NCBI RefSeq assembly: GCF_011006175.1
Contig: NZ_CP048795.1
Coordinates: 1,294,491 to 1,358,490, forward strand
DNA length: 64,000 bases
From: Hydrogenobacter sp. T-8
GTDB lineage: Bacteria > Aquificota > Aquificia > Aquificales > Aquificaceae
Direction of reading: 5' to 3'
Part shown: positions 1-64,000 of the stretch, one piece after another
How positions within the stretch are numbered: the stretch's first letter is position 1
How the letters are laid out: the number at the start of each line of letters is the position of its first letter
Position numbers and translations under genes: made by a program
Notes under the pieces: model-generated
Seen by the model: the letters and a program-made list of their open reading frames with translations, nothing else
The model's database searches: none
Told to the model about the DNA's origin: nothing

Positions 1-520
1 GGCTCAATGCAAGACCCTTAAAGCAGGCTTCTGCCACATGGTGAAGAATTTTGCCGGAGATCACCCTTATGTGAAGGGTGCTTTTGCTTTCTAAGGCAAA
101 TCCTTTAAAGAACTCCCATATGAGTTCAAAGTCAAACTCTGTTATCTTACCCCTTAGGTTCAAGTCTTCGTAAAAAAACAGAGGTCTTCCTGATATGTCT
201 ACGCTTACCATGGCAAGGGCTTCGTCCATGGGCACTATAGCGTATCCGTAGCGGTTTATACCCCTTTTGTCTCCAAGGGCCTGCAGAAAAGCCATACCCA
301 GCACTATACCCACATCCTCCACCGTGTGATGATATGAAACATGCACATCACCTTCTGCATAAAGCTCTATGTCAAACCTTGCATGCCTTGCGAGGGTTTC
401 CACCATGTGCGTTAGAAAACCCACAGGCGTCTCTACCCTGTAGCTTCCCTCCCCATCAAGGTTCAGAAATACCTCTATCTTCGTCTCCCGTGTCTGCCGA
501 GTAATATGTGCCTTCCTCAT
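1..520 (-). CDS. hisB: Imidazoleglycerol-phosphate dehydratase, C-terminus cut by window edge
   Basis: HisB dehydrates imidazole glycerol phosphate in histidine synthesis. Translation from the ATG at 520 gives [20 protein letters not shown], then the metal-binding motif [10 protein letters not shown] and later [16 protein letters not shown], the two His-rich halves of this Mn-dependent enzyme. The frame is open to base 1, about 173 residues, so only roughly the last 15-20 residues lie outside. It is a monofunctional HisB without the phosphatase domain. It overlaps the end of holA by 65 bp in another frame, so translation may be coupled; no other his genes are near. Confidence 0.93.
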
Positions 521-1499
521 GTAGCATGTATTCTATCACAAATTCCCTTAGAGCTTGTGTTGGGTCTGAGTAGTAAACCTTTATGCCTATGTCTAGTAGG
601 TAAAGGTTTCTAAGCAATAATCTAAGGTCCTCGAGGGAGTTAGCCTTGAGGTACTTCTTAAAATTCAAAACCTGGAACTTGTGTTTTACATCCACTTCAG
701 AAAGAGCTTTTTCCATATCCCATCCTTCCTGCACTAAGGTTTTTGCGGTATATAGCTTAAGGACGTAGTTAATAAGAAGGCTAAGGACCTGAAGAGGATG
801 TGTGCCAGACCTCAGAATAGAAGTAAGGGATTTTAGGGCTTTTTCGTAGTCCCTGAGAAACAGCCCATCCACTAGGTCAAAGATGCTAAGCTCAGGCTCT
901 GCGAGCACCATATACTTGATGTCTTCAAGGGTTATGCTCTTTTTTCCGTAAAGTATAAGCTTGTCTGTTTCAACTTTCAATGTCATGAGCTGGTAGGAGG
1001 TAGCTTCCAAGAGATAATCAAGTGCGGAATCCTCTATGCTTATGCCTTCCTTCTGAAGTTTGTTTTTCACAAGATCCCTCACCTTTTTCTTATCAAGCCT
1101 GCCCGTGTATATGATATCCCCCAGTTTTGACAAACTTAGGAATGGCTCTTTTTGAATGTCCTTTTCACTAAGTTTATAACCCAAATAAAAAAAGACCTTT
1201 TTACCTTTTATCCTTTCAAGGTGATCAATTAGGTTCTTGTAGGTTTTTAAGTCCCTTAGAAACTCTTCAGCCCTATAGATAAACAGAGCTTCTTCCTTTG
1301 CAAACATACCTACGGTGCTTATAGCACCTACAAAGCCCTCAAGGCTCAGTTCATCGCCCCATAGAATTCTCACAGGAATTATCTCTCTTAGCTTGTCAAG
1401 AAAGTTTTTTACAAGATATTCTTCTTCTCCATATATGAGGTTTACTGCCTTTATCTGCCCCTTTCCAAGGTTTTTTTGGTATTCAAGCAGGCTTATCAC
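456..1499 (-). CDS. holA: DNA polymerase III, delta subunit (HolA)
   Basis: The delta subunit opens the sliding clamp within the clamp-loader complex. The 347-residue length and the pattern fit the HolA family: an N-terminal AAA+-like domain beginning [13 protein letters not shown] with [13 protein letters not shown], then a helical C-terminal domain with [18 protein letters not shown] and [17 protein letters not shown]. The start is GTG, whose bases overlap the TGA stop of rho (GTGA), so it is probably translated by coupling from rho. It is the middle gene of a rho-holA-hisB run. The sequence is divergent, as is usual for HolA, but the architecture is clear. Confidence 0.88.
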
Positions 1500-2782
1500 G
1501 AGTGCATAGCCTTTAAAAAGTCTTTGTTGGTCTTGAACTTCTTGAGTTTATCAAGGAGAAACTCCATAGCTTCTATGGCGTCCATAGTGGCTAAGAACTT
1601 CCTTAAGACCCATATCCTCTGAAGTTCCCAATCTTCAAGCAGAAGCTCCTCCTTCCTGGTGCCAGACTTCTCTATGTTTATGGCTGGGAATATCCTCCTC
1701 TCCATTAGCCTTCTGTCTAAGTGTATCTCCATGTTCCCTGTGCCCTTGAACTCTTCGTATATAACATCGTCCATCTTTGAACCAGTTTCTATAAGAGCGG
1801 TTGCTATTATTGTTAGAGAGCCACCCTCTTCTATGTTCCGTGCCGCACCGAAAAATTTTTTGGGTCTTTGAAGTGCGGTCGCCTCTATACCACCGGTCAA
1901 AACTCTACCTGTGGGTGGGGTAACTGCGTTGGCTGCCCTTCCAAAGCGGGTCATGGAGTCCAGAAGTATCACCACATCCTGCTTTAGTTCTACGAGCCTC
2001 TTTGCCTTTTCTACAACCAGCTCCGCCACTTGCATATGTCTTTCTGGTGGCTCGTCAAAGGTAGAGGCGATAACTTCTGCACCATCACCCACTATCCTTC
2101 TCATTTCTGTGACCTCTTCTGGTCTTTCGTCTATGAGCAGGATTATCAGATGCACCTCAGGGTGATTCTGTATAAGGGCTTTTGCTATTTTCTGCAGAAG
2201 CACCGTCTTTCCAGCCTTTGGTGGTGCCACTATCATACCTCTCTGTCCCTTCCCTATGGGTGCTATAAGGCTTATAACCCTTGTGGATAGTTCTGTAGGG
2301 GATGTTTCAAGGTTAAACCGCTCTGTTGGATGGTAAGGAGTGAGTTTTTCAAACTGAGGTCTCGCCTTAAGAAGGTCTGGGTCTGGTGGTAGTCCATTAA
2401 CGGACTCAATCTTTATAAGTGCTTGGTATTTTTCCTTCTCCTGTGGCGGTCTTGCAAAGCCTACTATGGTATCACCAGTCCTTAGTCCAAACCTCTTTAT
2501 CTGGGATGGTGCCACATAGACATCGGTGTAGCTGGGCATATAGTTGTTCTCAGAGCTTCTTATAAAGCCATAGCTCTCAGGCAAAATCTCTAATACACCC
2601 TTTACAAAGTTTAGTCCCTCCTCTTTTGCCTGCACTGTGAGTATTTTCTCTATAAGCTCTTCCTTCCTTAGCCCAGTTACCCTTGAAAGCTCAAGGTCTC
2701 TACCTATTTTCTGTAGCTCCTGAAGGGATAGCTTCTTAAGCTCTTCAAGTGTATAAACCTTTTTCTCTTGAACTTGTTCCAT
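1496..2782 (-). CDS. rho: Transcription termination factor Rho
   Basis: Rho is the hexameric RNA helicase that ends transcription. The 428 residues show an N-terminal helical Rho_N domain ([20 protein letters not shown]), the cold-shock-like RNA-binding domain ([15 protein letters not shown]) and the ATPase core with Walker A APPKAGKT and Walker [15 protein letters not shown]. The order and length match bacterial Rho. It lies 15 bp downstream of mnmE and is followed by holA with a 4-bp overlap, so all three are probably one transcript. A ribosome-binding stretch (aaggaggtt) precedes the ATG. Confidence 0.97.
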
Positions 2783-2797
2783 ACTCCAAAACCTCCT

Positions 2798-4150
2798 TTA
2801 TTTTCCTATGCAGAACTTTGAAAATATACTTCCCAGCACATCTTCCGTGCTAACAACTCCAAGAATTTCCTCCAAATAGCTAAGGGCTTCTCTCAAATCA
2901 AGCATGAGTATCTCTGGGAACAGCTCTTCTCTCTCCAGTCTGTATATTAATGATTTTAACACTTCTGAGGATTTTTTCAAGAGGTTTTCATGCCTGACGG
3001 TAATGTAAACCTGTAGTCCATCGCCTACATGGAGACCAAGCCTTTGCAGGGTTCTCTCCTTCAGCTCTTCCAGTCCACGCCCAGTTAAAGCACTTACCCC
3101 CATAGCCTCAGGGAAGACCCTAAACACCTCTTCCTTAACACCTCTGTCTATCTTGTTAGCCACCACAATATGCTCAAGGTCTTTGACCATGGAATATATG
3201 TTTAGGTCTTCTTCCTCAAGAGGACTGCTAACGTCCACCACAAAGAGAACCATGTCCGCACTTTTGAGTTTTTGGAGACTTCTTTCCACTCCTATCTTTT
3301 CCACAGGGTCTTGTGCATGCCTTATGCCCGCAGTATCTATGAGGTTTACCGGTATGCCCTTAAGAGTTAGAGTTTCTTGCAAAAAGTCTCTTGTAGTCCC
3401 GGGAATGTCTGTAACTATGGCTCTTTCCGTGCCAAGCAATGCATTAAAGAGAGAGGATTTACCTACATTTGGCTTTCCAACTATAGCAAGGTTTATGCCC
3501 CTTCTGAGAAACTCTCCAGTTTTTACCGTTGAAAGGAGGCTTTCTATGTCCCTAAGGATTTCCTTGAGCAGGTTTATTAGCTGGTTTCTGCTAAGGGTGG
3601 GTATGTCCTCCTCTGAAAACTCTATGTCCGCCTCCACATAGGCAAGAAGTTCAAGAAGTCTGTTTCTAAGGGAGTTTATAAGAGAAGAGAGCTCTCCCTG
3701 GAGTTGCCTCTGGGCAGACCTCAGGCTAAGTTCAGACTTAGCACCGATGAGGTCTCCTACTGCTTCCGCCTGCAGGAGGTCTAACTTTCCATTTAAGAAG
3801 GCTCTCTTGGTAAACTCCCCAGGCTCTGCCAGTCTTATACCCCTTGAAAGGAAAAGCTCAAGGGCTTTTTTTAGAATTAAGGGGTTTCCATGCAGGAAAA
3901 GCTCCACCATGTCTTCACCCGTGTAGCTTTTTGGAGATGGGTAAAAGATTAGAATTCCCTCGTCAAGCACGCTACCATCCATATCCTTTAATTTCACAAA
4001 ATGGGCATACCTTGGCTTTAGACTTCCTCTGAGAAGCAAAAGGTCTTTTATCCTTTCCCATACACCAAGACCAGAGAGCCTTATAGCTCCAATGGCACTT
4101 TCACCAAAGGGGGTTGCTATGGCAACTATGGGTTCTCTTTGCCTTACCAT
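2798..4150 (-). CDS. mnmE: tRNA modification GTPase MnmE
   Basis: MnmE with MnmG puts the (carboxymethyl)aminomethyl group on wobble U34 of certain tRNAs. The sequence has the N-terminal folate-binding domain (EPIVAIATPFGESAIGAIRL), the helical domain, and an inserted G domain with GKPNVGKSS, DIPGTTRD, DTAG and NKID. It ends in CIGK, the conserved C-terminal motif carrying the catalytic Cys. 450 residues is standard. It heads a leftward run with rho, holA and hisB; the radical SAM gene upstream ends 20 bp before it. Confidence 0.97.
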   Translation of the reverse strand: MVRQREPIVAIATPFGESAIGAIRLSGLGVWERIKDLLLLRGSLKPRYAHFVKLKDMDGSVLDEGILIFYPSPKSYTGEDMVELFLHGNPLILKKALELFLSRGIRLAEPGEFTKRAFLNGKLDLLQAEAVGDLIGAKSELSLRSAQRQLQGELSSLINSLRNRLLELLAYVEADIEFSEEDIPTLSRNQLINLLKEILRDIESLLSTVKTGEFLRRGINLAIVGKPNVGKSSLFNALLGTERAIVTDIPGTTRDFLQETLTLKGIPVNLIDTAGIRHAQDPVEKIGVERSLQKLKSADMVLFVVDVSSPLEEEDLNIYSMVKDLEHIVVANKIDRGVKEEVFRVFPEAMGVSALTGRGLEELKERTLQRLGLHVGDGLQVYITVRHENLLKKSSEVLKSLIYRLEREELFPEILMLDLREALSYLEEILGVVSTEDVLGSIFSKFCIGK

Positions 4151-4170
4151 GGGTTTTAGAAAAAACTTAT

Positions 4171-5067
4171 TCAGTCTAATATAAGCGTCAAGTTCTTAGC
4201 ATGCTCAAGGGCTTTCCTAAACTCCTCTTTGCTTATCCTTCTTGAAAGTTCAGGATACTTGTAGGCTTGATAGTATGGCATGTATTGGTCCATTACATTA
4301 ACCGCCATGCGAGGGGAGATGGACCTTAGCTCTTCCATTACCGTTTTTGTTTTGGCTATATCTTGTGGCAGGACAAGATGCCTCACTAAAAGACCCCTTA
4401 TGGCTATGCCTTCTTGGTCTACTTGAAGGTCTCCCACCTGCCTATACATTTCCCTTATCGCCTGAAGGGCTACCTTGTGGTAGTCCCTTACCTTTGAGTA
4501 TTTCTTACCAGCAATGTCATCACCATACTTGAAGTCCGCCAAATATATGTCTACAATACCATCAAGAAGCCTAAGACTTTCAAGACTGTCGTAAGAAGAA
4601 GTGTTATACACTATAGGAATTCTTAGACCACCCTTTACCGCGATGTATAGGGCTTGAAGTATCTGAGGCACCACGTGGGATGGGCTCACAAGGTTTATGT
4701 TATGACAGCCAAGTCTCTGGAGCTTTAGAAAAACCTCCGCAAGGTCTTCCGGTTTTAGCTCCTCACCCTCTCCCAAATGGCTTATGGTATGGTTTTGACA
4801 GTAAACACATCTCATATTGCAGTAGGAAAAAAACACCGTTCCAGAACCCCTTTTGCCCCTTATGGGTCTTTCTTCGCCCCTGTGAGGAAAGTAGTCTGCC
4901 ACAATTGCGTATCTGCCAGTTTTGCAATACCCCCTTTCGTCTTCCAGTCTGTTTACACCGCATCTATGGGGGCAAACCCGGCAATTAGAGAGCATATCAA
5001 GAGCCCTGTTTATGCGAGCGAGCCACTCCTCCTCGCTTAAGTTGAGATAGGATGGATGTTTTCTCAT
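4171..5067 (-). CDS. Radical SAM protein, PflA-like (COG1313 type)
   Basis: This is a radical SAM enzyme with the cluster motif CNMRCVYC (CxxxCxxC) inside GTVFFSYCNMRCVYCQN. An N-terminal Cys/His cluster (NCRVCPHRCGVNR and CKTGR) is typical of the uncharacterised pyruvate-formate-lyase-activase-like proteins of COG1313. The substrate is not known and no glycyl radical enzyme lies beside it; the nearest in this window is nrdD, about 50 kb away. An upstream in-frame ATG at 5112 would run into dnaN, so I choose the ATG at 5067 (MRKHPSYLNL, 298 residues), which leaves a 25-bp gap to divergent dnaN. Enzyme class is sure, function is not. Confidence 0.82.
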   Translation of the reverse strand: MRKHPSYLNLSEEEWLARINRALDMLSNCRVCPHRCGVNRLEDERGYCKTGRYAIVADYFPHRGEERPIRGKRGSGTVFFSYCNMRCVYCQNHTISHLGEGEELKPEDLAEVFLKLQRLGCHNINLVSPSHVVPQILQALYIAVKGGLRIPIVYNTSSYDSLESLRLLDGIVDIYLADFKYGDDIAGKKYSKVRDYHKVALQAIREMYRQVGDLQVDQEGIAIRGLLVRHLVLPQDIAKTKTVMEELRSISPRMAVNVMDQYMPYYQAYKYPELSRRISKEEFRKALEHAKNLTLILD

Positions 5068-5092
5068 CGCAGTTTGGGTTATAATATACGCT
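5068..5092. promoter_or_regulatory. Shared divergent promoter, radical SAM gene / dnaN
   Basis: TATAAT at 5080-5085 lies 7 nt before the dnaN ATG. On the other strand TATTAT or TATATT (5081-5088) faces the radical SAM gene 13-15 nt from its ATG. Neither side shows a ribosome binding site. The predicted start of transcription for dnaN would fall at or next to its ATG. Confidence 0.6.
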
Positions 5093-6178
5093 ATGAAACT
5101 AAAAATAGACAAGGGAGAATTTTTGTCCGCCCTTCAGAAGGCAAAGAACGCCACAGAGAAAAAGTCTGCCCTACCCATACTGAACAATTTTCTCCTAATC
5201 GCAGAGGATGAGTTTCTTACTCTAAAGGCAACAGACCTTGAAAACTTTCTATCCCTGCGTATATCCGCAGAGGTAGAAGATGAGGGTAAAACAGCAGTTA
5301 ACGCAGATAAGCTCACCAATGTAATAAAAAGCCTTCCCGTTGCTACAGTTTATCTTGAGCTAAAGGAAGACAAGCTAACTGTGGGAGGTGGCAGGAGCAC
5401 CTTTAGGCTTACAACCCTTGACCCAGAGGACTTTCCAGAGTTTCCTCAACCAGAAACCTCCACAGAGCTTCCTTCGGTAGACCTTATCAAGGCGATAGAC
5501 AAGGTGGAGTATTCCATATCAAAGGACGATGCTCGTTATGCACTGCAGGGTCTCTATGTTCACGAGGTGGATGGAAAGACTCACTTTGTGGGCTCAGACG
5601 GACACAGGCTTGCCCTCTTTTGGCGGAATTCCCCTTTCCCTATGGAGCTACTTATACCAAGAAAAAGCCTAAAGGTTATTCAAGGTCTTATGAAGGACTA
5701 TATTGGTGTTGTCCAATCTGGAAAGGATGAGTCCTTTGCCCACTTTATTGGAGAGGACTGGAGCTTGTCAGTAAGGCTCTTGGAGGGTGAATACCCAGAC
5801 TACATGGCGGTCATACCCAGAAACTTTAACCATGAGGTGGTTGTTAACAAGGATGCCCTTCTTGAAAGCCTAAAGAGGCTTTCCGCTATAGCGGAGTCTT
5901 CCGCCTTTCCTGTGAAGATTAGCTTTTCCGACCACGTTGCCCTTCTTGAAATATCAGACCCAGAGTATGGAGAGGGAAGGGATGAGGTAGATGTGGACTA
6001 CACCGGTGAGCCTGTAGAGGTAGGTTTTAACGGCAAATACCTTATTGAAGCCCTTGACAGTTTTGATGTGGATAGGGTATGGATAAAGATTGTTGACCCA
6101 GATAGTGCGGTAGTTATTGAGTCCGATGACACAGAAAGGGACCCATACCTCTGCGTGGTTATGCCAATGAGGCTCTAA
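5093..6178 (+). CDS. dnaN: DNA polymerase III sliding clamp (beta subunit)
   Basis: DnaN forms the ring that tethers the replicative polymerase to DNA. The 361 residues begin MKLKIDKGEFLSALQKAKNA and show the three repeated clamp domains, with the start of the second at FPEFPQPETSTELPSVDLIKAIDKV. The protein ends VVMPMRL, the C-terminal PMRL signature of bacterial clamps. dnaA and gyrB are not near, so it is not in the usual origin context. Its 3' end overlaps convergent gcvPB by 20 bp. A perfect TATAAT sits 7 nt before the ATG and there is no ribosome binding site, so the mRNA is probably leaderless. Confidence 0.97.
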   Translation: MKLKIDKGEFLSALQKAKNATEKKSALPILNNFLLIAEDEFLTLKATDLENFLSLRISAEVEDEGKTAVNADKLTNVIKSLPVATVYLELKEDKLTVGGGRSTFRLTTLDPEDFPEFPQPETSTELPSVDLIKAIDKVEYSISKDDARYALQGLYVHEVDGKTHFVGSDGHRLALFWRNSPFPMELLIPRKSLKVIQGLMKDYIGVVQSGKDESFAHFIGEDWSLSVRLLEGEYPDYMAVIPRNFNHEVVVNKDALLESLKRLSAIAESSAFPVKISFSDHVALLEISDPEYGEGRDEVDVDYTGEPVEVGFNGKYLIEALDSFDVDRVWIKIVDPDSAVVIESDDTERDPYLCVVMPMRL

Positions 6179-7595
6179 GAATTGGCTTTCTGTTTGCCTC
6201 CGCTTCTTTTATTCTTCTCACTGGCGTTTTGTGAGGAGAGGACTTGAGATGTTCGGGGTTTTCTTGTGTGGTCTTTACGATCTCCTCTAAGGCTTTAGCA
6301 AACCTTTCAAGGGTCTGAGGGCTTTCCGTTTCTGTGGGTTCTATCATAAGAGCTTCCCTTACCGTAAGTGGAAAGTATACGGTGGGTGCATAAAAGCCTC
6401 TATCCAATAGAGCCTTAGCCACGTCCATAGCCTTTACATCCCACTTTAAGAGGTTTTGAGCGGACAAGACAAACTCATGCATGCAAGGGACATGCTCATA
6501 GGGGTCAAGTAGTAGGTCTTTAAGAAGCGTTCTCAAATATCTGGCGTTGAGGATAGCGTATTTTGAAACCAAGTCTATCTGCGAGCCGTAAGAGAGTATA
6601 TAAGCCAAAGCCCTTACAAAGACACCTACATGTCCATAAAAGGCAAGGAGCTTACCTACGCTCTTGGGTCTGTTCCAGTCAAGTCTGTATTTACCATCCT
6701 CAAAGACCACATGAGGGACAGGAAGATAGTCTACGAGCCTTTCTGAAACACCTACCGCACCGCCACCTGGACCACCACCACCATGAGGTGTGGAAAAGGT
6801 CTTATGAAGATTAAAATGCATAACATCCACACCCCACTCCCCTGGTCTTGCAGTCCCCACAAGGGCATTCATGTTAGCACCGTCCATATACAAAAGAGCG
6901 TCCCTTTCATGAAGAGCGTCCGCTATTTGTCTTATCCTCCTTTCAAATATACCCAAAGTGTTAGGGTTCGTTATCATAAGGCATGCGGTCTCATCGCTTA
7001 GCTTTTTTTGAAAGTCTTCCCAATCAAGCTCTCCCTCTCTGTTGCTCCTTACCGTTATTACCTCAAAACCACACAAGGAAGCGGTTGCAGGGTTTGTGCC
7101 GTGAGAGGTGTCTGGGACGAGGACCTTTCTCTTATGGAAGTTCCCCCTGTCTCTGTGATAGGCAAGTATCATTAAAAGACCCAAAAGTTCCCCATGAGCC
7201 CCTGCTGCAGGTTGCAGAGAAACCTCTCTAAAGCCACCTATCTCCTTCAAAAGCTCCTTTAGTTCATACATAAGCTTTAAAGTTCCCTGAGCGTAGTCTT
7301 CTGGCGTCATAGGGTGCAGGTTCAAAAAGCCTTCAAGGCTTGCGAGCTCTTCGTTTATTCTTGGGTTGTATTTCATGGTGCAAGAGCCAAGAGGGACCAT
7401 GGTGGTATCTATGGCGTAGTTAAGTTGAGAGAGCCTTGTGTAATGCCTTACTGCGTCAAGCTCAGAGACCTCTGGAAATTTAAGGTCTTCTCGGAAGTAT
7501 TCACCAAGATGCTCTTTGAGGTTAACTTCTTCTATGTCCAACTCTGGCAGGCGATAGCCCTTTCTTCCCTTTGAAGATAGCTCAAAGATTAGCAT
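6159..7595 (-). CDS. gcvPB: Glycine dehydrogenase (decarboxylating) subunit 2
   Basis: This is the PLP-binding half of the two-subunit P protein of the glycine cleavage system. The PLP lysine lies in FNLHKTFSTPHGGGGPGGGAVG, and the start IFELSSKGRKGY is typical of subunit 2. A GTG at 7610 is possible as start, but it lies inside a TATAAT box (7603-7608), so I choose the ATG at 7595 (MLIFELSSKG), 7 nt downstream of that box. gcvPA, gcvH and gcvT are not in the window. It overlaps the end of dnaN by 20 bp in convergent orientation. Confidence 0.93.
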   Translation of the reverse strand: MLIFELSSKGRKGYRLPELDIEEVNLKEHLGEYFREDLKFPEVSELDAVRHYTRLSQLNYAIDTTMVPLGSCTMKYNPRINEELASLEGFLNLHPMTPEDYAQGTLKLMYELKELLKEIGGFREVSLQPAAGAHGELLGLLMILAYHRDRGNFHKRKVLVPDTSHGTNPATASLCGFEVITVRSNREGELDWEDFQKKLSDETACLMITNPNTLGIFERRIRQIADALHERDALLYMDGANMNALVGTARPGEWGVDVMHFNLHKTFSTPHGGGGPGGGAVGVSERLVDYLPVPHVVFEDGKYRLDWNRPKSVGKLLAFYGHVGVFVRALAYILSYGSQIDLVSKYAILNARYLRTLLKDLLLDPYEHVPCMHEFVLSAQNLLKWDVKAMDVAKALLDRGFYAPTVYFPLTVREALMIEPTETESPQTLERFAKALEEIVKTTQENPEHLKSSPHKTPVRRIKEAEANRKPILRASLA

Positions 7596-7630
7596 TTTGA
7601 AATTATACACCCTATATTTTTTTATCTGCT
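7596..7630. promoter_or_regulatory. Shared divergent promoter, gcvPB / resB
   Basis: On the minus strand TATAAT (7603-7608) is 7 nt from the gcvPB ATG. On the plus strand TATATT (7613-7618) is 12 nt from the resB ATG. No ribosome binding site is visible on either side. The two -10 boxes are only 4 bp apart. Confidence 0.55.
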
Positions 7631-9298
7631 ATGGTTGAGGTAAAAAAGTCCTATAGAGGCTATGCCCTTTTGGTAGTTTCCTTTGTCCTCTTTACCGCTA
7701 CCGTTATCGTTGGGCTTTTTCATCTTGAGGAGAGAGGCACTCTTTACTTTGCCCTTCTTGGTGGCACTTCCGCACTTTTTACCTTTGCCCTTCTCTCATA
7801 TGCCTTGAGTGTATACAGTTTTCTAAGGGAAGAATACACAAGGAAAAAGAGCCTTTGGTCTTTTCTTTTTGATTTTCTTGCAGACCTCAGGCTTGCCATA
7901 TTCATAATGATACTCCTTGCCCTTCTTTCTATGCTTGGGTCTACTTACGTTCAACAAAACCAACCTATAGAGTTCTACCTTGACAGGTTTGGTGCGGATT
8001 TAGGCTATTGGCTTTGGAGGCTTTGGATAACGGATGTCTTCCGTTCTTGGTACTACATCGGGCTTATAGTGCTTCTTGCGATAAACCTCATAGCCTGCTC
8101 CTTTAAGAGACTTCCAAGAGTATGGGTCCAGACCTTTACAAAGGAAAGGTTTCAGAGGTTGGATGAAAACATGGAGAGACACTTAAGAGCCATATCCATA
8201 GAGGTGAACCCTTCAAAGGAAAAAGTGGCACGCTTTTTTGGAAAGCTCGGCTTTAGGGTTTTTATGGAAGAGGAAGGTGGAAAGACTTACTTCTACGGAG
8301 AAAAGGGAAGGTATGCCCGTCTTGGCGTTTATGTGGTTCACATAGGTCTCCTTGTTATAATGGCAGGTGGACTAATAGATGCCATATGGGGTATAAGGGG
8401 AACGGTCATAATTCCCGAGGGTTCAAAGAGCGATACCCTCATCATACCCGCCAAAGAAGAATCCATAAAACTACCCTTTCAGATAGAGTTGGAGGACTTC
8501 AGAATAGTTAGCTATGAAGAGGAATTTCAGAGAAAGGGTAAAGCCAAGGAGACACCTTTCAAGGATGCTATAGCGAGCTTTGAAAGCGATATAAGGATAA
8601 TTCAGGACGGGAAACCTGTAGCAAAGGGCATGACCGCAGTAAACTCTCCCTTTGACTTTGGCACATATAGAATATTTCAAGCAACCTATGGGCTAACAGG
8701 AAACGCAGGCAGGGCAAAGATAGCCATTTTTGACAAAAAGCTCGCACCCCAAGACCCAAAGAAGGCTTTTGTTGGAGAAGTGGAGCTAAGAGCTGGCAAA
8801 GTGTCCGAGTTTAAAAACATGCTCTTGGCAATAGATAGGTCTACTCTAAACATAGAAGACGAGCAAAAAGGCTTTCAAGGAGAGCTCAAGCCTGCTCTTG
8901 TGGTCAAGGTTCTTATGGACGGAAAAGCTTACGATGTACCTGTGGTCTACTCGCCAGAGCTTACAGTTTTTGCTCAGTCTCAGATACCACAGCTTGCGGA
9001 GTTTCCCTATGTCTTTTTCCTTGTGGACTTTGAGCCTCAGTTTTTTAGTGGTCTTCAGGTTTCGCGCCAGCCTGGCACACCCATAATATGGCTTGGGTCT
9101 ATACTGGTTGTGGGTGGAATGATTCTTGCCTTTTATACAGTCCATCGCAAAGTGTGGGCAAGGCTTGAAGGTAATACCCTAAAGGTAGCCTTTTGGTCTC
9201 ACAAGTTTAAAGAAGAGTTTAAAAGGAGCTTTCTAAAATCTCTGGAGGAGCTAAAGCATGAAAATCCTTCTCATGGAAAAGAACCTAATACTTCTTAG
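7631..9298 (+). CDS. resB: ResB/Ccs1-like cytochrome c biogenesis protein
   Basis: ResB (Ccs1) works with the heme-handling CcsA/ResC in System II, which carries heme across the membrane and attaches it to apocytochrome c. The 555 residues have N-terminal membrane segments (about residues 10-35, 40-65, 85-105, 140-155), a large extracytoplasmic domain and a last membrane segment near residue 485 (IIWLGSILVVGGMILAFY). LADLRLAIFIMILLALLSMLGS is typical of the family. This fits the many c-type cytochromes encoded at 34-51 kb. CcsA is not beside it; the next gene is a small protein overlapping by 41 bp. Confidence 0.9.
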   Translation: MVEVKKSYRGYALLVVSFVLFTATVIVGLFHLEERGTLYFALLGGTSALFTFALLSYALSVYSFLREEYTRKKSLWSFLFDFLADLRLAIFIMILLALLSMLGSTYVQQNQPIEFYLDRFGADLGYWLWRLWITDVFRSWYYIGLIVLLAINLIACSFKRLPRVWVQTFTKERFQRLDENMERHLRAISIEVNPSKEKVARFFGKLGFRVFMEEEGGKTYFYGEKGRYARLGVYVVHIGLLVIMAGGLIDAIWGIRGTVIIPEGSKSDTLIIPAKEESIKLPFQIELEDFRIVSYEEEFQRKGKAKETPFKDAIASFESDIRIIQDGKPVAKGMTAVNSPFDFGTYRIFQATYGLTGNAGRAKIAIFDKKLAPQDPKKAFVGEVELRAGKVSEFKNMLLAIDRSTLNIEDEQKGFQGELKPALVVKVLMDGKAYDVPVVYSPELTVFAQSQIPQLAEFPYVFFLVDFEPQFFSGLQVSRQPGTPIIWLGSILVVGGMILAFYTVHRKVWARLEGNTLKVAFWSHKFKEEFKRSFLKSLEELKHENPSHGKEPNTS

Positions 9299-9554
9299 TA
9301 GGATAAGGTCATCCCTCGGCGGTCATGAAGTAAGGGTTGGCACCAACTACGAAGGTGAGGATATAGTCCTCATAAGCCTTGAGCAGTTTCCTGTGGAAAA
9401 GGTTGCTGAGCTAAAGGCTCTGGGTGCAAAGGTTATAGCCTACTGTGGGCATAAAAACGTAGAACTAATGAAAAAAGCTCAGGAGCTCGGTGCAGACCTT
9501 GTGGTGCCAAACAGTCAAATAGTGCAAGCGGGAAGTCTAATTGAAAGCCTCTGA
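9258..9554 (+). CDS. Small receiver-like protein, function unknown
   Basis: A 98-residue protein beginning MKILLMEKNLILLSRIRSSL, preceded by ggaggagctaaagc, a good ribosome binding site. The alternation of hydrophobic strands and helices (KILLME, DIVLISLEQFP, KVIAYCGHKN, ADLVVPNS) resembles a response-regulator receiver or Rossmann fold. The phospho-acceptor Asp expected after the third strand is replaced by Ser (VLISLEQ), so if it is a receiver it is a pseudo-receiver. It overlaps the 3' end of resB by 41 bp, so the two are probably co-translated. Function not recognised. Confidence 0.7.
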   Translation: MKILLMEKNLILLSRIRSSLGGHEVRVGTNYEGEDIVLISLEQFPVEKVAELKALGAKVIAYCGHKNVELMKKAQELGADLVVPNSQIVQAGSLIESL

Positions 9555-9935
9555 AAGCTCTATAATCCTTTCCGCTTGCTCTTTGTTTAATGGCACAACA
9601 GATAACCTTGGCATCCTTAGGAGAGGAGAGTCTTTAAAGAGTGGTTCAGCCCTTAAAGCCTTGAGACTTACAGGATTTTTAAAAAGACTCACAGGCTCTA
9701 AATCCACAACCCAGAGATTATTATCATCCTTATAGGGCTCAGAAATTACCTTTGCAAGTCCCACCACCGCCTTTATGTTGCCCGTATGGTATATAAAGCA
9801 TGTGTCTCCCACTTTCATAAGACTGATATACTTTTGTGCAAGAGGGTTCTTAACGCCATCCCATCGGGTTATTCCATCCCTGAGAAGGTCCTCGTAGGAA
9901 TACTCAGAAGGCTCTGTTTTGAGAAGGTAATACAT
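9537..9935 (-). CDS. EVE-domain protein
   Basis: EVE domains belong to the PUA-like fold and are thought to bind modified bases in DNA or RNA. The 132 residues match the family throughout: start MYYLLKTEPSEYSYEDL, then DGITRWDGVKNPLAQKYI, MKVGDTCFIYHTG and AVVGLAKVISEPYKD. It is a single-domain protein of normal length. It converges on the small receiver-like gene with an 18-bp overlap and lies directly after the thioredoxin-like gene (stop and start adjacent), so the two may be one transcript. The substrate is not known. Confidence 0.88.
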   Translation of the reverse strand: MYYLLKTEPSEYSYEDLLRDGITRWDGVKNPLAQKYISLMKVGDTCFIYHTGNIKAVVGLAKVISEPYKDDNNLWVVDLEPVSLFKNPVSLKALRAEPLFKDSPLLRMPRLSVVPLNKEQAERIIELSEAFN

Positions 9936-10202
9936 TTAGGAACACTTCTCCGCCAAGGATTTTATCATGGGTGGCATATATCCAAAAACTCTGCCTATTT
10001 CCTGCCCATTTTTCAAGAATATAACTGTCGGAGAGCCTATAATTCCATATGCTTTAGCCAGTTCCCTATCCTTGGTTATATCGTAAACCTCTACTTTTAG
10101 GTTTGGATACTTGCTAAGCTCCCTGTAGCTGATTTTACAGGATGCACAACCGGGTTGTTCAAAAAGCAAAACCTGACATAGGGCAAGAGCTACTGTAAGC
10201 AT
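9936..10202 (-). CDS. Small thioredoxin-fold protein with signal-like N-terminus
   Basis: The 88 residues have an N-terminal hydrophobic stretch (MLTVALALCQVLLFEQPGCASC) that is both the first strand and possibly an export signal. The redox motif CASC follows, then the cis-Pro motif GSPTVIFLKNG and GRVFGYMPP. Domain order and size fit a minimal thioredoxin. It may act as a thiol-disulfide reductant, perhaps outside the membrane for cytochrome maturation, which is only inferred. It is divergent from tadA with a 17-bp gap. Confidence 0.8.
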   Translation of the reverse strand: MLTVALALCQVLLFEQPGCASCKISYRELSKYPNLKVEVYDITKDRELAKAYGIIGSPTVIFLKNGQEIGRVFGYMPPMIKSLAEKCS

Positions 10203-10219
10203 GGTTTAAATTTAATACA
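10203..10219. promoter_or_regulatory. Shared 17-bp divergent promoter, thioredoxin-like / tadA
   Basis: The whole gap is GGTTTAAATTTAATACA. TTTAAT (10211-10216) faces tadA; TATTAA and TTAAAT face the thioredoxin-like gene. There is no ribosome binding site on either side. The -35 boxes would lie inside the opposite genes. Confidence 0.45.
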
Positions 10220-10669
10220 ATGCAGGAGTTTGTGCAAGTATGCCTTGAGCTTGCAAAGAAAGGCTTTGAAAAGTCTGAAGTGCCTGTAGGCTGTGTGGTG
10301 GTAAAGGATGGAGTAGTCATAGCTAAAGCCCACAACAGAGTAGAGGAGTTAAAAGACCCTACCGCACATGCAGAAATGCTCGCCCTTAGAGAAGCTATGC
10401 AAAAACTCGGTGAGAAATACCTCTATGGCTGTGAGGTCTATGTAAGCCTTGAGCCATGTCCCATGTGTGCCTACGCCATGGTGTTAGCAAGGGTAGAAAG
10501 GGTTGTCTTTCTTGCATTAGATGAAAAGTATGGTGCGGTTATGAGTAGGTTTAACCTCTTTGATGAACCATATTTTAACCACAGGGTAAAGTGGGAATAT
10601 CTACCTATGGAGGAAGCGAGGAGTTTGTTGAAGGAGTTTTTCAGAAAGAGGAGAATATCAAACACTTAA
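10220..10669 (+). CDS. tadA: tRNA adenosine-34 deaminase
   Basis: TadA deaminates A34 to inosine in tRNA-Arg(ACG). The 149 residues have the zinc cytidine-deaminase core: HAEMLALREA with the catalytic Glu, and EPCPMCAYAMVLARV with the two zinc cysteines. FNLFDEPYFNHRVKWEYLP near the end is typical of TadA rather than a free-base deaminase. No ribosome binding site precedes the ATG; the gap to the divergent gene is only 17 bp. Its 3' end overlaps the decayed nuclease gene on the other strand by 29 bp. Confidence 0.93.
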   Translation: MQEFVQVCLELAKKGFEKSEVPVGCVVVKDGVVIAKAHNRVEELKDPTAHAEMLALREAMQKLGEKYLYGCEVYVSLEPCPMCAYAMVLARVERVVFLALDEKYGAVMSRFNLFDEPYFNHRVKWEYLPMEEARSLLKEFFRKRRISNT

Positions 10670-11150
10670 TTCTTTTTTTCAGAACTCCCAAAATATCCTC
10701 AGAGCTTATCAGCTTTTTAATCAAGGCACGTAAAAATCCTCTATCTTTCATCTTTCTTACTCTCTATTGCAAAGCCTCTGGCACATACCAAGTTTGCCCT
10801 CTACCAAAGTGATAACCATCTTCTGTGCAGACTTTAAAAGACCCTCTTCAATACCAAGCCTATACAGAATATTCTTCTTCAACTTTCTCTTTGGCAATCT
10901 TATATCCTCAGGTCTAACCACTATAGGCATGTGCTTGACCTCCTTCGTTAGCCTTATCCTTAAGTCAGGTCTTAGCTCTGTCAGTGTCAATGCCTTCAAA
11001 AGGTAGTCTTTTATCTCTTCTTCCTTCATGCCTTACATTGTCTTTATGAGTTTCTCTATCAGATACGCCTCATCTTCTACCCTACACAAACATGCCAACG
11101 ACCTATCCATAGGGTCTGGGCTTTCTAAAAGCACCTTGTAGTCTATTTGG
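10641..11150 (-). pseudogene. Decayed Rpn-like (PD-(D/E)XK) nuclease, C-terminal part
   Basis: Three pieces on the minus strand join into one protein tail. First comes QIDYKVLLESPDPMDRSLAC to IEKLIKTM, ending at an in-frame TAA (11033-11035). A 90-codon stretch, 10757-11029, follows with PDLRIRLTKEVKHMPIVV and GIEEGLLKSAQKMVITLVEG. After a frameshift near 10757 comes DRGFLRALIKKLISSEDILG, 10641-10751. The order, with GIEEGLLK and the final helical repeat, resembles the C-termini of Rpn/DUF4351-type transposase-related nucleases. The N-terminal catalytic half is gone; the IS remnant begins 3 bp upstream. Family assignment is from general pattern only. Confidence 0.5.
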
Positions 11151-11152
11151 AT

Positions 11153-11934
11153 ACTGTTTCAAAATTTGTGTAAGTTATAACCATACCTCATAGCCTGCCC
11201 TCAAAAAGAATTATCAGCTGGACATATATTTTCTCCCAATCCCTCAAAGGCTTTATCCTCCTCTATGTCCATCGCTACCCCATAACATACCTTCAAGCCT
11301 CATCCCTCGGAAATACCCTCTTGCCATATATCACCTTCCTTATCTCGCTGTTTATACTCTCCACAAAGTTTGTAATCGCCAACATACTCCTTATCTCATA
11401 CGGATATCTGTAAAAGGTCAATATCTCCTCAAGTCTCTTTCCCACTCCTTCACTACCTGTGGATACTCTACTTGGTATCCCCTCTTAAACCTCTCAAAGT
11501 TCTCCTTAGCTTGCATCTGCGTGGCGGGCATGTATATTGCCCTCAAGGCACTGGCTACTCTCTTCCTGTCTTTGTATTTGACCTTCTTTAGACTGTTCCT
11601 TACCTCGTGAACCAGACACTTCTGATGGTCGCTTATGGGATATACGCTCCTTACTGCTTCTTGTATACCCTTTAGCTCGTCGCTTACCACTACAAGTATG
11701 TCCTCTACTCCTCTTGCCTTGAGGTCATTGAAAACATTTACCCAAAAGCTGGCACTTTCTTCTTTTGCAAGCCAAAAGCCAAGTATTTCCTTGTAGCCAT
11801 CTGTATCTGTTCCAGCTACCACATACAGGGCTCTATTTCTGGAGTTAGTGTTATGGGAGCGTTTGTATTTTTCGTAGTTCGTCCGCTTTATGTTAGCATC
11901 CCCTACTTTATTTTAACACAGTGGATGAAACAGT
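11153..11934 (-). mobile_element. IS256-family element, internally deleted
   Basis: A 782-bp remnant with both ends preserved. The low end begins ACTGTTTCAAAATTTGTGTA (11153), and the high end read inward on the minus strand begins ACTGTTTCATCCACTGTGTT (11934). They share ACTGTTTCA and, 5 bp later, TGTGT. Between them lies only the C-terminal part of a mutator-type transposase. An intact IS256 element is about 1.2-1.5 kb, so roughly half is lost. No clear 8-9 bp target duplication flanks it. Confidence 0.72.
11189..11912 (-). pseudogene. IS256-type transposase remnant with frameshifts
   Basis: The reading frame starts abruptly at KVGDANIKRTNYEKYKRS, where DA may be the first catalytic Asp of the DDE triad. 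It continues NRALYVVAGTDTDGYKEILG and ISDHQKCLVHEVRNSLKK, the conserved mid-region of mutator transposases (intact frame 11418-11822). A frameshift near 11420-11430 leads to ILTFYRYPYEIRSMLAITNF and VESINSEIRKVIYGKRVFP. Two more frame changes then give VAMDIEED and finally KPLRDWEKIYVQLIILFEGR before a stop at 11189. The N-terminal DNA-binding half is missing. It cannot be active. Confidence 0.82.
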
Positions 11935-12125
11935 CCAGAATAGACATATGGTTAAGACTTTTGATAGCAACAAGCGAAGGGGATCTGATAGGGAGGAACT
12001 TTTTTGAGTTTTTGAAGGTATATGATACCAAAATAACCAAAAGAATGGCAGAACTTCAAAGAAAAGGGCTAAAGCCACAGGATAAGAAATACAGGTATCT
12101 CAAGAAGATGTCAGAGAGAGGATGA
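11935..12125 (+). pseudogene. TnpB (IS605/IS1341 OrfB) fragment
   Basis: Directly after the IS256 end, the plus strand encodes IDIWLRLLIATSEGDLIGRN followed by KITKRMAELQRKGLKPQDKK. This pattern matches the segment around the first RuvC Asp of TnpB proteins (GIDxGLxxLLATSEG, then the basic helix with xxQKxGL and YRxL). Only about 60 residues remain, ending at a TGA at 12123-12125, and the expected Gly before ID is Arg. A 38-codon frame follows (12122-12238), overlapping lplA; I do not recognise it. This is a relic of a second, unrelated mobile element. Confidence 0.6.
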
Positions 12126-12219
12126 AGATGATAAAGCCTATAAAAGCCATTGACTACTTTCACTTCATAGGGCGTATAGAGGCTTTCCTCCGAGAGCTTG
12201 CAAGACCAAGGAATATGGC

Positions 12220-13011
12220 TCAAGACATAGGCACATAGACCCCTTCCCTTATCTTTATGGCTGTGTGTTTTCTACCCGTGTCTTCAAGGATGGTCTCCTC
12301 CGAGGTCATGTGTTTTCTGAGCCTTTCCGCAAGCTCAAGGGCTTGCCATGGTGCTTCTGTGCAAGGTTCCAGCTCAAAATCTTTAGAAAACTCCTCCAAA
12401 AGCACACTGGCAACCTCTTGAAAGTCAAAGGACCTTCCCAGCTCCCTTTCAAGCCAGCCTATGTTTTCCCAAAGGCTCTGCCTTACCCTTTCCCTTGTGC
12501 GTGGTTCTGGAACATTAAAAAGCTCCGCCATAAGCTCTGGGTCGAATCGCAGAAGTATGTTGCCTACAAAGACAAAAAGCCTTCCTATGTCCCCCGCACC
12601 TTGCCCGCTGACCTTTCTCTGACTTTCCCTTACCACAAGGTCGTTTATGGGTTTGTATTCCACATCAAGCCCAAGCCTGGCATAAGCCTTTATAACTGGC
12701 TGGGAGAGCCTTCTGTAGGCATCCTCTACCTTAAAGGGCACAAGGCTTTTGGGAAGCACAAGCTGATAAAAAACCTGCCCCGGTGCCAAGAGCACCGCAC
12801 CGCCTCCCACCTGCCTCCTTATAACACCAAGTCCCAGCTCCTTGCACCTTTTGAGGTCTATAAGCTCCTGAGCCCTGTCAAAGTATCCAAGGCTTACGTA
12901 GGTATCCTCTGGCTCACAGAGTATGAGACCCTCATAGCCCAGCTCCGCCATGGCGTGAAAGAGGGTGGTGGAGAGCATGCGGGGAAGTTTTCCAAGCACA
13001 TAAGCCTTCAT
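12220..13011 (-). CDS. Lipoate-protein ligase A family protein
   Basis: The 263 residues follow the LplA/biotin-ligase fold: YEGLILCEPEDTYVSLGYFD, then RRQVGGGAVLLAPGQVFYQL, the RRxxGGGxV nucleotide-lipoyl motif, and NDLVVRESQRKVSGQGAGDI, where VSGQG carries the conserved Lys-Ser/Gly region. It should attach lipoyl or octanoyl groups to carrier proteins such as GcvH, which fits the glycine cleavage gene gcvPB at 6-7.6 kb. It is not near lipA or gcvH. It is divergent from atpC with a 17-bp gap and no ribosome binding site. An octanoyl-transfer role is equally possible. Confidence 0.83.
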   Translation of the reverse strand: MKAYVLGKLPRMLSTTLFHAMAELGYEGLILCEPEDTYVSLGYFDRAQELIDLKRCKELGLGVIRRQVGGGAVLLAPGQVFYQLVLPKSLVPFKVEDAYRRLSQPVIKAYARLGLDVEYKPINDLVVRESQRKVSGQGAGDIGRLFVFVGNILLRFDPELMAELFNVPEPRTRERVRQSLWENIGWLERELGRSFDFQEVASVLLEEFSKDFELEPCTEAPWQALELAERLRKHMTSEETILEDTGRKHTAIKIREGVYVPMS

Positions 13012-13028
13012 GGTATAATTTTAACGCC
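13012..13028. promoter_or_regulatory. Shared 17-bp divergent promoter, lplA-like / atpC
   Basis: The gap is GGTATAATTTTAACGCC. TATAAT (13014-13019) lies 9 nt before the atpC ATG. On the minus strand TAAAAT (13018-13023) lies 6 nt before the ligase ATG. The two boxes overlap by two bases. No ribosome binding site is present on either side. Confidence 0.6.
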
Positions 13029-13430
13029 ATGATAAAGGTAGAGATAGTCACACCTCAGGGACTTCATTTTTCAAGGGAGGTAAACTCGGTAAACATACCA
13101 ACCGCAGAGGGTGAGATAGGTGTTCTTGAAAAACATATGTATCTGATGACCATGTTAAAGCCAGGGCTTGTTTACTTTGACGGAAAGCAAGAAAATGGCA
13201 TTGCGGTAACCTACGGCTTTGTGGATGTGACGCCTGAAAAGGTGATAATCCTCGCAGAAGAAGCCTACAACATAGGAGACATTGACCCTGGCAAGGAGAA
13301 GGAACTCTTTGACCAAGCAATAAGAAGACTGGCAACCGCCCAGACCATGGAGGAGATAGAAGAGCTGGAAAAACTCAAAGAACGGGCAAGAACCCTACTT
13401 GAACTTGTAGAAAGGTTTGGAAGAGTATAA
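13029..13430 (+). CDS. atpC: ATP synthase F1 epsilon subunit
   Basis: The epsilon subunit links the rotor stalk and inhibits hydrolysis in F1Fo. The 133 residues have the N-terminal beta-sandwich (KVEIVTPQGLHFSREVNSVN, PTAEGEIGVLEKH) and the two-helix C-terminal domain (DPGKEKELFDQAIRRLATAQ). Length is standard. It is far from any other atp gene in this window, so the operon is split, as is known for Aquifex. It overlaps the next gene by 14 bp. Confidence 0.93.
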   Translation: MIKVEIVTPQGLHFSREVNSVNIPTAEGEIGVLEKHMYLMTMLKPGLVYFDGKQENGIAVTYGFVDVTPEKVIILAEEAYNIGDIDPGKEKELFDQAIRRLATAQTMEEIEELEKLKERARTLLELVERFGRV

Positions 13431-14121
13431 GGAGTTTGAATTCTTCAGAGGAAAGGTAAGGTTCAAACAGCCAAAAACACACAGACTGTCAATAGTAGAG
13501 ATACTTTTCGTAGCAAATCTTAAAGGCATAAAAAAAAGCTCAAAAGTCCTTGACCTTGGTGCAGGTTTTGGCACGCTCTCCATACTTATTTCCCTCAAAC
13601 ACTCTTGCCAAGTTTGGGCTATGGAAAGGGACCCTATTATGCTCCAGCTTCTCAGAGAGAATATAAGGCTCAACAAACTTGAGGATAAAATCCATGTTCT
13701 TGACCTTGACCTCAGGATCGCAAAGAATTTCCTAAAGCCTCAGAGTTTTGATGTGGTGGTTGCCAATCCTCCCTTTTATAGGGTTTATAATCCAGCTAAT
13801 GTCTATCATCATGAGACAGATACGAGTCTTGAAGATTTTGTGAAAACAGCGAGCTTTTTGCTTAAAGATGGTGGACATTTTAACATTTTAGTAGCTTCAC
13901 ATCGCCTTATAGAATCCATAATCCATATGAAAAACTACAGAATGGAGGTAGAATCCTTGAGATTTTTTTACCCAAAGCTACAAAAAAACGCAAAAATAGT
14001 GCGTATACATGCATTAAAAAATTTAAGACCTTCGCCTTTTGTTGAAAAACCTCTAATAATCAACGAAGATAGTGGTGAATACACACAGGAAGTCAAGAGC
14101 CTTCTTGAGAGTTTTCTGTGA
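13417..14121 (+). CDS. SAM-dependent methyltransferase, TrmN6/YfiC-like
   Basis: A Rossmann-type methyltransferase with motif I VLDLGAGFGTLSILIS and the NPPF motif in VVVANPPFYRVYNPAN. NPP(F/Y) is used by enzymes that methylate the exocyclic amine of adenine. The length of 234 residues and the N-terminal FKQPKTHRLSIVEIL resemble YfiC (TrmN6), which modifies A37 of tRNA1-Val. The start is TTG at 13417, with gaaagg upstream, overlapping the end of atpC by 14 bp; no other in-frame start lies near. An rRNA target is also possible. Confidence 0.75.
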   Translation: MEEYKEFEFFRGKVRFKQPKTHRLSIVEILFVANLKGIKKSSKVLDLGAGFGTLSILISLKHSCQVWAMERDPIMLQLLRENIRLNKLEDKIHVLDLDLRIAKNFLKPQSFDVVVANPPFYRVYNPANVYHHETDTSLEDFVKTASFLLKDGGHFNILVASHRLIESIIHMKNYRMEVESLRFFYPKLQKNAKIVRIHALKNLRPSPFVEKPLIINEDSGEYTQEVKSLLESFL

Positions 14122-14150
14122 TATAATTGATAAGATTTAGGAGGCGGTGT

Positions 14151-14702
14151 ATGAGGCTACCTGAGAAACTTGTGGAGAGGATAGCGGATAGGATTATAAA
14201 GGAACTCTATGAGAACGAGAAAATAATAGAGCCAGAAGACCCCTATACCTTTAAGAAAAAGATAATAGCCATATTTAAGGAGGCGGAAGAACAGGAAAGA
14301 ATGCTTGACGAAAAAACTAAGGAAATACTCAAGGAAAAGTTGGAGCTTCTTGAAGAAACCAGCCTTGATTATAGGACAGCCTACAAAACTGTTAGGAGCA
14401 AGCTCGCAGAGGAGATGAACATACACACCTCAAGGAGGGAGAGGATGAACCAAATAGCCCATAGAATAAAGGACATGATAATGGAAGACCCTCAGGTGGA
14501 GATATACGAAGAGCCGAGCGTAATAAGGAACAGGATAAGGGAGATTCTCATGGAGGCGGTTAGAGAAGAGGAAGAGATAGACAAAGAGGTAAGAGAAAGG
14601 ATAAGGTCTTATTCAAAAAGGATAGTGGAGGGTACCCCCGAGTGGAACCATCTCTACAAGAGAATATACGAAGATGCCCTAAAGAGAAGAGGTCTACTCT
14701 AA
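14151..14702 (+). CDS. DUF507 family protein, two tandem domains
   Basis: The protein contains two copies of the short helical DUF507 unit: MRLPEKLVERIADRIIKELY in the first half and MNQIAHRIKDMIMEDPQVEI in the second. It is very rich in Lys, Glu and Arg, as expected for a thermophile. I chose the ATG at 14151 because taggaggcggtgt lies just before it; an upstream TTG at 14127 lacks such a site. Function is unknown; the family occurs mainly in Aquificales, Deltaproteobacteria and similar groups. The 3' end overlaps the convergent M23 peptidase gene by 4 bp. Confidence 0.8.
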   Translation: MRLPEKLVERIADRIIKELYENEKIIEPEDPYTFKKKIIAIFKEAEEQERMLDEKTKEILKEKLELLEETSLDYRTAYKTVRSKLAEEMNIHTSRRERMNQIAHRIKDMIMEDPQVEIYEEPSVIRNRIREILMEAVREEEEIDKEVRERIRSYSKRIVEGTPEWNHLYKRIYEDALKRRGLL

Positions 14703-15301
14703 GGCAGGTATGCTATAGGGTTTTGTCTGACCCCGTATTTTAGAACCTCATAATGGAGGTGTGGTCCAAACGCCCTACCGGTAGTTCCTACGTTTCCTAT
14801 TATCTGACCCTTTACAACCCTGTCTGAGTAGGAAACCTTTATGTCCGATAGGTGTGAGTATAGGGTTGCAAAACCATAACCGTGATAGATAATAACTGTC
14901 TTGCCATAGCCCCTTATCCACCCTGCGTATATAACCCTGCCCTCAGAAGAGGAAACCACAGGTGTTCCGTAAGGTGCGGATATGTCTATGCCAGTGTGAA
15001 ATTCTCTTCTCCTTCCCATGGTTCTCCAACCGTAGTCTGAGGTTATAACACCCACCACTGGCCATATGTCTGGCTTGACTGTTTCTATAGTTTTGACATT
15101 GAAAAGCTCTTTCATGGCTTCTTCCACAGACATCTCAGTGGCTATAATTTTGCTGACTGTATCCACGTCAAAAAGTTCCTCACTTGGTTCAGTATTTTGA
15201 TAGGAGACCTCTGAAGGCCCACCTATGCCTAGGGGAGACGCATCCATTATGGGCTTGCAGAGAGCTCCCACCAGGGCGAGGGTAAAGACAAATCTTTTCA
15301 T
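14699..15301 (-). CDS. M23 family metallopeptidase, exported
   Basis: A LytM-type zinc endopeptidase acting on peptidoglycan or serving as a division activator. It starts at the ATG at 15301 (MKRFVFTLALVGALCKPIMD), a signal peptide preceded by agggaggtagtgcc; a more upstream ATG at 15340 is less likely. The catalytic domain shows REFHTGIDISAPYGTPV (HxxxD), VIIYHGYGFATLYSHL and GRAFGPHLHYEVL (HxH). All four zinc and catalytic positions are present, so it should be active. There is no LysM domain. Length after the new start is 200 residues. Confidence 0.9.
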   Translation of the reverse strand: MKRFVFTLALVGALCKPIMDASPLGIGGPSEVSYQNTEPSEELFDVDTVSKIIATEMSVEEAMKELFNVKTIETVKPDIWPVVGVITSDYGWRTMGRRREFHTGIDISAPYGTPVVSSSEGRVIYAGWIRGYGKTVIIYHGYGFATLYSHLSDIKVSYSDRVVKGQIIGNVGTTGRAFGPHLHYEVLKYGVRQNPIAYLP

Positions 15302-15344
15302 GGCACTACCTCCCTGGCTAAGTTTCCAAAACTCTATCATAGGG

Positions 15345-15374
15345 TTGCAAAGGTTGTCAAGAGGTTTTATAATA
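15345..15374 (+). promoter_or_regulatory. Promoter of the tRNA gene
   Basis: TTGCAA at 15345-15350 and TATAAT at 15368-15373 are separated by 17 bp. Transcription would start about 15380, a few bases before the tRNA at 15385. Confidence 0.7.
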
Positions 15375-15384
15375 TTTTCTCTAA

Positions 15385-15456
15385 GGGTGCGTAGCTCAAT
15401 GGCAGAGCGGGCGGCTCATAACCGCCCGGTTGGGGGTTCGAGTCCTCCCGCACCCA
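15385..15456 (+). tRNA. tRNA with anticodon CAT (elongator Met, or Ile2)
   Basis: A 72-base cloverleaf: acceptor GGGTGCG/CGCACCC, D arm GCTC-AATGGCA-GAGC, anticodon arm GGCGG-CTCATAA-CCGCC, T arm GGGGG-TTCGAGT-CCTCC with one G-T pair, discriminator A. No CCA is encoded. G1-C72 pairs, and the anticodon stem lacks the three G-C pairs of initiators, so this is not tRNA-fMet. Distinguishing elongator Met from Ile2 (lysidine target) needs comparison with other genes. The stop of the DedA-like gene begins one base after it. Confidence 0.93.
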
Positions 15457-15933
15457 TTAGTTTATAAATTTTTCAAGCACATCACCAAAGAAAACAAATA
15501 TGCCTATTCTAATAGCTCTTGCAATAAGGCTTGCTAAGATAAAACTCCACAGGGGCATGTGAAAGAGCCCCGCAAGCCAGCAAACCAGCTTATAGGGTTC
15601 TCCTATGAGCACCGCCCAAAAGCCGTATCTGTTAAAGAGGGCTTCCCCCTTCAGGTAAAGTCTCTGACCAAAAACCTTTCTTACAAAGGCTTCTCCCAAG
15701 ATTCTTGCAAGATAGTAGGCAACCAGAGCACCTAATATATTTCCTGCAAAGGCTACAAAGCCTGCAGTGTATGGACTTAGCTTGAATATGGGAGCACTCA
15801 CTATAAAGGGATATGGTGGCACTGGCTGCATTATGGATTCTGTGAAAGAAAGTATAAAGAGTGCAGTGTAGCCATGCTCCTGCACAAACTCTTCCGCCCA
15901 TCTTTTTAACTCAGGGAAAAAGTGTTCCAACAC
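15457..15933 (-). CDS. DedA/YqaA family membrane protein
   Basis: A 158-residue membrane protein of the SNARE-associated/DedA superfamily. The family pattern is seen in FTESIMQPVPPYPFIVSAPI, GNILGALVAYYLARILGEAF and the second-half FNRYGFWAVLIGEPYKLVCW. About four membrane segments. Members are implicated in lipid scrambling or proton-dependent transport; no specific substrate can be given. The gene abuts the MBL-fold gene (shared base at 15933), so they are probably co-transcribed. Confidence 0.82.
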   Translation of the reverse strand: MLEHFFPELKRWAEEFVQEHGYTALFILSFTESIMQPVPPYPFIVSAPIFKLSPYTAGFVAFAGNILGALVAYYLARILGEAFVRKVFGQRLYLKGEALFNRYGFWAVLIGEPYKLVCWLAGLFHMPLWSFILASLIARAIRIGIFVFFGDVLEKFIN

Positions 15934-16688
15934 TAAAGGACTACCTCCATAAAGTCCTTCGCAGGTATCACTGGTATTCCGTATTTTTGAGATAGCTCTT
16001 TTGCAACCCTTTCAGGGTCATGTTGTAAAAGAAACTCATACCCAAAGTGTGTTAGTATGACCTTTTTAGGTCTTAAACCACATATCAACCTTTCCGCATC
16101 TTCAACGGTAAGGTGGTCTATGGGTTTTGTCTTCCTGTAGAGTGTGGTGTTTATTATCATCACATCTACATTATGTGGATACATCTGTAGCATCCTCTCT
16201 TCATAAAGAGCACAGGAAACGTAAAGAATTCTGTCGTTGAAGAGGAGTGCATAGGTCTCTGCACCATGATGTGTATGTTTCATCACAGCCTTTACACTCA
16301 CTGATTTGTAGGAGAGGAGTTCACCTTCTCTAAGAAAACCTTCCATCACAAGCCTTTCTCTTATAAAGGGCAGAACCACTCTGTGATGCCCCTCAAAGGC
16401 GGACTTTGGAGCAAAGAGAGCTACATGTCTTATCTTTCCTCCGTCCGTGGCAGATTCTATGACCGCATTTACATCTGAAGAGTGGTCAAGATGTATGTGG
16501 GATAAGACTACCAAGTCTATGCTTCTTGGGTCCACCCCAAGCTGATGAAGATAAACAAAGGCACCAGGACCAGGGTCTACATGCACCAGCGAATCAGATA
16601 AAAAAAGCAAAAAGCCCCCAGACCTCCGCAAAAATCTAAAAACGCTTGCCCTACCGCCTGCAGTTCCAAGAAAGAGTATCTTATCCAA
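15933..16688 (-). CDS. MBL-fold metallohydrolase
   Basis: The metal-binding signature SHIHLDHSSDVN (HxHxDH) follows DLVVL, with further ligands in MKHTHHGAETY and THFGYEFLLQHD. The 251 residues match the beta-lactamase-fold hydrolases related to RNase Z or phosphodiesterases (start MDKILFLGTAGGRAS). The substrate cannot be told from the sequence. It lies one base after the second ferredoxin gene and before the DedA-like gene, all leftward, so it is probably transcribed from the ferredoxin promoter at 17.1 kb. Confidence 0.85.
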   Translation of the reverse strand: MDKILFLGTAGGRASVFRFLRRSGGFLLFLSDSLVHVDPGPGAFVYLHQLGVDPRSIDLVVLSHIHLDHSSDVNAVIESATDGGKIRHVALFAPKSAFEGHHRVVLPFIRERLVMEGFLREGELLSYKSVSVKAVMKHTHHGAETYALLFNDRILYVSCALYEERMLQMYPHNVDVMIINTTLYRKTKPIDHLTVEDAERLICGLRPKKVILTHFGYEFLLQHDPERVAKELSQKYGIPVIPAKDFMEVVL

Positions 16689-16689
16689 C

Positions 16690-16911
16690 TCAGTATAGAA
16701 TTATAGACCCGCTGGGACAATCCTCTGCCACCTGAAGGATGTCCTCATATACATTCTCTATAGGCACCCTTATGATAACAAGGGGGATGCCATCCCCCTT
16801 GTCCACAAAAACCTCTGGGAGCCTGTCGTAGCAAAGCTCACAAGCGGTGCACGTATCTATGTCAACCCTTACGCTTACACTTCTTCTGTTATGATAGACC
16901 CACTGGGACAT
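16690..16911 (-). CDS. [4Fe-4S] ferredoxin, second copy (Fd2 type)
   Basis: The cluster motif CTACELC with a remote CPSG marks a single [4Fe-4S] cluster. It is a close paralogue of the next gene (DTCTACELCYDRLPEVF against DTCTSCELCYDRVPEVY). Hydrogenobacter thermophilus carries such a tandem pair, Fd1 and Fd2, serving the reductive TCA cycle. The start is odd: the only usable in-frame start is the ATG at 16911, adding about 13 residues (MSQWVYHNRRSVSVRVD) and overlapping the first ferredoxin by 37 bp. The family would normally begin near SVRVDID, where no ATG, GTG or TTG exists. Confidence 0.88.
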   Translation of the reverse strand: MSQWVYHNRRSVSVRVDIDTCTACELCYDRLPEVFVDKGDGIPLVIIRVPIENVYEDILQVAEDCPSGSIILY

Positions 16912-17093
16912 TCGTCGGTAACCTCTTTGACCTCGCTTTCAAGCTCTGCAGGGACAAGCATCCAGCCATCGGGCCCAGGGCTGACCACTTCTGCTATGCC
17001 ATCGCCCCTGTTTTTGTAGACCTCGGGAACCCTGTCATAGCAGAGCTCGCATGAGGTACAGGTATCTGGATCAACCTTGGTCTTCAGAGCCAT
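16875..17093 (-). CDS. [4Fe-4S] ferredoxin, first copy (Fd1 type)
   Basis: A 72-residue ferredoxin, MALKTKVDPDTCTSCELCYD through ECPSGSIITEEV, with CxxCxxC plus a distant CP and hence one [4Fe-4S] cluster. It closely matches the Hydrogenobacter Fd1 type as I remember it, the electron donor to 2-oxoglutarate and pyruvate:ferredoxin oxidoreductases in the reductive TCA cycle. Its place directly downstream of sucD fits that pathway. It has its own promoter (17124-17151) and a strong ribosome binding site (taaggaggtgtta) before the ATG. Confidence 0.94.
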   Translation of the reverse strand: MALKTKVDPDTCTSCELCYDRVPEVYKNRGDGIAEVVSPGPDGWMLVPAELESEVKEVTDECPSGSIITEEV

Positions 17094-17123
17094 ATTAACA
17101 CCTCCTTAAAAGTTTGGGTTTAT

Positions 17124-17151
17124 AAAATATATCACAGGTTTAGTTTATCAA
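17124..17151 (-). promoter_or_regulatory. Promoter of the ferredoxin operon
   Basis: On the minus strand TTGATA (17146-17151) and TATTTT (17124-17129) are spaced by 16 bp, within the 69-bp gap after sucD. Confidence 0.6.
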
Positions 17152-17162
17152 CATATATTTAA

Positions 17163-18044
17163 TCATATCTTTCCGATAGCCTCCGCCACAGTCTTTCCTA
17201 TAAAGGCAGGGTTTTCTATTACCGTCACGCCTGCTTCCCTTAAGGCTTGCATTTTTGCTTGAGCTGTGCCTTTGCCTCCACTTATTATAGCACCCGCATG
17301 TCCCATACGCCTTCCCGGTGGTGCGGTTATGCCTGCAATGTAGGCAAATACTGGCTTTTTCACGTGCTCCTTTATATACTCCGCCGCTTCTTCTTCCGCA
17401 GTTCCACCTATTTCTCCTATCATAAGTATAGCCTCGGTTTTTGGGTCTTGGTTAAACATGGCTATAACGTCTTTGTGAGAAAGCCCATGAACTGGGTCTC
17501 CACCTATTCCCACCGCAGTGGACTGTCCAAGTCCAAACTGAGTGAGCTGATAGGATGCCTCGTAGGTAAGCGTCCCACTTCTTGAAACTATGCCTATAGA
17601 ACCTCTTTTGAAGATATGCCCTGGCATTATGCCCACCTTTGCCTCGCCTGGGGTTATCACTCCTGGGCAGTTTGGACCTATAAGCTTGGCGTTGGGATAG
17701 TTTTTCTTCATGTAGTCTTTCACCATCATCATGTCTCTAACTGGTATGCCTTCTGTTATACATACCACGAGCTCTATGCCTGCATCCAGAGCTTCCACTA
17801 TGGCATCTCCTGCAAAGGCTGGTGGGACAAAGATAAGTGAGCAGTTAGCACCAGTTTCTCTGACAGCATCTTCCACAGTGTTAAAGACAGGTATACCCTC
17901 TACAGACTGACCTCCTTTGCCAGGAGTAACACCTGCCACTACCTGAGTGCCATAGGCTTTGCATTGGATAGCATGGAAAGAGCCTTCCTTTCCTGTTATG
18001 CCTTGGACTAAGACTTTTGTGTTTTTGTCTACAAGGATTGACAT
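17163..18044 (-). CDS. sucD: Succinyl-CoA synthetase alpha subunit
   Basis: SucD carries the CoA-binding Rossmann domain ([20 protein letters not shown]) and the phospho-histidine region [18 protein letters not shown]. The 293 residues match the bacterial alpha subunit. With SucC it activates succinate to succinyl-CoA in the reductive TCA cycle. Citryl-CoA synthetase small subunits are related but longer. sucD is separated from sucC by a two-gene restriction-modification system, and the upstream restriction gene runs 16 bp into sucD, through its ribosome binding site (aaggaggttaagtc). Confidence 0.94.
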
Positions 18045-18937
18045 GACTTAACCTCCTTATAAATTTTTGCAATTTTTCTTTCCAGAAGCTCAGCTAACCT
18101 TAGGTAAGCAGGTTTGAGTCTCCCATCAAAGTTTTTGAAATACTTACATAATTCCTTCAATGTAGTTCCTTCCTTGAAAAGCACTTTCATTATTCCATCT
18201 TCTTCCCATAAAGCCTCGTTCTCAACTATTTTCTTCCAAGTGCTTACTGATAAGCCCTTTAATTTAGTAAAACTATCTTCTACATCTGAGTCATAGTCTA
18301 TTACTGGAAAATCTGGTAGGGTTTTCTTCCAGCTTTCTATACAACATACCAAATTATCCCAATCTTGACCTATACGGAAAAATTCAAATAACTCTCTGCC
18401 ATAAAAAAGATAAACCTCCAAGTTAAAAAAACTACTAAGCTCTCTTAACTTGCTCTCGTAATAATTTTTGTTCTTCTGAAAGGTATTGTCAATGAAATAC
18501 ATTATTCCCGCTAAGTTCTCATACTCGCCATAAACCTCAATAAACGCCTCTAACTTCCTTTGAAAATTAAAAATCTGTCCTTCCTTTTTAGACGAGTCAT
18601 GGTCGTCTCTAACCTTTACTTCTATTAAATATGCAGATTTATCGCCTTCAAGCAGTATATCCACGCTAAGATTTTTTCCATTGGAAGTTAATCTCTCGTT
18701 TACCTTTGAATTGAAACCCTGTTCCTTAAAAATATTCGCTATTATATCTTCCATAGCATCACCAAATTTAATCTCGTGAGATTGCAGTAGAAATTGTATA
18801 GCTTTCGCATAGGGCTTAGTAGGTCTGAAAAGTCCTATAAACCTTTCTGGATTTTCCGCTAATCTCTCAATAAGTTCTTGTTTATCTTTACCAAATATGG
18901 CATCGTTTAGGACAGAAATTATATCTTCACACTTCAT
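18029..18937 (-). CDS. Type II restriction endonuclease, PD-(D/E)XK, partner of the adjacent methylase
   Basis: The 302 residues contain a PD-(D/E)XK-type core: Asp93 in [10 protein letters not shown], then Glu106-Val-Lys108 in [37 protein letters not shown] and [11 protein letters not shown] recall endonucleases paired with HinfI-class methylases. It overlaps the methylase stop by ATGA (4 bp) and sucD by 16 bp. It is visibly richer in A and T than the flanking suc genes, a sign of acquisition. The recognition site is not known; GANTC-like is a guess from the methylase. Confidence 0.82.
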
Positions 18938-19770
18938 GTTTTAACCTGTTCGTATAGTGATTTAGTTCTTATAGAAGCTAACCTCTTTACTGTCCAGTCT
19001 ACATATTCCTCCTTCTTTTCTATCATAGTCCACCTTCGACCAAGCATGCTTGCGGTATAGCCAGTAGTCCCAACTCCAGCCATAGGGTCTAAAATAAGGT
19101 CTCCCTCCCTTGTAGAGACAAGAATTATTCTTTTAAGAAGTTCAACGGGTTTTTGTGTGGGATGAACTTTTTTGCCCTTTTCATCCTTTAGTCTTTCCTC
19201 CCCTGTGCATATGGGTATTCTCCACACATTCTCGTAAACCTTTCCAATGCCAAAGGCTTTTGCGTATTCTTTGTTAAAGGTGTATTTTTTGACGCTTTTG
19301 TCCTTTACAGCCCATATAAGTGTTTCTGTGGCGTTTGTAAACCTAACTCCAAGCCAATTAGGCATAGGGTTAGTTTTTAGCCATATAACATCGTTTAATA
19401 TCCAAAAGCCCATATCTTGCATTATCTTGCCCCAGCGGTGGATGTTATGGTATGTTCCTATAACCCACAGAGTTGCGGTTTCTTTCATCACTCTTTTTAC
19501 CCCTTCTAAAACCTCTTCCACAAAGCTATCGTAGGCTTGGAAGTTTTCAAAGTTGTCCCACTCCTCGCACACTCCGTTAACCTCTGTGCGAACCTTCCAT
19601 CTCCTTAACTGCTTTTTTGGAAGCTGAAGAAAGTAAGGTGGGTCTATAAAAACCATATCAAAAATACCATCTGGTAGCTTATCCATTACAGTCCTGCAGT
19701 CTCCGTGTATAAGAGTGTTTTCTGGAATAGAGCCAGTAAAGTCTTCTTCCCTTACCACACTAAAGTCCAT
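18934..19770 (-). CDS. DNA methyltransferase, beta class, HinfI/CcrM-like
   Basis: Motif IV DPPY (about residues 43-46) precedes motif I ([18 protein letters not shown], from about 227), the beta-class order used by HinfI-type N6-adenine methylases. [17 protein letters not shown] and [15 protein letters not shown] are also typical. I choose the ATG at 19770 ([10 protein letters not shown], 278 residues), which overlaps the sucC stop by 11 bp with ggtggag upstream; an ATG at 19803 would extend it 11 residues into sucC. It protects against the endonuclease encoded directly after it. Confidence 0.88.
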
Positions 19771-20917
19771 TTCTTGCCAACTCCACCGCCTTCTTTGCCC
19801 CATCCCACATATCCACTGCGTTTATAAAGTTCAGTCCAGATTCAGCTAAAAGTCTTCTGCCTTCTTCTACGTTTGTCCCCTCCATACGAACCACAACGGG
19901 AACCTTTATTTCCACCATCTTTGCAGCCTCTATAAGACCATTGGCAAGCCTGTCGCATCTAAGGATACCACCAAAGATGTTTATAAAGACCGCTTTTACA
20001 TTCTGGTCCGCCATAAGTATCCTAAAGGCGTTGGCTATCTGTTCCACGTTGGCACCACCGCCCACATCAAGGAAGTTGGCAGGCTCTCCTCCTGCAAGCT
20101 TTATTATGTCCATTGTGGTCATAGCAAGCCCTGCACCGTTTACCATACATCCTATGTTTCCATCCAGCTTTATGTAGTTAAGGTTATACCTCTTTGCTTC
20201 CACCTCAAGAGGGTCAAGCTGAGTGAGGTCTTCAAGCTCTTCAAGGTCCTTGTGCCTTATTAGGGCATTGTCGTCAAGCTCCACCTTTGCGTCAAGAAGC
20301 ACAAGGCTTCCTTCTTTTGTAAGGACAAGTGGGTTTATCTCCACAAGGCTTGCATCAAGGTCTATATATGCCTTGTAGAGAGCCAAAGCTATCTTTACAA
20401 ACTCGTTTACAGGAAGTCCAAGTTTAAAGGCTATCCTTCTTGCCTGAGAAGGCATAAGACCTAACGCTGGGTCTATATGGAGCATGTGTATGGCTTCTGG
20501 TTTTTCCTTGGCAACCTCCTCTATTTCCATTCCACCCTCCGCAGAAGCCATCAAAACGGGTTTAGAAACCGCCCTATCAAGGGTTATAGAGAGGTAGTAT
20601 TCCCTTTCTATGTTGGTAGCCTTTTCTATCCATACCCTGCTTACAGGTTTTCCGTCAGGACACTGGAAGGTCTTAAGCACTTTCCCAAGCATACCCTCCA
20701 CCGCTTGCTGGAGCTCTTCTGCGTTTTTGACTAACTTTACACCGCCAGCCTTTCCACGCCCACCGCAGTGCACCTGAGCCTTTACCACAAGAGGAAACTC
20801 TCCAAGCTCTTCGCACGCCTGCAGGGCTTCTTGAAGGCTAAAGGCTACTCTTCCCTCTGGTACAGGAAGACCATATCTTTTCAAAAGCTCCTTTGCCTGA
20901 TGCTCGTGCAGTTTCAT
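19760..20917 (-). CDS. sucC: Succinyl-CoA synthetase beta subunit
   Basis: SucC holds the ATP-grasp domain and binds nucleotide. The 385 residues start [20 protein letters not shown] and include [40 protein letters not shown] and [20 protein letters not shown]. Length is exactly that expected, so the insertion of the restriction system after it did not truncate it. A TATAAT box lies about 30 nt upstream of the start in the 45-bp gap after murD, together with an aggc-type ribosome binding site (cggaggcaggc). Confidence 0.95.
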
Positions 20918-20962
20918 GCCTGCCTCCGTGAAGGTTTGTAAGTTAAAAGATTATAGCAAAGC

Positions 20963-22222
20963 TCATAAATTTTTGCCACCAAGCTCAAAAACTAACCGCT
21001 TAAACCTCTCTCCCCTTTCCTTGTAATCTCTAAACATATCAAAGGAAGCACAGGCTGGAGAAAAGAGGATAACATCTCCCCGTCTGGCAAACTCAAAAGC
21101 TCTTGATACCGCAGACTCAAGGTCTTTCTCCACATAGACCTCGCAACCCTGCCAAGCCTTTGCGATCTTCTCCTTTGCCTCACCTATGAGAATGCCGAGC
21201 CTTGTCTTTTTCTTAACAAGCTCCTTTATACTTTCAAAATCTCCACCCTTGTCCTTTCCACCTGCTATTAGGATAACCTTGCCATCTTCAAAACTTTCAA
21301 GGGCGGACCTTAAGGCGTTAACGGTGGTAGACTTAGAATCGTTGTATACCTCTACACCACCAAAACTTCCCATATACTCCATCCTATAAGGCAGTCCAGA
21401 AAAGCTATAGAGAACTTCCTGTATTATCTCCTTCTCCACACCCATAAGTCTTGCCATAGCACTTGCAAAAAGGGCATTGTGCCAGTTGTGTTTCCCCTTT
21501 ATCTTGAGCTTCTCCACCTCAAAAAGCTCCTCGCCGAGAAAGTAGGCTCTGCCTTCCTTTATGTATCCTTGCATACCCTCTTCAAGGAGGAAAAACTTTT
21601 TTGCATCACTTGGAGTTTCTCTTATTCTTGGGTCTTTTGCGTTCAATAAGAGAAAGTCTTCTTCCCTTTGCCTTGAAAAGATGTTTCTTTTGCTCTCAAG
21701 GTAATCTTGGAGGCTCGGATGCCAATCAAGGTGGTCCTCCGAAAAGTTTAAAAAAGCCCCTCCTATGGGTCTAAAGGTTTTTAGAGTTTTACCCTGAAAG
21801 GAGGAGACCTCAAGCGCCGCAAGGCAAGAGGGATTGCTTAAGACTATCTCAGAGAGAGGCTTGCCTGCGTTCGCCCCCTCCTCCACGTTGGCATAGACCT
21901 CTTTTAGCATAAGGTATGTAAGCCTTGTAGTGGTAGACTTCCCGTCTGTGCCAGTGATAGCTAAGGCTCTGCCCTCAAAGAACCTCCAAGCGAGCTCAAG
22001 CTCTCCTATGACTTCTACTCCCTTCTCTTGTGCTTTTTTCCAAAGTGCGTGGTGCGGTGGTATGCCCGGAGAGAGAACCACCGTATCCACTATATGGAGG
22101 AACTCTTCAAAGCTATCACCCTTCGCATCGTCTCCTGCATATACCTCAAAGCCCTTAGCCTTCAAAAGGTTAACCGCAGACCTTCCGCTAACGCCAAGAC
22201 CCCAGACAAGAACTCTCTTCAT
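20963..22222 (-). CDS. murD: UDP-N-acetylmuramoylalanine--D-glutamate ligase
   Basis: MurD adds D-glutamate to UDP-MurNAc-L-Ala in peptidoglycan synthesis. The 419 residues show the N-terminal Rossmann domain (MKRVLVWGLGVSGRSAVNLL), the ATP loop ALAITGTDGKSTTTRLTY and the C-terminal domain (GGVEVYNDSKSTTVNALRSA). All are in normal order. No other mur genes are next to it, although mrdA and mreBCD follow on the other side of a small methyltransferase gene. The start lies 18 bp from that divergent gene. Confidence 0.95.
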   Translation of the reverse strand: MKRVLVWGLGVSGRSAVNLLKAKGFEVYAGDDAKGDSFEEFLHIVDTVVLSPGIPPHHALWKKAQEKGVEVIGELELAWRFFEGRALAITGTDGKSTTTRLTYLMLKEVYANVEEGANAGKPLSEIVLSNPSCLAALEVSSFQGKTLKTFRPIGGAFLNFSEDHLDWHPSLQDYLESKRNIFSRQREEDFLLLNAKDPRIRETPSDAKKFFLLEEGMQGYIKEGRAYFLGEELFEVEKLKIKGKHNWHNALFASAMARLMGVEKEIIQEVLYSFSGLPYRMEYMGSFGGVEVYNDSKSTTVNALRSALESFEDGKVILIAGGKDKGGDFESIKELVKKKTRLGILIGEAKEKIAKAWQGCEVYVEKDLESAVSRAFEFARRGDVILFSPACASFDMFRDYKERGERFKRLVFELGGKNL

Positions 22223-22240
22223 TGAGTTTAAAATTCTATC
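22223..22240. promoter_or_regulatory. Shared 18-bp divergent promoter, murD / methyltransferase
   Basis: The gap is TGAGTTTAAAATTCTATC. TAAAAT (22229-22234) lies 6 nt before the plus-strand ATG; TAGAAT on the minus strand (22233-22238) lies 10 nt before the murD ATG. No ribosome binding site is seen. Confidence 0.55.
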
Positions 22241-22777
22241 ATGGCACTTCAGGACAAGGAAAGGTGGGACTTTAAATATCTACAGGGTTGGCAAAGCACG
22301 CTCCACAAAACCTTGGTTGAATTTTACACCTATGCACCTGTTGGAAGGGCACTTGAGATAGCTTGTGGAACTGGAGAGAATGCGATTTTTCTTGCAAAGC
22401 AAGGCTTTACTGTAGATGCAATTGATATATCTATTGTTGCACTCAAAAAGGCAAGAAGGCAAGCCAATGAAAGGAATCTTAAAGTGAATTTTATATGTGC
22501 TGACCTTGACTACTTTGTATTGAAAGAAGATACATATAACCTTGTTGTGAACTTCTATTATCTAAATAGAAGACTTATACCCCAAATAAAGAAGGCTCTA
22601 AAGCCTAATGGTTTGATTATCTTTGAAACCTACAATGAAAGGCATACCCTTATAAAAAGGGACTTTAATCCCGATTACCTTCTTAAGGAGGGAGAGCTTT
22701 CCAGATTTTTTGAGGACTTTAGAGTAGTTTTTTACAAGGAGGAGTTTAACATATCCACGCTTGTAGCCTTTAAGTAA
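22241..22777 (+). CDS. Class I SAM-dependent methyltransferase, TehB-like
   Basis: A 178-residue small-molecule methyltransferase with motif I GRALEIACGTGENAIFLAKQ, the acidic loop VDAIDIS and post-motif ALKPNGLIIFETYN. It resembles TehB/UbiE-type enzymes, but the substrate cannot be predicted. It stands alone between divergent murD and convergent mrdA, overlapping the latter by 8 bp. The absence of a ribosome binding site and the nearby TAAAAT suggest a leaderless message. Confidence 0.8.
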   Translation: MALQDKERWDFKYLQGWQSTLHKTLVEFYTYAPVGRALEIACGTGENAIFLAKQGFTVDAIDISIVALKKARRQANERNLKVNFICADLDYFVLKEDTYNLVVNFYYLNRRLIPQIKKALKPNGLIIFETYNERHTLIKRDFNPDYLLKEGELSRFFEDFRVVFYKEEFNISTLVAFK

Positions 22778-24539
22778 GCTCCTTGTGTATGCCTTCCATG
22801 TATATCCTTTCAAGAATCTTTCTTGCTATAGGTGCAGCGACCGCACCTCCAGAGCCTCCATGTTCTACAAGTACTCCTATCACAAAAACAGGGTCTCTGT
22901 AAGGTGCAAAACCCACAAACCATGCATGGTCTCTAAGATGATAAGGGAGGTTTCTTCTTCTTGCACTGTGGATAGAGACCTGAGCAGTTCCCGTTTTGCC
23001 TGCTATATCAACGATTGTGGAATAGGCAGAGGTAGCAGTTCCTGACCTTACTACATCTCTAAGTGCTTCCCTAACAATGGCAAAATGCTCTGGCTTAGCT
23101 TTTACCAACTTATAAACGCTCTTGCCGGCTTTCCATATTACCCTTCCGCTTGCGTCTCTTTTTTCCTTTACCAGCAGAGGTTTGTATATAACCCCATTAT
23201 TGGCTATCGCCATCATCATAAGAGTTTGCTCAAAGAGGGTAGCCTTCATGTATCCTTGCCCTATAGACATGTTAACCGTGTCTCCACCATACCATGGCTC
23301 TTTTACTTTGCTTCTTTTCCATTCTGGGGTTGGTATAAAACCTTTTGCAATAGGAAGGTCAAAGGGTATGTTTTCTCCGTAAGAAAAGCTCCTGAGAGTT
23401 CTTTCTATCTCCCTTGGACCAAGTTTGTAGTAGCCAAAATGATAAAAGTAGACGTCGCAAGAGTCTTTTATTGCTCCGTGTAGGTTCTCCCAGCCGTGTC
23501 CTGCCTTGTTCCAGCAGAAGAACTTTCTGTTTCCAAGCTCAAAATGTCCCCTGCATACAACACCTTCTCTTGGAGACACACCCTTTTCAAGCAAGGCTAC
23601 TCCCAATGCAGGCTTTATAACCGATGCAGGGGGATACTTTGCCTGTGTTGCCCTATTGAAAAGAGGTCTGAATTTATCACTGTTATATTGACTCCATAAG
23701 TCTGCTATTCTGTTGGGGTCAAAAGATGGGTAGCTTAGAAGTGCCAACACCTCACCAGTCCTCGTATCCATTATAAGAACCGCACCAGCCTTGTGTCCAG
23801 AGTCTCTAAAGACCTCATAGGCTATTTTCTGTATTCTTGAGTCTATGGTGGTTAAAAGGGTTATGCCCTTCTTTGGCTCTTCGTAGCCCAGATTTCCTAT
23901 AACCCTTCCAATTGCGTTCACCATAACTTCCTCAGCCCCGACCCTGCCCAGAAGGTCTGTATCAAAAACCCCCTCAAGCCCATATACACCCACCAAACTC
24001 TGACTTCCGATCCTGTCCCCATATTTCTGATAGTGTCTTTCCGTAGGGTAGGAAACATAGCCTACCACATGGGCACATACCTCACCCAGAGGGTAGTTTC
24101 TTGTTGGCACCGTGTTTATAAAGACACCTGGTAGCTTGTAGCTGTAGTTATAGAATTTATCTATCTCTTCTTGTGTCTTTAGCTCTGTCAGGACAACCGG
24201 TTCTATTGCCTTTCTCTTTTTTATACTTTCATAATCCAGTTTAACTCCAAATATTTCTTCAACATTCATCAAAACCTCCCTAAGATTCCCTTCTTCTTGC
24301 AATTTTTGATGGTCAAGAAGGAGTATATACCTCGGAGTGTCATAAGCTAACTTTTCCCCTCTTCTGTCAAGAATATCCCCCCTCTGAGGATATATAACCC
24401 TCTTCCTCACGTAATTTCTTTGAGCAAGCTCTCTGTAGTATTCACCTCTAAAAAGTTGAAGGTAGAGCAATCTAAGGAAAATAAGAGCATAGACAAAGAT
24501 ACCTACAAGCATAAGGAATAAAAATCTCCTCCTACTCAT
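22770..24539 (-). CDS. mrdA: Penicillin-binding protein 2 (elongation transpeptidase)
   Basis: PBP2 cross-links peptidoglycan during rod elongation. It has one N-terminal membrane segment (FLFLMLVGIFVYALIFLRLL), the dimerisation/pedestal domain and a transpeptidase domain with the active Ser306 in SVIK. The third motif KTGTAQ lies in DIAGKTGTAQVSIHSA. 589 residues is standard. It is the last gene of mreB-mreC-mreD-mrdA, each overlapping the next by 4 bp, so the elongasome genes are one transcript. rodA is not present here. Confidence 0.95.
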   Translation of the reverse strand: MSRRRFLFLMLVGIFVYALIFLRLLYLQLFRGEYYRELAQRNYVRKRVIYPQRGDILDRRGEKLAYDTPRYILLLDHQKLQEEGNLREVLMNVEEIFGVKLDYESIKKRKAIEPVVLTELKTQEEIDKFYNYSYKLPGVFINTVPTRNYPLGEVCAHVVGYVSYPTERHYQKYGDRIGSQSLVGVYGLEGVFDTDLLGRVGAEEVMVNAIGRVIGNLGYEEPKKGITLLTTIDSRIQKIAYEVFRDSGHKAGAVLIMDTRTGEVLALLSYPSFDPNRIADLWSQYNSDKFRPLFNRATQAKYPPASVIKPALGVALLEKGVSPREGVVCRGHFELGNRKFFCWNKAGHGWENLHGAIKDSCDVYFYHFGYYKLGPREIERTLRSFSYGENIPFDLPIAKGFIPTPEWKRSKVKEPWYGGDTVNMSIGQGYMKATLFEQTLMMMAIANNGVIYKPLLVKEKRDASGRVIWKAGKSVYKLVKAKPEHFAIVREALRDVVRSGTATSAYSTIVDIAGKTGTAQVSIHSARRRNLPYHLRDHAWFVGFAPYRDPVFVIGVLVEHGGSGGAVAAPIARKILERIYMEGIHKELT

Positions 24540-24985
24540 GTTTCCTTACGAAAATATCTTCCTGAGATAAGGTAGAGGAAAAGAGCTTCAAAGGCAAGGC
24601 TCAGTGGCAAAAGCCATAGGTTAAGGTCCGCATAGTACTTTACCCTGAACAGAAGAACTACCCAGAGCTTTTCAAATAAAGAAAGCAGAAGGTAGGCAAG
24701 CAGTAAAGAGAGTTTGCTTGGGAGTTCAATCCTCAGTTTCATTATGTTAAAAAGAATAGCAAAGAAAATATGTCCTGACAGGTTCAATCCAAGAGAGTCC
24801 TGAAACAGGTCAAGGAAAAAACCCGTTATTATCGCCTTCCTAAGCCATCCATTGTCCTCCTTAAAGATATTAAGGAAAAGATAAACAAGGAGAAGATTAG
24901 GAGCCATGAGCATATTATGAAAGACAGCGATCAACACCGCACCTTGAAAATAGGCAAGCAAAAAGGCAACTATGTAGAACTTCAT
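24536..24985 (-). CDS. mreD: Rod shape-determining protein MreD
   Basis: A 149-residue membrane protein with about five segments (MKFYIVAFLLAYFQGAVLIA; LLLVYLFLNIFKED; GFFLDLFQDSLGLNLSGHIF). The sequence is poorly conserved in the family, but the pattern FFLDLFQDSLGL and the position between mreC and mrdA, overlapping both by 4 bp, make the call firm. It links MreC to the elongation machinery at the inner membrane. Confidence 0.88.
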   Translation of the reverse strand: MKFYIVAFLLAYFQGAVLIAVFHNMLMAPNLLLVYLFLNIFKEDNGWLRKAIITGFFLDLFQDSLGLNLSGHIFFAILFNIMKLRIELPSKLSLLLAYLLLSLFEKLWVVLLFRVKYYADLNLWLLPLSLAFEALFLYLISGRYFRKET

Positions 24986-25770
24986 AACCTTTCTCTTATG
25001 ACGAGAATAAGGTAAGCCCCTCTTACATCTGCGGAGGGTTTGACATCCACCTTCTTAAAAAAGCCCTTTCCATCATGAGACACTCGCTGAACAGTGCCGA
25101 CCTTCAACTGAGGGAAGACTTTGCCCGGCACCCTTACATAAACCACATCGCCCACATTAATCTTGTCATCAACCTTGACGTGAAGTAAAGACCCCATGGG
25201 GAACCCACCTCTGTATATATACGCCTTATCTCCCACCCCAACGCTAAGCGTGAATTCCTCAGAGAAGACTGTTCTTATCCTTGAAGAGCTTCCATACACA
25301 CTATCTACGATGCCCACCAAGTTCTCTCCAGAAAATACCAACATACCCTCAGATATATCCTTATCCTGTCCCTTATTTATAAGCACGAAGGTATCCCTAC
25401 CTGATGGGTCGTAGGCAACCACATTTGCGTAAACTATTGAATATTTGCCTGAAGGAAGGGGAAGGTCTATGGCTTGGCTTAGGCTTTTCAGGTTGCTCTC
25501 GCAGGCAAGAAGTTGAGCCTTGTATAATTTATATTCTTCAAGCTCTTGCCTTAATCTATAGTTTTCTTCGCTCACATTTCTTAGAAACAGGTAAGTTTCC
25601 ACTATCCTTTTTGTGTTTTCTTGGACATTTCCCTTTAGCTCAAAAAAGGGATAAACCGCCAACCTAAGGAGGTTATAAACCCGGCTTAGGTATGGCAATG
25701 CGGAAAGATTGATAAAATAAATTACAATGCTCAATAACAAAGCTATGGAAGGTGCAACAAATCCTTTCAT
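24982..25770 (-). CDS. mreC: Rod shape-determining protein MreC
   Basis: The 262 residues have an N-terminal membrane anchor (VAPSIALLLSIVIYFINLSA), a coiled coil at about residues 60-90 (FLRNVSEENYRLRQELEEYK) and the periplasmic beta-domain pair (ANVVAYDPSGRDTFVLINKG; GENLVGIVDSVYGSSSRIRT). This is the standard order for MreC, the periplasmic scaffold that activates PBP2. It overlaps mreB and mreD by 4 bp each. Confidence 0.94.
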   Translation of the reverse strand: MKGFVAPSIALLLSIVIYFINLSALPYLSRVYNLLRLAVYPFFELKGNVQENTKRIVETYLFLRNVSEENYRLRQELEEYKLYKAQLLACESNLKSLSQAIDLPLPSGKYSIVYANVVAYDPSGRDTFVLINKGQDKDISEGMLVFSGENLVGIVDSVYGSSSRIRTVFSEEFTLSVGVGDKAYIYRGGFPMGSLLHVKVDDKINVGDVVYVRVPGKVFPQLKVGTVQRVSHDGKGFFKKVDVKPSADVRGAYLILVIRERL

Positions 25771-26798
25771 ATCATGGAAACTTTCCTTATCAGCTCTATA
25801 TTATCAAGAACCTTTCCCACCCCTCTGGCTACTGCAGTTATAGGGTCTTCGCAGTAGTTGGTCTTTATGCCTGTTTCGCGCTCTATTCTCACATTGAGGT
25901 TCCTTAGGAGAGAGCCTCCTCCAGCCAAGGTTATACCCCTTTCTGCTATATCAGAAGCGAGTTCTGGTGGTGTCCTTTCCAAGGTAGACTTGACTGCGTT
26001 TATAATAGAAGACAGCACATCCTCAAGGGCTTCTGTAACATCTCTATTGCTTATTTTCACCACCTTTGGAAGTCCCGTTATGTCTCTTCCCTTTACTTCC
26101 ATAAACCTTTCCTCTTCTTCGTATATGGCACTGCCAAGCTCTATCTTTGCCCTTTCTGCGGTTTGCTCACCTATAAGGAGATGATGTTTTTTCTTAACAT
26201 GCTGTATTATAGCTTCCGTCATCTCATCGCCTGCTACCCTTATGGAATTGGAAACCACTATGCCCGCAAGAGAAATGACCGCTATCTCTGTAGTGCCACC
26301 ACCTACGTCTACTACCATATTACCTATAGGGTCTTCTATTGGAAGCCCAGCACCTATGGCAGCGGCCATTGGCTCAGCTATGAGATAGACCTCTCTCGCT
26401 CCTGCACTTTTTGCAGCGTCAATGACTGCCCTTTTCTCCACCTGTGTAACCCCAGAGGGCACGCCTATGACAACCCTTGGCTTTGCCTTGAATATACTTC
26501 CCCCTATTGCTTTGTTTATAAAATAAGAAAGCATAACCTTAGTGGCTTCAAAGTCCGTTATCACACCGTCTCTGAGGGGTCTAACAGTTTGTATATTCTC
26601 GGGAGTTTTCCCAAGCATCTCCTTTGCCTCTTTACCTACCGCCAAAACTCTACCAGAACGCACATCAACTGCAACGATGGAGGGTTCATACAGCACTATG
26701 CCCTTTCCCTGAGCGTAAACCACCGTGTTGGCAGTGCCGAGGTCTATGCCTATATTACTGGCGATAAAACCAAGAAGATTTGCTAATTTGCCTAACAT
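25767..26798 (-). CDS. mreB: Rod shape-determining protein MreB (actin-like)
   Basis: MreB is the actin-like filament that directs lateral wall growth. The 343 residues contain the phosphate-1 motif IGIDLGTANTVVYAQGKGIV, phosphate-2 NMVVDVGGGTTEIAVISLAG and the adenosine motif ITLAGGGSLLRNLNVRIE. This is the first gene of the mreBCD-mrdA operon. It is divergent from relA/spoT with a gap of only 17 bp and a perfect TATAAT 7 nt before the ATG. There is no ribosome binding site, so translation is probably leaderless. Confidence 0.97.
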   Translation of the reverse strand: MLGKLANLLGFIASNIGIDLGTANTVVYAQGKGIVLYEPSIVAVDVRSGRVLAVGKEAKEMLGKTPENIQTVRPLRDGVITDFEATKVMLSYFINKAIGGSIFKAKPRVVIGVPSGVTQVEKRAVIDAAKSAGAREVYLIAEPMAAAIGAGLPIEDPIGNMVVDVGGGTTEIAVISLAGIVVSNSIRVAGDEMTEAIIQHVKKKHHLLIGEQTAERAKIELGSAIYEEEERFMEVKGRDITGLPKVVKISNRDVTEALEDVLSSIINAVKSTLERTPPELASDIAERGITLAGGGSLLRNLNVRIERETGIKTNYCEDPITAVARGVGKVLDNIELIRKVSMI

Positions 26799-26815
26799 CC
26801 ATAATATTATAAACT
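26799..26815. promoter_or_regulatory. Shared 17-bp divergent promoter, mreB / relA-spoT
   Basis: The gap is CCATAATATTATAAACT. On the minus strand TATAAT (26806-26811) lies 7 nt before the mreB ATG. On the plus strand TATTAT (26805-26810) or TAATAT (26802-26807) lies 5-8 nt before the rel ATG. The palindromic ATAATATTAT can serve both directions. No ribosome binding site is present. Confidence 0.6.
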
Positions 26816-28909
26816 ATGGAGACTACTTTACACAAAAAGCACGAGGAAAGGCTCTTCAAAGCTCTAGGAAACGAAGATAGCAAAGTGAAGAAGGCTCTTG
26901 AGTTCGTGGAAGAGAAGCATGCAGGACAGTTTAGAAAATCCGGAGAGCCTTATGTGGTCCACCCTGTAGAGGTTGCCATAATCCTCGCAGAGCTGGGCAT
27001 GGACAGGGATACGGTGGTGGCTGGGCTTTTACACGATGTGCTTGAGGATACAGAAACCACCTACGAAGAGCTAAAGGAGAATTTTGGAAAGGATGTGGCG
27101 GATATAGTGGAGGGTGTAACTAAACTGGGAAAGATACACTTCAAGGATGTGGAAACCCAAAAAGCGGAGAACTACAGAAAGCTCATCCTTGCCTTTTCAA
27201 AGGACCTAAGGGTCATCTTTGTGAAGCTGGCAGACAGGCTTCATAACATGAAAACCCTGCAGTTTTTCCCCAGGGAAAAGCAGGTCAGGATTGCCAAGGA
27301 GACCCTTGAGGTATATGTGCCCATAGCAAACCGGCTCGGTCTTTGGAGGATAAAAACAGAGCTTGAAGACCTATGCTTTATGTATCTGTATCCAAAGGAA
27401 TACGAAGAGGTCAAAAACTTTGTAGGTAGGAGCAGAAGAGAGCTTGAAGACTATTTGAAGAGAGTATTCATACCAAGGCTAAAGGAAGAGTTAAAGAAGG
27501 CAGGCATTCAAGCCCATGTGTCCTATAGACCAAAGCATTTGTACGGTATATGGCAAAAGACCCTAAGAAAGGGCATAAAACTTGAGGATGTGCATGACAT
27601 ACTGGGTGTTAGGGTTATAGTCAACACGGTTCAAGAGTGCTACCTTGTGCTGGGCATAGTCCATAGCGTATTCAAACCAGTCCCAGGAAAGTTTGATGAC
27701 TATATATCTCTGCCTAAGCCAAACCTCTACCAGTCCTTGCATACTGCGGTTATAGGTCCAAAGGGTAGGATGGTGGAGGTGCAGATACGCACATGGGAAA
27801 TGCACGAAAGGGCGGAGAAGGGTATCGCAGCGCACTGGGCTTATAAGGAAGGCAAAAGCGTAAAGGACGGTGGAGTGTATTCATGGCTGAAGAGCCTTGT
27901 GGAGAGCGTGCAGGGTAGCAAGAACCCTCAGGAGCTTTTGGAAAACCTCAAGCTGGAGCTTTTTTCCGAAGAGGTTTTCGTTTTCACTCCAAAGGGAGAC
28001 CTGCTGGTGCTTCCAAAGGGGGCAACGCCGGTAGACTTTGCCTACTACATACATACGGAGGTGGGTAACCACTGTGCTGGAGCAAAGGTAAACGGCAGGA
28101 TTGTGCCACTCAATTACAAACTTCAAAACGGAGACATGGTGGAGATAATAACCAATCCTAACAAGAAGCCTAATCAAGAATGGTTGAATTTTGTGGTTAC
28201 CTCTAAGGCAAAAAGCAGGATAAAGGCGGTTTTAAAGGAGCTTGAAAGGGAGAAATACATACAGATAGGAAAAGAGAAGTTTGAGCTGTATTTACAAAAG
28301 CTGGGTATTGGCAGAGAAATTTTACTGAATAAGCTCACTGAGGAAACAAAGGCAAAGACGGAAGAGGAGCTTTATCTACTTTTGGGAAGTGGAAAGCTCT
28401 CAAAGGAAAGGGTTTATTCCCTCTTTAGAAAAACCCAAAAGGAAAAGCCTCCAGAAAGGGTAGAGGACATACTTCATATAGACGGGCTTGGAAATGTGCT
28501 ACATACCCTCGCGGAGTGCTGTAATCCTCTGCCGGGGGAAGAGGTTTACGGCGTCATATCAAGAGGCAAGGGCTTGGTTATACATTCAAAGGATTGTCCT
28601 AACCTAAAGCATCTATGGAGTGTGTCAACAGAAAAAGTCATAAAGGTCTTGTGGAGCAAGTCTCAAGGACTGCATCCAGTAAGGTTAAGGCTTATAGTCA
28701 AAGACCGTATGGGTATTTTGGGAGAAGTGACTACCACCATAGCAAAATCTGGTGCAAACATAACAGAAGCCAGAACCAAAAGCCTGCCCTCTGGTCAGGC
28801 CTTAATGGACTTTACACTGCAAGTGGAAAACTACCAGAGCTTTTTGAAGGTCAAGGAAGCTCTAAGTGGTTTGGAAGGTGTGGAAAGTGTGCAGAGGTTG
28901 ATGGGGTAG
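26816..28909 (+). CDS. Bifunctional (p)ppGpp synthetase/hydrolase (RelA/SpoT)
   Basis: The 697 residues have the full long-RSH order: HD hydrolase domain (GLLHDVLEDTETTYEE, His-Asp at 73-74), the synthetase domain (FDDYISLPKPNLYQSLHT, VEVQIRTWEMHERAE), TGS (VFVFTPKGDLLVLPKGATPV), a conserved-Cys domain (LAECCNPLPGEEVYGVIS) and a C-terminal ACT domain (VKDRMGILGEVTTTIAKSGA). Both catalytic centres look intact, so it is a Rel-type bifunctional enzyme that sets the stringent response. It shares its 17-bp upstream gap with mreB. Confidence 0.94.
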   Translation: METTLHKKHEERLFKALGNEDSKVKKALEFVEEKHAGQFRKSGEPYVVHPVEVAIILAELGMDRDTVVAGLLHDVLEDTETTYEELKENFGKDVADIVEGVTKLGKIHFKDVETQKAENYRKLILAFSKDLRVIFVKLADRLHNMKTLQFFPREKQVRIAKETLEVYVPIANRLGLWRIKTELEDLCFMYLYPKEYEEVKNFVGRSRRELEDYLKRVFIPRLKEELKKAGIQAHVSYRPKHLYGIWQKTLRKGIKLEDVHDILGVRVIVNTVQECYLVLGIVHSVFKPVPGKFDDYISLPKPNLYQSLHTAVIGPKGRMVEVQIRTWEMHERAEKGIAAHWAYKEGKSVKDGGVYSWLKSLVESVQGSKNPQELLENLKLELFSEEVFVFTPKGDLLVLPKGATPVDFAYYIHTEVGNHCAGAKVNGRIVPLNYKLQNGDMVEIITNPNKKPNQEWLNFVVTSKAKSRIKAVLKELEREKYIQIGKEKFELYLQKLGIGREILLNKLTEETKAKTEEELYLLLGSGKLSKERVYSLFRKTQKEKPPERVEDILHIDGLGNVLHTLAECCNPLPGEEVYGVISRGKGLVIHSKDCPNLKHLWSVSTEKVIKVLWSKSQGLHPVRLRLIVKDRMGILGEVTTTIAKSGANITEARTKSLPSGQALMDFTLQVENYQSFLKVKEALSGLEGVESVQRLMG

Positions 28910-28946
28910 TTGGCATAAGGTGTATTTTACCAGTCGGGAAATTGTT

Positions 28947-28976
28947 TAAAAAAAGCCCCCATGCGGGGGCATGAGT
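28947..28976 (-). terminator. Rho-independent terminator after clpB
   Basis: GCCCCC (28955-28960) pairs with GGGGGC (28965-28970) around a 4-base loop. On the minus strand the stem is followed by TTTTTTT, the strong U-tract expected for clpB transcripts. On the plus strand the tail is weaker (ATGAGTTTTA) but might also stop relA/spoT transcription. Confidence 0.8.
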
Positions 28977-29076
28977 TTTATGCTGAGCGTCTTAGTCTCC
29001 TCGCCAGTGCAAGGACTGGAGGCACAAGCCACCAAAGCATAGAAGGGTTAGCATTTTCACTTAGCAGATATAACTT

Positions 29077-32031
29077 CTAAGAGCTCACAAACTCCAACTT
29101 TCCATCTTTCAAATCCACCATTACCCTTTGCCCGTCTTTTATCTCCCCCTTTATTATGAGGTTTGCCAGAGGAGTTTCCAAGTGCTTTTGAAGAGTTCTC
29201 TTGAGAGGTCTTGCACCGTAGGCAGGGTCATAGCCGAGCCTTACAAGGTGCTCCTTTGCCCCTTCTGTTAGCTCTATGGAGATGTTCCTTTCCGCCAGCC
29301 TTTTGTTTATGCTTACCACAAGCAGGTCTATTATCTGGAAGAGCTCCTTCATGGTCAAGGGTTTAAAGACAATTATCTCGTCTATCCTGTTTAGAAACTC
29401 TGGTCTGAAGTGATAACGCAGTTCTTCAAGCACCTTCTCTCTTGCCTTTTCAAACTCCCTTTGAACTCTTTCTTCGTCTCCGTCCACAGGTATGCTCAAA
29501 AGATACTGAGAGCCTATATTGGAGGTCATGATTATCACCGTGTTTCTAAAGTCCACCGTCCTTCCATGAGAGTCTGTGAGCCTTCCGTCGTCCAACACCT
29601 GCAGGAAGAGGTCAAAGACCCTTGGGTGTGCCTTTTCTACCTCGTCAAGGAGCAGGACTGAATAGGGCTTTCTGCGCACCGCCTCTGTGAGCTTTCCTCC
29701 CTCTTCGTAGCCCACATAGCCCGGTGGTGCACCGATTAGTTTTGCCACGCTGTGCTCTTCTTTGAACTCAGACATATCAAGCCTTATCAGGGCATCCTCG
29801 TCGCCAAAGAGTAGCTCCGCAAGAGCTTTTGAAAGCTCCGTTTTTCCTACGCCCGTGGGTCCCAAGAAGAGGAAGCTGGCTATGGGTCTCTTGGGGTCTT
29901 TTAGACCTGCCCTTGCCCTTCTTATGGCTTCTGAAACTGCAGTCACCGCATGCTCTTGGTCTATGACCCTCTTGTGCAGTTCCTCTTCCAATTTGAGGAG
30001 CCTCTCCATCTCCTCTTCCTTTAGCTTCGTGACAGGTATGCCCGTCCATTCGGAGACCACCTGAGCCACATCTTCCCAACCCACAAGAAGCTCCTCTGCC
30101 TTCTTGCTCTCAAGCTCTTTTAGTTCCTTCTCCAGCTTGACCTTCTCAATCTTGAGGTTTGCCTCCCTTTCGTAATCGCCCCTTTCAGAGGCTCTTAGTA
30201 TCTCTTGGTCAAGCTCTTCCATACGCCTCTTTATCTCCGATATCCTCGCCTCCACACCGCCAGATTTAGAGAGAAGGTCTTGCTTTTCCTTTTCCAGCTG
30301 AACCTTCCTTATCTTTAGCTGTGCCTCCTTCTCATAGTTGCCCTCCAAGTATGCCTTTTGTATTTCCTCCTCTAAGCTCTTTAGTCTTCTCTCTATCTCC
30401 TGCACCTCTGGCGGTAGGGAGACTGCCATGAGCTTTTTGCGGGCGGAGGCTTGGTCAAGGGCATCTATTGCCTTGTCAGGCAGTTTTCTAAAGGTCACAT
30501 ACCTTCTTGTGAGCTTTACCGCCGCCTCAAGGGCTTCGTCGGATATTTTTACCTTGTGGTGTTTTTCCAGCTTGGGCTTTAGACCCTTCAGTATTTCAAG
30601 GGCTTCCTCCTCTGTAGGCTCGTCCACGTAGATTGGTTGGAAGCGCCTCTCTAAGGCTGGGTCCTTTTCTATGTATTTGCGATATTCGTCCACCGTGGTT
30701 GCACCTATAACCCTTATTTCACCTCTTGCCAGAGGAGGCTTTAGCATGTTGCCAGCGTCTACCGCACCCTCCGCTTTGCCAGCACCCACCACGGTGTGAA
30801 TTTCATCTATAAAGAGTATTACATTGCCCTTTTGCTTTACCTCTTCCAAAAGGCTTTTAAAACGCTCCTCAAACTCTCCCCTGTATTTAGAGCCCGCTAT
30901 AATAGAACCCATGTCCACGGATATAACCGCTTTGTCTTGAAGCTCTACAGGCACTTCCTTGTTGACTATCCTTTGTGCCAGACCTTCTACTATGGCAGTC
31001 TTTCCAACGCCAGGGTCTCCCACAAGCACAGGATTGTTTTTTGTCCTTCTGAGTAGTACCTCTATAAGCTGGTTTATCTCCCGCTCTCTTCCTATAACTG
31101 GGTCCAGCTTGCCCTCCCTTGCCATCTGTGTGAGGTCTACACCAAACCTCTCAAGGGCGGACTTTTCTTCTTCCCTTAGCTCTTGTGCCACATCCTTCAT
31201 CCTTTCACCTCCTGTTATATCTTCTAAAATCTTACCAGCAATAGTATCCTTTGCTTCCAAAAGGCTCGCCACTATATGATAGGGCTCCACCTGAGAAAGA
31301 CCCTCAGAGACCGCTTTGTCTTGAGCCTTTTCAAGAACCCTTATGAGGTTCTGAGAGTAGTCAAAGGCAGGCTCTTTGCCAAAGACAATCTTTCCTACTG
31401 CGTCTATGACCCTCTCTGGCGAAAGCCCAAGCTCCTTTACCTGCTCCACAAGGCTTGAGCTCTCAAGAGCCTTCCTAATAAGCCCGTCAATGCTGAGCCT
31501 GTTTTCCAGGAATGCCTTCACATCCTCAGACCTAAAGACCGCAGAGAGGCTCTTCTCTACGCCTTCCAGCTGGCTTCTGTGTTGGCTTTCAAGCCTTTCA
31601 AGTCGGGCAAGCTCCACTTGTAGTTCCTGAAGGCTCCAGTAGTCGCCATACCTCCTCGCTTTCTCCAGTTCTGCCCTTATTCTCTCTTTTGCCCTCCTGA
31701 CCTTTTCCAGCTCTATTTGCACCTGTCCTATGTCGGACTTTACCTGCATTATCTTGCTTCTGAGGTCAATAAGGTGTTGGGCTTCCTGCTGGACCGCCTT
31801 GCCTATCTGGGAGGAGAGCTTTTCAAGGTATTCAGAGACCTTTTTGTAGAGACCCCTTGTGTCTACACCCCTTTTTTCAAGATACTTCGCCAGTGCGGAT
31901 TTTTCATCCACGAGAAGGGCAAGGAGTAGGTGATCTGTGTCCACTTTGCTGTCCCCGGCTTTCCTTGCAAGCTCCTTTGCCCTGTTTATGTATTCAAGGG
32001 TTTTTGCAGAAAGCAGGTTCTCACTAAACAT
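29077..32031 (-). CDS. clpB: ATP-dependent disaggregase ClpB, enlarged N-terminal region
   Basis: ClpB pulls apart protein aggregates with DnaK. It has two AAA+ modules (Walker A GDPGVGKT about residues 338-345, and [20 protein letters not shown]), the coiled-coil M domain ([20 protein letters not shown]) and the C-terminal domain. At 984 residues it is over 100 longer than the usual 850-870. The excess is a charged coiled coil of about residues 78-165 inserted between the two Clp-N repeats ([20 protein letters not shown]). Aquifex ClpB is similarly long. It has its own sigma70-type promoter, a good ribosome binding site (caggaggc) and a terminator. Confidence 0.96.
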
Positions 32032-32063
32032 TCCATGCCTCCTGTAAATTTATAATGACATTT

Positions 32064-32091
32064 ATAATATGCTTTAGTAGATTGTTGTCAA
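32064..32091 (-). promoter_or_regulatory. Promoter of clpB
   Basis: On the minus strand a consensus TTGACA (32086-32091) and TATTAT (32064-32069) are 16 bp apart. It overlaps the last codons of the upstream membrane-protein gene. No CIRCE or other heat-shock operator is seen. Confidence 0.75.
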
Positions 32092-33224
32092 GTTTTTGGT
32101 GGAGGGAAGAAAGCAAGTGGTAGAATTCTAAGGCTGTAGTATATGTTCACAAGCAGGAAGAGTGCGTAAAATATTGAAGAAAGAGTTGGGTTGAAGTTCT
32201 CATTTAGGAGTGCCAGGACAAAGGATGGAAGCCCCGCAAAGAGGTAAAACTTGAGAACTTCGGGATTTATAAGCTCTTTGAGCGTTGGAATCTTCTCTTT
32301 TCCAATCTTTGGTGCGTATACCCTCCACCAGTAGAGGAAGGGGACTATGTGGTAAGAGGCTCCTATGGTGATAAAGAGGAGGAAACCATAAAGCATACCA
32401 TCTCTGTGCCAGCCTATAAATCCATAATTGCCACTTCCGGCGGTGGATATGCCGATGGAGAGGAAGAAAACTGCCATAAAGAGACCGAGTATAAGATAAC
32501 GCACTGATGGGTCTAAGCCTTTGAGAGGGCTTTTCTTCTGAAGAAGGCTCTGGTAGACTACAAAGGCCAGTAAGAAAAAAGAGAGAAGCACAAATAGTCC
32601 AGAATAGGCTACAAGTTTCATGTTTCCCACATGCCAGCCATAAAGAAAAGGCGGGATTGAGAGGTTATGCAAGATAAGACTTATCCACCTTGCCTTTGGA
32701 TGTTTTAGTTCCTCTACCTGAAGCATGGGAACGAAGACATAGTAAGCACCTAATATTACATTAAGAAAAAACCCAGCAGTAAGCGTATGCTTTATCATAA
32801 GAAGGTTCAAATCCATGAGCATAAAAAAGCCAGAAAGGGCAAAGTATACACCTCCAAGCAGGAAGAATACCACAGATGGATCCCTAAGGCTTTTTGTGTT
32901 TATAAGAAGAAAAGCAAGGCTAAGAAGAGCAAAAAGAAAATAGAAATATGGGGAAGATGCAGGTTTGACAAAAAAACTGAAAAGATTGGTTAAAAACAAG
33001 GCAAGGTGGATATATGTTAACCATTCCCACCTTATGGCTATACCCTGTAGGGTAGGATACATCTGGAAAAGAGTGCCCATTATAAGAAGTGGGAAAGCTA
33101 TGAAGATAAGAAGCTCTGTATAGGCTTTCCCAAGGAGCTTAAAAAGGAGTGATAGGTCTATGAGGATAAGGCTGAGGAAGATGTATATAGATGTGAGCCT
33201 TACGAAGGATGCAGGTCTTATCAT
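32088..33224 (-). CDS. Polytopic heme-copper/NnrS-like membrane protein
   Basis: 378 residues with about 11-12 membrane segments and His placed within or beside them: IKHTLTAGFFLNVILGAYYV, LILHNLSIPPFLYGWHVGN, GFIGWHRDGMLYGFLLFITI and GASYHIVPFLYWWRVY. This pattern resembles the heme-copper oxidase subunit I fold and NnrS-like proteins of NO metabolism, without a clear CuB triad. It is the last gene of a five-gene leftward operon with DUF2249, DUF59 and cytochrome c' genes, opposite the nos operon. A role in NO handling or electron transfer in denitrification is inferred from context only. Confidence 0.6.
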   Translation of the reverse strand: MIRPASFVRLTSIYIFLSLILIDLSLLFKLLGKAYTELLIFIAFPLLIMGTLFQMYPTLQGIAIRWEWLTYIHLALFLTNLFSFFVKPASSPYFYFLFALLSLAFLLINTKSLRDPSVVFFLLGGVYFALSGFFMLMDLNLLMIKHTLTAGFFLNVILGAYYVFVPMLQVEELKHPKARWISLILHNLSIPPFLYGWHVGNMKLVAYSGLFVLLSFFLLAFVVYQSLLQKKSPLKGLDPSVRYLILGLFMAVFFLSIGISTAGSGNYGFIGWHRDGMLYGFLLFITIGASYHIVPFLYWWRVYAPKIGKEKIPTLKELINPEVLKFYLFAGLPSFVLALLNENFNPTLSSIFYALFLLVNIYYSLRILPLAFFPPPKT

Positions 33225-33700
33225 TTACCTACGAGCCTTCTAAGTTCTATAAGAAGTTCCTGGAACTTTTCGTCGGACATCCTTCTTATTTTCTTGGCTT
33301 GTCCGAGGTTCACAGTATGGGGTAATATCTTCCTCAGTATAGGGTTCTTAAGGGGCGTGAAGCCATACTTTATAAGCACATCAAGGGCTTCAGGAACCCT
33401 TTTTAAAAGCTCGCCTACGTTGGTATTCTCATCTATCTCAAATTCAAGCTCTTTTGCACATTCGGTTTCTTCAAATCTTAGAGGTTGTGAGGACTTTTTC
33501 CATATTCTAAGAAGGTATCCTTCCTCTGTCTCCCTCAATTCATAGCGGTATCCCAGCTCCTCAAGCCTTGGCAGGAGATGGGTGAAGGGTCTTGAACCAA
33601 GCACCTCAAGGGTCTCTCCCTCCTTAAGCTCCTCAAGAGCCTGAGCAACCTTAATCATAGGCTGTGGTGGTTCAAGGTTTCTCACATCAAGCCTTTTCAT
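33221..33700 (-). CDS. DUF2249-DUF1858 two-domain protein
   Basis: Residues 1-70 form a TusA-like DUF2249 domain (MKRLDVRNLEPPQPMIKVAQ, LEVLGSRPFTHLLPRLEELG). Residues 88-140 match DUF1858 (IDENTNVGELLKRVPEALDV, IKYGFTPLKNPILRK). Both domains are common in denitrification and NO-stress gene clusters, often beside ScdA/Ric-type repair proteins. It overlaps its neighbours by 4 bp on both sides (ATGA), so it is firmly within the operon. No catalytic residue can be named. Confidence 0.78.
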   Translation of the reverse strand: MKRLDVRNLEPPQPMIKVAQALEELKEGETLEVLGSRPFTHLLPRLEELGYRYELRETEEGYLLRIWKKSSQPLRFEETECAKELEFEIDENTNVGELLKRVPEALDVLIKYGFTPLKNPILRKILPHTVNLGQAKKIRRMSDEKFQELLIELRRLVGK

Positions 33701-33945
33701 GGTTCAACCCCGAATAGATATCCTTCAAGCTCCACATCAGCTTTGTAGCCCAGCCCTTCAACCTTTTCCTTAACCGCCTGCAGGAGATAGCTTCCTACAG
33801 GGCAAAAGGGGCTTGTAGGTTTTATTACAACTCTAAGCCTTCCCTGTTCAATCTCTTTCACCTCTCTTACCATGTTCATGCCAACTATATCCATACCCGT
33901 GTGAGGATCAATGACTTCCTTTAAGACCTTCAGCACATCTTCCAT
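33697..33945 (-). CDS. DUF59/MIP18-type iron-sulfur assembly protein
   Basis: An 82-residue single-domain protein with LKEVIDPHTGMDIVGMNMVR and KPTSPFCPVGSYLLQAVKEK, the family pattern in which the Cys of PFCPVG is conserved. Such proteins (PaaD, SufT, MIP18) help mature Fe-S enzymes. The context suggests service to a redox protein of the denitrification genes. It begins 2 bp after the cytochrome gene and overlaps the DUF2249-DUF1858 gene by 4 bp. Confidence 0.82.
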   Translation of the reverse strand: MEDVLKVLKEVIDPHTGMDIVGMNMVREVKEIEQGRLRVVIKPTSPFCPVGSYLLQAVKEKVEGLGYKADVELEGYLFGVEP

Positions 33946-33947
33946 GT

Positions 33948-34358
33948 CTATCTACCCCCTATTCTGTCTCTGAAAAGCTCATGGCAGGCAATACATCCCT
34001 GAAGCATGTTGGTATAAGTCTTAAAGGCTTGGTCCCTTTTGCCTTCCCTTAAAAATTTCATGACCTCCTCCGCACCGCCGTGAACCTGCTTCTCAAAAGC
34101 TGGCATAAATCTCATAAACTCTTCCCTTTTTGATGGGTCTATGTATCGTAGGGGTCCGCCCTTTGGTACGGGGTGTTCTGCTATCTCTCTGGCACCTTCC
34201 AGAACCATGGCATCGTTACCCAAAAGAAAGCCCTGAAGCATCTTGGTGGCTGACTGGTTTACCAATTGCATAACCTGTTTGAAGTTCAGCTCACTTTCAA
34301 CCTCATGAGAAAAACTCAAAGCAAACATCAGAAGTGAAAATACCGCAATCTTTCTCAT
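33948..34358 (-). CDS. Exported cytochrome c'-like/c556-like protein
   Basis: A signal peptide (MRKIAVFSLLMFALSFSHEV) is followed by a four-helix-type sequence with one heme motif CIACHELFRDR close to the C-terminus. C-terminal CxxCH placement is typical of cytochromes c' and c556. Cytochromes c' bind NO and protect against it. The 136-residue length fits. It sits second in the five-gene operon opposite nos. NO binding is inferred; it could also be an electron carrier. Confidence 0.78.
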   Translation of the reverse strand: MRKIAVFSLLMFALSFSHEVESELNFKQVMQLVNQSATKMLQGFLLGNDAMVLEGAREIAEHPVPKGGPLRYIDPSKREEFMRFMPAFEKQVHGGAEEVMKFLREGKRDQAFKTYTNMLQGCIACHELFRDRIGGR

Positions 34359-34359
34359 T

Positions 34360-34848
34360 TTACAACCTCCATATCCTTATCTTCCAAAAGTCCTCTCCAT
34401 AGTCCACATACTCCCACCCAACTTTTCCAGGAAAATTCATAGCTATCTGAAAATAGAGTGGTAAAGGGTCATGGTCGTTTACAATAAAGAAGGTCTCCGC
34501 CTCCTTGAGCTTAGAAAACCTCTCCATTACAAGAGAATGCCTTATACCATGCTCAAGGGGTCTGAGGTCTAAAGTCTCACCCTTTACAAAATTCTCCTGC
34601 CCGAGACTTATCTCGTAAAGAACCACCTTTTCCTCTGGTAGAAAACCAAATATATCAGCCCTCTCCACAAGAAAGTAATAGGGTGCTTCCGCCCTTCCAA
34701 ATCTATGACCGATTATATACCTGCCAGCACCCTTTGAAAGTATGTATAGCCTTCTGTATCCAAAGGCGGAGGGCATAAGCCCCCTTTCCAGGACTCTTAC
34801 TACAAGACCTTCCTTACCAACCCTTCCTTCAGTCAATACTCCGTGCAT
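34360..34848 (-). CDS. DUF2249 protein with a novel N-terminal domain
   Basis: Residues about 95-162 form a DUF2249 domain (LDLRPLEHGIRHSLVMERFS, FIVNDHDPLPLYFQIAMNFP). Residues 1-90 (VLERGLMPSAFGYRRLYILS, AEAPYYFLVERADIFGF) are not recognised. It may be a small-molecule or metal-sensing module. It is the first gene of the leftward operon, with a ribosome binding site (taggaggt) 7 nt before the ATG, and shares the regulatory region 34849-34990 with the nos operon. Confidence 0.7.
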   Translation of the reverse strand: MHGVLTEGRVGKEGLVVRVLERGLMPSAFGYRRLYILSKGAGRYIIGHRFGRAEAPYYFLVERADIFGFLPEEKVVLYEISLGQENFVKGETLDLRPLEHGIRHSLVMERFSKLKEAETFFIVNDHDPLPLYFQIAMNFPGKVGWEYVDYGEDFWKIRIWRL

Positions 34849-34990
34849 TTTTTTTACCTCCTAAGGGATAAATATGTGAGAGGGGGCAAAGTATGTAAAT
34901 GATTACAATCATATAAGTTTTTCTTATATCTTGACAAATTAATCTTAATCATATATTATTAAATAAATAAGAATACTTCGGAGGTGTGCT
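34849..34990. promoter_or_regulatory. Divergent control region of nos and the DUF2249 operon
   Basis: On the plus strand TTGACA (34931-34936) and TATTAT (34954-34959), 17 bp apart, form the nos promoter. On the minus strand TATTTA near 34870-34876 is a possible -10 for the leftward operon. Between them lies the perfect inverted repeat TGTAA-ATGA-TTACA (34894-34907), overlapping an FNR-like ATGATTACAATCAT (34899-34912). The FNR-like box would be centred about -60 for nos and about -41 for the other operon, positions usual for CRP/FNR activators. Both genes have strong ribosome binding sites. Confidence 0.62.
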
Positions 34991-35449
34991 ATGAGAAAGC
35001 TTCTCTTCATCGTCCCTCTGATGAGCCTTGTCCTTTCCTGCCAACAAAAGCCCGTAGAAAAACCTGCGGAGGCACCAGCTCAACCTGCAGAAGTAAAGAA
35101 GGAGGAAGAGCCGGCGAGCGATAAGGGTATAGGACCTATAAGGGAGGTCCAGCTTGGGCCCATAGACCAAGCCCTTGTCAAGAAGGGTAAAGAAATCTTT
35201 GATTCCAAGTGTGCATCTTGCCACAAGCTTGAAGAGAAGTATGTGGGACCACCCCTAAAGGGTGTTACAAAGAGAAGAAAACCCGAGTGGATAATGAACA
35301 TGATACTAAACCCTGCGGAGATGGTTCAGAAGGACCCTGTAGCGAGGGGACATTTAGCAGAGTATCCCATACAGATGCCCTTTCAAGATGTATCCCAAGA
35401 AGAGGCAAGAGCAATACTGGAATACCTGAGAAGCGTTGATGAAAAGTAA
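34991..35449 (+). CDS. Lipoprotein c-type cytochrome, first gene of the nos operon
   Basis: The start MRKLLFIVPLMSLVLSCQQK has a lipobox ending at Cys17. A Pro/Glu/Ala-rich linker (about residues 20-50) leads to one cytochrome c domain with CASCHKLEEKYVGPPLKGV and a likely Met ligand in YPIQMPFQD. It should be tethered to the outer face of the membrane and pass electrons to NosZ 24 bp downstream. Cytochromes beside nosZ are known in clade II nos clusters. The ribosome binding site is cggaggtgtgct. Confidence 0.88.
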   Translation: MRKLLFIVPLMSLVLSCQQKPVEKPAEAPAQPAEVKKEEEPASDKGIGPIREVQLGPIDQALVKKGKEIFDSKCASCHKLEEKYVGPPLKGVTKRRKPEWIMNMILNPAEMVQKDPVARGHLAEYPIQMPFQDVSQEEARAILEYLRSVDEK

Positions 35450-35473
35450 AAAGTTTATAAAGGAGGTGTTGCC

Positions 35474-37453
35474 ATGCTGGGCAAAAAAAAGGTTCTCCTG
35501 GGAGGGCTTTCGGCCCTCGTGGTAGGTTCATTGCTGGCGGGTTGCCCGCCGAAAAAGGAAGCCTTAAAGACAAGTGCTGTGGGTACGGATGCAGCTTCAA
35601 AGGTCTATGTCCCACCTGGTAAACATGACGAGTTTTATGTTTTCTTCTCTGGAGGCTTCAACGGTCAGGTGACCGTATACGGTATTCCGTCAGGGAGAAT
35701 ACTAAAGGTTATAAAGGTCTTCTCAGTTGACCCAGAAACTGGCTATGGCTTTACGCCAGAAACCAGACCTATGCTTATGACTTCACATGGGTTCATACCT
35801 TGGGATGATACTCACCACCCATGGCTCTCTCAGACTAACGGAGAGCATGACGGAAGATGGTTGTTTATAAATGCAAACAACACACCGAGGATAGCAAGGA
35901 TTGACCTAACTACCTTTGAAACAACCGAGATAATAGAAATACCAAACTCTGCAGGAAATCACCCATCACCTTACGGGACTGAGAACACAGAGTATGTGGT
36001 GGCAGGAACAAGGTTCTCAGTTCCCGTTCCCCAAAAGGATGTTCCCATAGATTCCTATGCGCAGAACTTTAAGGGAACAATAAGCTTTATAAAAGCCAAC
36101 GAGCCCGGCAAGATGGATGTTGCCTTCCAAATACTTATGCCCGGCTTTAACTATGACCTTGCGAGGTGTGGAAGAGGTCCATCACATGGTTGGTGCTTTT
36201 TTACCTCCTACAACACAGAACAGGCTCATACACTGCTTGAGATAAATGCATCAAAGAATGACAAGGACTATATAGCGGCGATAAACTGGAAAAGAGCGGA
36301 GGAATGCCTATCTCAGGGTAGGTTTCAGGAAGTGCCCGCGGTCTACTACCACAACTACTATGATGAGAAAAAGCATATGGCTGTTTCCGAAGTCAAAAAA
36401 TCTGTAAAGATGATAAACCCGAAGGACTGCCCTGGAGTTGCTTACCTTTTACCAACACCCAAGTCCCCCCATGGTGTGGATGTCTCCGACGATGGTGAAT
36501 ATATCGTAGGTGGTGGGAAGCTGGCAACGGTCATACCCATACACTCTTTCTCCAAGATGCTAAAAGCCATAGAGCAGAAGGCTTTTGAGAAGGAAATAGA
36601 CGGGGTTCCGGTTCTCAAATATGACGCAGTCCTGCACTGTGAGGTTGAGAAACCCTGCCTTGGACCCTTGCATACGGAGTTTGACGGAAAGGGTTTTGCC
36701 TACACCTCCTGCTTTGTTTCCTCCGAAGTAGTGAAGTATGACTACAAGGGTTGTAAGGTGGTGGATAGGGTGCCTACATACTACTCTGTGGGACACCTGC
36801 TAATACCCGGCGGAGACACCAAAAAGCCCTACGGTAAGTATCTCGTGGCCATGAACAAGATAACCAAAGACAGGCAACTTCCAGTAGGCCCAGAGCTACT
36901 TCAGTCCGCACAACTCTACGATATAAGCGGAGAAAAGATGCAGCTTATCCACGAGTTCTTCACCATAGGTGAGCCCCACTATGCTCAGGCTATCCCCGCA
37001 GATAAGATAAAGGACAAGATTAAGAAAATTTATCCGCTCGCTGAGAACGAACACCCCTATGCGGTAAAGGCTGAAAAAGACGCAAGGGTTGAAAGAAAAG
37101 GCAACGAAGTTCATGTTTACATGACCATGATAAGGTCTCACTTTGTTCCAGATAACATTGAAGGTATAAGAGTTGGGGATACGGTATATTTCCACGTGAC
37201 AAACCTTGAACAAGACTGGGACATACCTCACGGCTTTGCGGTCAAAGGTTCTGAAGAGGCGGAGATTCTTGTCATGCCCGGACAAACAAAGACCCTCGTG
37301 TGGAAGCCAAAGGCTCCAGGTGTTTATCCCTTCTACTGCACAGACTTTTGCTCAGCACTTCATCAGGAAATGCAAGGCTATGTAAGGGTTTCCCCAGCTG
37401 GCTCTAATGTGCCACTCAGATACTACACCGGCACACCAACCACACAGAAATGA
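35474..37453 (+). CDS. nosZ: Nitrous oxide reductase (clade II-like), predicted lipoprotein
   Basis: NosZ reduces N2O to N2. The seven-bladed CuZ domain shows DTHHPWLSQTNGEHDGRW, RGPSHGWCFFTSYN, SPHGVDVSDDGEYIVGGGK and GPLHTEFDGKGFAYTS. The C-terminal CuA domain has C622-TDF-C626-SAL-H630-QE-M633, the complete CuA ligand set. The leader MLGKKKVLLGGLSALVVGSL then LAGC24 is a Sec-type signal with a lipobox, not the twin-arginine leader of classical NosZ; the Sec leader and gene order suggest clade II. The 659-residue length is normal. Confidence 0.95.
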   Translation: MLGKKKVLLGGLSALVVGSLLAGCPPKKEALKTSAVGTDAASKVYVPPGKHDEFYVFFSGGFNGQVTVYGIPSGRILKVIKVFSVDPETGYGFTPETRPMLMTSHGFIPWDDTHHPWLSQTNGEHDGRWLFINANNTPRIARIDLTTFETTEIIEIPNSAGNHPSPYGTENTEYVVAGTRFSVPVPQKDVPIDSYAQNFKGTISFIKANEPGKMDVAFQILMPGFNYDLARCGRGPSHGWCFFTSYNTEQAHTLLEINASKNDKDYIAAINWKRAEECLSQGRFQEVPAVYYHNYYDEKKHMAVSEVKKSVKMINPKDCPGVAYLLPTPKSPHGVDVSDDGEYIVGGGKLATVIPIHSFSKMLKAIEQKAFEKEIDGVPVLKYDAVLHCEVEKPCLGPLHTEFDGKGFAYTSCFVSSEVVKYDYKGCKVVDRVPTYYSVGHLLIPGGDTKKPYGKYLVAMNKITKDRQLPVGPELLQSAQLYDISGEKMQLIHEFFTIGEPHYAQAIPADKIKDKIKKIYPLAENEHPYAVKAEKDARVERKGNEVHVYMTMIRSHFVPDNIEGIRVGDTVYFHVTNLEQDWDIPHGFAVKGSEEAEILVMPGQTKTLVWKPKAPGVYPFYCTDFCSALHQEMQGYVRVSPAGSNVPLRYYTGTPTTQK

Positions 37454-37464
37454 GGAGGTGAGCT

Positions 37465-38067
37465 ATGAACATACTCTCAAGAGGGCTTCTTGCCCTCGCT
37501 TCCCTTTTGCTTATCCTGACTTACTTCCTCCCTCTCTGGAGGATAGAACTTGTCGCACCTCAGTATCCTGAGGGTCTTAGGATGTTCATATGGGTAAACA
37601 GAATTACAGGCGGGACGGAGTTCGACCTTTATAACATAAACCTCCTAAACCATTACATAGGCATGAAGCCAATAGAGCCAGAGGCCATACCTGAGCTTAA
37701 GATACTGCCTTTCATAATTGGCTTTCTTATAGCCTTTGGTCTTTTGTCAGCTATACTTGGAAAAAGGGTTCTGCTCTACGCCTGGGTTATAACCTTTGTC
37801 CTGCTTGGGGTCGCTGGGCTTGCAGACTTTTACAAATGGGGATATGACTATGGACATAACCTTAACCCCAACGCCCCCATAAAGATACCTGGTCTTGCCT
37901 ATCAACCACCTCTGATAGGCACAAAACAGCTTCTCAACATGCTTGCAAGTTCTTTCCCTGATGTGGGAGGCTACATAGCGGTGGTTTCTTTGTTCTTAGG
38001 CTTTCTGGCAATCGCAATAGACCTTAGGTTTTCAGAGACTGGGAAAGCGGAGGTGAAGCCAGCATGA
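37465..38067 (+). CDS. Four-segment membrane protein of the nos cluster
   Basis: 200 residues with membrane segments at about 5-25, 85-105, 110-130 and 165-190, and an outer loop GGTEFDLYNINLLNHYIGMK. LPLWRIELVAPQYPEGLRMF follows the first segment. It lies between nosZ and nosL, 11 bp after nosZ and overlapping nosL by 4 bp. It may correspond to the unnamed or NosB-type membrane proteins of clade II nos clusters, but I cannot confirm this. A copper or electron transfer role is only inferred. Confidence 0.7.
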   Translation: MNILSRGLLALASLLLILTYFLPLWRIELVAPQYPEGLRMFIWVNRITGGTEFDLYNINLLNHYIGMKPIEPEAIPELKILPFIIGFLIAFGLLSAILGKRVLLYAWVITFVLLGVAGLADFYKWGYDYGHNLNPNAPIKIPGLAYQPPLIGTKQLLNMLASSFPDVGGYIAVVSLFLGFLAIAIDLRFSETGKAEVKPA

Positions 38068-38516
38068 TACTCCGAGTGCTATGGGCTTTCCTCCTGCCCC
38101 TTTTTTTCTTTTCCTGCAGGGAAGAAAGACCGGAACCTATAAGGCTTGGTGAAGATGTATGTGAATACTGTAAGATGGTTATTGCTGACGAAAGGTTTGC
38201 GGCGGAGGTGATAACGAAAAAAGGCAGGGTATATAAGTTTGATGCTATAGAGTGCATGGTTGGCTATTACAACGAGAATGAAGAAGATATAAAGAGGGCT
38301 TATGTAGTGAATTTTCTTAATCCAAAGGAGTTTATACCCGCAGAGGAAGCTATGTATGTAAGAAGCCCTGACATAAGAAGTCCAATGGGCATGAACCTTT
38401 CTGCCTACAGAAGCGAAACGGAAGCAAAGAAAGCGATTGAAGGGAAAAGGGGGGAAATCCTCAACTGGACTTCCCTGAGAGAGTTTATAAAAAAGGAATA
38501 TAGGTTTTCACACTAA
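38064..38516 (+). CDS. nosL: NosL copper chaperone lipoprotein
   Basis: NosL delivers Cu(I) for assembly of the CuZ site. The lipobox is FFFSC18 after a short leader (MILRVLWAFLLPLFFFSC). The family hallmark GEDVCEYCKMVIADERFAAE carries the CxxCxM copper motif, with SPMGMNLSAYRSETEAKKAI near the C-terminus. Length of 150 residues is normal. It overlaps the preceding gene by 4 bp and precedes nosD by 1 bp. Confidence 0.94.
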   Translation: MILRVLWAFLLPLFFFSCREERPEPIRLGEDVCEYCKMVIADERFAAEVITKKGRVYKFDAIECMVGYYNENEEDIKRAYVVNFLNPKEFIPAEEAMYVRSPDIRSPMGMNLSAYRSETEAKKAIEGKRGEILNWTSLREFIKKEYRFSH

Positions 38517-38517
38517 C

Positions 38518-39708
38518 ATGTTAGGCATAATTTTTTCTACATTGTTTGTATGCTACGATTGCAAGTTTAAAGACATCCAGAGTGCTATAAACTACGCAAG
38601 GGATGGAGACAGGATAGTGGTAAAGTCTGGAACATACAAGGGGCCGGTGGTCGTTGACAAAAGGGTTGAACTCGTCGGTGAAGGTGGACCAGTGCTTGAT
38701 GGTGAGGGGAAATATCAGGTATTGACCATAAAGGCGGATGGTGTAAAAGTGGAGGGCTTTGTTATAAAAAACTCAGGTATGTCCTACAGTGAGGATATAG
38801 CTGGTTTGAAAGTTGTGGATTCAAGGGATTGCATAATAAAGGGCAACAAGTTTCTGAACAACTTCTTTGCTTTGTATCTTGAAAGGGTTAGCGGATGCTT
38901 AGTGGAGGGCAACAGTATAGTAGGCTTTGCAAGGTCGGAGGGCTCTTCTGGTAATGGTGTGCATGCGTGGAACTCGGAAAGACTTATTCTAAGGAATAAC
39001 TATGTGAAGGGACACAGGGATGGGATATACTTTGAGTTCGTAAAGGATAGCCTTATAGAAAACAATAGAAGCGAGCTAAACCTAAGGTATGGGCTTCATT
39101 TCATGTTTTCCAATGACGATAGCTACAGTAACAATTACTTTTACAAGAACGGTGCTGGAGTCGCGGTTATGTATTCAAGAAATATACACATGGTGGAGAA
39201 TGTGTTTGAAAGAAACGAGGGTCTTGCAAACTATGGCCTCCTTCTCAAGGATATAACAGACAGCAAACTATACAAAAACAAGTTTCTAAACAACACACAT
39301 GGAATTTATTTGGAGGGATGTAATAGGAGTATCTTTGAGGGTAATCTTTTTGAAAAGAATGGGTGGGCTGTAAGGATATACGCTAACAGCGAAGATAACC
39401 TATTCAGAAGAAATTTGTTTATAGGAAATGCCTTTGATGTATCCACAAACACACTATCTTACTTTAGAAACACCTTTGAAGGAAACTACTATGACAGATA
39501 CGAAGGCTATGACCTTGACAGAGACGGCTATGGGGATATACCCTACAGACCTGTTTCCTTTATAGCCTTTCTCTTTGAAAGGTTTCCCCTTACCCTTATA
39601 CTCTACGAAAGCTTTCTTATGAAAATTTTAGACACGATGGAAAGGCTCATACCTCTCCTCCACCCAGAAGCCCTTGTGGATAAAAAACCGCTTATGGTGA
39701 AGCAATGA
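38518..39708 (+). CDS. nosD: NosD periplasmic copper-processing protein
   Basis: NosD is a right-handed beta-helix protein needed for maturation of NosZ. The 396 residues start with a short signal (MLGIIFSTLFVCYDCKFKDI) and show repeated beta-helix rungs with Asn ladders, such as NNYVKGHRDGIYFEFVKDSL, FSNDDSYSNNYFYKNGAGVA and GRGLYLEG-like GIYLEGCNRS. YDLDRDGYGDIPYRPVS near the end is typical of NosD. It overlaps nosF by 4 bp. Confidence 0.92.
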   Translation: MLGIIFSTLFVCYDCKFKDIQSAINYARDGDRIVVKSGTYKGPVVVDKRVELVGEGGPVLDGEGKYQVLTIKADGVKVEGFVIKNSGMSYSEDIAGLKVVDSRDCIIKGNKFLNNFFALYLERVSGCLVEGNSIVGFARSEGSSGNGVHAWNSERLILRNNYVKGHRDGIYFEFVKDSLIENNRSELNLRYGLHFMFSNDDSYSNNYFYKNGAGVAVMYSRNIHMVENVFERNEGLANYGLLLKDITDSKLYKNKFLNNTHGIYLEGCNRSIFEGNLFEKNGWAVRIYANSEDNLFRRNLFIGNAFDVSTNTLSYFRNTFEGNYYDRYEGYDLDRDGYGDIPYRPVSFIAFLFERFPLTLILYESFLMKILDTMERLIPLLHPEALVDKKPLMVKQ

Positions 39709-40403
39709 TAAAACTTGAGGGTATCTTCAAGTCCTTTGGTAAGAAAATCCTCTTCAAAGACCTCAGCCTTGAGTTTGAGATGGGGAGGACAACCGCCCTC
39801 CTTGGTCCTAACGGCTCGGGTAAAACAACCCTTGTAAAGATCTTGCTTGGGTTAGTAATACCAGACAGGGGAAAGGTTTACATAAACAAAAAAGAGATAG
39901 GAAATGATAGCTTTCACAAAAGGCTTATAGGCTACATGCCACAGGTTCCAGAGTTTCCTGAAAACCTCACTCTTAGAGAGATAGTGTCAATGGTAGAAGA
40001 CCTAAGAGGGGAAAAGGCTAAGAGGCTTGAGGAGCTTCTGGAAGTGCTCAATCTTAAGCCAGAGCTTGAAAAAAGGTTTATGAACCTCTCGGGCGGAACA
40101 AAGCAGAAGGTTGGAGCTCTTGTAGCTCTCGCCTTTGACCAGCAGATTCTCATACTTGATGAACCCATGGTGGGTCTTGACCCAGTAACAGCCTATAGGC
40201 TTAGGGCTTTTATCCGCAAGGAGAAGGAGAATGGTAAAACCATCCTCTACATTTCGCACATAATGCCAGAAGTGGAGGAGTTGGCTGACGATGTGGTTTT
40301 CATAACGGAGGGAAGGGTTGTGTTTAAGGGTAGCGTGGAAGTCCTGAAGTCCTCAACGGGTAAGGAAAAACTTGAGGAGGCTGTGCTTTGCTTATTAAGC
40401 TGA
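39705..40403 (+). CDS. nosF: NosF ABC transporter ATPase
   Basis: NosF powers the NosDFY complex. Walker A GPNGSGKTT, signature LSGGTKQKVGALVALAF, Walker B QILILDEPMVGLDP and the H-loop YISHIMPEVEELAD are all present in 232 residues. The gene overlaps nosD by 4 bp and nosY by 16 bp. Confidence 0.93.
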   Translation: MIKLEGIFKSFGKKILFKDLSLEFEMGRTTALLGPNGSGKTTLVKILLGLVIPDRGKVYINKKEIGNDSFHKRLIGYMPQVPEFPENLTLREIVSMVEDLRGEKAKRLEELLEVLNLKPELEKRFMNLSGGTKQKVGALVALAFDQQILILDEPMVGLDPVTAYRLRAFIRKEKENGKTILYISHIMPEVEELADDVVFITEGRVVFKGSVEVLKSSTGKEKLEEAVLCLLS

Positions 40404-41155
40404 TAAAATACGAGCTTTATGACCTTTTAAAGAGCAGATGGATGTTGGGTATAACTGTTTTTTATGGGCTTTTGGTCTATTCGCTAGTGAAATTTGGAGG
40501 TAATACGAGAAAAGCTGTTGTCAGTCATACGAACCTATCTCTTCTCACGCTCCCGCTTTTCTCCCTCCTCCTTTCCATAAACTACTTATACACAAACAGA
40601 AACTTTATTGAATTTGTGTTAACTCAGCCAGTAAAGAGAAGCTTTCTTTTCGCATCCCTTATAATCAGCCTTAGCTTCTCTATCTTTATTAGCTATGCAG
40701 TTGGCTCTAGTTTTGTTTTTTACTATCTTGAGGGCTTTTATCCTCCTTTTGCAAAGACCCTTTCTCTAACAACCTCCCTTATTCCCCTCTTTGTATCCCT
40801 TGGTATTCTCTCTGGACTCCTTGTAGAGGATCGGTTAAAGGGTATCGGGCTTGTGCTACTTCTTTGGCTTTTTTTCTCAGCTATGTATGACGGAATAGTT
40901 CTTTATATAATACTTGCCTTCTCTAACTATCCTATAGAAAAACTCGTTCTTTTCCTTACCCTTTCAAATCCAGTTGACTTTATAAGGCTCAGTTCTCTCA
41001 CGGAAGCTGGTCTTTACGAGGCTATGGGTTTTGTTGGAACATGGGCTAAAAAATACTTAAAAGACCTCTGGTTTTTACCTATCCCTTTGTCCTTTCTATA
41101 CACAGCGGTTATCTTTATGCTTGGACTGATTGCCTTTAAGAGGAAGGATTTTTAG
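40388..41155 (+). CDS. nosY: NosY ABC transporter permease
   Basis: A 255-residue protein with six membrane segments (LLTLPLFSLLLSINYLYTNR; IISLSFSIFISYAVGSSFVF; GIGLVLLLWLFFSAMYDGIV; FLYTAVIFMLGLIAFKRKDF), the membrane part of NosDFY. The start is TTG at 40388, eight bases after gaggagg, and lies inside the end of nosF. LRSGNPVDFIRL-like FLTLSNPVDFIRLSSL is the conserved NosY region. It is followed 10 bp later by a second cytochrome gene. Confidence 0.9.
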   Translation: MLIKLIKYELYDLLKSRWMLGITVFYGLLVYSLVKFGGNTRKAVVSHTNLSLLTLPLFSLLLSINYLYTNRNFIEFVLTQPVKRSFLFASLIISLSFSIFISYAVGSSFVFYYLEGFYPPFAKTLSLTTSLIPLFVSLGILSGLLVEDRLKGIGLVLLLWLFFSAMYDGIVLYIILAFSNYPIEKLVLFLTLSNPVDFIRLSSLTEAGLYEAMGFVGTWAKKYLKDLWFLPIPLSFLYTAVIFMLGLIAFKRKDF

Positions 41156-41165
41156 GAGGTTTGCT

Positions 41166-41510
41166 ATGTGGCTTTTAGTCTTAGTATGTTTGGTTTTCTC
41201 CTGCGATGTCCCAAAAGGGCAAAAGAAAGCTGAGCCCTCGGTTGAGCCTTCAAAGGTAAAGGAGCTTTTCAAAGCAAGAGGATGCACCGACTGCCACGAC
41301 AGAAGAATTGCCCTCGTGGGACCAGCTTTTGTTGAGATAGCTAAAAGATATAGAGGAAGGGAAGAAGCGGAAAGCATGCTTATTAAAAGTATAAGAGAAG
41401 GCTCATGCAGCAGGTGGAAGGCAAGGTGGGAGTGCATGCCACCACAGAGGATTGAAGAAACAGAAGCAAGGGCTATGGTAAGGTGGATTCTGAACCTTAC
41501 TTTAGAATAA
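41166..41510 (+). CDS. Small lipoprotein c-type cytochrome, last gene of nos
   Basis: I choose the ATG at 41166 because taggaggtttgct precedes it; the leader MWLLVLVCLVFSC ends in a lipobox. One heme motif CTDCHDRRIALVGPAFVEIA and a possible Met ligand in WECMPPQRI follow, in a 114-residue protein. It probably forms an electron relay with the first cytochrome of the operon toward NosZ. The 3' end overlaps the convergent cytochrome b fusion gene by 14 bp. Confidence 0.87.
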   Translation: MWLLVLVCLVFSCDVPKGQKKAEPSVEPSKVKELFKARGCTDCHDRRIALVGPAFVEIAKRYRGREEAESMLIKSIREGSCSRWKARWECMPPQRIEETEARAMVRWILNLTLE

Positions 41511-43437
41511 GGAAGTTTCCTGTAGCCTCGTCATAGGTTATCAGCACGCTCTCCTTTGGATTTTTCGGAGGTTCAAACTCAAATTCTTTAACTTTTCCCC
41601 TATGAACTGTTTCTTCTACCCTTATTTTGAGCTTTTGAGCATCACCCTTTAAGAAAAGTTCCTCATAGACAAATATGGAGGCGTCCCTTCTTATACCCCT
41701 TGGTTTGTAAACCTTTGAATATATAAGATTCCCATCCTTGTAAACCTCCATCTTTATTGGAGACCTTTCTTTCACTATAGCACTTTGAGCCTGCATATGT
41801 TTTAAGCCACCTACTTTGACCTGAGCCACCTCTTTGACTGGAGAAGACCTGTATTTAAAGCTCAGGATAACAGCAGAGCTTTGGATTGGATAGAAGGCTA
41901 TTTTGTGGGTGGTAAGCGGATAGAATAGAAATATGGGAATTGCAAGTATGGCGGTAGCAACTGGGTAGTTTAAACTTTCAGTTTTGACGACCTTCACATC
42001 CTGCCCCTCCTTCTTAGAGCTTATAAACTCTTCTATCTCTTTTTCAATAGACTTCACATAAGGAGCTTCAAGGATAAGCACCCGCCCTCCCATAACCTTT
42101 TTCCTAAGTATGGGTCTTCTTTTCCTTTCATACCTCTCTTCAAGCCATTTATTCCCTTCTCTGAAGTAGCAATCTTCATACTCACAGGAAACAAGAACTA
42201 CACCTTCTACACCCATATTTAGAATATCCTCCACATACTTTGTGTTCACAACACCTATACATGGGACAGTAAAGGTAAGGAGTTTTTCCCTTTTTGGCGG
42301 AATCGCACTAAAAGGACAGCGAAAAACCACATAAGAAGCCTTTTCCCTTTCTATCTTTTCCATAGTCTCTTCTAAGGGGAAGGTGGGGATGTCTATAGCA
42401 AGACTGCTGCAAGAGCCAACACATATACCACAACCTGCACACTTACTTTCCTTCAGTAGGGCTTTCTTTTTATTATCATACTCCTCCATTACTATAGCCT
42501 CATAAGGACAGTCTATGTAACATTGTTCACAGCCTGTGCATTTTTCAAAATCAATGCGGGCAGGTGGATTTCTTCTACCTTTTATAAGCCATGGGAAGAC
42601 GAAAAGAAAGGTAAAAAAGCCAAGAAAAATGAGCCAGTTTATGGACATGGGTATGTATTTAAGAAGGGGATAACTAAAAAGGTAAAACCAGTCAACGCTC
42701 ATCTCAAAAGGCAATCTGTTTATATAAGCTGGTGGGTCGCTCTTTGCGGGGAAGATAAGAGAAAGTGTTATGAGAAGGATAGTTATGGTTATGTAAAGAA
42801 ACCTTGGTGGAATAAGTCTCGGTCTGGCGTTTCTCATAACATGAACCCAAAGGGTAAAAACAATGAGTATGGTAAGAGCTATATGGGCAAAGAGCAATAT
42901 TCTGAAAAGACCACCGAGATACTTTATGTCGCTTCCGAGAAAGGCACTCATCAGTGCATCTCCAAAGACTGGCAAGAAGGAAAAGAACTTGGCGGTCAGA
43001 AGTCCAGTGAGCTGTGCCCTTGCGTCCCAAACTAATATGTAACCCGATATTCCTATAGCTAAAAATATAAGAAGGGTTGCCACGCCAGTAACCCATGCAA
43101 CCCATCGGAACATTCTGAACCTGTCCGTTATTATCACATGCACCATATGGGTAAGGGTTGTAAGTATTAAGGCATCAGAAGAGTATCTGTGTATTCCCCT
43201 CATTATGTTTCCCAGGAAATCTTCAGATATTCTTTCCACTGACTGATAGGAGGTTTGAGGGTCTATACTGTAGAAGAAAAAGAGGTAAACACCTGATACT
43301 ACGTCTATGATTAGAAGGAAAATAGCAATAGCACCAAGGTGATAAAGAGGATTGAGCTTTGAGGAAAATAGCCTGCTCATAAAATGAGAGAGCTTCTGAA
43401 AGCCTATGTATAGTGGCTGTATACTTGCCATATGCAT
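41497..43437 (-). CDS. Cytochrome b / 2x[4Fe-4S] / MvhD-like / membrane-anchored fusion protein
   Basis: 646 residues with an unusual order. Residues 1-285: cytochrome b of the bc-complex type, with paired heme His at 83/97 and 185/199 (IMRGIHRYSSDALILTTLTH; FAHIALTILIVFTLWVHVMR). Residues 295-350: two [4Fe-4S] sites (CTGCEQCYIDCPYEA; CAGCGICVGSCSS). Residues 370-450: an MvhD/FlpD-like domain (VPCIGVVNTKYVEDILNMGV; VSCEYEDCYFREGNK). Then a membrane segment near 490-512 and a last beta-rich domain. No Rieske or cytochrome c1 gene is nearby. It may move electrons between quinol and cytoplasmic carriers. It has a good ribosome binding site (caggaggctccc). Confidence 0.8.
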   Translation of the reverse strand: MHMASIQPLYIGFQKLSHFMSRLFSSKLNPLYHLGAIAIFLLIIDVVSGVYLFFFYSIDPQTSYQSVERISEDFLGNIMRGIHRYSSDALILTTLTHMVHVIITDRFRMFRWVAWVTGVATLLIFLAIGISGYILVWDARAQLTGLLTAKFFSFLPVFGDALMSAFLGSDIKYLGGLFRILLFAHIALTILIVFTLWVHVMRNARPRLIPPRFLYITITILLITLSLIFPAKSDPPAYINRLPFEMSVDWFYLFSYPLLKYIPMSINWLIFLGFFTFLFVFPWLIKGRRNPPARIDFEKCTGCEQCYIDCPYEAIVMEEYDNKKKALLKESKCAGCGICVGSCSSLAIDIPTFPLEETMEKIEREKASYVVFRCPFSAIPPKREKLLTFTVPCIGVVNTKYVEDILNMGVEGVVLVSCEYEDCYFREGNKWLEERYERKRRPILRKKVMGGRVLILEAPYVKSIEKEIEEFISSKKEGQDVKVVKTESLNYPVATAILAIPIFLFYPLTTHKIAFYPIQSSAVILSFKYRSSPVKEVAQVKVGGLKHMQAQSAIVKERSPIKMEVYKDGNLIYSKVYKPRGIRRDASIFVYEELFLKGDAQKLKIRVEETVHRGKVKEFEFEPPKNPKESVLITYDEATGNFLILK

Positions 43438-43445
43438 GGGAGCCT

Positions 43446-43498
43446 CCTGTAAATAATCATTTACTAATAATATAAGCCCTTTATTAAATATTTACAGG
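43446..43498 (-). promoter_or_regulatory. Inverted-repeat operator and promoter of the cytochrome b fusion gene
   Basis: CCTGTAAATA (43446-43455) and TATTTACAGG (43489-43498) are perfect 10-bp inverted arms, 43 bp centre to centre (about four DNA turns). On the minus strand the arms overlap the expected -35 and the start region around TATTAT (43467-43472). Within the first arm is a second inverted repeat, GTAAAT-N4-ATTTAC (43449-43464). Confidence 0.6.
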
Positions 43499-43534
43499 TT
43501 TTAATTTAAAGTTAAAATATGATAAATTTAATTA

Positions 43535-43563
43535 TTGACAAAAATATCTTTTGATATTAATCT
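43535..43563 (+). promoter_or_regulatory. Promoter of the oxidase-like operon
   Basis: TTGACA at 43535-43540 is followed after 17 bp by TAATCT (43558-43563), a weak -10. The surrounding 155 bp is very rich in A and T. The first gene begins at 43596 after aaaggaggtgtagcc. Confidence 0.5.
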
Positions 43564-43595
43564 ATAAGTAAGCATTCACCAAAGGAGGTGTAGCC

Positions 43596-43775
43596 ATGGA
43601 GGAAAAGGAAAAGAAGGTGCCTTTCCTTCAGCTGGTGCTGGACGATTTTATGTTTCTGCTTTTCTTAGGGGTCACCATTTATGCGGTCTCTTACCTAATA
43701 TGGGGGCTTCTGGAGTTAGCCTGGCTCTCCCCTATACCCAGCGAAATCAAAGAAAGTCTATTAGGAGGTAAGTAA
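43596..43775 (+). CDS. Small single-span membrane subunit of the oxidase-like complex
   Basis: A 59-residue protein, MEEKEKKVPFLQLVLDDFMF then LLFLGVTIYAVSYLIWGLLE, with one membrane segment and a charged start. It has a strong ribosome binding site and ends 1 bp before the subunit II gene. Position and size suggest an accessory subunit like subunit IIa of ba3 oxidases or CcoQ, although the sequence does not match a family I know. Confidence 0.75.
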   Translation: MEEKEKKVPFLQLVLDDFMFLLFLGVTIYAVSYLIWGLLELAWLSPIPSEIKESLLGGK

Positions 43776-43776
43776 C

Positions 43777-44307
43777 ATGGCACTGCTTCCACCTGAAGAA
43801 GGATGGTATTTTAAAAGGGTCGCAAAGGACGAAAAGATGTGGATAACCATAGCCCTTGTGGTGTGCCTTGTTCTTTTCTTCTGGATGATAGTGTGGCACG
43901 TCTACGGAAAGCAAAACCCCTCTTTCACAACCTACAGGACAACACCTCAAGAATTCAACGCCCTAACGCAGGCTTTCATACAGAAGTATAAGATAGGTGA
44001 AGAAAAGGGTATACCTATAGTAGAACCGCCACCCAACAGTGACGTGTTTCTTCTGGGTAAAATGTGGGCTTGGGAGCCTATACTTGTGCTTAAAAAGGGC
44101 CAAGAATACAGATTCCATATATCCTCCCTTGACCTTCTTCACGGCTTTTCATTACAGCCTGTAAATATGAACTTTATGGTATATCCCGGCTATGATTATG
44201 TGCTTACCTTTAGACCTACTTCCGCCGGAGAGTTCTACATAGTTTGCAATGAATTCTGTGGTATAGGTCATCACATGATGATAGGGAAGATCATAGTAAA
44301 AGAGTGA
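43777..44307 (+). CDS. Heme-copper oxidase subunit II with CuA
   Basis: A 176-residue protein with one membrane segment (about residues 21-43) and an outer cupredoxin domain. CuA ligands are C157-NEF-C161-GIG-H165-HM-M168, with the upstream His122 in SSLDLLHGFSL. All are intact, so it should accept electrons from a cytochrome c. The short form resembles ba3-type (B-family) subunit II. It lies upstream of the subunit I gene by 12 bp. Confidence 0.9.
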   Translation: MALLPPEEGWYFKRVAKDEKMWITIALVVCLVLFFWMIVWHVYGKQNPSFTTYRTTPQEFNALTQAFIQKYKIGEEKGIPIVEPPPNSDVFLLGKMWAWEPILVLKKGQEYRFHISSLDLLHGFSLQPVNMNFMVYPGYDYVLTFRPTSAGEFYIVCNEFCGIGHHMMIGKIIVKE

Positions 44308-44319
44308 GGAGGTTGAGCC

Positions 44320-45987
44320 ATGTTTAGAACTTGTGATATTACCGGATTAAAGGTTGATTTGAGGGCGGAGAAGCTTATACAGCTCAATGCGGTTATGGCT
44401 GTTGTCTCTCTACTCATAGGTGTTATCGCTGCATTACTTCTTGTTCTCACAAGATGGCAAGTGGTTCACCTTCTGCCCGTAGAGTGGTATTACAGGGTTC
44501 TCACCCTTCATGGTCTTAACGCCCTCATATTCTGGATAGTCTTTTTTGAAATAGCGGGACTTTACTTTGGCTCAACTATTGTGCTTAACTCTCGCATGTC
44601 TTCTCCTAAATTTGGCTGGCTCGCTCTAATCCTGATGGTTCTTGGCTTCCTACTTGTAAACTTTACCATACTAAGTGGTAATGCGGATGTTCTTATGACT
44701 TCTTACGCACCATTGCAGGCACATCCTCTTTACTATCTTGGTGTGATACTCTTTGCGGTTGGTGCCCTTACAGGTGTTTTTCTCTTCTTTGCAAACCTTC
44801 TTATAGCAAGGAAAGAAAGAACCTATGGAGATTCCTTGCCTTTATTTACTTTCGGACTTGTTGCAGCAGCAATTATAGCAACTTTAACTCTCGCAACAGG
44901 CGCGATTATATACATTCCTACACTTCTATGGTCGCTTGGAATAATAAAGACTATGGATGCCGGTGTTTATAAACTGGTCTGGTGGGGTCTTGGACACTCC
45001 TCCCAGCAGATAAATGTGACCGCCATGATCGCTGTCTGGTATCTTGGAGCTTTTCTTACCGTCGGTGGAACATCCATAAACGAAAAAGTTAGCAGGTTTG
45101 CCTTCGTTTTCTATGTTATAGGAATAAATGTTGCTTCCGCACATCACCTCCTTGTAGACCCAGGACCAAGCCCAGCCTGGAAGGTTTTCAACACAAGCTA
45201 TATCATGTATATTGCAGTCCTTGCCTCTATGATACACGCCTTTGCTGTTCCTTCTGCGATAGAATCCGCTCAGAGAAGAAGAGGCTATACAAAGGGTCTT
45301 TTTGACTGGCTTAAGAATGCACCTTGGGGCAACCCTGCTTTTTCTGCGGTGCTTCTGTCCATCATAATCTTTGGCTTTATAGGTGGTGTGACCGGTGTTG
45401 TAAACGGTATGGAGCAAACCAACATAATAGTCCACAACACCCTTTCCATACCCGGGCACTTTAAGGGAACAGTTGTGGGTGGAACTACTCTTGCCTTCAT
45501 GGGCGCAACCTATTACTTAATACCTCTTGTGTTCAGGAAGAAGATAGCCTTCTTTGGTCTTGCCAAGATACAACCATGGCTTTTTGGGATCGGTATTGCG
45601 GTGCTTGCGGTTTCCATGTATATACTTGGAGCCTTTGGTGTTCCAAGAAGGCACTACGATATCACCTTCTCCGGCGGACCCTTCACTTACACCTTTAACC
45701 CAGCGGTGGACTTTTTCTGGGTTCTTTTTGCCCTTGGTGGTCTGCTGGCGGTGGTTGGCGCCCTTGCATGGATACTCATAGTTGTCATTTCTGTTTTCTT
45801 TGGTTCTCCTGTAAAAGGTCCTCAAGATATGCAACTTCAATTAGCCTCTCCACCTCCACCTGCAAAGGAAAACCATGGCTTTGAGGCGCCTGGAACTCTG
45901 ACCCTTACCCTCCTCTTCATGGGTGTATTCCTTATATTCCTCCTACTCAACTGGGGATGGCTCTCTGCCATGTGGGAGGTAAGATAA
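44320..45987 (+). CDS. Divergent heme-copper oxidase subunit I; candidate NO reductase
   Basis: 555 residues, about 13 membrane segments, closest in pattern to B-family (ba3) subunit I. Low-spin heme His64 (LTLHGLNALIF) and CuB His226, His275 and His276 (WGLGHSSQQ; ASAHHLLVDPG) are present, as is the proximal His380 (IPGHFKG). Two key residues differ. The cross-linked Tyr four residues after His226 is Gln230, and the second His of the HxH motif is Lys382. Loss of Tyr is seen in enzymes that reduce NO, not O2. With nirS and nosZ nearby and no NorBC, NO reduction is the best guess. Confidence 0.83.
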   Translation: MFRTCDITGLKVDLRAEKLIQLNAVMAVVSLLIGVIAALLLVLTRWQVVHLLPVEWYYRVLTLHGLNALIFWIVFFEIAGLYFGSTIVLNSRMSSPKFGWLALILMVLGFLLVNFTILSGNADVLMTSYAPLQAHPLYYLGVILFAVGALTGVFLFFANLLIARKERTYGDSLPLFTFGLVAAAIIATLTLATGAIIYIPTLLWSLGIIKTMDAGVYKLVWWGLGHSSQQINVTAMIAVWYLGAFLTVGGTSINEKVSRFAFVFYVIGINVASAHHLLVDPGPSPAWKVFNTSYIMYIAVLASMIHAFAVPSAIESAQRRRGYTKGLFDWLKNAPWGNPAFSAVLLSIIIFGFIGGVTGVVNGMEQTNIIVHNTLSIPGHFKGTVVGGTTLAFMGATYYLIPLVFRKKIAFFGLAKIQPWLFGIGIAVLAVSMYILGAFGVPRRHYDITFSGGPFTYTFNPAVDFFWVLFALGGLLAVVGALAWILIVVISVFFGSPVKGPQDMQLQLASPPPPAKENHGFEAPGTLTLTLLFMGVFLIFLLLNWGWLSAMWEVR

Positions 45988-47234
45988 TGCTTTTCTACCT
46001 TTCCCTTTCCCTTTTTTCCCTTATAATGGCTGGCATTTTCGGGCTTCTTATAGCCTTAACGAGGACACCAGCGGTATCACTTCTTAAATCTCCAGAGCTT
46101 TTTTATCATTTCCTTGTAGGGCATGTAACCTTTTCCATAACTGTATGGTTGATGACTTTTACCTTAGCCTTCTGGCACTATAAAGAAGGCAGGAAGGGAA
46201 GGGTTGCACCTCCAGCCACCCTACTGGGCATGCTCCTCCTTTCCCTCTCCTGCCTTTTGCCTTACGGAGAGCCCTATCTGAACAATTACATACCCGTTGT
46301 TGGAACTCCCCTCTTCTATATTGGGCTTTTCCTGTTCTTTTTTGGTTTTCTTCTTGAGGTTCTACAAAGGTTGAGGGATGCAGTTAGACTGAATGAGCTG
46401 TATTCTCTCTCTATTTTTTTTGGACTTCTCACTCTTCTTTCGATACCCCCTTCTTTCCTCATTGCTCACCCCGAGGGTGGCATGAAGCTTTTCTTTGAGA
46501 GGCTCTTCTGGATACCAGGACATTTTCAGCAGTTCATGTATGCTTCTGTAATGCTTGCAGTATGGCATGAACTCCTTAAAAGAAGCTCTGGCAGGGTGGT
46601 AAGCAGTCCTCTGTTGAAAGGTGCTAACCTTCTTCTCTTACTGTTTGCCCTACCACTACCACTGGGCTTCTTTACAGACCCACTTTCTGAAAGCTTCAAA
46701 AAACAGCTGTCCTTCTCCTTTGGGGTTGGGCTCGGCGTGCCTATCCTACTTCACAGCTATTATGTGCTTAGAAATCTTAGGTTAAGCTGGAATGTGGCCA
46801 CCATCAGCCTTCTGTTCTCTATGGTCGTATACCATGTAGGTGCTTTTATAGCTTATGGTGGCATGCAAAGTGACTTGAGAATTCCAGCTCATTACCATGG
46901 TGTTGTCTCAGGCGTAACCATAGCCTTCATGGGCTTTACCTATTATATGCTCAAAGAAAGGCTTGGCTATGTCTTCTGGGAAAGTGTTGCAAAACTCCAA
47001 CCAACCTTCTTCGGCTTAGGAATAAACCTTCTTGTTCTTGGTTTTTATTTGGCAGGCAGTATGGGTGCACCGAGAAAGACATACGGCTTTGAGTATGTTC
47101 AAGATGTAAAGGTTGTCCTTGCCTTGAATGTTATGGGCTTTGGTGGATTGCTGGCGGTGTTTGGTGGACTGCTCTTTATATCCTACGCCACCCTATCTCT
47201 TTTCAGAGGTTACAGAAATGTCAGGTATTTTTAG
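45987..47234 (+). CDS. Second, degenerate heme-copper subunit I paralogue
   Basis: Start ATG at 45987 overlaps the preceding stop (TAATG), after gggaggtaaga. The 415 residues align by motif with the subunit I beside it: His46 (LVGHVTFSITVW), His179 in WIPGHFQQFMYASVMLAVW, and H302-Y-H304 in RIPAHYHGVVSGVTIAFMGF. The paired CuB His of helix VII is reduced to His256-Ser257 (ILLHSYYVL). It keeps the HxH motif that its neighbour lacks but lacks a full CuB site. It may be a non-catalytic or heme-carrying partner subunit. Function unknown. Confidence 0.75.
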   Translation: MLFYLSLSLFSLIMAGIFGLLIALTRTPAVSLLKSPELFYHFLVGHVTFSITVWLMTFTLAFWHYKEGRKGRVAPPATLLGMLLLSLSCLLPYGEPYLNNYIPVVGTPLFYIGLFLFFFGFLLEVLQRLRDAVRLNELYSLSIFFGLLTLLSIPPSFLIAHPEGGMKLFFERLFWIPGHFQQFMYASVMLAVWHELLKRSSGRVVSSPLLKGANLLLLLFALPLPLGFFTDPLSESFKKQLSFSFGVGLGVPILLHSYYVLRNLRLSWNVATISLLFSMVVYHVGAFIAYGGMQSDLRIPAHYHGVVSGVTIAFMGFTYYMLKERLGYVFWESVAKLQPTFFGLGINLLVLGFYLAGSMGAPRKTYGFEYVQDVKVVLALNVMGFGGLLAVFGGLLFISYATLSLFRGYRNVRYF

Positions 47235-47967
47235 CCTTTTACTCCTACTGGTCCTACTGTCGTGGGCTAATGAACTGCTACCTGATGAGAAGAAGACCAT
47301 AGGCACATATGTGCCAGATGTAAGTCTTGAAGATAGCGATGGAAGAGTCTTTAGCATAAAGGGGCTTAACAAGGTTGTGGTGCTGAACCCTATATACACC
47401 AGATGCACCTCCGCCTGCCCACTTATGACGCAGGGACTCAAGAAAGCCATAAAAGACCTTAGGGAAGATCTCGTAGTCCTTTCCCTGACCTTTGACCCTA
47501 AGGACGGTCTTGAGGACCTTAGAAGGTTTAGAGAGGTTCACAACCTGCCAGAAAACTGGTATGTGGTAAGGAGTAAAGAAGCAGAAAAACTCCTGCGAGC
47601 CATAGATTACAGGTATAGGTATGATGAAAAGCTCGGGGAATTTGACCATCCCAACCTTTATGTGGTGCTTACACCCTCTGGAAGGGTGTCAAGATACCTG
47701 TATGGTGTTAACCCAAAGCTTAGAGACCTTGAGCTTGCAGTGCTTGAAGCCAAGAGGGAAGAGGTCAGGCTGAGCCCCATTGAGGGCTTCTGGTTGAGAT
47801 GCTTTAGGTATAACCCAGAAAGGGGAACTTACGAGGTGGATTGGTTTTTTGTTCTCAACGTAGCAGGAGGAATGTTCACCTTTACCCTTGTTCCCGCCCT
47901 TGTGTGGGGCAAAGGCATTTACAAGTTCTTCAGGACAATTCCTTATTTTTTAGTGAAAAACTCTTGA
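47218..47967 (+). CDS. SCO1/SenC-type copper chaperone with C-terminal membrane anchor
   Basis: I choose the ATG at 47218 (MSGIFSLLLLLVLLSWANEL), a signal peptide; it overlaps the preceding gene by 17 bp. The thioredoxin-like domain has C63-TSA-C67 and His144 (EFDHPNLYVV), the copper ligands of SCO proteins. A final hydrophobic segment (FVLNVAGGMFTFTLVPALVW) anchors it. It should load the CuA site of subunit II in this operon and perhaps that of NosZ. 249 residues, slightly long because of the C-terminal anchor. Confidence 0.9.
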   Translation: MSGIFSLLLLLVLLSWANELLPDEKKTIGTYVPDVSLEDSDGRVFSIKGLNKVVVLNPIYTRCTSACPLMTQGLKKAIKDLREDLVVLSLTFDPKDGLEDLRRFREVHNLPENWYVVRSKEAEKLLRAIDYRYRYDEKLGEFDHPNLYVVLTPSGRVSRYLYGVNPKLRDLELAVLEAKREEVRLSPIEGFWLRCFRYNPERGTYEVDWFFVLNVAGGMFTFTLVPALVWGKGIYKFFRTIPYFLVKNS

Positions 47968-47992
47968 CATATGGTAAACAATTACTTATATT
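47964..47992 (+). promoter_or_regulatory. Promoter of nirS with operator-like repeat in the spacer
   Basis: TTGACA (47964-47969) and TATATT (47987-47992), 17 bp apart, form a near-consensus promoter. In the spacer lies GTAA-ACAA-TTAC (47974-47985), the same inverted half-sites as at nos. A bound regulator here would block RNA polymerase. The ribosome binding site is taaggaggtcatagcc. Confidence 0.65.
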
Positions 47993-48030
47993 TATGAATA
48001 TGAGTAAAATCACCTAAGGAGGTCATAGCC

Positions 48031-49689
48031 ATGGGTAAGAAGGTATTGCTAAGCGGTGTGCTGGGGGCTGTTGCCCTTGCGGGTAGTATGGCGGTGGTTT
48101 ATGCACAAAACCAGAAGAAGGAGGAGCTTCCCCCTCCTCCACCTATAACAAAGGAGGAGATGGAGATAGCCAAGCAGATCTACTTTGACAGGTGTGCAGG
48201 ATGTCATGGAACCCTGAGGAAAGGGGCAACAGGTCCGAAGCTTACGCCTGACAGAACGCGTCAACTTGGGACAGAAAGTCTCAAGGTATTCATCACCTAT
48301 GGAACTCCCGGTGGTATGCCTGACTGGGGAAGGCAAGGAATACTAAGCGACAAAGAGATAGACATATTGGCAAGGTTTTTGCAGCATGACCCACCTGCAC
48401 CTCCAGAGCTATCCCTTGCTGACCTGAAAAAAACTTGGAAGGTTTATGTTCCACCAGAAAAGAGACCTAAAAAGCCCGAGCATGATAGAAACTGGCAGAA
48501 TTTCATGGGTGTGATACTTAGAGACGTGGGCAAGGTGGCAATAATTGATGGTGATACGAAAGAGCTTGTAAACATAGTGGATACAGGCTTTGCAGTTCAT
48601 ATAATAAGATACTCCGCCTCTGGTAGATATATGTATACCATTGGAAGGGACGGAAAAGCAACCATAGTGGACCTATGGATGAAAAAACCCGACACCGTAG
48701 CGGAAGTTAAAGCCTGCAACGATGCAAGGTCCATAGACTCCTCAAAATACAAAGGACCAAAGGGAGACTTTCTTGATAAGTATGCCATAATTGGATGCTA
48801 CTGGCCTCCAATGATGGTGATACTTGACGGTCAGACCCTTGAACCGCTAAAGCTAATATCCACAAGCTCCTATACCTACGACACTAACGAGTTTGTAAGG
48901 GAGGCAAGGGTAGCCTCCATAGTAGCTTCTCATCATGACCCAGAATGGATTGTGAACATAAAAGAAACTGGTCAAATATGGCTCGTAGACTACTCCAATA
49001 TAAAGGCCCCAAGGATAACCATGATTGAAGCGGAAAGATTTCTGCATGACGGCGGATGGGATGCTTCAAAGAGGTATTTCCTTGTTGCGGCCAACTTTAG
49101 GAATAAGGTCTCTATGGTAGATACTAAGGAGAAAAAACTCGTAGCCAACATAGAAACGGGTAAGATCCCTCATCCCGGTAGAGGTGCTAACTTTATTCAT
49201 CCACAGTATGGACCTGTATGGTGCACTGGACATCTTGGTGAAAACACTATTGCCTGCATAGGCACAGACCCCAAGAGAAAGGAATACTTTGCAAAGGTTG
49301 TGGCAAAGGTTGAACTTCCAGGCGAGGGCGGTGGAAACCTCTTTATAAAGACCCATCCTAAATCAGAAAACCTCTGGGTGGACAGACCACTCAACCCTGA
49401 TCAAAAACTACAAAGAAGCGTGACGGTTCTTGATAAAAACACTCTCAAGGTTAAAGCCCAGATAGAAATACCTCCAGAGTTTCAAGGAAGGGCTGTTCAT
49501 CCAGAGTATAACAAAGACGGCACCGAGGTATGGATTTCTGTATGGGGTAAAAAGGGCGAGCCAGAAAAGCAAGCTATACTCGTATACGACGACAAGACCC
49601 TCAAACTCAAGCACGTTATCAGAGGTGACTGGGTTGCTACTCCAGCTGGTAGGTTCAACGTATACAACACAATGAAGGATATCTACTGA
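48031..49689 (+). CDS. nirS: Cytochrome cd1 nitrite reductase
   Basis: NirS reduces nitrite to NO in the periplasm. Signal peptide to about residue 25 (AVVYAQ), heme c motif C55-AGC-H59, then an eight-bladed heme d1 propeller. The expected d1 His is His190 (DTGFAVHIIRYSASGRYMYT), and the catalytic His pair are His301/302 (IVASHHDPEWIVN) and His339 (ERFLHDGGW). 552 residues is standard. It is the first gene of nirS-nirN-like-V4R-nirJ-nirF-nirE, and its stop abuts the next start. Confidence 0.96.
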   Translation: MGKKVLLSGVLGAVALAGSMAVVYAQNQKKEELPPPPPITKEEMEIAKQIYFDRCAGCHGTLRKGATGPKLTPDRTRQLGTESLKVFITYGTPGGMPDWGRQGILSDKEIDILARFLQHDPPAPPELSLADLKKTWKVYVPPEKRPKKPEHDRNWQNFMGVILRDVGKVAIIDGDTKELVNIVDTGFAVHIIRYSASGRYMYTIGRDGKATIVDLWMKKPDTVAEVKACNDARSIDSSKYKGPKGDFLDKYAIIGCYWPPMMVILDGQTLEPLKLISTSSYTYDTNEFVREARVASIVASHHDPEWIVNIKETGQIWLVDYSNIKAPRITMIEAERFLHDGGWDASKRYFLVAANFRNKVSMVDTKEKKLVANIETGKIPHPGRGANFIHPQYGPVWCTGHLGENTIACIGTDPKRKEYFAKVVAKVELPGEGGGNLFIKTHPKSENLWVDRPLNPDQKLQRSVTVLDKNTLKVKAQIEIPPEFQGRAVHPEYNKDGTEVWISVWGKKGEPEKQAILVYDDKTLKLKHVIRGDWVATPAGRFNVYNTMKDIY

Positions 49690-51320
49690 TGAAGAGCTTT
49701 CTCCTGTCCATTATTTTCTGCTCCCTCTCCCTTGCGGGGGGAGCGGAGCTTTATCAAAGATACTGTTCCTTCTGTCATGGTGAGGATAGGCTTGGAAGGG
49801 TCGCACCTCCCCTCTTTTCCCTCCCCCCTTTTTTCAATTTGAAAGAAGATGAAAAGCTCTACCGGGTGATAAAGGAAGGCACAACGGGCATGCCAGCCTT
49901 CAGGGAATTAAAGGATGAAGAGATAAGAGCTATAGTGGAGTTTATTAAGAAGCCTGTTGAGAAGGAAAGTCTCAAGTGGGATCAAAAAAGAATTGAAGAA
50001 AGCAGGGAAAGGGACAAGGTGGATAGGGTCAAGATTGAGAACCTGAGAGATTACACCCTTGCTGTAGAAAGGGGCAGAAACCTTGTGTGGGTAATGGGGG
50101 GTAAGGAGGTTCTTGCTAAGTTTCCTTTCCCAAACATGCACGGGGGCATAAAGTTTACCATCTCAGGAGAGGTCTACATACCATCAAGGGATGGATGGAT
50201 AGGTAAATACAACCCTTCTCAGGGAAAACTTGAAAGGATAAGAGCTTGCATATATCTAAGGAACATAGCCCTATCACCCGATGGGAATATACTTGTGGCA
50301 GGTTGCTGGATACCCTCACAGCTTGTGCTTTTTGACAGAGACCTTAATTTAATAGGAACGCTAAGGATAGAAGGAAGGATAAATGCGGTCTATGAGCTAT
50401 ACGGTGAGCGAGCCTTCATACTCACCTTCAGAGACAAACCCATTGTGGGATTTCTTGACTACAGGGACCTTTCCCTTGTTTACAAGCATATAGACAGCCC
50501 TTTAGAGGATTTTATCATAGACCCTTTAGAGGAATACCTCATAGGAAGCACAAAGGATGGGCTCAAGGTTTATTCTCTGAGTGAACTAAAGCCGATAAAG
50601 GAAATAAAAGCGGTGGGAATTCCACACCTTGCCTCTGCTTACTTTTGGTATTCAAAGGGAAGTTTTTATTTTGCAACACCCCTGCTCAGAAAGGGAACCC
50701 TTTCCATATGGAGGGCATATCATTGGGAGCATGTAAAGGATATACCGCTGGGTGGAGAAGGCTTCCTCGCAAGGAGCAATTATGGAACGCCTTTTGTTTG
50801 GGTTGACAACTCATCAGACCAAATGCTTCTTGTAGACAAAAGAAGTCTTGAGGTAAGAAGCATCAAACCCGTAGAGGGCAAGAGGGCAACCCATGCTGAG
50901 TTCACCGGTGATGGAAGGATAGCCTACATAAGCGTCTACGAAAGGGATGGTGCCCTTGTGCTTTACGATGGTGTAAGCCTTAAAAAAATTGCGGAATATC
51001 CTGCAAGCCATCCTGCTGGTAAGTATAACTTTATAAACAAGTCAAGGAGGTTTGATTCCGCACAGCTTGGCTATCAGGTCTTCATGGAAAAATGCTGGGG
51101 CTGTCATCATACTACAAAAGAAGCTTTTGGTCCACCCCTTAAGTGGTCTGTGCAAAACAGGAGTATCTCTCTGATTATGGCTCAAATAATTGACCCTCAG
51201 AACACCTACAGACTTCTGGGCTACTCAAGGAACGCCATGCCAAAGATTGAGCTGAAAGATGAGGAGCTGAAGGCTCTTTTAAAGTTTATGGAGGCTTTGA
51301 AAGATGGCTGGATGGATTGA
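49689..51320 (+). CDS. NirN-like heme d1 protein with cytochrome c domains at both ends
   Basis: The N-terminal signal (MKSFLLSIIFCSLSLAGG) leads to a cytochrome c domain (C26-SFC-H30, GTTGMPAFRELKDEEIRAIV). A d1-type propeller follows (KFTISGEVYIPSRDGWIGKY; GKRATHAEFTGDGRIAYISV). A second cytochrome c domain ends the protein: C469-WGC-H473 and the possible Met ligand in GYSRNAMPKIE. NirN has only the N-terminal heme c and oxidises dihydro-heme d1 in the last step of heme d1 synthesis. The second c domain is unusual. The start shares a base with the nirS stop. Confidence 0.83.
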   Translation: MKSFLLSIIFCSLSLAGGAELYQRYCSFCHGEDRLGRVAPPLFSLPPFFNLKEDEKLYRVIKEGTTGMPAFRELKDEEIRAIVEFIKKPVEKESLKWDQKRIEESRERDKVDRVKIENLRDYTLAVERGRNLVWVMGGKEVLAKFPFPNMHGGIKFTISGEVYIPSRDGWIGKYNPSQGKLERIRACIYLRNIALSPDGNILVAGCWIPSQLVLFDRDLNLIGTLRIEGRINAVYELYGERAFILTFRDKPIVGFLDYRDLSLVYKHIDSPLEDFIIDPLEEYLIGSTKDGLKVYSLSELKPIKEIKAVGIPHLASAYFWYSKGSFYFATPLLRKGTLSIWRAYHWEHVKDIPLGGEGFLARSNYGTPFVWVDNSSDQMLLVDKRSLEVRSIKPVEGKRATHAEFTGDGRIAYISVYERDGALVLYDGVSLKKIAEYPASHPAGKYNFINKSRRFDSAQLGYQVFMEKCWGCHHTTKEAFGPPLKWSVQNRSISLIMAQIIDPQNTYRLLGYSRNAMPKIELKDEELKALLKFMEALKDGWMD

Positions 51321-51792
51321 AGCCATATCACAGATAAAAAGACCACACCTTGGCAAAGATATACCCATACTCGTCTTTAGAGCCTTCAGGGTTTTTACGG
51401 GTATGTATTTAGAGGATGTGATAGGAGAAAAAGGTGCTATAACTTTAATCCAGAATGCAGGAAGAGAGTTAGGGAAGGAAGTTGGAAAAAGTTTAAAGGA
51501 CGAAAAGCTCGATAGCTATCTTGGAAGGGTAATAGACTTTGTCAAAGATGCAAAAATAGGTCTTCTAATACCTGTGGATGTAAATCAGGAAAGAATAATA
51601 GTTTCCTTAGATGAGTGTATAACCTGCTCAGGCATGCCCAATATAGGCAAAAGGATATGCCATTTCGAAGCTGGTTTTGTTGCGGGTATTGTAGAGGTTT
51701 ACACAGGTAAAAAGGTAAGAGCCTATGAAACAAAATGCAACGCTCATGGAGAGGATATATGCGAAGTCCATGTGGAGTTGAACTATGCTTAG
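51304..51792 (+). CDS. V4R-domain protein in the heme d1 operon
   Basis: 162 residues matching the V4R (4-vinyl reductase-like) domain: VFRAFRVFTGMYLEDVIGEK, LIQNAGRELGKEVGKSLK, DECITCSGMPNIGKRICHFE and KKVRAYETKCNAHGEDICEV. V4R domains bind small hydrophobic ligands, and BchJ, a member, acts in bacteriochlorophyll synthesis. It overlaps its neighbours on both sides (17 bp and 8 bp), so it is translated with nirN-like and nirJ. A role in handling a heme d1 intermediate is inferred from context. It has four conserved-looking Cys that may bind metal. Confidence 0.82.
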   Translation: MAGWIEAISQIKRPHLGKDIPILVFRAFRVFTGMYLEDVIGEKGAITLIQNAGRELGKEVGKSLKDEKLDSYLGRVIDFVKDAKIGLLIPVDVNQERIIVSLDECITCSGMPNIGKRICHFEAGFVAGIVEVYTGKKVRAYETKCNAHGEDICEVHVELNYA

Positions 51793-52870
51793 AATAACTG
51801 AATACATAAGAGATACTCTTGAAGGAAAAAAGCCAAGACGTCTTGAAGGTCTTATACTCATCTGGAACCTTACCAACACTTGCAACCTGTATTGTAAGCA
51901 TTGCTATTCTTCCGCCAATCAAGAAAGAGAAGGAGAACTTACCCATGAGGAGGTGGTGAGCCTTGTGTATAGATTGCCTTCTGTGGGAGTAAGGTTTGCC
52001 ATACTATCGGGTGGTGAACCTCTCCTACGGGAGGACATTTTTACTCTTGCTAAGCTTTTGAAAGAAAGAGGCATAAGCACATACCTTTCCACTAATGGTC
52101 TTCTCGTGAAGGAATGCATTGAAAAGATAAAAAAGCACTTTGACTATGTGGGCGTAAGTATAGACGGTGAGCCAGAAGTTCATGATGCCTTCAGGGGTAA
52201 GAGAGGAGCTTTTGAAGAATCCCTGAAAGCCATAAGGGAATGCATAAGGGAGGGCATAAGGGTAGGGCTCAGGTTCACTCTTACTCCTGTTACTTCAAAA
52301 AGCCTACCCTTTGTCTTTGACCTTGTGGAGAGGGAAGGAATTCCAAAAATCTACATATCTCATCTTGTATACTCTGGCAGGGGCAAAAAGCTTTCAGACC
52401 TTGAGAAGGAGGAATACAGAAGTTGGGTAAGGTTTGTTATTAACAAATCCTTTGAATATGTGGAGAGAGGACTTCCTATAGATGTAGTCACAGGCAACAA
52501 CGAGGCGGATGCGGTCTTGCTATACAGAGAGTTTGTAAAGAGGTATCCAAGGTTTGCAGAAAGCTTTTACGAAAGACTTCTTTTGTGGGGTGGTAATCAG
52601 GCAGGTGTTAGGCTTATGAACATAGACTTCAGAGGCAATGTAAAACCTGACCCCTTTTTCTTCCACAGTGTGGGCAATGTAAGGAAGGAGGACATAGTCA
52701 AAATATGGCAGGGTAATGGGCTACTGGGCTTTCTCAGAGAAAAACCACGGAGGCTTAAGGGGAAGTGTGAGAAGTGTTCCTTCATAGGTATATGCAACGG
52801 AAACTCAAGGGCAAGGGCTTATGCAGTTTTTGGAGATTACAGAGAGGAGGACCCAGCATGCTACCTATGA
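51785..52870 (+). CDS. nirJ: Heme d1 biosynthesis radical SAM protein NirJ
   Basis: NirJ replaces two propionate side chains with oxo groups on the way to heme d1. The radical SAM motif is C33-NLY-C37-KH-C40 (LTNTCNLYCKHCYSSA); GGEPLLRED and STNGLL follow. The C-terminal Cys group CEKCSFIGICNGNSRARAYA binds a second cluster. 361 residues, normal. A one-stretch match to SPASM-type proteins gives some ambiguity, but the operon settles it. It overlaps nirF by 13 bp. Confidence 0.92.
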   Translation: MLRITEYIRDTLEGKKPRRLEGLILIWNLTNTCNLYCKHCYSSANQEREGELTHEEVVSLVYRLPSVGVRFAILSGGEPLLREDIFTLAKLLKERGISTYLSTNGLLVKECIEKIKKHFDYVGVSIDGEPEVHDAFRGKRGAFEESLKAIRECIREGIRVGLRFTLTPVTSKSLPFVFDLVEREGIPKIYISHLVYSGRGKKLSDLEKEEYRSWVRFVINKSFEYVERGLPIDVVTGNNEADAVLLYREFVKRYPRFAESFYERLLLWGGNQAGVRLMNIDFRGNVKPDPFFFHSVGNVRKEDIVKIWQGNGLLGFLREKPRRLKGKCEKCSFIGICNGNSRARAYAVFGDYREEDPACYL

Positions 52871-53901
52871 TATTACTTCTCTTAATCTTTCCTGTCCTTG
52901 TCCTCGCGGAAAAGCTGTATGTGGTTGAAAGGGAGAGAGGAAGACTTGCGGTTATAGAGGACGGAAAACTTGTAAAGGAAATAGAAGGGCTTGGAAATCT
53001 AAACCATGCAACCCTTAAGCTATGGAAGGGTAAAGCCTATCTCATAAGCAGGGATGGATACCTAAGCCAGATAGATATACAAAGGGATGAACTCTTGAAA
53101 AAGGTAAAGGTTGGAGAAAGCACCATAGGCATAGACTTTACAGAAGACCATGTGGTGGTCGCCAACTACGAACCAAAGACAGTTGTGGTCCTTGATGAAA
53201 GGTTAAACATAGTTCGGAGCTTCAATACGGGTTCAAGGAACGTAGGCATAAAGGGCTTTGAGGGAGGCTTTGTCTTTTCTCTCATGGACAGGGATGAGAT
53301 ATGGCTCGTAAGGAATGGAGAAGTAAAGGTATTTAAAGAGGTAGGAGCTATGCCCTTTGATGCCCTTCTTAAGGGGGATGTTTACGCGGTAGGCTTTTTC
53401 AAGGAGGAAGGCGTTGGGCTTTTGAACATAAAGGATAAAGGCTACAGGAAGGTTTTCTTTACTTCTGGCGATAAAGAGGTGGTTTTTAAAATACCCCACT
53501 TTGGCACGTGGGGACTTGTGGATGAAAGGGCTTTTATTCCTGCAGTTGGTGAAAGAAGGCTTTACGTGGTAAACCTCAAAGGCTTCAACCTTGAGGGTCA
53601 TATAGACCTATCAGGACTGCCCGTCTTTGCTACCACCTCACCAGACGGCATTTATATAGCGGTGAACTTTAGCGGAGACAGGGAGGACTACATAGCACTT
53701 GTGGAAGCAAAGGCTATGAAGGTAATAAAGGAGTTGCGAGTAGGCAGAAGGGTAATGCACACGAGGTTTTCTAAAGATGGCAAAAGGCTTTACATCTCCT
53801 CCTACTTTGACTCAAAACTTAGAGCCTTTTCAGTGCCGGAGCTAATACTACTTTACGAAGTTGATGTTCCAAACCCCTCTGGGGTTTTTCTAATAAAGTA
53901 A
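52858..53901 (+). CDS. nirF: Heme d1 biosynthesis protein NirF
   Basis: A d1-propeller protein without heme c. The ATG at 52858 (MLPMILLLLIFPVLVLAEKL, signal peptide) follows agaggagga; 347 residues. Repeats such as VVERERGRLAVIEDGKLVKE, TTSPDGIYIAVNFSGDREDY and VMHTRFSKDGKRLYISSYFD match NirF, which acts late in heme d1 synthesis. It is predicted to be exported. Confidence 0.9.
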   Translation: MLPMILLLLIFPVLVLAEKLYVVERERGRLAVIEDGKLVKEIEGLGNLNHATLKLWKGKAYLISRDGYLSQIDIQRDELLKKVKVGESTIGIDFTEDHVVVANYEPKTVVVLDERLNIVRSFNTGSRNVGIKGFEGGFVFSLMDRDEIWLVRNGEVKVFKEVGAMPFDALLKGDVYAVGFFKEEGVGLLNIKDKGYRKVFFTSGDKEVVFKIPHFGTWGLVDERAFIPAVGERRLYVVNLKGFNLEGHIDLSGLPVFATTSPDGIYIAVNFSGDREDYIALVEAKAMKVIKELRVGRRVMHTRFSKDGKRLYISSYFDSKLRAFSVPELILLYEVDVPNPSGVFLIK

Positions 53902-53913
53902 GGAGGTGTAGCC

Positions 53914-54678
53914 ATGGGTAAGGTCTATCTTGTGGGAGCAGGTCCAGGAGATATAGAGCTTTTAACCCTTAAGGCTTACAGGCTCGTAAGGTCTGCGGAC
54001 GTCATACTCTACGACAGGCTTGTAAACCCTGAGGTGTTATTGCTTGCAAAACCAGACTGTGAGCTTGTGTATGTGGGTAAAGAGGATGGAAAGCATACCA
54101 TAGAGCAGGAAAAGATAAATGAGCTTCTCCTTCAATATGCTCATACGAGGGAAATTGTGGTTAGGCTCAAGGGTGGAGACCCCTTTGTCTTTGGAAGAGG
54201 TGGCGAGGAGACTCTGTTCTTAGCCCAGCATGGCATAGACTTTGAGATTGTCCCAGGTATAAGCTCCGCTATAGCAGTCCCAGCCTATGCGGGTATTCCT
54301 TTGACCTTTAGAGGCATCTCTTCTTCCTTTGCGGTTATAACTGGACATGAAGACCCTAAAAAGAAAAACTCAAGCATAGACTGGGAAAGCCTCAAAGGAA
54401 TAAACACTCTTGTTTTTCTTATGGCGGTTTCTAACAGACAGGAGATAGCAAGAAGGCTTATTGAGGTGGGTAGGGAGCCAGATGAACCTACCGCTTTTAT
54501 AGAAAAGGGAACAACATCAGAACAGAGGGTTGTTATAACAAACCTTGGAGAACTTTCTGAAAATCCTCCAGAGGTAAAGCCACCTGCGGTTATGGTAGTG
54601 GGAAAGGTGGTTGGACTTAGGGATTATATGAACTGGTTTTCTGCCTTTGAAAAAATCCACGAAGTTCCTCTAACTTAA
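53914..54678 (+). CDS. nirE: Uroporphyrinogen-III C-methyltransferase (NirE/CobA)
   Basis: It methylates uroporphyrinogen III twice to make precorrin-2, the entry to siroheme and heme d1. The 254 residues show VYLVGAGPGDIELLTLKAYR, ADVILYDRLVNPEVLLLA, VRLKGGDPFVFGRGGEE and EIVPGISSAIAVPAYAGIPL, all SUMT motifs. It is a monofunctional SUMT; placement at the end of the nir operon favours the name nirE. It begins 12 bp after nirF with taaggaggtgtagcc. Confidence 0.93.
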   Translation: MGKVYLVGAGPGDIELLTLKAYRLVRSADVILYDRLVNPEVLLLAKPDCELVYVGKEDGKHTIEQEKINELLLQYAHTREIVVRLKGGDPFVFGRGGEETLFLAQHGIDFEIVPGISSAIAVPAYAGIPLTFRGISSSFAVITGHEDPKKKNSSIDWESLKGINTLVFLMAVSNRQEIARRLIEVGREPDEPTAFIEKGTTSEQRVVITNLGELSENPPEVKPPAVMVVGKVVGLRDYMNWFSAFEKIHEVPLT

Positions 54679-54707
54679 GAAACAATTCCTTAGAAGGGTT
54701 ATTTCTT
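54677..54707 (+). terminator. Possible terminator after nirE
   Basis: AAGAAA (54677-54682) and TTTCTT (54702-54707) enclose CCTT-AG-AAGG. The stem is rich in A-T and the following tract (GGTGTTTTCC) is weak. Confidence 0.3.
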
Positions 54708-54721
54708 GGTGTTTTCCTCGC

Positions 54722-54750
54722 TTGTCTCTTTCAAAAAGTCTTTTTATGAT
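54722..54750 (+). promoter_or_regulatory. Promoter of nrdD
   Basis: TTGTCT (54722-54727) and TATGAT (54745-54750) are 17 bp apart. A ribosome binding site (aaggaggtaatt) precedes the ATG. Confidence 0.55.
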
Positions 54751-54782
54751 TTTAAAGTAAATAAATTATCAAGGAGGTAATT

Positions 54783-56882
54783 ATGCTGAGAGTGGATATT
54801 CAAAAAGAGTTCTTTTTGGGAAGGGTTCTTCCAAAGGTTGTGAAAAGGGATGGTGCTTTTGTGGACTTTGACAGAGGCAGAATTGAGCGAGCCATTTCAA
54901 AGGCCTTCAAGGCTGTGGGAGAGCCTCTTGATGGGCAGGTTCTTGAGGAGCTTGTGTTGGAAGTTGTAAAAAGGGTCCTGCGGTCTGACAGACCTGCGGT
55001 TCACGTGGAAGAAATACAGGATATAGTGGAGGAAACGCTTATACTCCATGGCTTTGCGAAGGTTGCAAAGGCTTACATTTTATATAGGAAGAAGAGGGAA
55101 GAACTAAGAGATATATCAAAGGCTATAGTTGATGCGGAAAGAGTAGTTCAAGATTACATACACCAACAAGACTGGAGAGTTCAGGAAAATGCCAACGCAA
55201 GCTATTCCTTTTCCGGTCTCATGCTCCACACCGCGGGAACTGTTATAGCCCACTACACTCTTACACATGTCTATCCTGAAAAGATTGCGAAGGCTCACAG
55301 GGAGGGCGACCTTCACATACATGACCTTTCTCATGGTATAGTAGGATACTGTGCGGGGTGGTCTATGGAGGACCTTCTGAGAAAGGGTTTTAGGGGAGGT
55401 CCAGGTAGGGTTACCGCAGGTCCTGCAAAGCATCTATCTTCTCTTCTTGGTCAGATGGTTAACTTCCTTGGAGTGACACAGATGGAGTTCGCCGGTGCTC
55501 AGGCTCTAAATTCTGTGGACACCTTCCTTGCACCCTTTGTCAGATTAGACAAACTTGGCTATGGTGAGGTGAAACAGCTCATTCAACAGCTTATCTTTTC
55601 CCTCAACGTCCCTTCAAGATGGGGAGGGCAGGCACCTTTCATAAACTTTTCCTTTGACTGGACAGTGCCAGAGGATATGAAGGACAGGCCTGTCATAATT
55701 GGAGGCAAGGAAAGACCCGATATAGGCTACTATGGGGAGTTTCAGAAGGAGATGGACATGATAAACAAAGCCTTTATGGAAGTGATGATGGAGGGGGACT
55801 ATGAAGGCAGGATATTCTCTTTTCCCATACCCACCTACAATATAACCCCCGACTTTGAGTGGGATTCGGAAAACGCAATGCTTCTATGGAAAATGACCGC
55901 CAAGTATGGCATACCGTATTTTCAAAATTTCATATCCAGCTCGCTAAAGCCCGGTGATGTAAGGAGTATGTGTTGCAGGCTACAACTTGACCTGAGGGAG
56001 CTAAGAAGTAGGATGGGGGGTCTTTTTGGAAGTGCGGACAAAACAGGCTCTATAGGGGTTGTCACCATAAACCTTCCGAGAATAGGCTACCTTTCAAAAT
56101 CTGAGGATGAGTTTTTTGAAAGGCTCTCCGAGCTCATGAACCTTGCAAAGGAAAGCCTTGAGATAAAGAGGAAGGTCATAGAAAGAAACCTGAAAAAAGG
56201 CCTTATGCCCTACTCAAGGGAATACTTGCAGTCCTTTGACACTTTTTTCTCCACCGTAGGTCTCGTGGGTATGAACGAGGCTTGTCTTAACCTTCTTGGC
56301 GTATCCATAGCGGAGCCTGAAGGCAAGGCCTTTGCTATAAAGGTGCTTAGATTTATGAGAGAGAAACTTTCGGACTTTCAGGAGGAGACAGGACATCTCT
56401 ATAACCTTGAAGCAACACCCGCAGAAAGCACATCCTACAGGCTTGCAAAGATTGATAAAAGTAGGTATGCGGACATAATAACCGCAGGGGAAAAAGAACC
56501 TTATTACACCAACTCAACCCACCTACCAGTTAACCACACCGATGACCCTTTTTTTGTGCTTGAACATCAGGCTGACCTCCAAAGGCTTTACACGGGAGGA
56601 ACCGTTATCCATGTTTTCCTGCAAGAATCTCCTGATGAACTTGCGGTAGCAAGGTTCATAAAAATAGCCTTTGAAAAATACCCTATACCCTATCTTACTA
56701 TAACTCCTACCTTTTCTGTCTGTGAGGACCATGGATACATAAGAGGAGAACACTTCCACTGTCCACATTGCGGAAAGCCCACAGAAGTCTACTCAAGGGT
56801 AGTGGGATACTACAGACCTGTTCAACGATGGAACAGGGGCAAGCAGGAGGAGTTCAGGCAGAGGCTTGAATATACTATTTAA
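54783..56882 (+). CDS. nrdD: Anaerobic (class III) ribonucleoside-triphosphate reductase
   Basis: NrdD makes deoxynucleotides without oxygen, using a glycyl radical. An N-terminal ATP cone (residues 10-100, VLPKVVKRDGAFVDFDRGRI) is followed by the ten-stranded barrel. The glycyl radical is Gly675 in SRVVGYYRP near the C-terminus, with zinc ligands in VCEDHGYIRGEHFHCPHCG. 699 residues. Its activase nrdG is not in the window. The enzyme fits a cell that lives by nitrate or nitrite respiration at low oxygen. It overlaps the convergent Rrf2 gene by 4 bp. Confidence 0.95.
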   Translation: MLRVDIQKEFFLGRVLPKVVKRDGAFVDFDRGRIERAISKAFKAVGEPLDGQVLEELVLEVVKRVLRSDRPAVHVEEIQDIVEETLILHGFAKVAKAYILYRKKREELRDISKAIVDAERVVQDYIHQQDWRVQENANASYSFSGLMLHTAGTVIAHYTLTHVYPEKIAKAHREGDLHIHDLSHGIVGYCAGWSMEDLLRKGFRGGPGRVTAGPAKHLSSLLGQMVNFLGVTQMEFAGAQALNSVDTFLAPFVRLDKLGYGEVKQLIQQLIFSLNVPSRWGGQAPFINFSFDWTVPEDMKDRPVIIGGKERPDIGYYGEFQKEMDMINKAFMEVMMEGDYEGRIFSFPIPTYNITPDFEWDSENAMLLWKMTAKYGIPYFQNFISSSLKPGDVRSMCCRLQLDLRELRSRMGGLFGSADKTGSIGVVTINLPRIGYLSKSEDEFFERLSELMNLAKESLEIKRKVIERNLKKGLMPYSREYLQSFDTFFSTVGLVGMNEACLNLLGVSIAEPEGKAFAIKVLRFMREKLSDFQEETGHLYNLEATPAESTSYRLAKIDKSRYADIITAGEKEPYYTNSTHLPVNHTDDPFFVLEHQADLQRLYTGGTVIHVFLQESPDELAVARFIKIAFEKYPIPYLTITPTFSVCEDHGYIRGEHFHCPHCGKPTEVYSRVVGYYRPVQRWNRGKQEEFRQRLEYTI

Positions 56883-57331
56883 TCGGAGTTTCCACTGGCA
56901 CGGGCTGGTTCATGCCTGTGCCTGCTTTCCACATCCGCAAGCTCCGCTATGGTGGTTGTGGTGAGGTATTCCAGTATTCTTTCCCTTAGCTCAGTCCACT
57001 TGTGATGAACCACACAGGGAGAACTCTGCCACTCCTCACATCTTCCCGGTCTTAAAGCACAGTAATCCAGCTTGTAGTCCTCGTCAAGGTATCTTATAAC
57101 ATCCATTATGGTTATGCTCTCTGGCGGGACCGCAAGGGTAAAACCTCCCGTTGGTCCTTTGTAGGATTTTAAAACCCTCTCCCTTGCCAGCTTGTGAAAA
57201 ATCTTTGAAAGAAAGGGCTTGGGAATCCTTTGGGCTTCTGCGATTTCTTCTACCTTGACGAGTCTGTCTCTGTTTAGGGCAAGGTAGGCAAGCGCCAGCA
57301 GTGCATATTTAACAGTTTCTGAGTATATCAT
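56879..57331 (-). CDS. Rrf2-family Fe-S transcriptional regulator
   Basis: A winged-helix regulator of 150 residues: MIYSETVKYALLALAYLALN, EEIAEAQRIPKPFLSKIFHK and YKGPTGGFTLAVPPESITIM. Three Cys (91, 98, 106; CALRPGRCEEWQSSPC) can bind an Fe-S cluster as in IscR and NsrR. NsrR senses NO. Lying 2 kb from the nir operon, it is a good candidate for NO-dependent control of nir and nos, but IscR-like control of Fe-S assembly is possible. There is a TATAAT 8 nt before the ATG and no ribosome binding site. Confidence 0.85.
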   Translation of the reverse strand: MIYSETVKYALLALAYLALNRDRLVKVEEIAEAQRIPKPFLSKIFHKLARERVLKSYKGPTGGFTLAVPPESITIMDVIRYLDEDYKLDYCALRPGRCEEWQSSPCVVHHKWTELRERILEYLTTTTIAELADVESRHRHEPARASGNSD

Positions 57332-57388
57332 GAAAATAAATTATATGTCAAAAGCCCCCTTTTGTAAAGTTAAGATTAGAATATAAGA
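57332..57388. promoter_or_regulatory. Divergent promoter region, Rrf2 regulator / glnE
   Basis: On the minus strand TTTACA and TATAAT (57340-57345) are 17 bp apart, the latter 8 nt before the regulator ATG. On the plus strand TAGAAT (57377-57382) lies 6 nt before the glnE ATG. There is no ribosome binding site on either side. Confidence 0.6.
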
Positions 57389-60169
57389 ATGTTCCCCTCA
57401 GATTGGTGGAAAAAGGCGGAGGAAAGGCTCTACAACCTACAAAGGGCAAAAGAAAGTCTTGAGGAGCTTCTGAGAAGACACCCTGAACCCCAGAGCCTTG
57501 TGGAATATCTCAACGAGAGGCGGTTTTTGCTCCTCCTTGAGCTTCTTGACCAGTCAGAGTGCCTTAGAAAATTCCTTGTAAACCATCCAGAGGAGTTCCA
57601 GAGAACCATACCGGGTCTTTGGTATGTCTTCAAGGACAAGAGGATATACTTGCGGGAACTTGAGGAGCTTTTATCTAACTGCGTGTCTGATGAGGACTTT
57701 TCAAAGCGTTTGGCTTATTACCGGCATAGGGAACTTATGAGAGTCATGGCAAAGGAGATACTGGGCACCGCCCGGTATGAGGAGCTACTCCAAGAGTATT
57801 CACAGCTACCAGATGCCATGCTGGAGCTTGCCTACAGAAGAGCCTATCAGGATGCAGTGGAGAAATACGGAGAACCCCTTGAGGAAGGGGGAAAGCGGGC
57901 CACCGCCTGCATAATCGCCCTTGGAAAGTTAGGAAGTTATGAGCTCAACTACTACTCGGATATAGACATAATGTTTATCCATTCTACAGACAAGGGTCAG
58001 GCGGGAAGGCTTACCCTCAACGAGTTCTTCTCAAGAGTCTTTCAAAGGGTCTTTAAACTCCTCACACAAATAACGCCGGAGGGAAAGCCCTACGAGATAG
58101 ACCTAGACCTCAGACCCTTTGGAAAGTCTGGACCCATAAGCATGTCCTTGAGGAGTGCAGAGCTATACTACGAGTCTTACGGGAGAACCTGGGAGCGTTT
58201 TGCCCTGCTGAGGGCAAGATACTCTGCGGGTGACGAAGAGCTTTACAAAGTCTTTGAAAGAGAGGTTAAAGAACCCTTCGTCTTCAGAAGGTCTGTGGAC
58301 TACAGGATACTTGAGGAGATAAGGCTTATAAAGGCTCAAATAGCCAGCGAGGCAAAAAAACGCCTTTTGGGCAAGAACAACATAAAGACAGGAGAAGGAG
58401 GCATCCGAGAAGTAGAGTTTGCAGTTCAGTCCCTTGTGCTACTGCTCGGTGGCAAGTTTCCCTTTATAAGGGAGAGCAATACCTTTAGGGCAATATGGAA
58501 ACTCAGCCAGAAAGGTGTCTTTTCAGACGAGGAGGCAGTATTTCTGGAAAGGGCTTACGAGTTTCTCAGGAGGCTTGAACACAAGGTGCAAATGTGGAAT
58601 TGCACACAGACCCAGAGCTTCTCAGAGGCGGATATACCAAGGCTTGCAAGAGCTATGGGCATGCGGGAGCAGGAGCTCAAGGGGAAATATCAAGAGTTCA
58701 CAAGAGGCGTAAGCCTTATCTTCTCTCAGATAATGCCCTCTCAGGAAGAGGAGGATCTACACCCCATACAAAGAGCCTTGCTAAATGGAGACATTGAGGA
58801 TGCAAGGGAAGTCCTTAGTGGCTACCGCTTTAGAGACCCCGTGAGGGCTTTCAACATCCTCCAGAGCTACATAAGCGGAAGAGAGGGCATAAAGCTCTCC
58901 ACGCAAGAAAAGCAGGCTTTTATAAAAGTCCTGCCACAGCTTCTTGAAAGCATATCCCAAACGCCAGACCCCGACGAGACCCTTTCCAACTTTGACAAGT
59001 TCTTTTCTAATCCAACGGGTAGAAAGGTCATTCTTAGTCCTGCAAAGGAAGATGTAAGCAAGACTCTTTGTAGGGTATTTTCCTTGTCCTCTTATTTGTC
59101 CACTCTCATAAGCAGGTATCCAGACCTTGTGGAGGATGTGCTTACTCTTTATCAAGACTTTCCAGAGGAAGAGAGGTTTACCGAGGAGTTTGAGAAATAC
59201 AAGGCTACCCTAAACTTAAGCCATGAAAACCTCTACAGAAGGTTCAAGAGGGTTTGGGAGATAAGAATAGCACTTGTATACTTAGTGAAAAGAGAAGATA
59301 GATACAGAAAGCTCTTTAGCTTTTTTGAAAAACTCTCAGACCTTGCGGATTTTATGCTGAGAAATCTTTGGAAAGAGGTGGGTTTTGAGGACACGGTCAT
59401 CGTGGCACTGGGCAAGTATGGTAGTAGGGAGCTCACCATAGGCTCTGACCTTGACCTTGTCTTTGTGTGCAAAGAGGCAGGAGAGGAGAAAACAAAAAAA
59501 GCTCAGGAGTTTATCGCCTTTCTCACAAAGCATACCTCGGAGGGCTATTTATACGATGTGGACTTCAGACTAAGACCCATGGGCAGTGCGGGAGATATAG
59601 CCCCGCCAATTGGCTTCTACAAGGAATACTTCCTGCATCAAGCGAGGACCTGGGAGAGGCTCGCATGGACAAGGTGCAGGTATGTGGCAGGACCCCATGG
59701 GCTTGCAGAAGAGTTTGAAAGCCTTCTCAGGAGCTTTCTTTTTGAAAAACCCCTGGGTGAGAAGGAAAGGAGGGAAATAAGGGACATGAGGTTTGCTCTT
59801 GAAGGTAACGCTAAGAAGGGAAAGGGACTTGTTGACCTTAAGTTCTCTCCAGGAGGCTTGATAGATGCGGAGTTTCTCATTCAGTATTACACGCTTTTAG
59901 AAGGACTTAGAGAGCCATCCATGATAAGGGCGTGCCAGAGGCTAATGGGAAAGTATCCAATACTTAGAGAGACTCACGAACACTATACCTTTCTAAGGCT
60001 TGTGGAAACAAGGCTAAGGCTCTCCAAGGAGAGGGCAGGGTCCTTGCTAGGACCTCAGGAGAGCAAACGGGTGGCAAGCTCTTTGGGTATGCAGGTGGAG
60101 GAGCTTCAGGAAAAGGTTGGGCAGAGTATGAGGAGACTAAGAGAGATATTCCTTGAGGTTTTTGACTGA
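57389..60169 (+). CDS. glnE: Bifunctional glutamine synthetase adenylyltransferase/deadenylase
   Basis: GlnE switches glutamine synthetase by adding and removing AMP. The 926 residues have two nucleotidyltransferase domains joined by helices: GKLGSYELNYYSDIDIMFIH (deadenylase) and GKYGSRELTIGSDLDLVFVC (adenylylase), each followed by a helical domain (GEGGIREVEFAVQSLVLLLG; FSPGGLIDAEFLIQYYTLL). Catalytic G-S-x9-D-x-D motifs are intact in both halves. Length is near the normal 940. It stands alone and shares its upstream region with the Rrf2 gene. Confidence 0.95.
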   Translation: MFPSDWWKKAEERLYNLQRAKESLEELLRRHPEPQSLVEYLNERRFLLLLELLDQSECLRKFLVNHPEEFQRTIPGLWYVFKDKRIYLRELEELLSNCVSDEDFSKRLAYYRHRELMRVMAKEILGTARYEELLQEYSQLPDAMLELAYRRAYQDAVEKYGEPLEEGGKRATACIIALGKLGSYELNYYSDIDIMFIHSTDKGQAGRLTLNEFFSRVFQRVFKLLTQITPEGKPYEIDLDLRPFGKSGPISMSLRSAELYYESYGRTWERFALLRARYSAGDEELYKVFEREVKEPFVFRRSVDYRILEEIRLIKAQIASEAKKRLLGKNNIKTGEGGIREVEFAVQSLVLLLGGKFPFIRESNTFRAIWKLSQKGVFSDEEAVFLERAYEFLRRLEHKVQMWNCTQTQSFSEADIPRLARAMGMREQELKGKYQEFTRGVSLIFSQIMPSQEEEDLHPIQRALLNGDIEDAREVLSGYRFRDPVRAFNILQSYISGREGIKLSTQEKQAFIKVLPQLLESISQTPDPDETLSNFDKFFSNPTGRKVILSPAKEDVSKTLCRVFSLSSYLSTLISRYPDLVEDVLTLYQDFPEEERFTEEFEKYKATLNLSHENLYRRFKRVWEIRIALVYLVKREDRYRKLFSFFEKLSDLADFMLRNLWKEVGFEDTVIVALGKYGSRELTIGSDLDLVFVCKEAGEEKTKKAQEFIAFLTKHTSEGYLYDVDFRLRPMGSAGDIAPPIGFYKEYFLHQARTWERLAWTRCRYVAGPHGLAEEFESLLRSFLFEKPLGEKERREIRDMRFALEGNAKKGKGLVDLKFSPGGLIDAEFLIQYYTLLEGLREPSMIRACQRLMGKYPILRETHEHYTFLRLVETRLRLSKERAGSLLGPQESKRVASSLGMQVEELQEKVGQSMRRLREIFLEVFD

Positions 60170-60172
60170 ATT

Positions 60173-60397
60173 TCACAAAAGGAGCGAGGCTACCAAAAAG
60201 TAGATGAACACAGATATAATGTCCTGCAGGAAGGTGGCAAGCGGACCACTTCCATGGGCTGGGTCTGAGCCAAGCCTTTTGAGAAACATAGGCAATATAG
60301 ATGCTACAAAGCCGGCCACAGTAGAGGTGAGGAGTATGGCAAGGGATACCACAAGGGCGATTTTTAAATCCTTCCAGAAGATGATGCTAACCTTTTG
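60173..60397 (-). pseudogene. C-terminal fragment of magnesium transporter MgtE
   Basis: The minus strand encodes 74 residues after a stop, without a usable early start: IIFWKDLKIALVVSLAILLT, then FLKRLGSDPAHGSGPLATFL and DIISVFIYFLVASLLL. LGxDPAxxSGPxxTxxxD with a closing hydrophobic helix is the hallmark of the last two membrane segments of MgtE. The cytoplasmic and first membrane parts are missing; gltX occupies the upstream side 7 bp away. It is a remnant left by deletion. The 235-bp space between glnE and gltX holds nothing else I can see. Confidence 0.8.
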
Positions 60398-60404
60398 TTA
60401 AAAC

Positions 60405-61814
60405 TTAACCTAAGAGAGTCAGAGCCTTTATGACCCTTTCCACCACCTTCTCCTTTGGCATCACATCGCACAGTATATCCACGCCCACCCCCTCAAGCTC
60501 ACCGGTAAGAGAAGCCCTTAAGGCATGCCACACATCCTTAGCCTTCAAGTTTAGCTCCCTTTGTATCTCCTTGACTATCTCCTTTACCTTTTGTGAGTTT
60601 AACTGACCCTCCTGCACCTTCTGAAGGAATAGCTCTAACACATCCCTTGAGTGCTGGTTTTCAAGAACCGCCATCGCCTCCTCTGAGTAGCTTAGGCTTT
60701 CTGCAAAGAAGGGTCTTAACCTTTCTACGCCTTCCAGCAAGGTATCAAAGGAGTCTCTGGTCTTTTGGAGAACCCTTTTCACATACTCCTTGTCAGCTCT
60801 ATAGCCCGCTCTTTCCAAAAAGGGCATAAACTCCTCCACAAGCCTATCAAGAGAAAGCACCTCTCTTATATATACTCCGTTCATCCACCTTAACTTTTCC
60901 TTGTTAAAGACCGCAGGTGCGGAGTTTACCCCTTCCAAGGTAAACAACTCTATAAGCTCCTCTTTGGAGAATATTTCCCTTCCTTCTTCTGGTGGAGACC
61001 AGCCAAGAAGACAGAGGAAGTTAAAAAGTGCAGGAGATAGGTAGCCTTCTTCTCTGTAGTTTCTAACAGAGACCGCACCATGCCTCTTGGAGAGTTTGCT
61101 CCGGTCTTCGCCCAGTATAACAGGTAGGTGGGCAAACTTTGGAATTTCAAAGCGGAGGGCTTCGTATATGAGTATCTGCTTGGGCGTGTTAGGAATGTGG
61201 TCTTCTCCCCTTATCACATGAGTGACCCCCATGAGGGCATCGTCCACCACCACCACAAAGTTGTAGGTGGGCGTTCCATCGCTCCTAACTATCACAAAAT
61301 CCCCAAAATCATCCACATTTATAGCTATATGACCCTTTATGAGGTCTTCAAAGACCACAACCCTGCCATCTGGCACTCTGAAGCGTATGGTATAGGGCTT
61401 GCCTTGTCTTTTGAACTCTTCCACTTCTTCTTTGCTTAGAGCTCTACACTTGCCAGAGTATCTGTAAGGCACTCCCCTTTCTTCTGCCTTTTTCCTTTCT
61501 TCTTCAAGCTCTTCCACGGTGCAAAAGCAGGGATAGGCATGTCCGCTCTCTATGAGCCTTTGGGCGTATTCCTCGTATATGTGAAACCTCTCCGATTGTT
61601 TGTAGAATTCATCCCATTCTATGCCAAGCCACTTAAGGTCCTCAAGGAGCATTTCCTCAAACTCCTTTGTAGACCTTTCTCTGTCTGTATCTTCTACCCT
61701 GAGGATAAACTTCCCGCCGTGATGTCTGGCAAAAAGGTAGCTAAATATGGCGGTTCTTGCGTTTCCAAGATGCAGGTATCCCGTAGGACTTGGTGCAAAG
61801 CGTGAAACTACCAT
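60405..61814 (-). CDS. gltX: Glutamate--tRNA ligase
   Basis: A class I synthetase of 469 residues: FAPSPTGYLHLGNARTAIFS (HIGH region), GEDHIPNTPKQILIYEALRF and DRSKLSKRHGAVSVRNY (KMSKS as KLSKR). The C-terminal helical anticodon domain follows (QLNSQKVKEIVKEIQRELNL). It may be non-discriminating and also charge tRNA-Gln, as in other Aquificales, but this cannot be read from the sequence. It is preceded by a methyltransferase gene with a 9-bp gap. Confidence 0.95.
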   Translation of the reverse strand: MVVSRFAPSPTGYLHLGNARTAIFSYLFARHHGGKFILRVEDTDRERSTKEFEEMLLEDLKWLGIEWDEFYKQSERFHIYEEYAQRLIESGHAYPCFCTVEELEEERKKAEERGVPYRYSGKCRALSKEEVEEFKRQGKPYTIRFRVPDGRVVVFEDLIKGHIAINVDDFGDFVIVRSDGTPTYNFVVVVDDALMGVTHVIRGEDHIPNTPKQILIYEALRFEIPKFAHLPVILGEDRSKLSKRHGAVSVRNYREEGYLSPALFNFLCLLGWSPPEEGREIFSKEELIELFTLEGVNSAPAVFNKEKLRWMNGVYIREVLSLDRLVEEFMPFLERAGYRADKEYVKRVLQKTRDSFDTLLEGVERLRPFFAESLSYSEEAMAVLENQHSRDVLELFLQKVQEGQLNSQKVKEIVKEIQRELNLKAKDVWHALRASLTGELEGVGVDILCDVMPKEKVVERVIKALTLLG

Positions 61815-61823
61815 GAGAAACTA

Positions 61824-62645
61824 TTATAACTTTTTAAGCCTCTTGTCCCAAAGCCCTCTCTTTTTCCTATCTTCAAAGGTAAGGCTGACCCCATGAAGGG
61901 AAAGCTCATAGAGAACCTTGTGCTTTTCCTTATCCGCAGACTCAAGCCTCTTTATAGCATAAGCCACATATTCTTCAGAAATATCTATTCCTATATACGC
62001 CTTACCCAACAGCTTTGCAGATACAAGTGTAGTCCCTGTGCCACAAAAGGGGTCTATGACTACACCGTATCTGTCTTCAAGAATAGAGTAGATTATCCTT
62101 GTAGGAAGCTCTATGGGAAAAACCGCAGGATGGTCCTTGTGTCCTTGTTCTGGTCTTATGTCCCATATGGATGTGAGCTTTGCATGACTTGGACTTAGCT
62201 CCTTAGGTTTACCCTTTACAAGCCAATATATCCTCTCTTCAACCTGCCAAAACCTCCACCCTCTGATGTTCCCTGCTATCTTCCTGTTCCATATAATCTC
62301 CTGCCATATATTCCACTTGGTTTTTGTAAGCCACTCAAGAGGATGTATCATCTTTCCGTTTTCGTATCTAACCTTGTGGTTGTAGAAAAAACTGCCACCC
62401 TCCTTTATCACCCTGTAGAGTTCATCTAAAACGTCTATCTGCCATCTTTGATAGTCCTCTTCCTTCATAGCGTCTCTGTAAGTTTTGTATATCACTTTTG
62501 GCACAAGCCAACCGCCATGTTTTTCCTTTTTGTTATAAGGCGGTGAAGTTATCCCAAGGTCTATGGAGCCAGAGGGTATGTCCCTAAGAACTTCTAAAAC
62601 ATCTCCGCATATAACTCTGTTGAGAAACTCTTCTATGCTATGCAT
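61824..62645 (-). CDS. Solitary DNA methyltransferase (SPPY type)
   Basis: 273 residues. Motif IV is SPPY (LGITSPPYNKKEKHGG) and comes before motif I DPFCGTGTTLVSAKLLGKAY. The order and the SPPY motif suit an N4-cytosine or N6-adenine methylase of the N6_N4 family. No restriction gene lies next to it: gltX is downstream and nth upstream (8 bp). It could be an orphan regulatory or protective methylase. The target is unknown. Confidence 0.85.
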   Translation of the reverse strand: MHSIEEFLNRVICGDVLEVLRDIPSGSIDLGITSPPYNKKEKHGGWLVPKVIYKTYRDAMKEEDYQRWQIDVLDELYRVIKEGGSFFYNHKVRYENGKMIHPLEWLTKTKWNIWQEIIWNRKIAGNIRGWRFWQVEERIYWLVKGKPKELSPSHAKLTSIWDIRPEQGHKDHPAVFPIELPTRIIYSILEDRYGVVIDPFCGTGTTLVSAKLLGKAYIGIDISEEYVAYAIKRLESADKEKHKVLYELSLHGVSLTFEDRKKRGLWDKRLKKL

Positions 62646-62653
62646 TGCACTTT

Positions 62654-63307
62654 TTATTTACCAAGACTACTATAGTAATCACACCACTTGCTTATTGGAC
62701 ATTCTCCGCACTTTGGCTTTATGGGTTTGCATATGGTTTGACCAAAGGCTACCAAAAGTCTGTTGTAGTCTCTCCAATACTCTCTTGGCAGTATTTCCAT
62801 CAAAGCCTCTTCTGTCTCTTCTGGAGTTTTTGTCTTCACAAGCCCCCACCTGTTGCTTATGCGATGCACATGCACGTCTACCGCTATGGCTGGCTTTCCA
62901 AAACCTTCAGAAATCACAATGTTTGCTACCTTTCTTCCCACGCCCTTTAGCTTTAAAAGGTTTTCAAGATTGTCTGGAACTTTACCATTAAAGTCTTCTA
63001 CAAGCTGTTTTGCAAGCTCCTTTAATTGTCTTGCCTTGTTTCTATAAAAGCCTACGGGGTATATGAGTTTTTCAAGCTCCTCTTGGTCTATCTCCAAAAG
63101 GTCTTGTGGGTCTTTGACCCTTTGTAAAAATCTTTTGCAGACCTCTGCGGTTGTTTCGTCTCTTGTCCTTGTGGAAAGGAGAGCACAAAGAAGTGCACTA
63201 AGAGGGTCTTTCCTCTTTTGTGCTATGAGTTTTACTATTGGTGCATGCCACTTTGGAAACTCCCTTTTCATTATCTCAAGCACTTCAGGAAGGTCTTCCC
63301 TGGTCAT
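62654..63307 (-). CDS. nth: Endonuclease III (DNA glycosylase/AP lyase)
   Basis: Nth removes oxidised pyrimidines. The 217 residues contain the helix-hairpin-helix with the catalytic Lys (LLKLKGVGRKVANIVISEGF), the catalytic Asp in AIAVDVHVHRISNRWGL, and the four Cys of the Fe-S loop (CKPIKPKCGECPISKWC). All are intact. It overlaps the MFS gene by 4 bp. Confidence 0.95.
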   Translation of the reverse strand: MTREDLPEVLEIMKREFPKWHAPIVKLIAQKRKDPLSALLCALLSTRTRDETTAEVCKRFLQRVKDPQDLLEIDQEELEKLIYPVGFYRNKARQLKELAKQLVEDFNGKVPDNLENLLKLKGVGRKVANIVISEGFGKPAIAVDVHVHRISNRWGLVKTKTPEETEEALMEILPREYWRDYNRLLVAFGQTICKPIKPKCGECPISKWCDYYSSLGK

Positions 63308-64000
63308 TGGGCTTTATATTTTACGACAGCAAGAAGAAGTCCAATAGCTAAAAGATGTAGCCCTACAGAGTAAACTATGAGAAAAAGGAGAGAATACTGG
63401 TAAAGCAGACCCATTAGAGCACCACCTAAGAAGGCAGAAAGCCCCATAAAGAAGTGGAAAAGACCATAAGCCCTTCCTCTTGCGTCTTCTGAGGAGAGCT
63501 TGGCAACCGCAGACCTCATTATAGATTCTTGAACTCCAAGGCTTATACCCCAGAAGACCACCGCCAAAAGTGGCTGGCTTATAAGAAGTAGAAAGAGGGT
63601 AGAAAACATACCAATAGAAAGTCCAGCAATCAAAGACATAAAGCCAACCCTATCGTAAAGAACACCAAAAAGAAGTGCGGACAGGGCATCCACTCCCATA
63701 GCAAGTGCAAAGAAGAGGGCTACCTGCCAACCCTCAAAGTTTAGTTTTTGAGTTAGATGAAAACCCATAAGTGGAAACTGCAAAAAGCCAAGAGAAACAA
63801 GGCAGGAAGCAATAAGATATAGATAGAAGGCTTTGCCAAGAGAAGCCTCTGACCCTCGTCTTTCCTTCTGCAAGTCTTTTACTTCCAAGCCTTTTGCCTG
63901 CAAGAGAAAGAGCATGGCAAAGACCGCAGGCACAAAAAGCAGTGCAAAGGCAAGCCTATAACCAAAACCAAGATAAAGCACGAGGGCGACCACAGAAGGA
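63304..64000 (-). CDS. MFS transporter, N-terminus beyond the window
   Basis: The last 230 or so residues of a major facilitator superfamily protein. Six or seven membrane segments are visible, with the loop GVLYDRVGFMSLIAGLSIGM (GxxxDRxG, the repeated MFS loop motif) and SSEDARGRAYGLFHFFMGLS, a region seen in drug/sugar transporter-like members. The substrate cannot be told. The frame is open to base 64000, and an internal GTG at 63993 is not the true start. Confidence 0.85.
   Translation of the reverse strand, partial: PSVVALVLYLGFGYRLAFALLFVPAVFAMLFLLQAKGLEVKDLQKERRGSEASLGKAFYLYLIASCLVSLGFLQFPLMGFHLTQKLNFEGWQVALFFALAMGVDALSALLFGVLYDRVGFMSLIAGLSIGMFSTLFLLLISQPLLAVVFWGISLGVQESIMRSAVAKLSSEDARGRAYGLFHFFMGLSAFLGGALMGLLYQYSLLFLIVYSVGLHLLAIGLLLAVVKYKAQ

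Follow-up and report, generated by a model that had tools for sequence, protein, structure and literature searches.

Several respiratory enzymes have dedicated membrane-bound iron-sulfur partners: NapGH in the case of nitrate reductase, NosR or NosGH in that of nitrous-oxide reductase and CcoG in that of the cbb3 oxidases. To our knowledge, no comparable membrane iron-sulfur partner of a nitric-oxide (NO) reductase has been described. The product of one such enzyme, eNOR, is the greenhouse gas N2O, and its genes are often misannotated as those of an oxidase.

The hallmark of eNOR is a glutamine in subunit I, which takes the place of the cross-linked active-site tyrosine (PMC8756737). Table A3 of the same study contains, as one entry and without comment, an open reading frame (RME88945.1) that combines a C1 cytochrome c, a cytochrome b6, a DMSOR-beta-like 4Fe-4S and an FlpD domain (PMC8756737). 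CcoG (PMC7558416), which sits beside a heme-copper enzyme, has a layout like that of the protein described in the following. This protein, in which a cytochrome b is joined to iron-sulfur domains and a β-sandwich tail, is referred to here as the fusion; in the literature that we searched, which did not extend to a paper on the diversity of eNOR published in PNAS in 2024, we found no functional description of it.

We analyzed a 64,000-nucleotide stretch of the Hydrogenobacter sp. T-8 genome, in the following called the window (Table 1). The initial annotation of this DNA had described a single 646-residue chain comprising a cytochrome b, two [4Fe-4S] sites, an MvhD-like domain, a further membrane segment and a β-rich tail. 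Pfam matches and AlphaFold models bear out this composition; the gene lies on the minus strand.

Table 1. Features of the fusion locus and its surroundings in the window
Feature	Position	Strand	Basis
Whole fusion gene: cytochrome b / 2x[4Fe-4S] / MvhD-like / TM / β-sandwich	41497-43437	-	646 aa
Cytochrome b core, six helices, residues 1-292	42562..43437	-	PF00033, PDB alignments, ligand invariance
2x[4Fe-4S] ferredoxin unit, residues 293-350	42388..42561	-	Fer4 families; HdrA C-terminal ferredoxin in PDB
MvhD/FlpD-like domain, residues about 366-478	42004..42342	-	PF02662; MvhD chain alignment
Seventh TM helix and periplasmic β-sandwich tail (predicted), residues 490-646	41500..41970	-	AlphaFold models; separate Defluviimonas gene
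Divergent promoter region common to fusion and eNOR operon	43438..43595	.	Perfect palindrome inside
59-aa one-helix protein, opens eNOR operon	43596..43775	+	Sequence; Defluviimonas counterpart
eNOR subunit II, COX2-like cupredoxin, CuA motif CNEFCGIGHHMM	43777..44307	+	PF00116
eNOR subunit I, heme-copper, HSSQQ	44320..45987	+	PF00115; active-site alignment
SCO1/SenC-type copper-site assembly protein	47128..47967	+	PF02630
NirS, cytochrome c-cd1 nitrite reductase	48031..49689	+	PF02239, E 1e-130
NosZ, clade II nitrous-oxide reductase	35474..37453	+	TIGR04246, 967 bits

In Pfam, the Cytochrome_B family matches residues 21-200 of the fusion (E 1.3e-18), Fer4 families match residues 293-345, and FlpD matches residues 388-471 with 40.4 bits at a gathering cut-off of 22.3; in NCBIfam, the ferredoxin-MvhD unit as a whole (residues 293-476) matches the C-terminal part of HdrA2 (E 9.5e-19). 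Likewise, the cytochrome b part aligns with cytochrome b chains of b6 and bc1 complexes in the PDB, and the MvhD/FlpD-like domain can be aligned to MvhD chains. The heme ligands, two bis-His pairs (H83/97 and H185/199) on helices B and D, and the eight ferredoxin cysteines (C300, 303, 306, 310, 333, 336, 339 and 343) are found as initially annotated, and the MvhD/FlpD-like cysteine pattern claimed there consists of C374, C393, C418 and C423. The chain contains exactly these 12 cysteines and none beyond the Fe-S ligands; none of the 12, and none of the four histidines that would bind heme, varies among 20 Aquificota sequences and a Defluviimonas relative of about 31% identity. The ef loop, MSVDWFYLFSYPLLKYIP, aligns with IKPEWYFLFAYAILRSIP of bc1 and carries the variant motif x-D-W-F versus PEWY; given the presence of this loop, the core corresponds to helices A-F.

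The predicted cofactor set comprises two b hemes, of which His83/185 would ligate that on the periplasmic side and His97/199 that on the cytosolic side, two [4Fe-4S] clusters and one [2Fe-2S] cluster, which the MvhD-type site is predicted to hold. With the established topology of cytochrome b as a guide, homology and helix count would place the Fe-S domains in the cytosol and the tail in the periplasm. AlphaFold models predict a seventh helix (about residues 491-510) followed by the β-rich tail, with a mean pLDDT of 74 for the tail; the model of the whole protein was of poor quality (mean pLDDT 61, shallow alignment). A fold search of the PDB with the tail returned generic β-sandwich matches (best Z 8.8), such as carbohydrate-binding, transthyretin-like, PepT and HGSNAT luminal domains, which have no bearing on function, and the tail has no conserved cysteine.

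The fusion is found in 21 of 136 Aquificota genomes, including the source genome, and in none of them is it interrupted by internal stops. The copies outside the source genome are 50-81% identical, and all but that of G065, which is truncated (residues 227-643), are essentially full length. This rules out a sequencing error or false join of two genes as the origin of the fusion, one of two outcomes that the initial annotation had named as refuting it; the other, relatives confined to genomes without N-oxide or ferredoxin metabolism, was also not what we found. A search for the same domain order, as proposed there, yielded 20 further Aquificota carriers, all of which also have eNOR. Beyond these, a single scan of genome contigs returned close relatives only, a search of our plasmid collection yielded one distant relative (Defluviimonas), and among the 398 genomes of the phylum of G136, searched for the fusion, G136 alone was positive. 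Its contig WUQU01000272.1 (L022), filed under a Candidatus Bathyarchaeota MAG, carries an Aquificota nos/fusion cluster at 75% identity; it is likely an Aquificota sequence misplaced by a binning error.

The quinone-type cytochrome b and cytosolic Fe-S sites had been suggested to serve an adjacent 'oxidase-like' system, which fits our data, and this neighbour is, as judged from its sequence, an eNOR-type nitric-oxide reductase, followed by a NirS operon. Subunit II, a cupredoxin with a CuA motif and 47% identity to its Defluviimonas counterpart, is encoded directly upstream of subunit I. In every Aquificota eNOR with the site covered by the alignment, the active-site tyrosine is replaced by glutamine (GHSSQQ or GHPSQQ); the paralogous ba3-type proteins that we aligned, matches of 29-32% identity, keep the tyrosine of oxygen reductases (HPVVY). 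The protein encoded by the first gene of the operon resembles a 60-residue protein in the same position in Defluviimonas and is probably an overlooked small eNOR subunit. Across the further loci that we read, the constant set is the fusion, a divergent COX2-CuA gene, eNOR subunit I, SCO and NirS, the exceptions being a short contig without a clean COX2 call (L035) and L022, which stops short of the operon. NirS is usually followed by heme d1 genes, i.e. those for a second cd1 protein, a NirJ-like radical SAM protein and a NirF-like protein.

Helix X of eNOR subunit I deserves a separate remark. In heme-copper enzymes, the second histidine of the HxH motif in this helix usually ligates the low-spin heme. 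In the window, the corresponding sequence is GHFKG (near residue 379), and a lysine occupies the position of this histidine in all aligned Aquificota eNORs and in the Thermus eNOR (L083-L099, L102, L063); the Defluviimonas and Thermomicrobium eNORs retain the histidine. This pattern suggests His/Lys ligation or an altered low-spin heme in the lysine-bearing enzymes. Between the eNOR and SCO genes lies a second heme-copper subunit-I-like gene (45957-47234), whose 425-residue product lacks the CuB His-His pair and retains the HYH of helix X; it is restricted to nos-bearing loci of g1 and g7 and absent from g6. A small lipoprotein-like cytochrome c (41130-41510), likewise not present in g6 loci, is encoded convergently with the fusion, with the 3' ends overlapping by 14 bases. 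Finally, a divergent block adjoining nos (32088-34848) encodes a multi-helix membrane protein, a DUF1858/DUF2249 protein, a DUF2249 protein and a small protein with the sequence CIACH that may bind heme.

Within the Aquificota, the fusion and eNOR subunit I occur in the identical 21 genomes, never one without the other; the identity of eNOR subunit I in these genomes is no lower than about 71%. In 19 of them, a single contig carries both genes in head-to-head orientation, separated by about 0.9 kb, and in two fragmented drafts (G065 and G074) they are on separate contigs. Joint presence amounts to 4 of 14 genomes in genus g1, 14 of 17 in g6 and 3 of 5 in g7; under independent shuffling within genera, the probability of exact agreement is about 1.5e-7, a figure that serves as a guide only, given linkage and shared ancestry. 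Furthermore, the trees of both proteins have their major splits in common. NirS is found in 51 of the 136 genomes, 33 of which lack the fusion, and among 61 genomes searched for both, ten have a strong NosZ match and no fusion; conversely, NosZ is missing from the fusion carriers G018 and G033. On these distributions, the dedicated partner of the fusion is eNOR and not Nos, and we regard its association with eNOR as highly probable. Since the fusion is confined to eNOR carriers in the Aquificota, it most likely supplies electrons to eNOR or activates it.

Two links drawn in the initial annotation fare less well. A role in the nos cluster is rejected on distribution, and an Hdr/Mvh-type bifurcation partner is unsupported: the neighbours scanned in the window and in further neighbourhoods include no hydrogenase, formate dehydrogenase or Hdr partner, an FlpD profile search of the source genome matched no gene besides the fusion, and 132 of the 136 genomes, with or without the fusion, encode CCG-domain (HdrB-type) proteins. 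The absence of NosR/NosGH and of Rieske, cytochrome c1 or cytochrome f partners, the first three of which had been noted before, holds among the neighbouring proteins scanned with profile libraries.

The fusion and the eNOR operon may also be controlled together. Their common divergent region contains the perfect palindrome GTAAATAATCATTTAC (43449-43464), and the pattern GTAARTN4AYTTAC is found in the divergent region of most loci scanned, close to where the fusion or the eNOR operon begins; in L029, it falls at the beginning of the fusion ORF itself. Weaker copies directly precede nirS in the window (47974-47989, with two mismatches), in L034 and in L024. The palindrome is a candidate operator of a denitrification regulator; as the pattern was derived from the scanned regions themselves and is, at two mismatches, not rarer than chance window-wide, we take it as a lead and not as proof. 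A scan of the fusion/eNOR intergenic region for FNR-type sites gave nothing consistent. In the window and in g6 genomes, genes for Rrf2 regulators lie in the vicinity of the cluster; that these regulators bind in this region is speculation.

On a plasmid of Defluviimonas sp. SAOS-178_SWC, the fusion is represented by two adjacent genes, encoding a 526-residue cytochrome b-ferredoxin-MvhD protein (WP_347309654.1), annotated as a cytochrome b N-terminal domain protein and nothing more, and a 172-residue protein (WP_347309655.1), which aligns with the fusion tail over the whole β domain (hhalign 96.5%, E 7.6e-10). The gene order is 60-residue protein, COX2, eNOR subunit I, CyoE, SCO, cytochrome b-ferredoxin-MvhD protein, 172-residue protein and hemerythrin. 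That the two parts are fused in Aquificota and adjacent in an alphaproteobacterium is good evidence that the cytochrome b/Fe-S half and the β tail work together and that both are tied to eNOR.

By contrast with this operon, no relative of the fusion lies beside the eNOR-like genes on Thermus, Thermomicrobium and Haloarcula plasmids, and the whole records of the Thermomicrobium plasmid and of the Thermus plasmid TTHNAR1 gave no match to it. The Thermus and Thermomicrobium proteins carry glutamine at the tyrosine site and are valid eNORs for this comparison; the Haloarcula protein keeps the active-site tyrosine, which makes it a probable oxygen reductase and unsuitable as a comparison. As some eNORs have no neighbouring fusion, eNOR chemistry does not depend on the partner in all cases, and it seems that only part of the family uses it.

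As the best explanation, although one about as easily doubted as believed, we tentatively propose that the fusion relays electrons across the membrane specifically for the neighbouring eNOR and feeds its turnover. Electrons would enter either at the MvhD/ferredoxin end from a cytosolic Fe-S donor or at the cytochrome b from the quinol pool, would travel through the [2Fe-2S] and [4Fe-4S] sites and then through the two b hemes that span the membrane, and would leave on the periplasmic side, where the β-sandwich tail may dock to the CuA subunit of eNOR or to a c-type carrier serving it. Delivered in this way, electrons could reduce NO without dependence on bc1 alone. The cluster types, topology, direction of electron flow and CuA docking in this scheme are inferred. 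What we observed directly, namely the domain order, the invariant ligands, the exact co-occurrence with eNOR in Aquificota, the divergent arrangement and the split form in an alphaproteobacterial operon, is consistent with such a relay, as are the major splits common to both trees, the glutamine of the partner and the retained PEWY-like stretch, and as is the continuous line of predicted redox sites from cytosol to periplasm beside an NO reductase with a CuA entry site, and a dedicated relay could well be the most economical reading of this anatomy, though one to be held with reserve. RME88945.1 argues in the same direction, because a c-type carrier sits in the same chain. Against the relay speak the Thermus and Thermomicrobium plasmid eNORs without a neighbouring fusion gene, the lack of a periplasmic redox center after the hemes in the Aquificota fusion, and the bc1-type genes of the source genome, which could feed a CuA enzyme via cytochrome c (two Rieske genes lie elsewhere in this genome, one of them adjoining its second cytochrome b). 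A stricter version, in which the single chain is eNOR's own ferredoxin-to-periplasm line and carries low-potential cytosolic electrons through Fe-S sites and hemes to CuA, is rather improbable; if it holds, NO respiration would not depend on bc1 and might gain additional charge separation.

The position of the Defluviimonas gene, directly after two assembly genes (CyoE and SCO), fits maturation equally well, and SCO is also part of the Aquificota operon. The fusion could thus be a maturation or activation reductase for eNOR, as CcoG is for cbb3 or NosR for NosZ, a possibility that we consider less likely than the relay but its main rival. Cytosolic electrons might then pass through the Fe-S sites and hemes to reduce copper (e.g. 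SCO-bound) or an active-site intermediate during assembly and not during turnover. The layout of membrane helices, two cytosolic [4Fe-4S] clusters, an extra helix and a periplasmic β domain matches that of CcoG/FixG, and the occurrence of some eNORs without the fusion would also agree with an assembly role. However, the fusion offers no cysteines other than its Fe-S ligands, its tail shares no His/Met/Cys copper motif with the Defluviimonas tail protein, and CcoG gets by with much less than a quinol-type cytochrome b. Homology of the tail to FixG has no sequence support either: Pfam did not detect the FixG_C Ig-like domain in the fusion, and an hhalign comparison with FixG of S. meliloti gave a probability of 0.4%.

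Improbable, in our estimate, is an oxidoreductase between ferredoxin or another low-potential carrier and quinone, which would feed the quinone pool in denitrification and be linked to eNOR by shared regulation only. While the retained quinone-type cytochrome b, the match of the ferredoxin-MvhD unit to the end of HdrA2 and the possible common operator would suit it, the fusion tracks eNOR alone and neither NirS nor NosZ, Hdr-type proteins are spread through the phylum independently of it, and the periplasmic tail, kept even as a separate gene, would have no role. That the fusion substitutes for NosR/NosGH as the electron donor of NosZ is very improbable and largely refuted by distribution, since the fusion and NosZ are found without each other and the Defluviimonas gene belongs to an eNOR operon, even though the fusion of g1 and g7 genomes has the nos cluster on one side and the eNOR cluster on the other and no NosR/NosGH was identified there.

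The conserved partner can serve to recognize one branch of eNOR operons in genomes, and it makes testable where a CuA-type NO reductase of anaerobic thermophiles obtains its electrons or metal sites. Its individual parts have counterparts in known systems. Like the cytochrome b of bc1 and b6f complexes, it has bis-His pairs, helices A-F and a PEWY-like ef loop, but Fe-S domains replace helices G and H, and the loop motif is xDWF. With the C-terminal unit of HdrA2, it shares the succession of a ferredoxin and an MvhD-like domain in one chain, whereas HdrA2, a component of soluble heterodisulfide reductases, is itself soluble and flavin-based and has hydrogenase/Hdr partners. Among whole proteins, RME88945.1 likewise unites cytochrome b6, 4Fe-4S and FlpD in one chain and comes from a study of NirS/eNOR genomes; compared by its table entry alone, it differs in having a cytochrome c domain and no listed β tail. 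WP_347309654.1 has all ligands of the fusion and stands beside eNOR, but is more distant in sequence and has its tail encoded by a gene of its own. CcoG/FixG (RdxA), the cupric reductase for cbb3, resembles the fusion in its membrane helices, two cytosolic [4Fe-4S] sites and last helix, and its periplasmic Ig-like domain may correspond to the predicted β sandwich of the fusion; it has neither heme b nor an MvhD domain, while the fusion lacks its copper-site cysteines. Lastly, NosR, NosGH and NapGH are, like the fusion, membrane Fe-S proteins devoted to one N-oxide reductase, but the fusion, in which Pfam detects no NosR-type FMN-binding domain, is built on a different membrane core, and its partner is an NO reductase.
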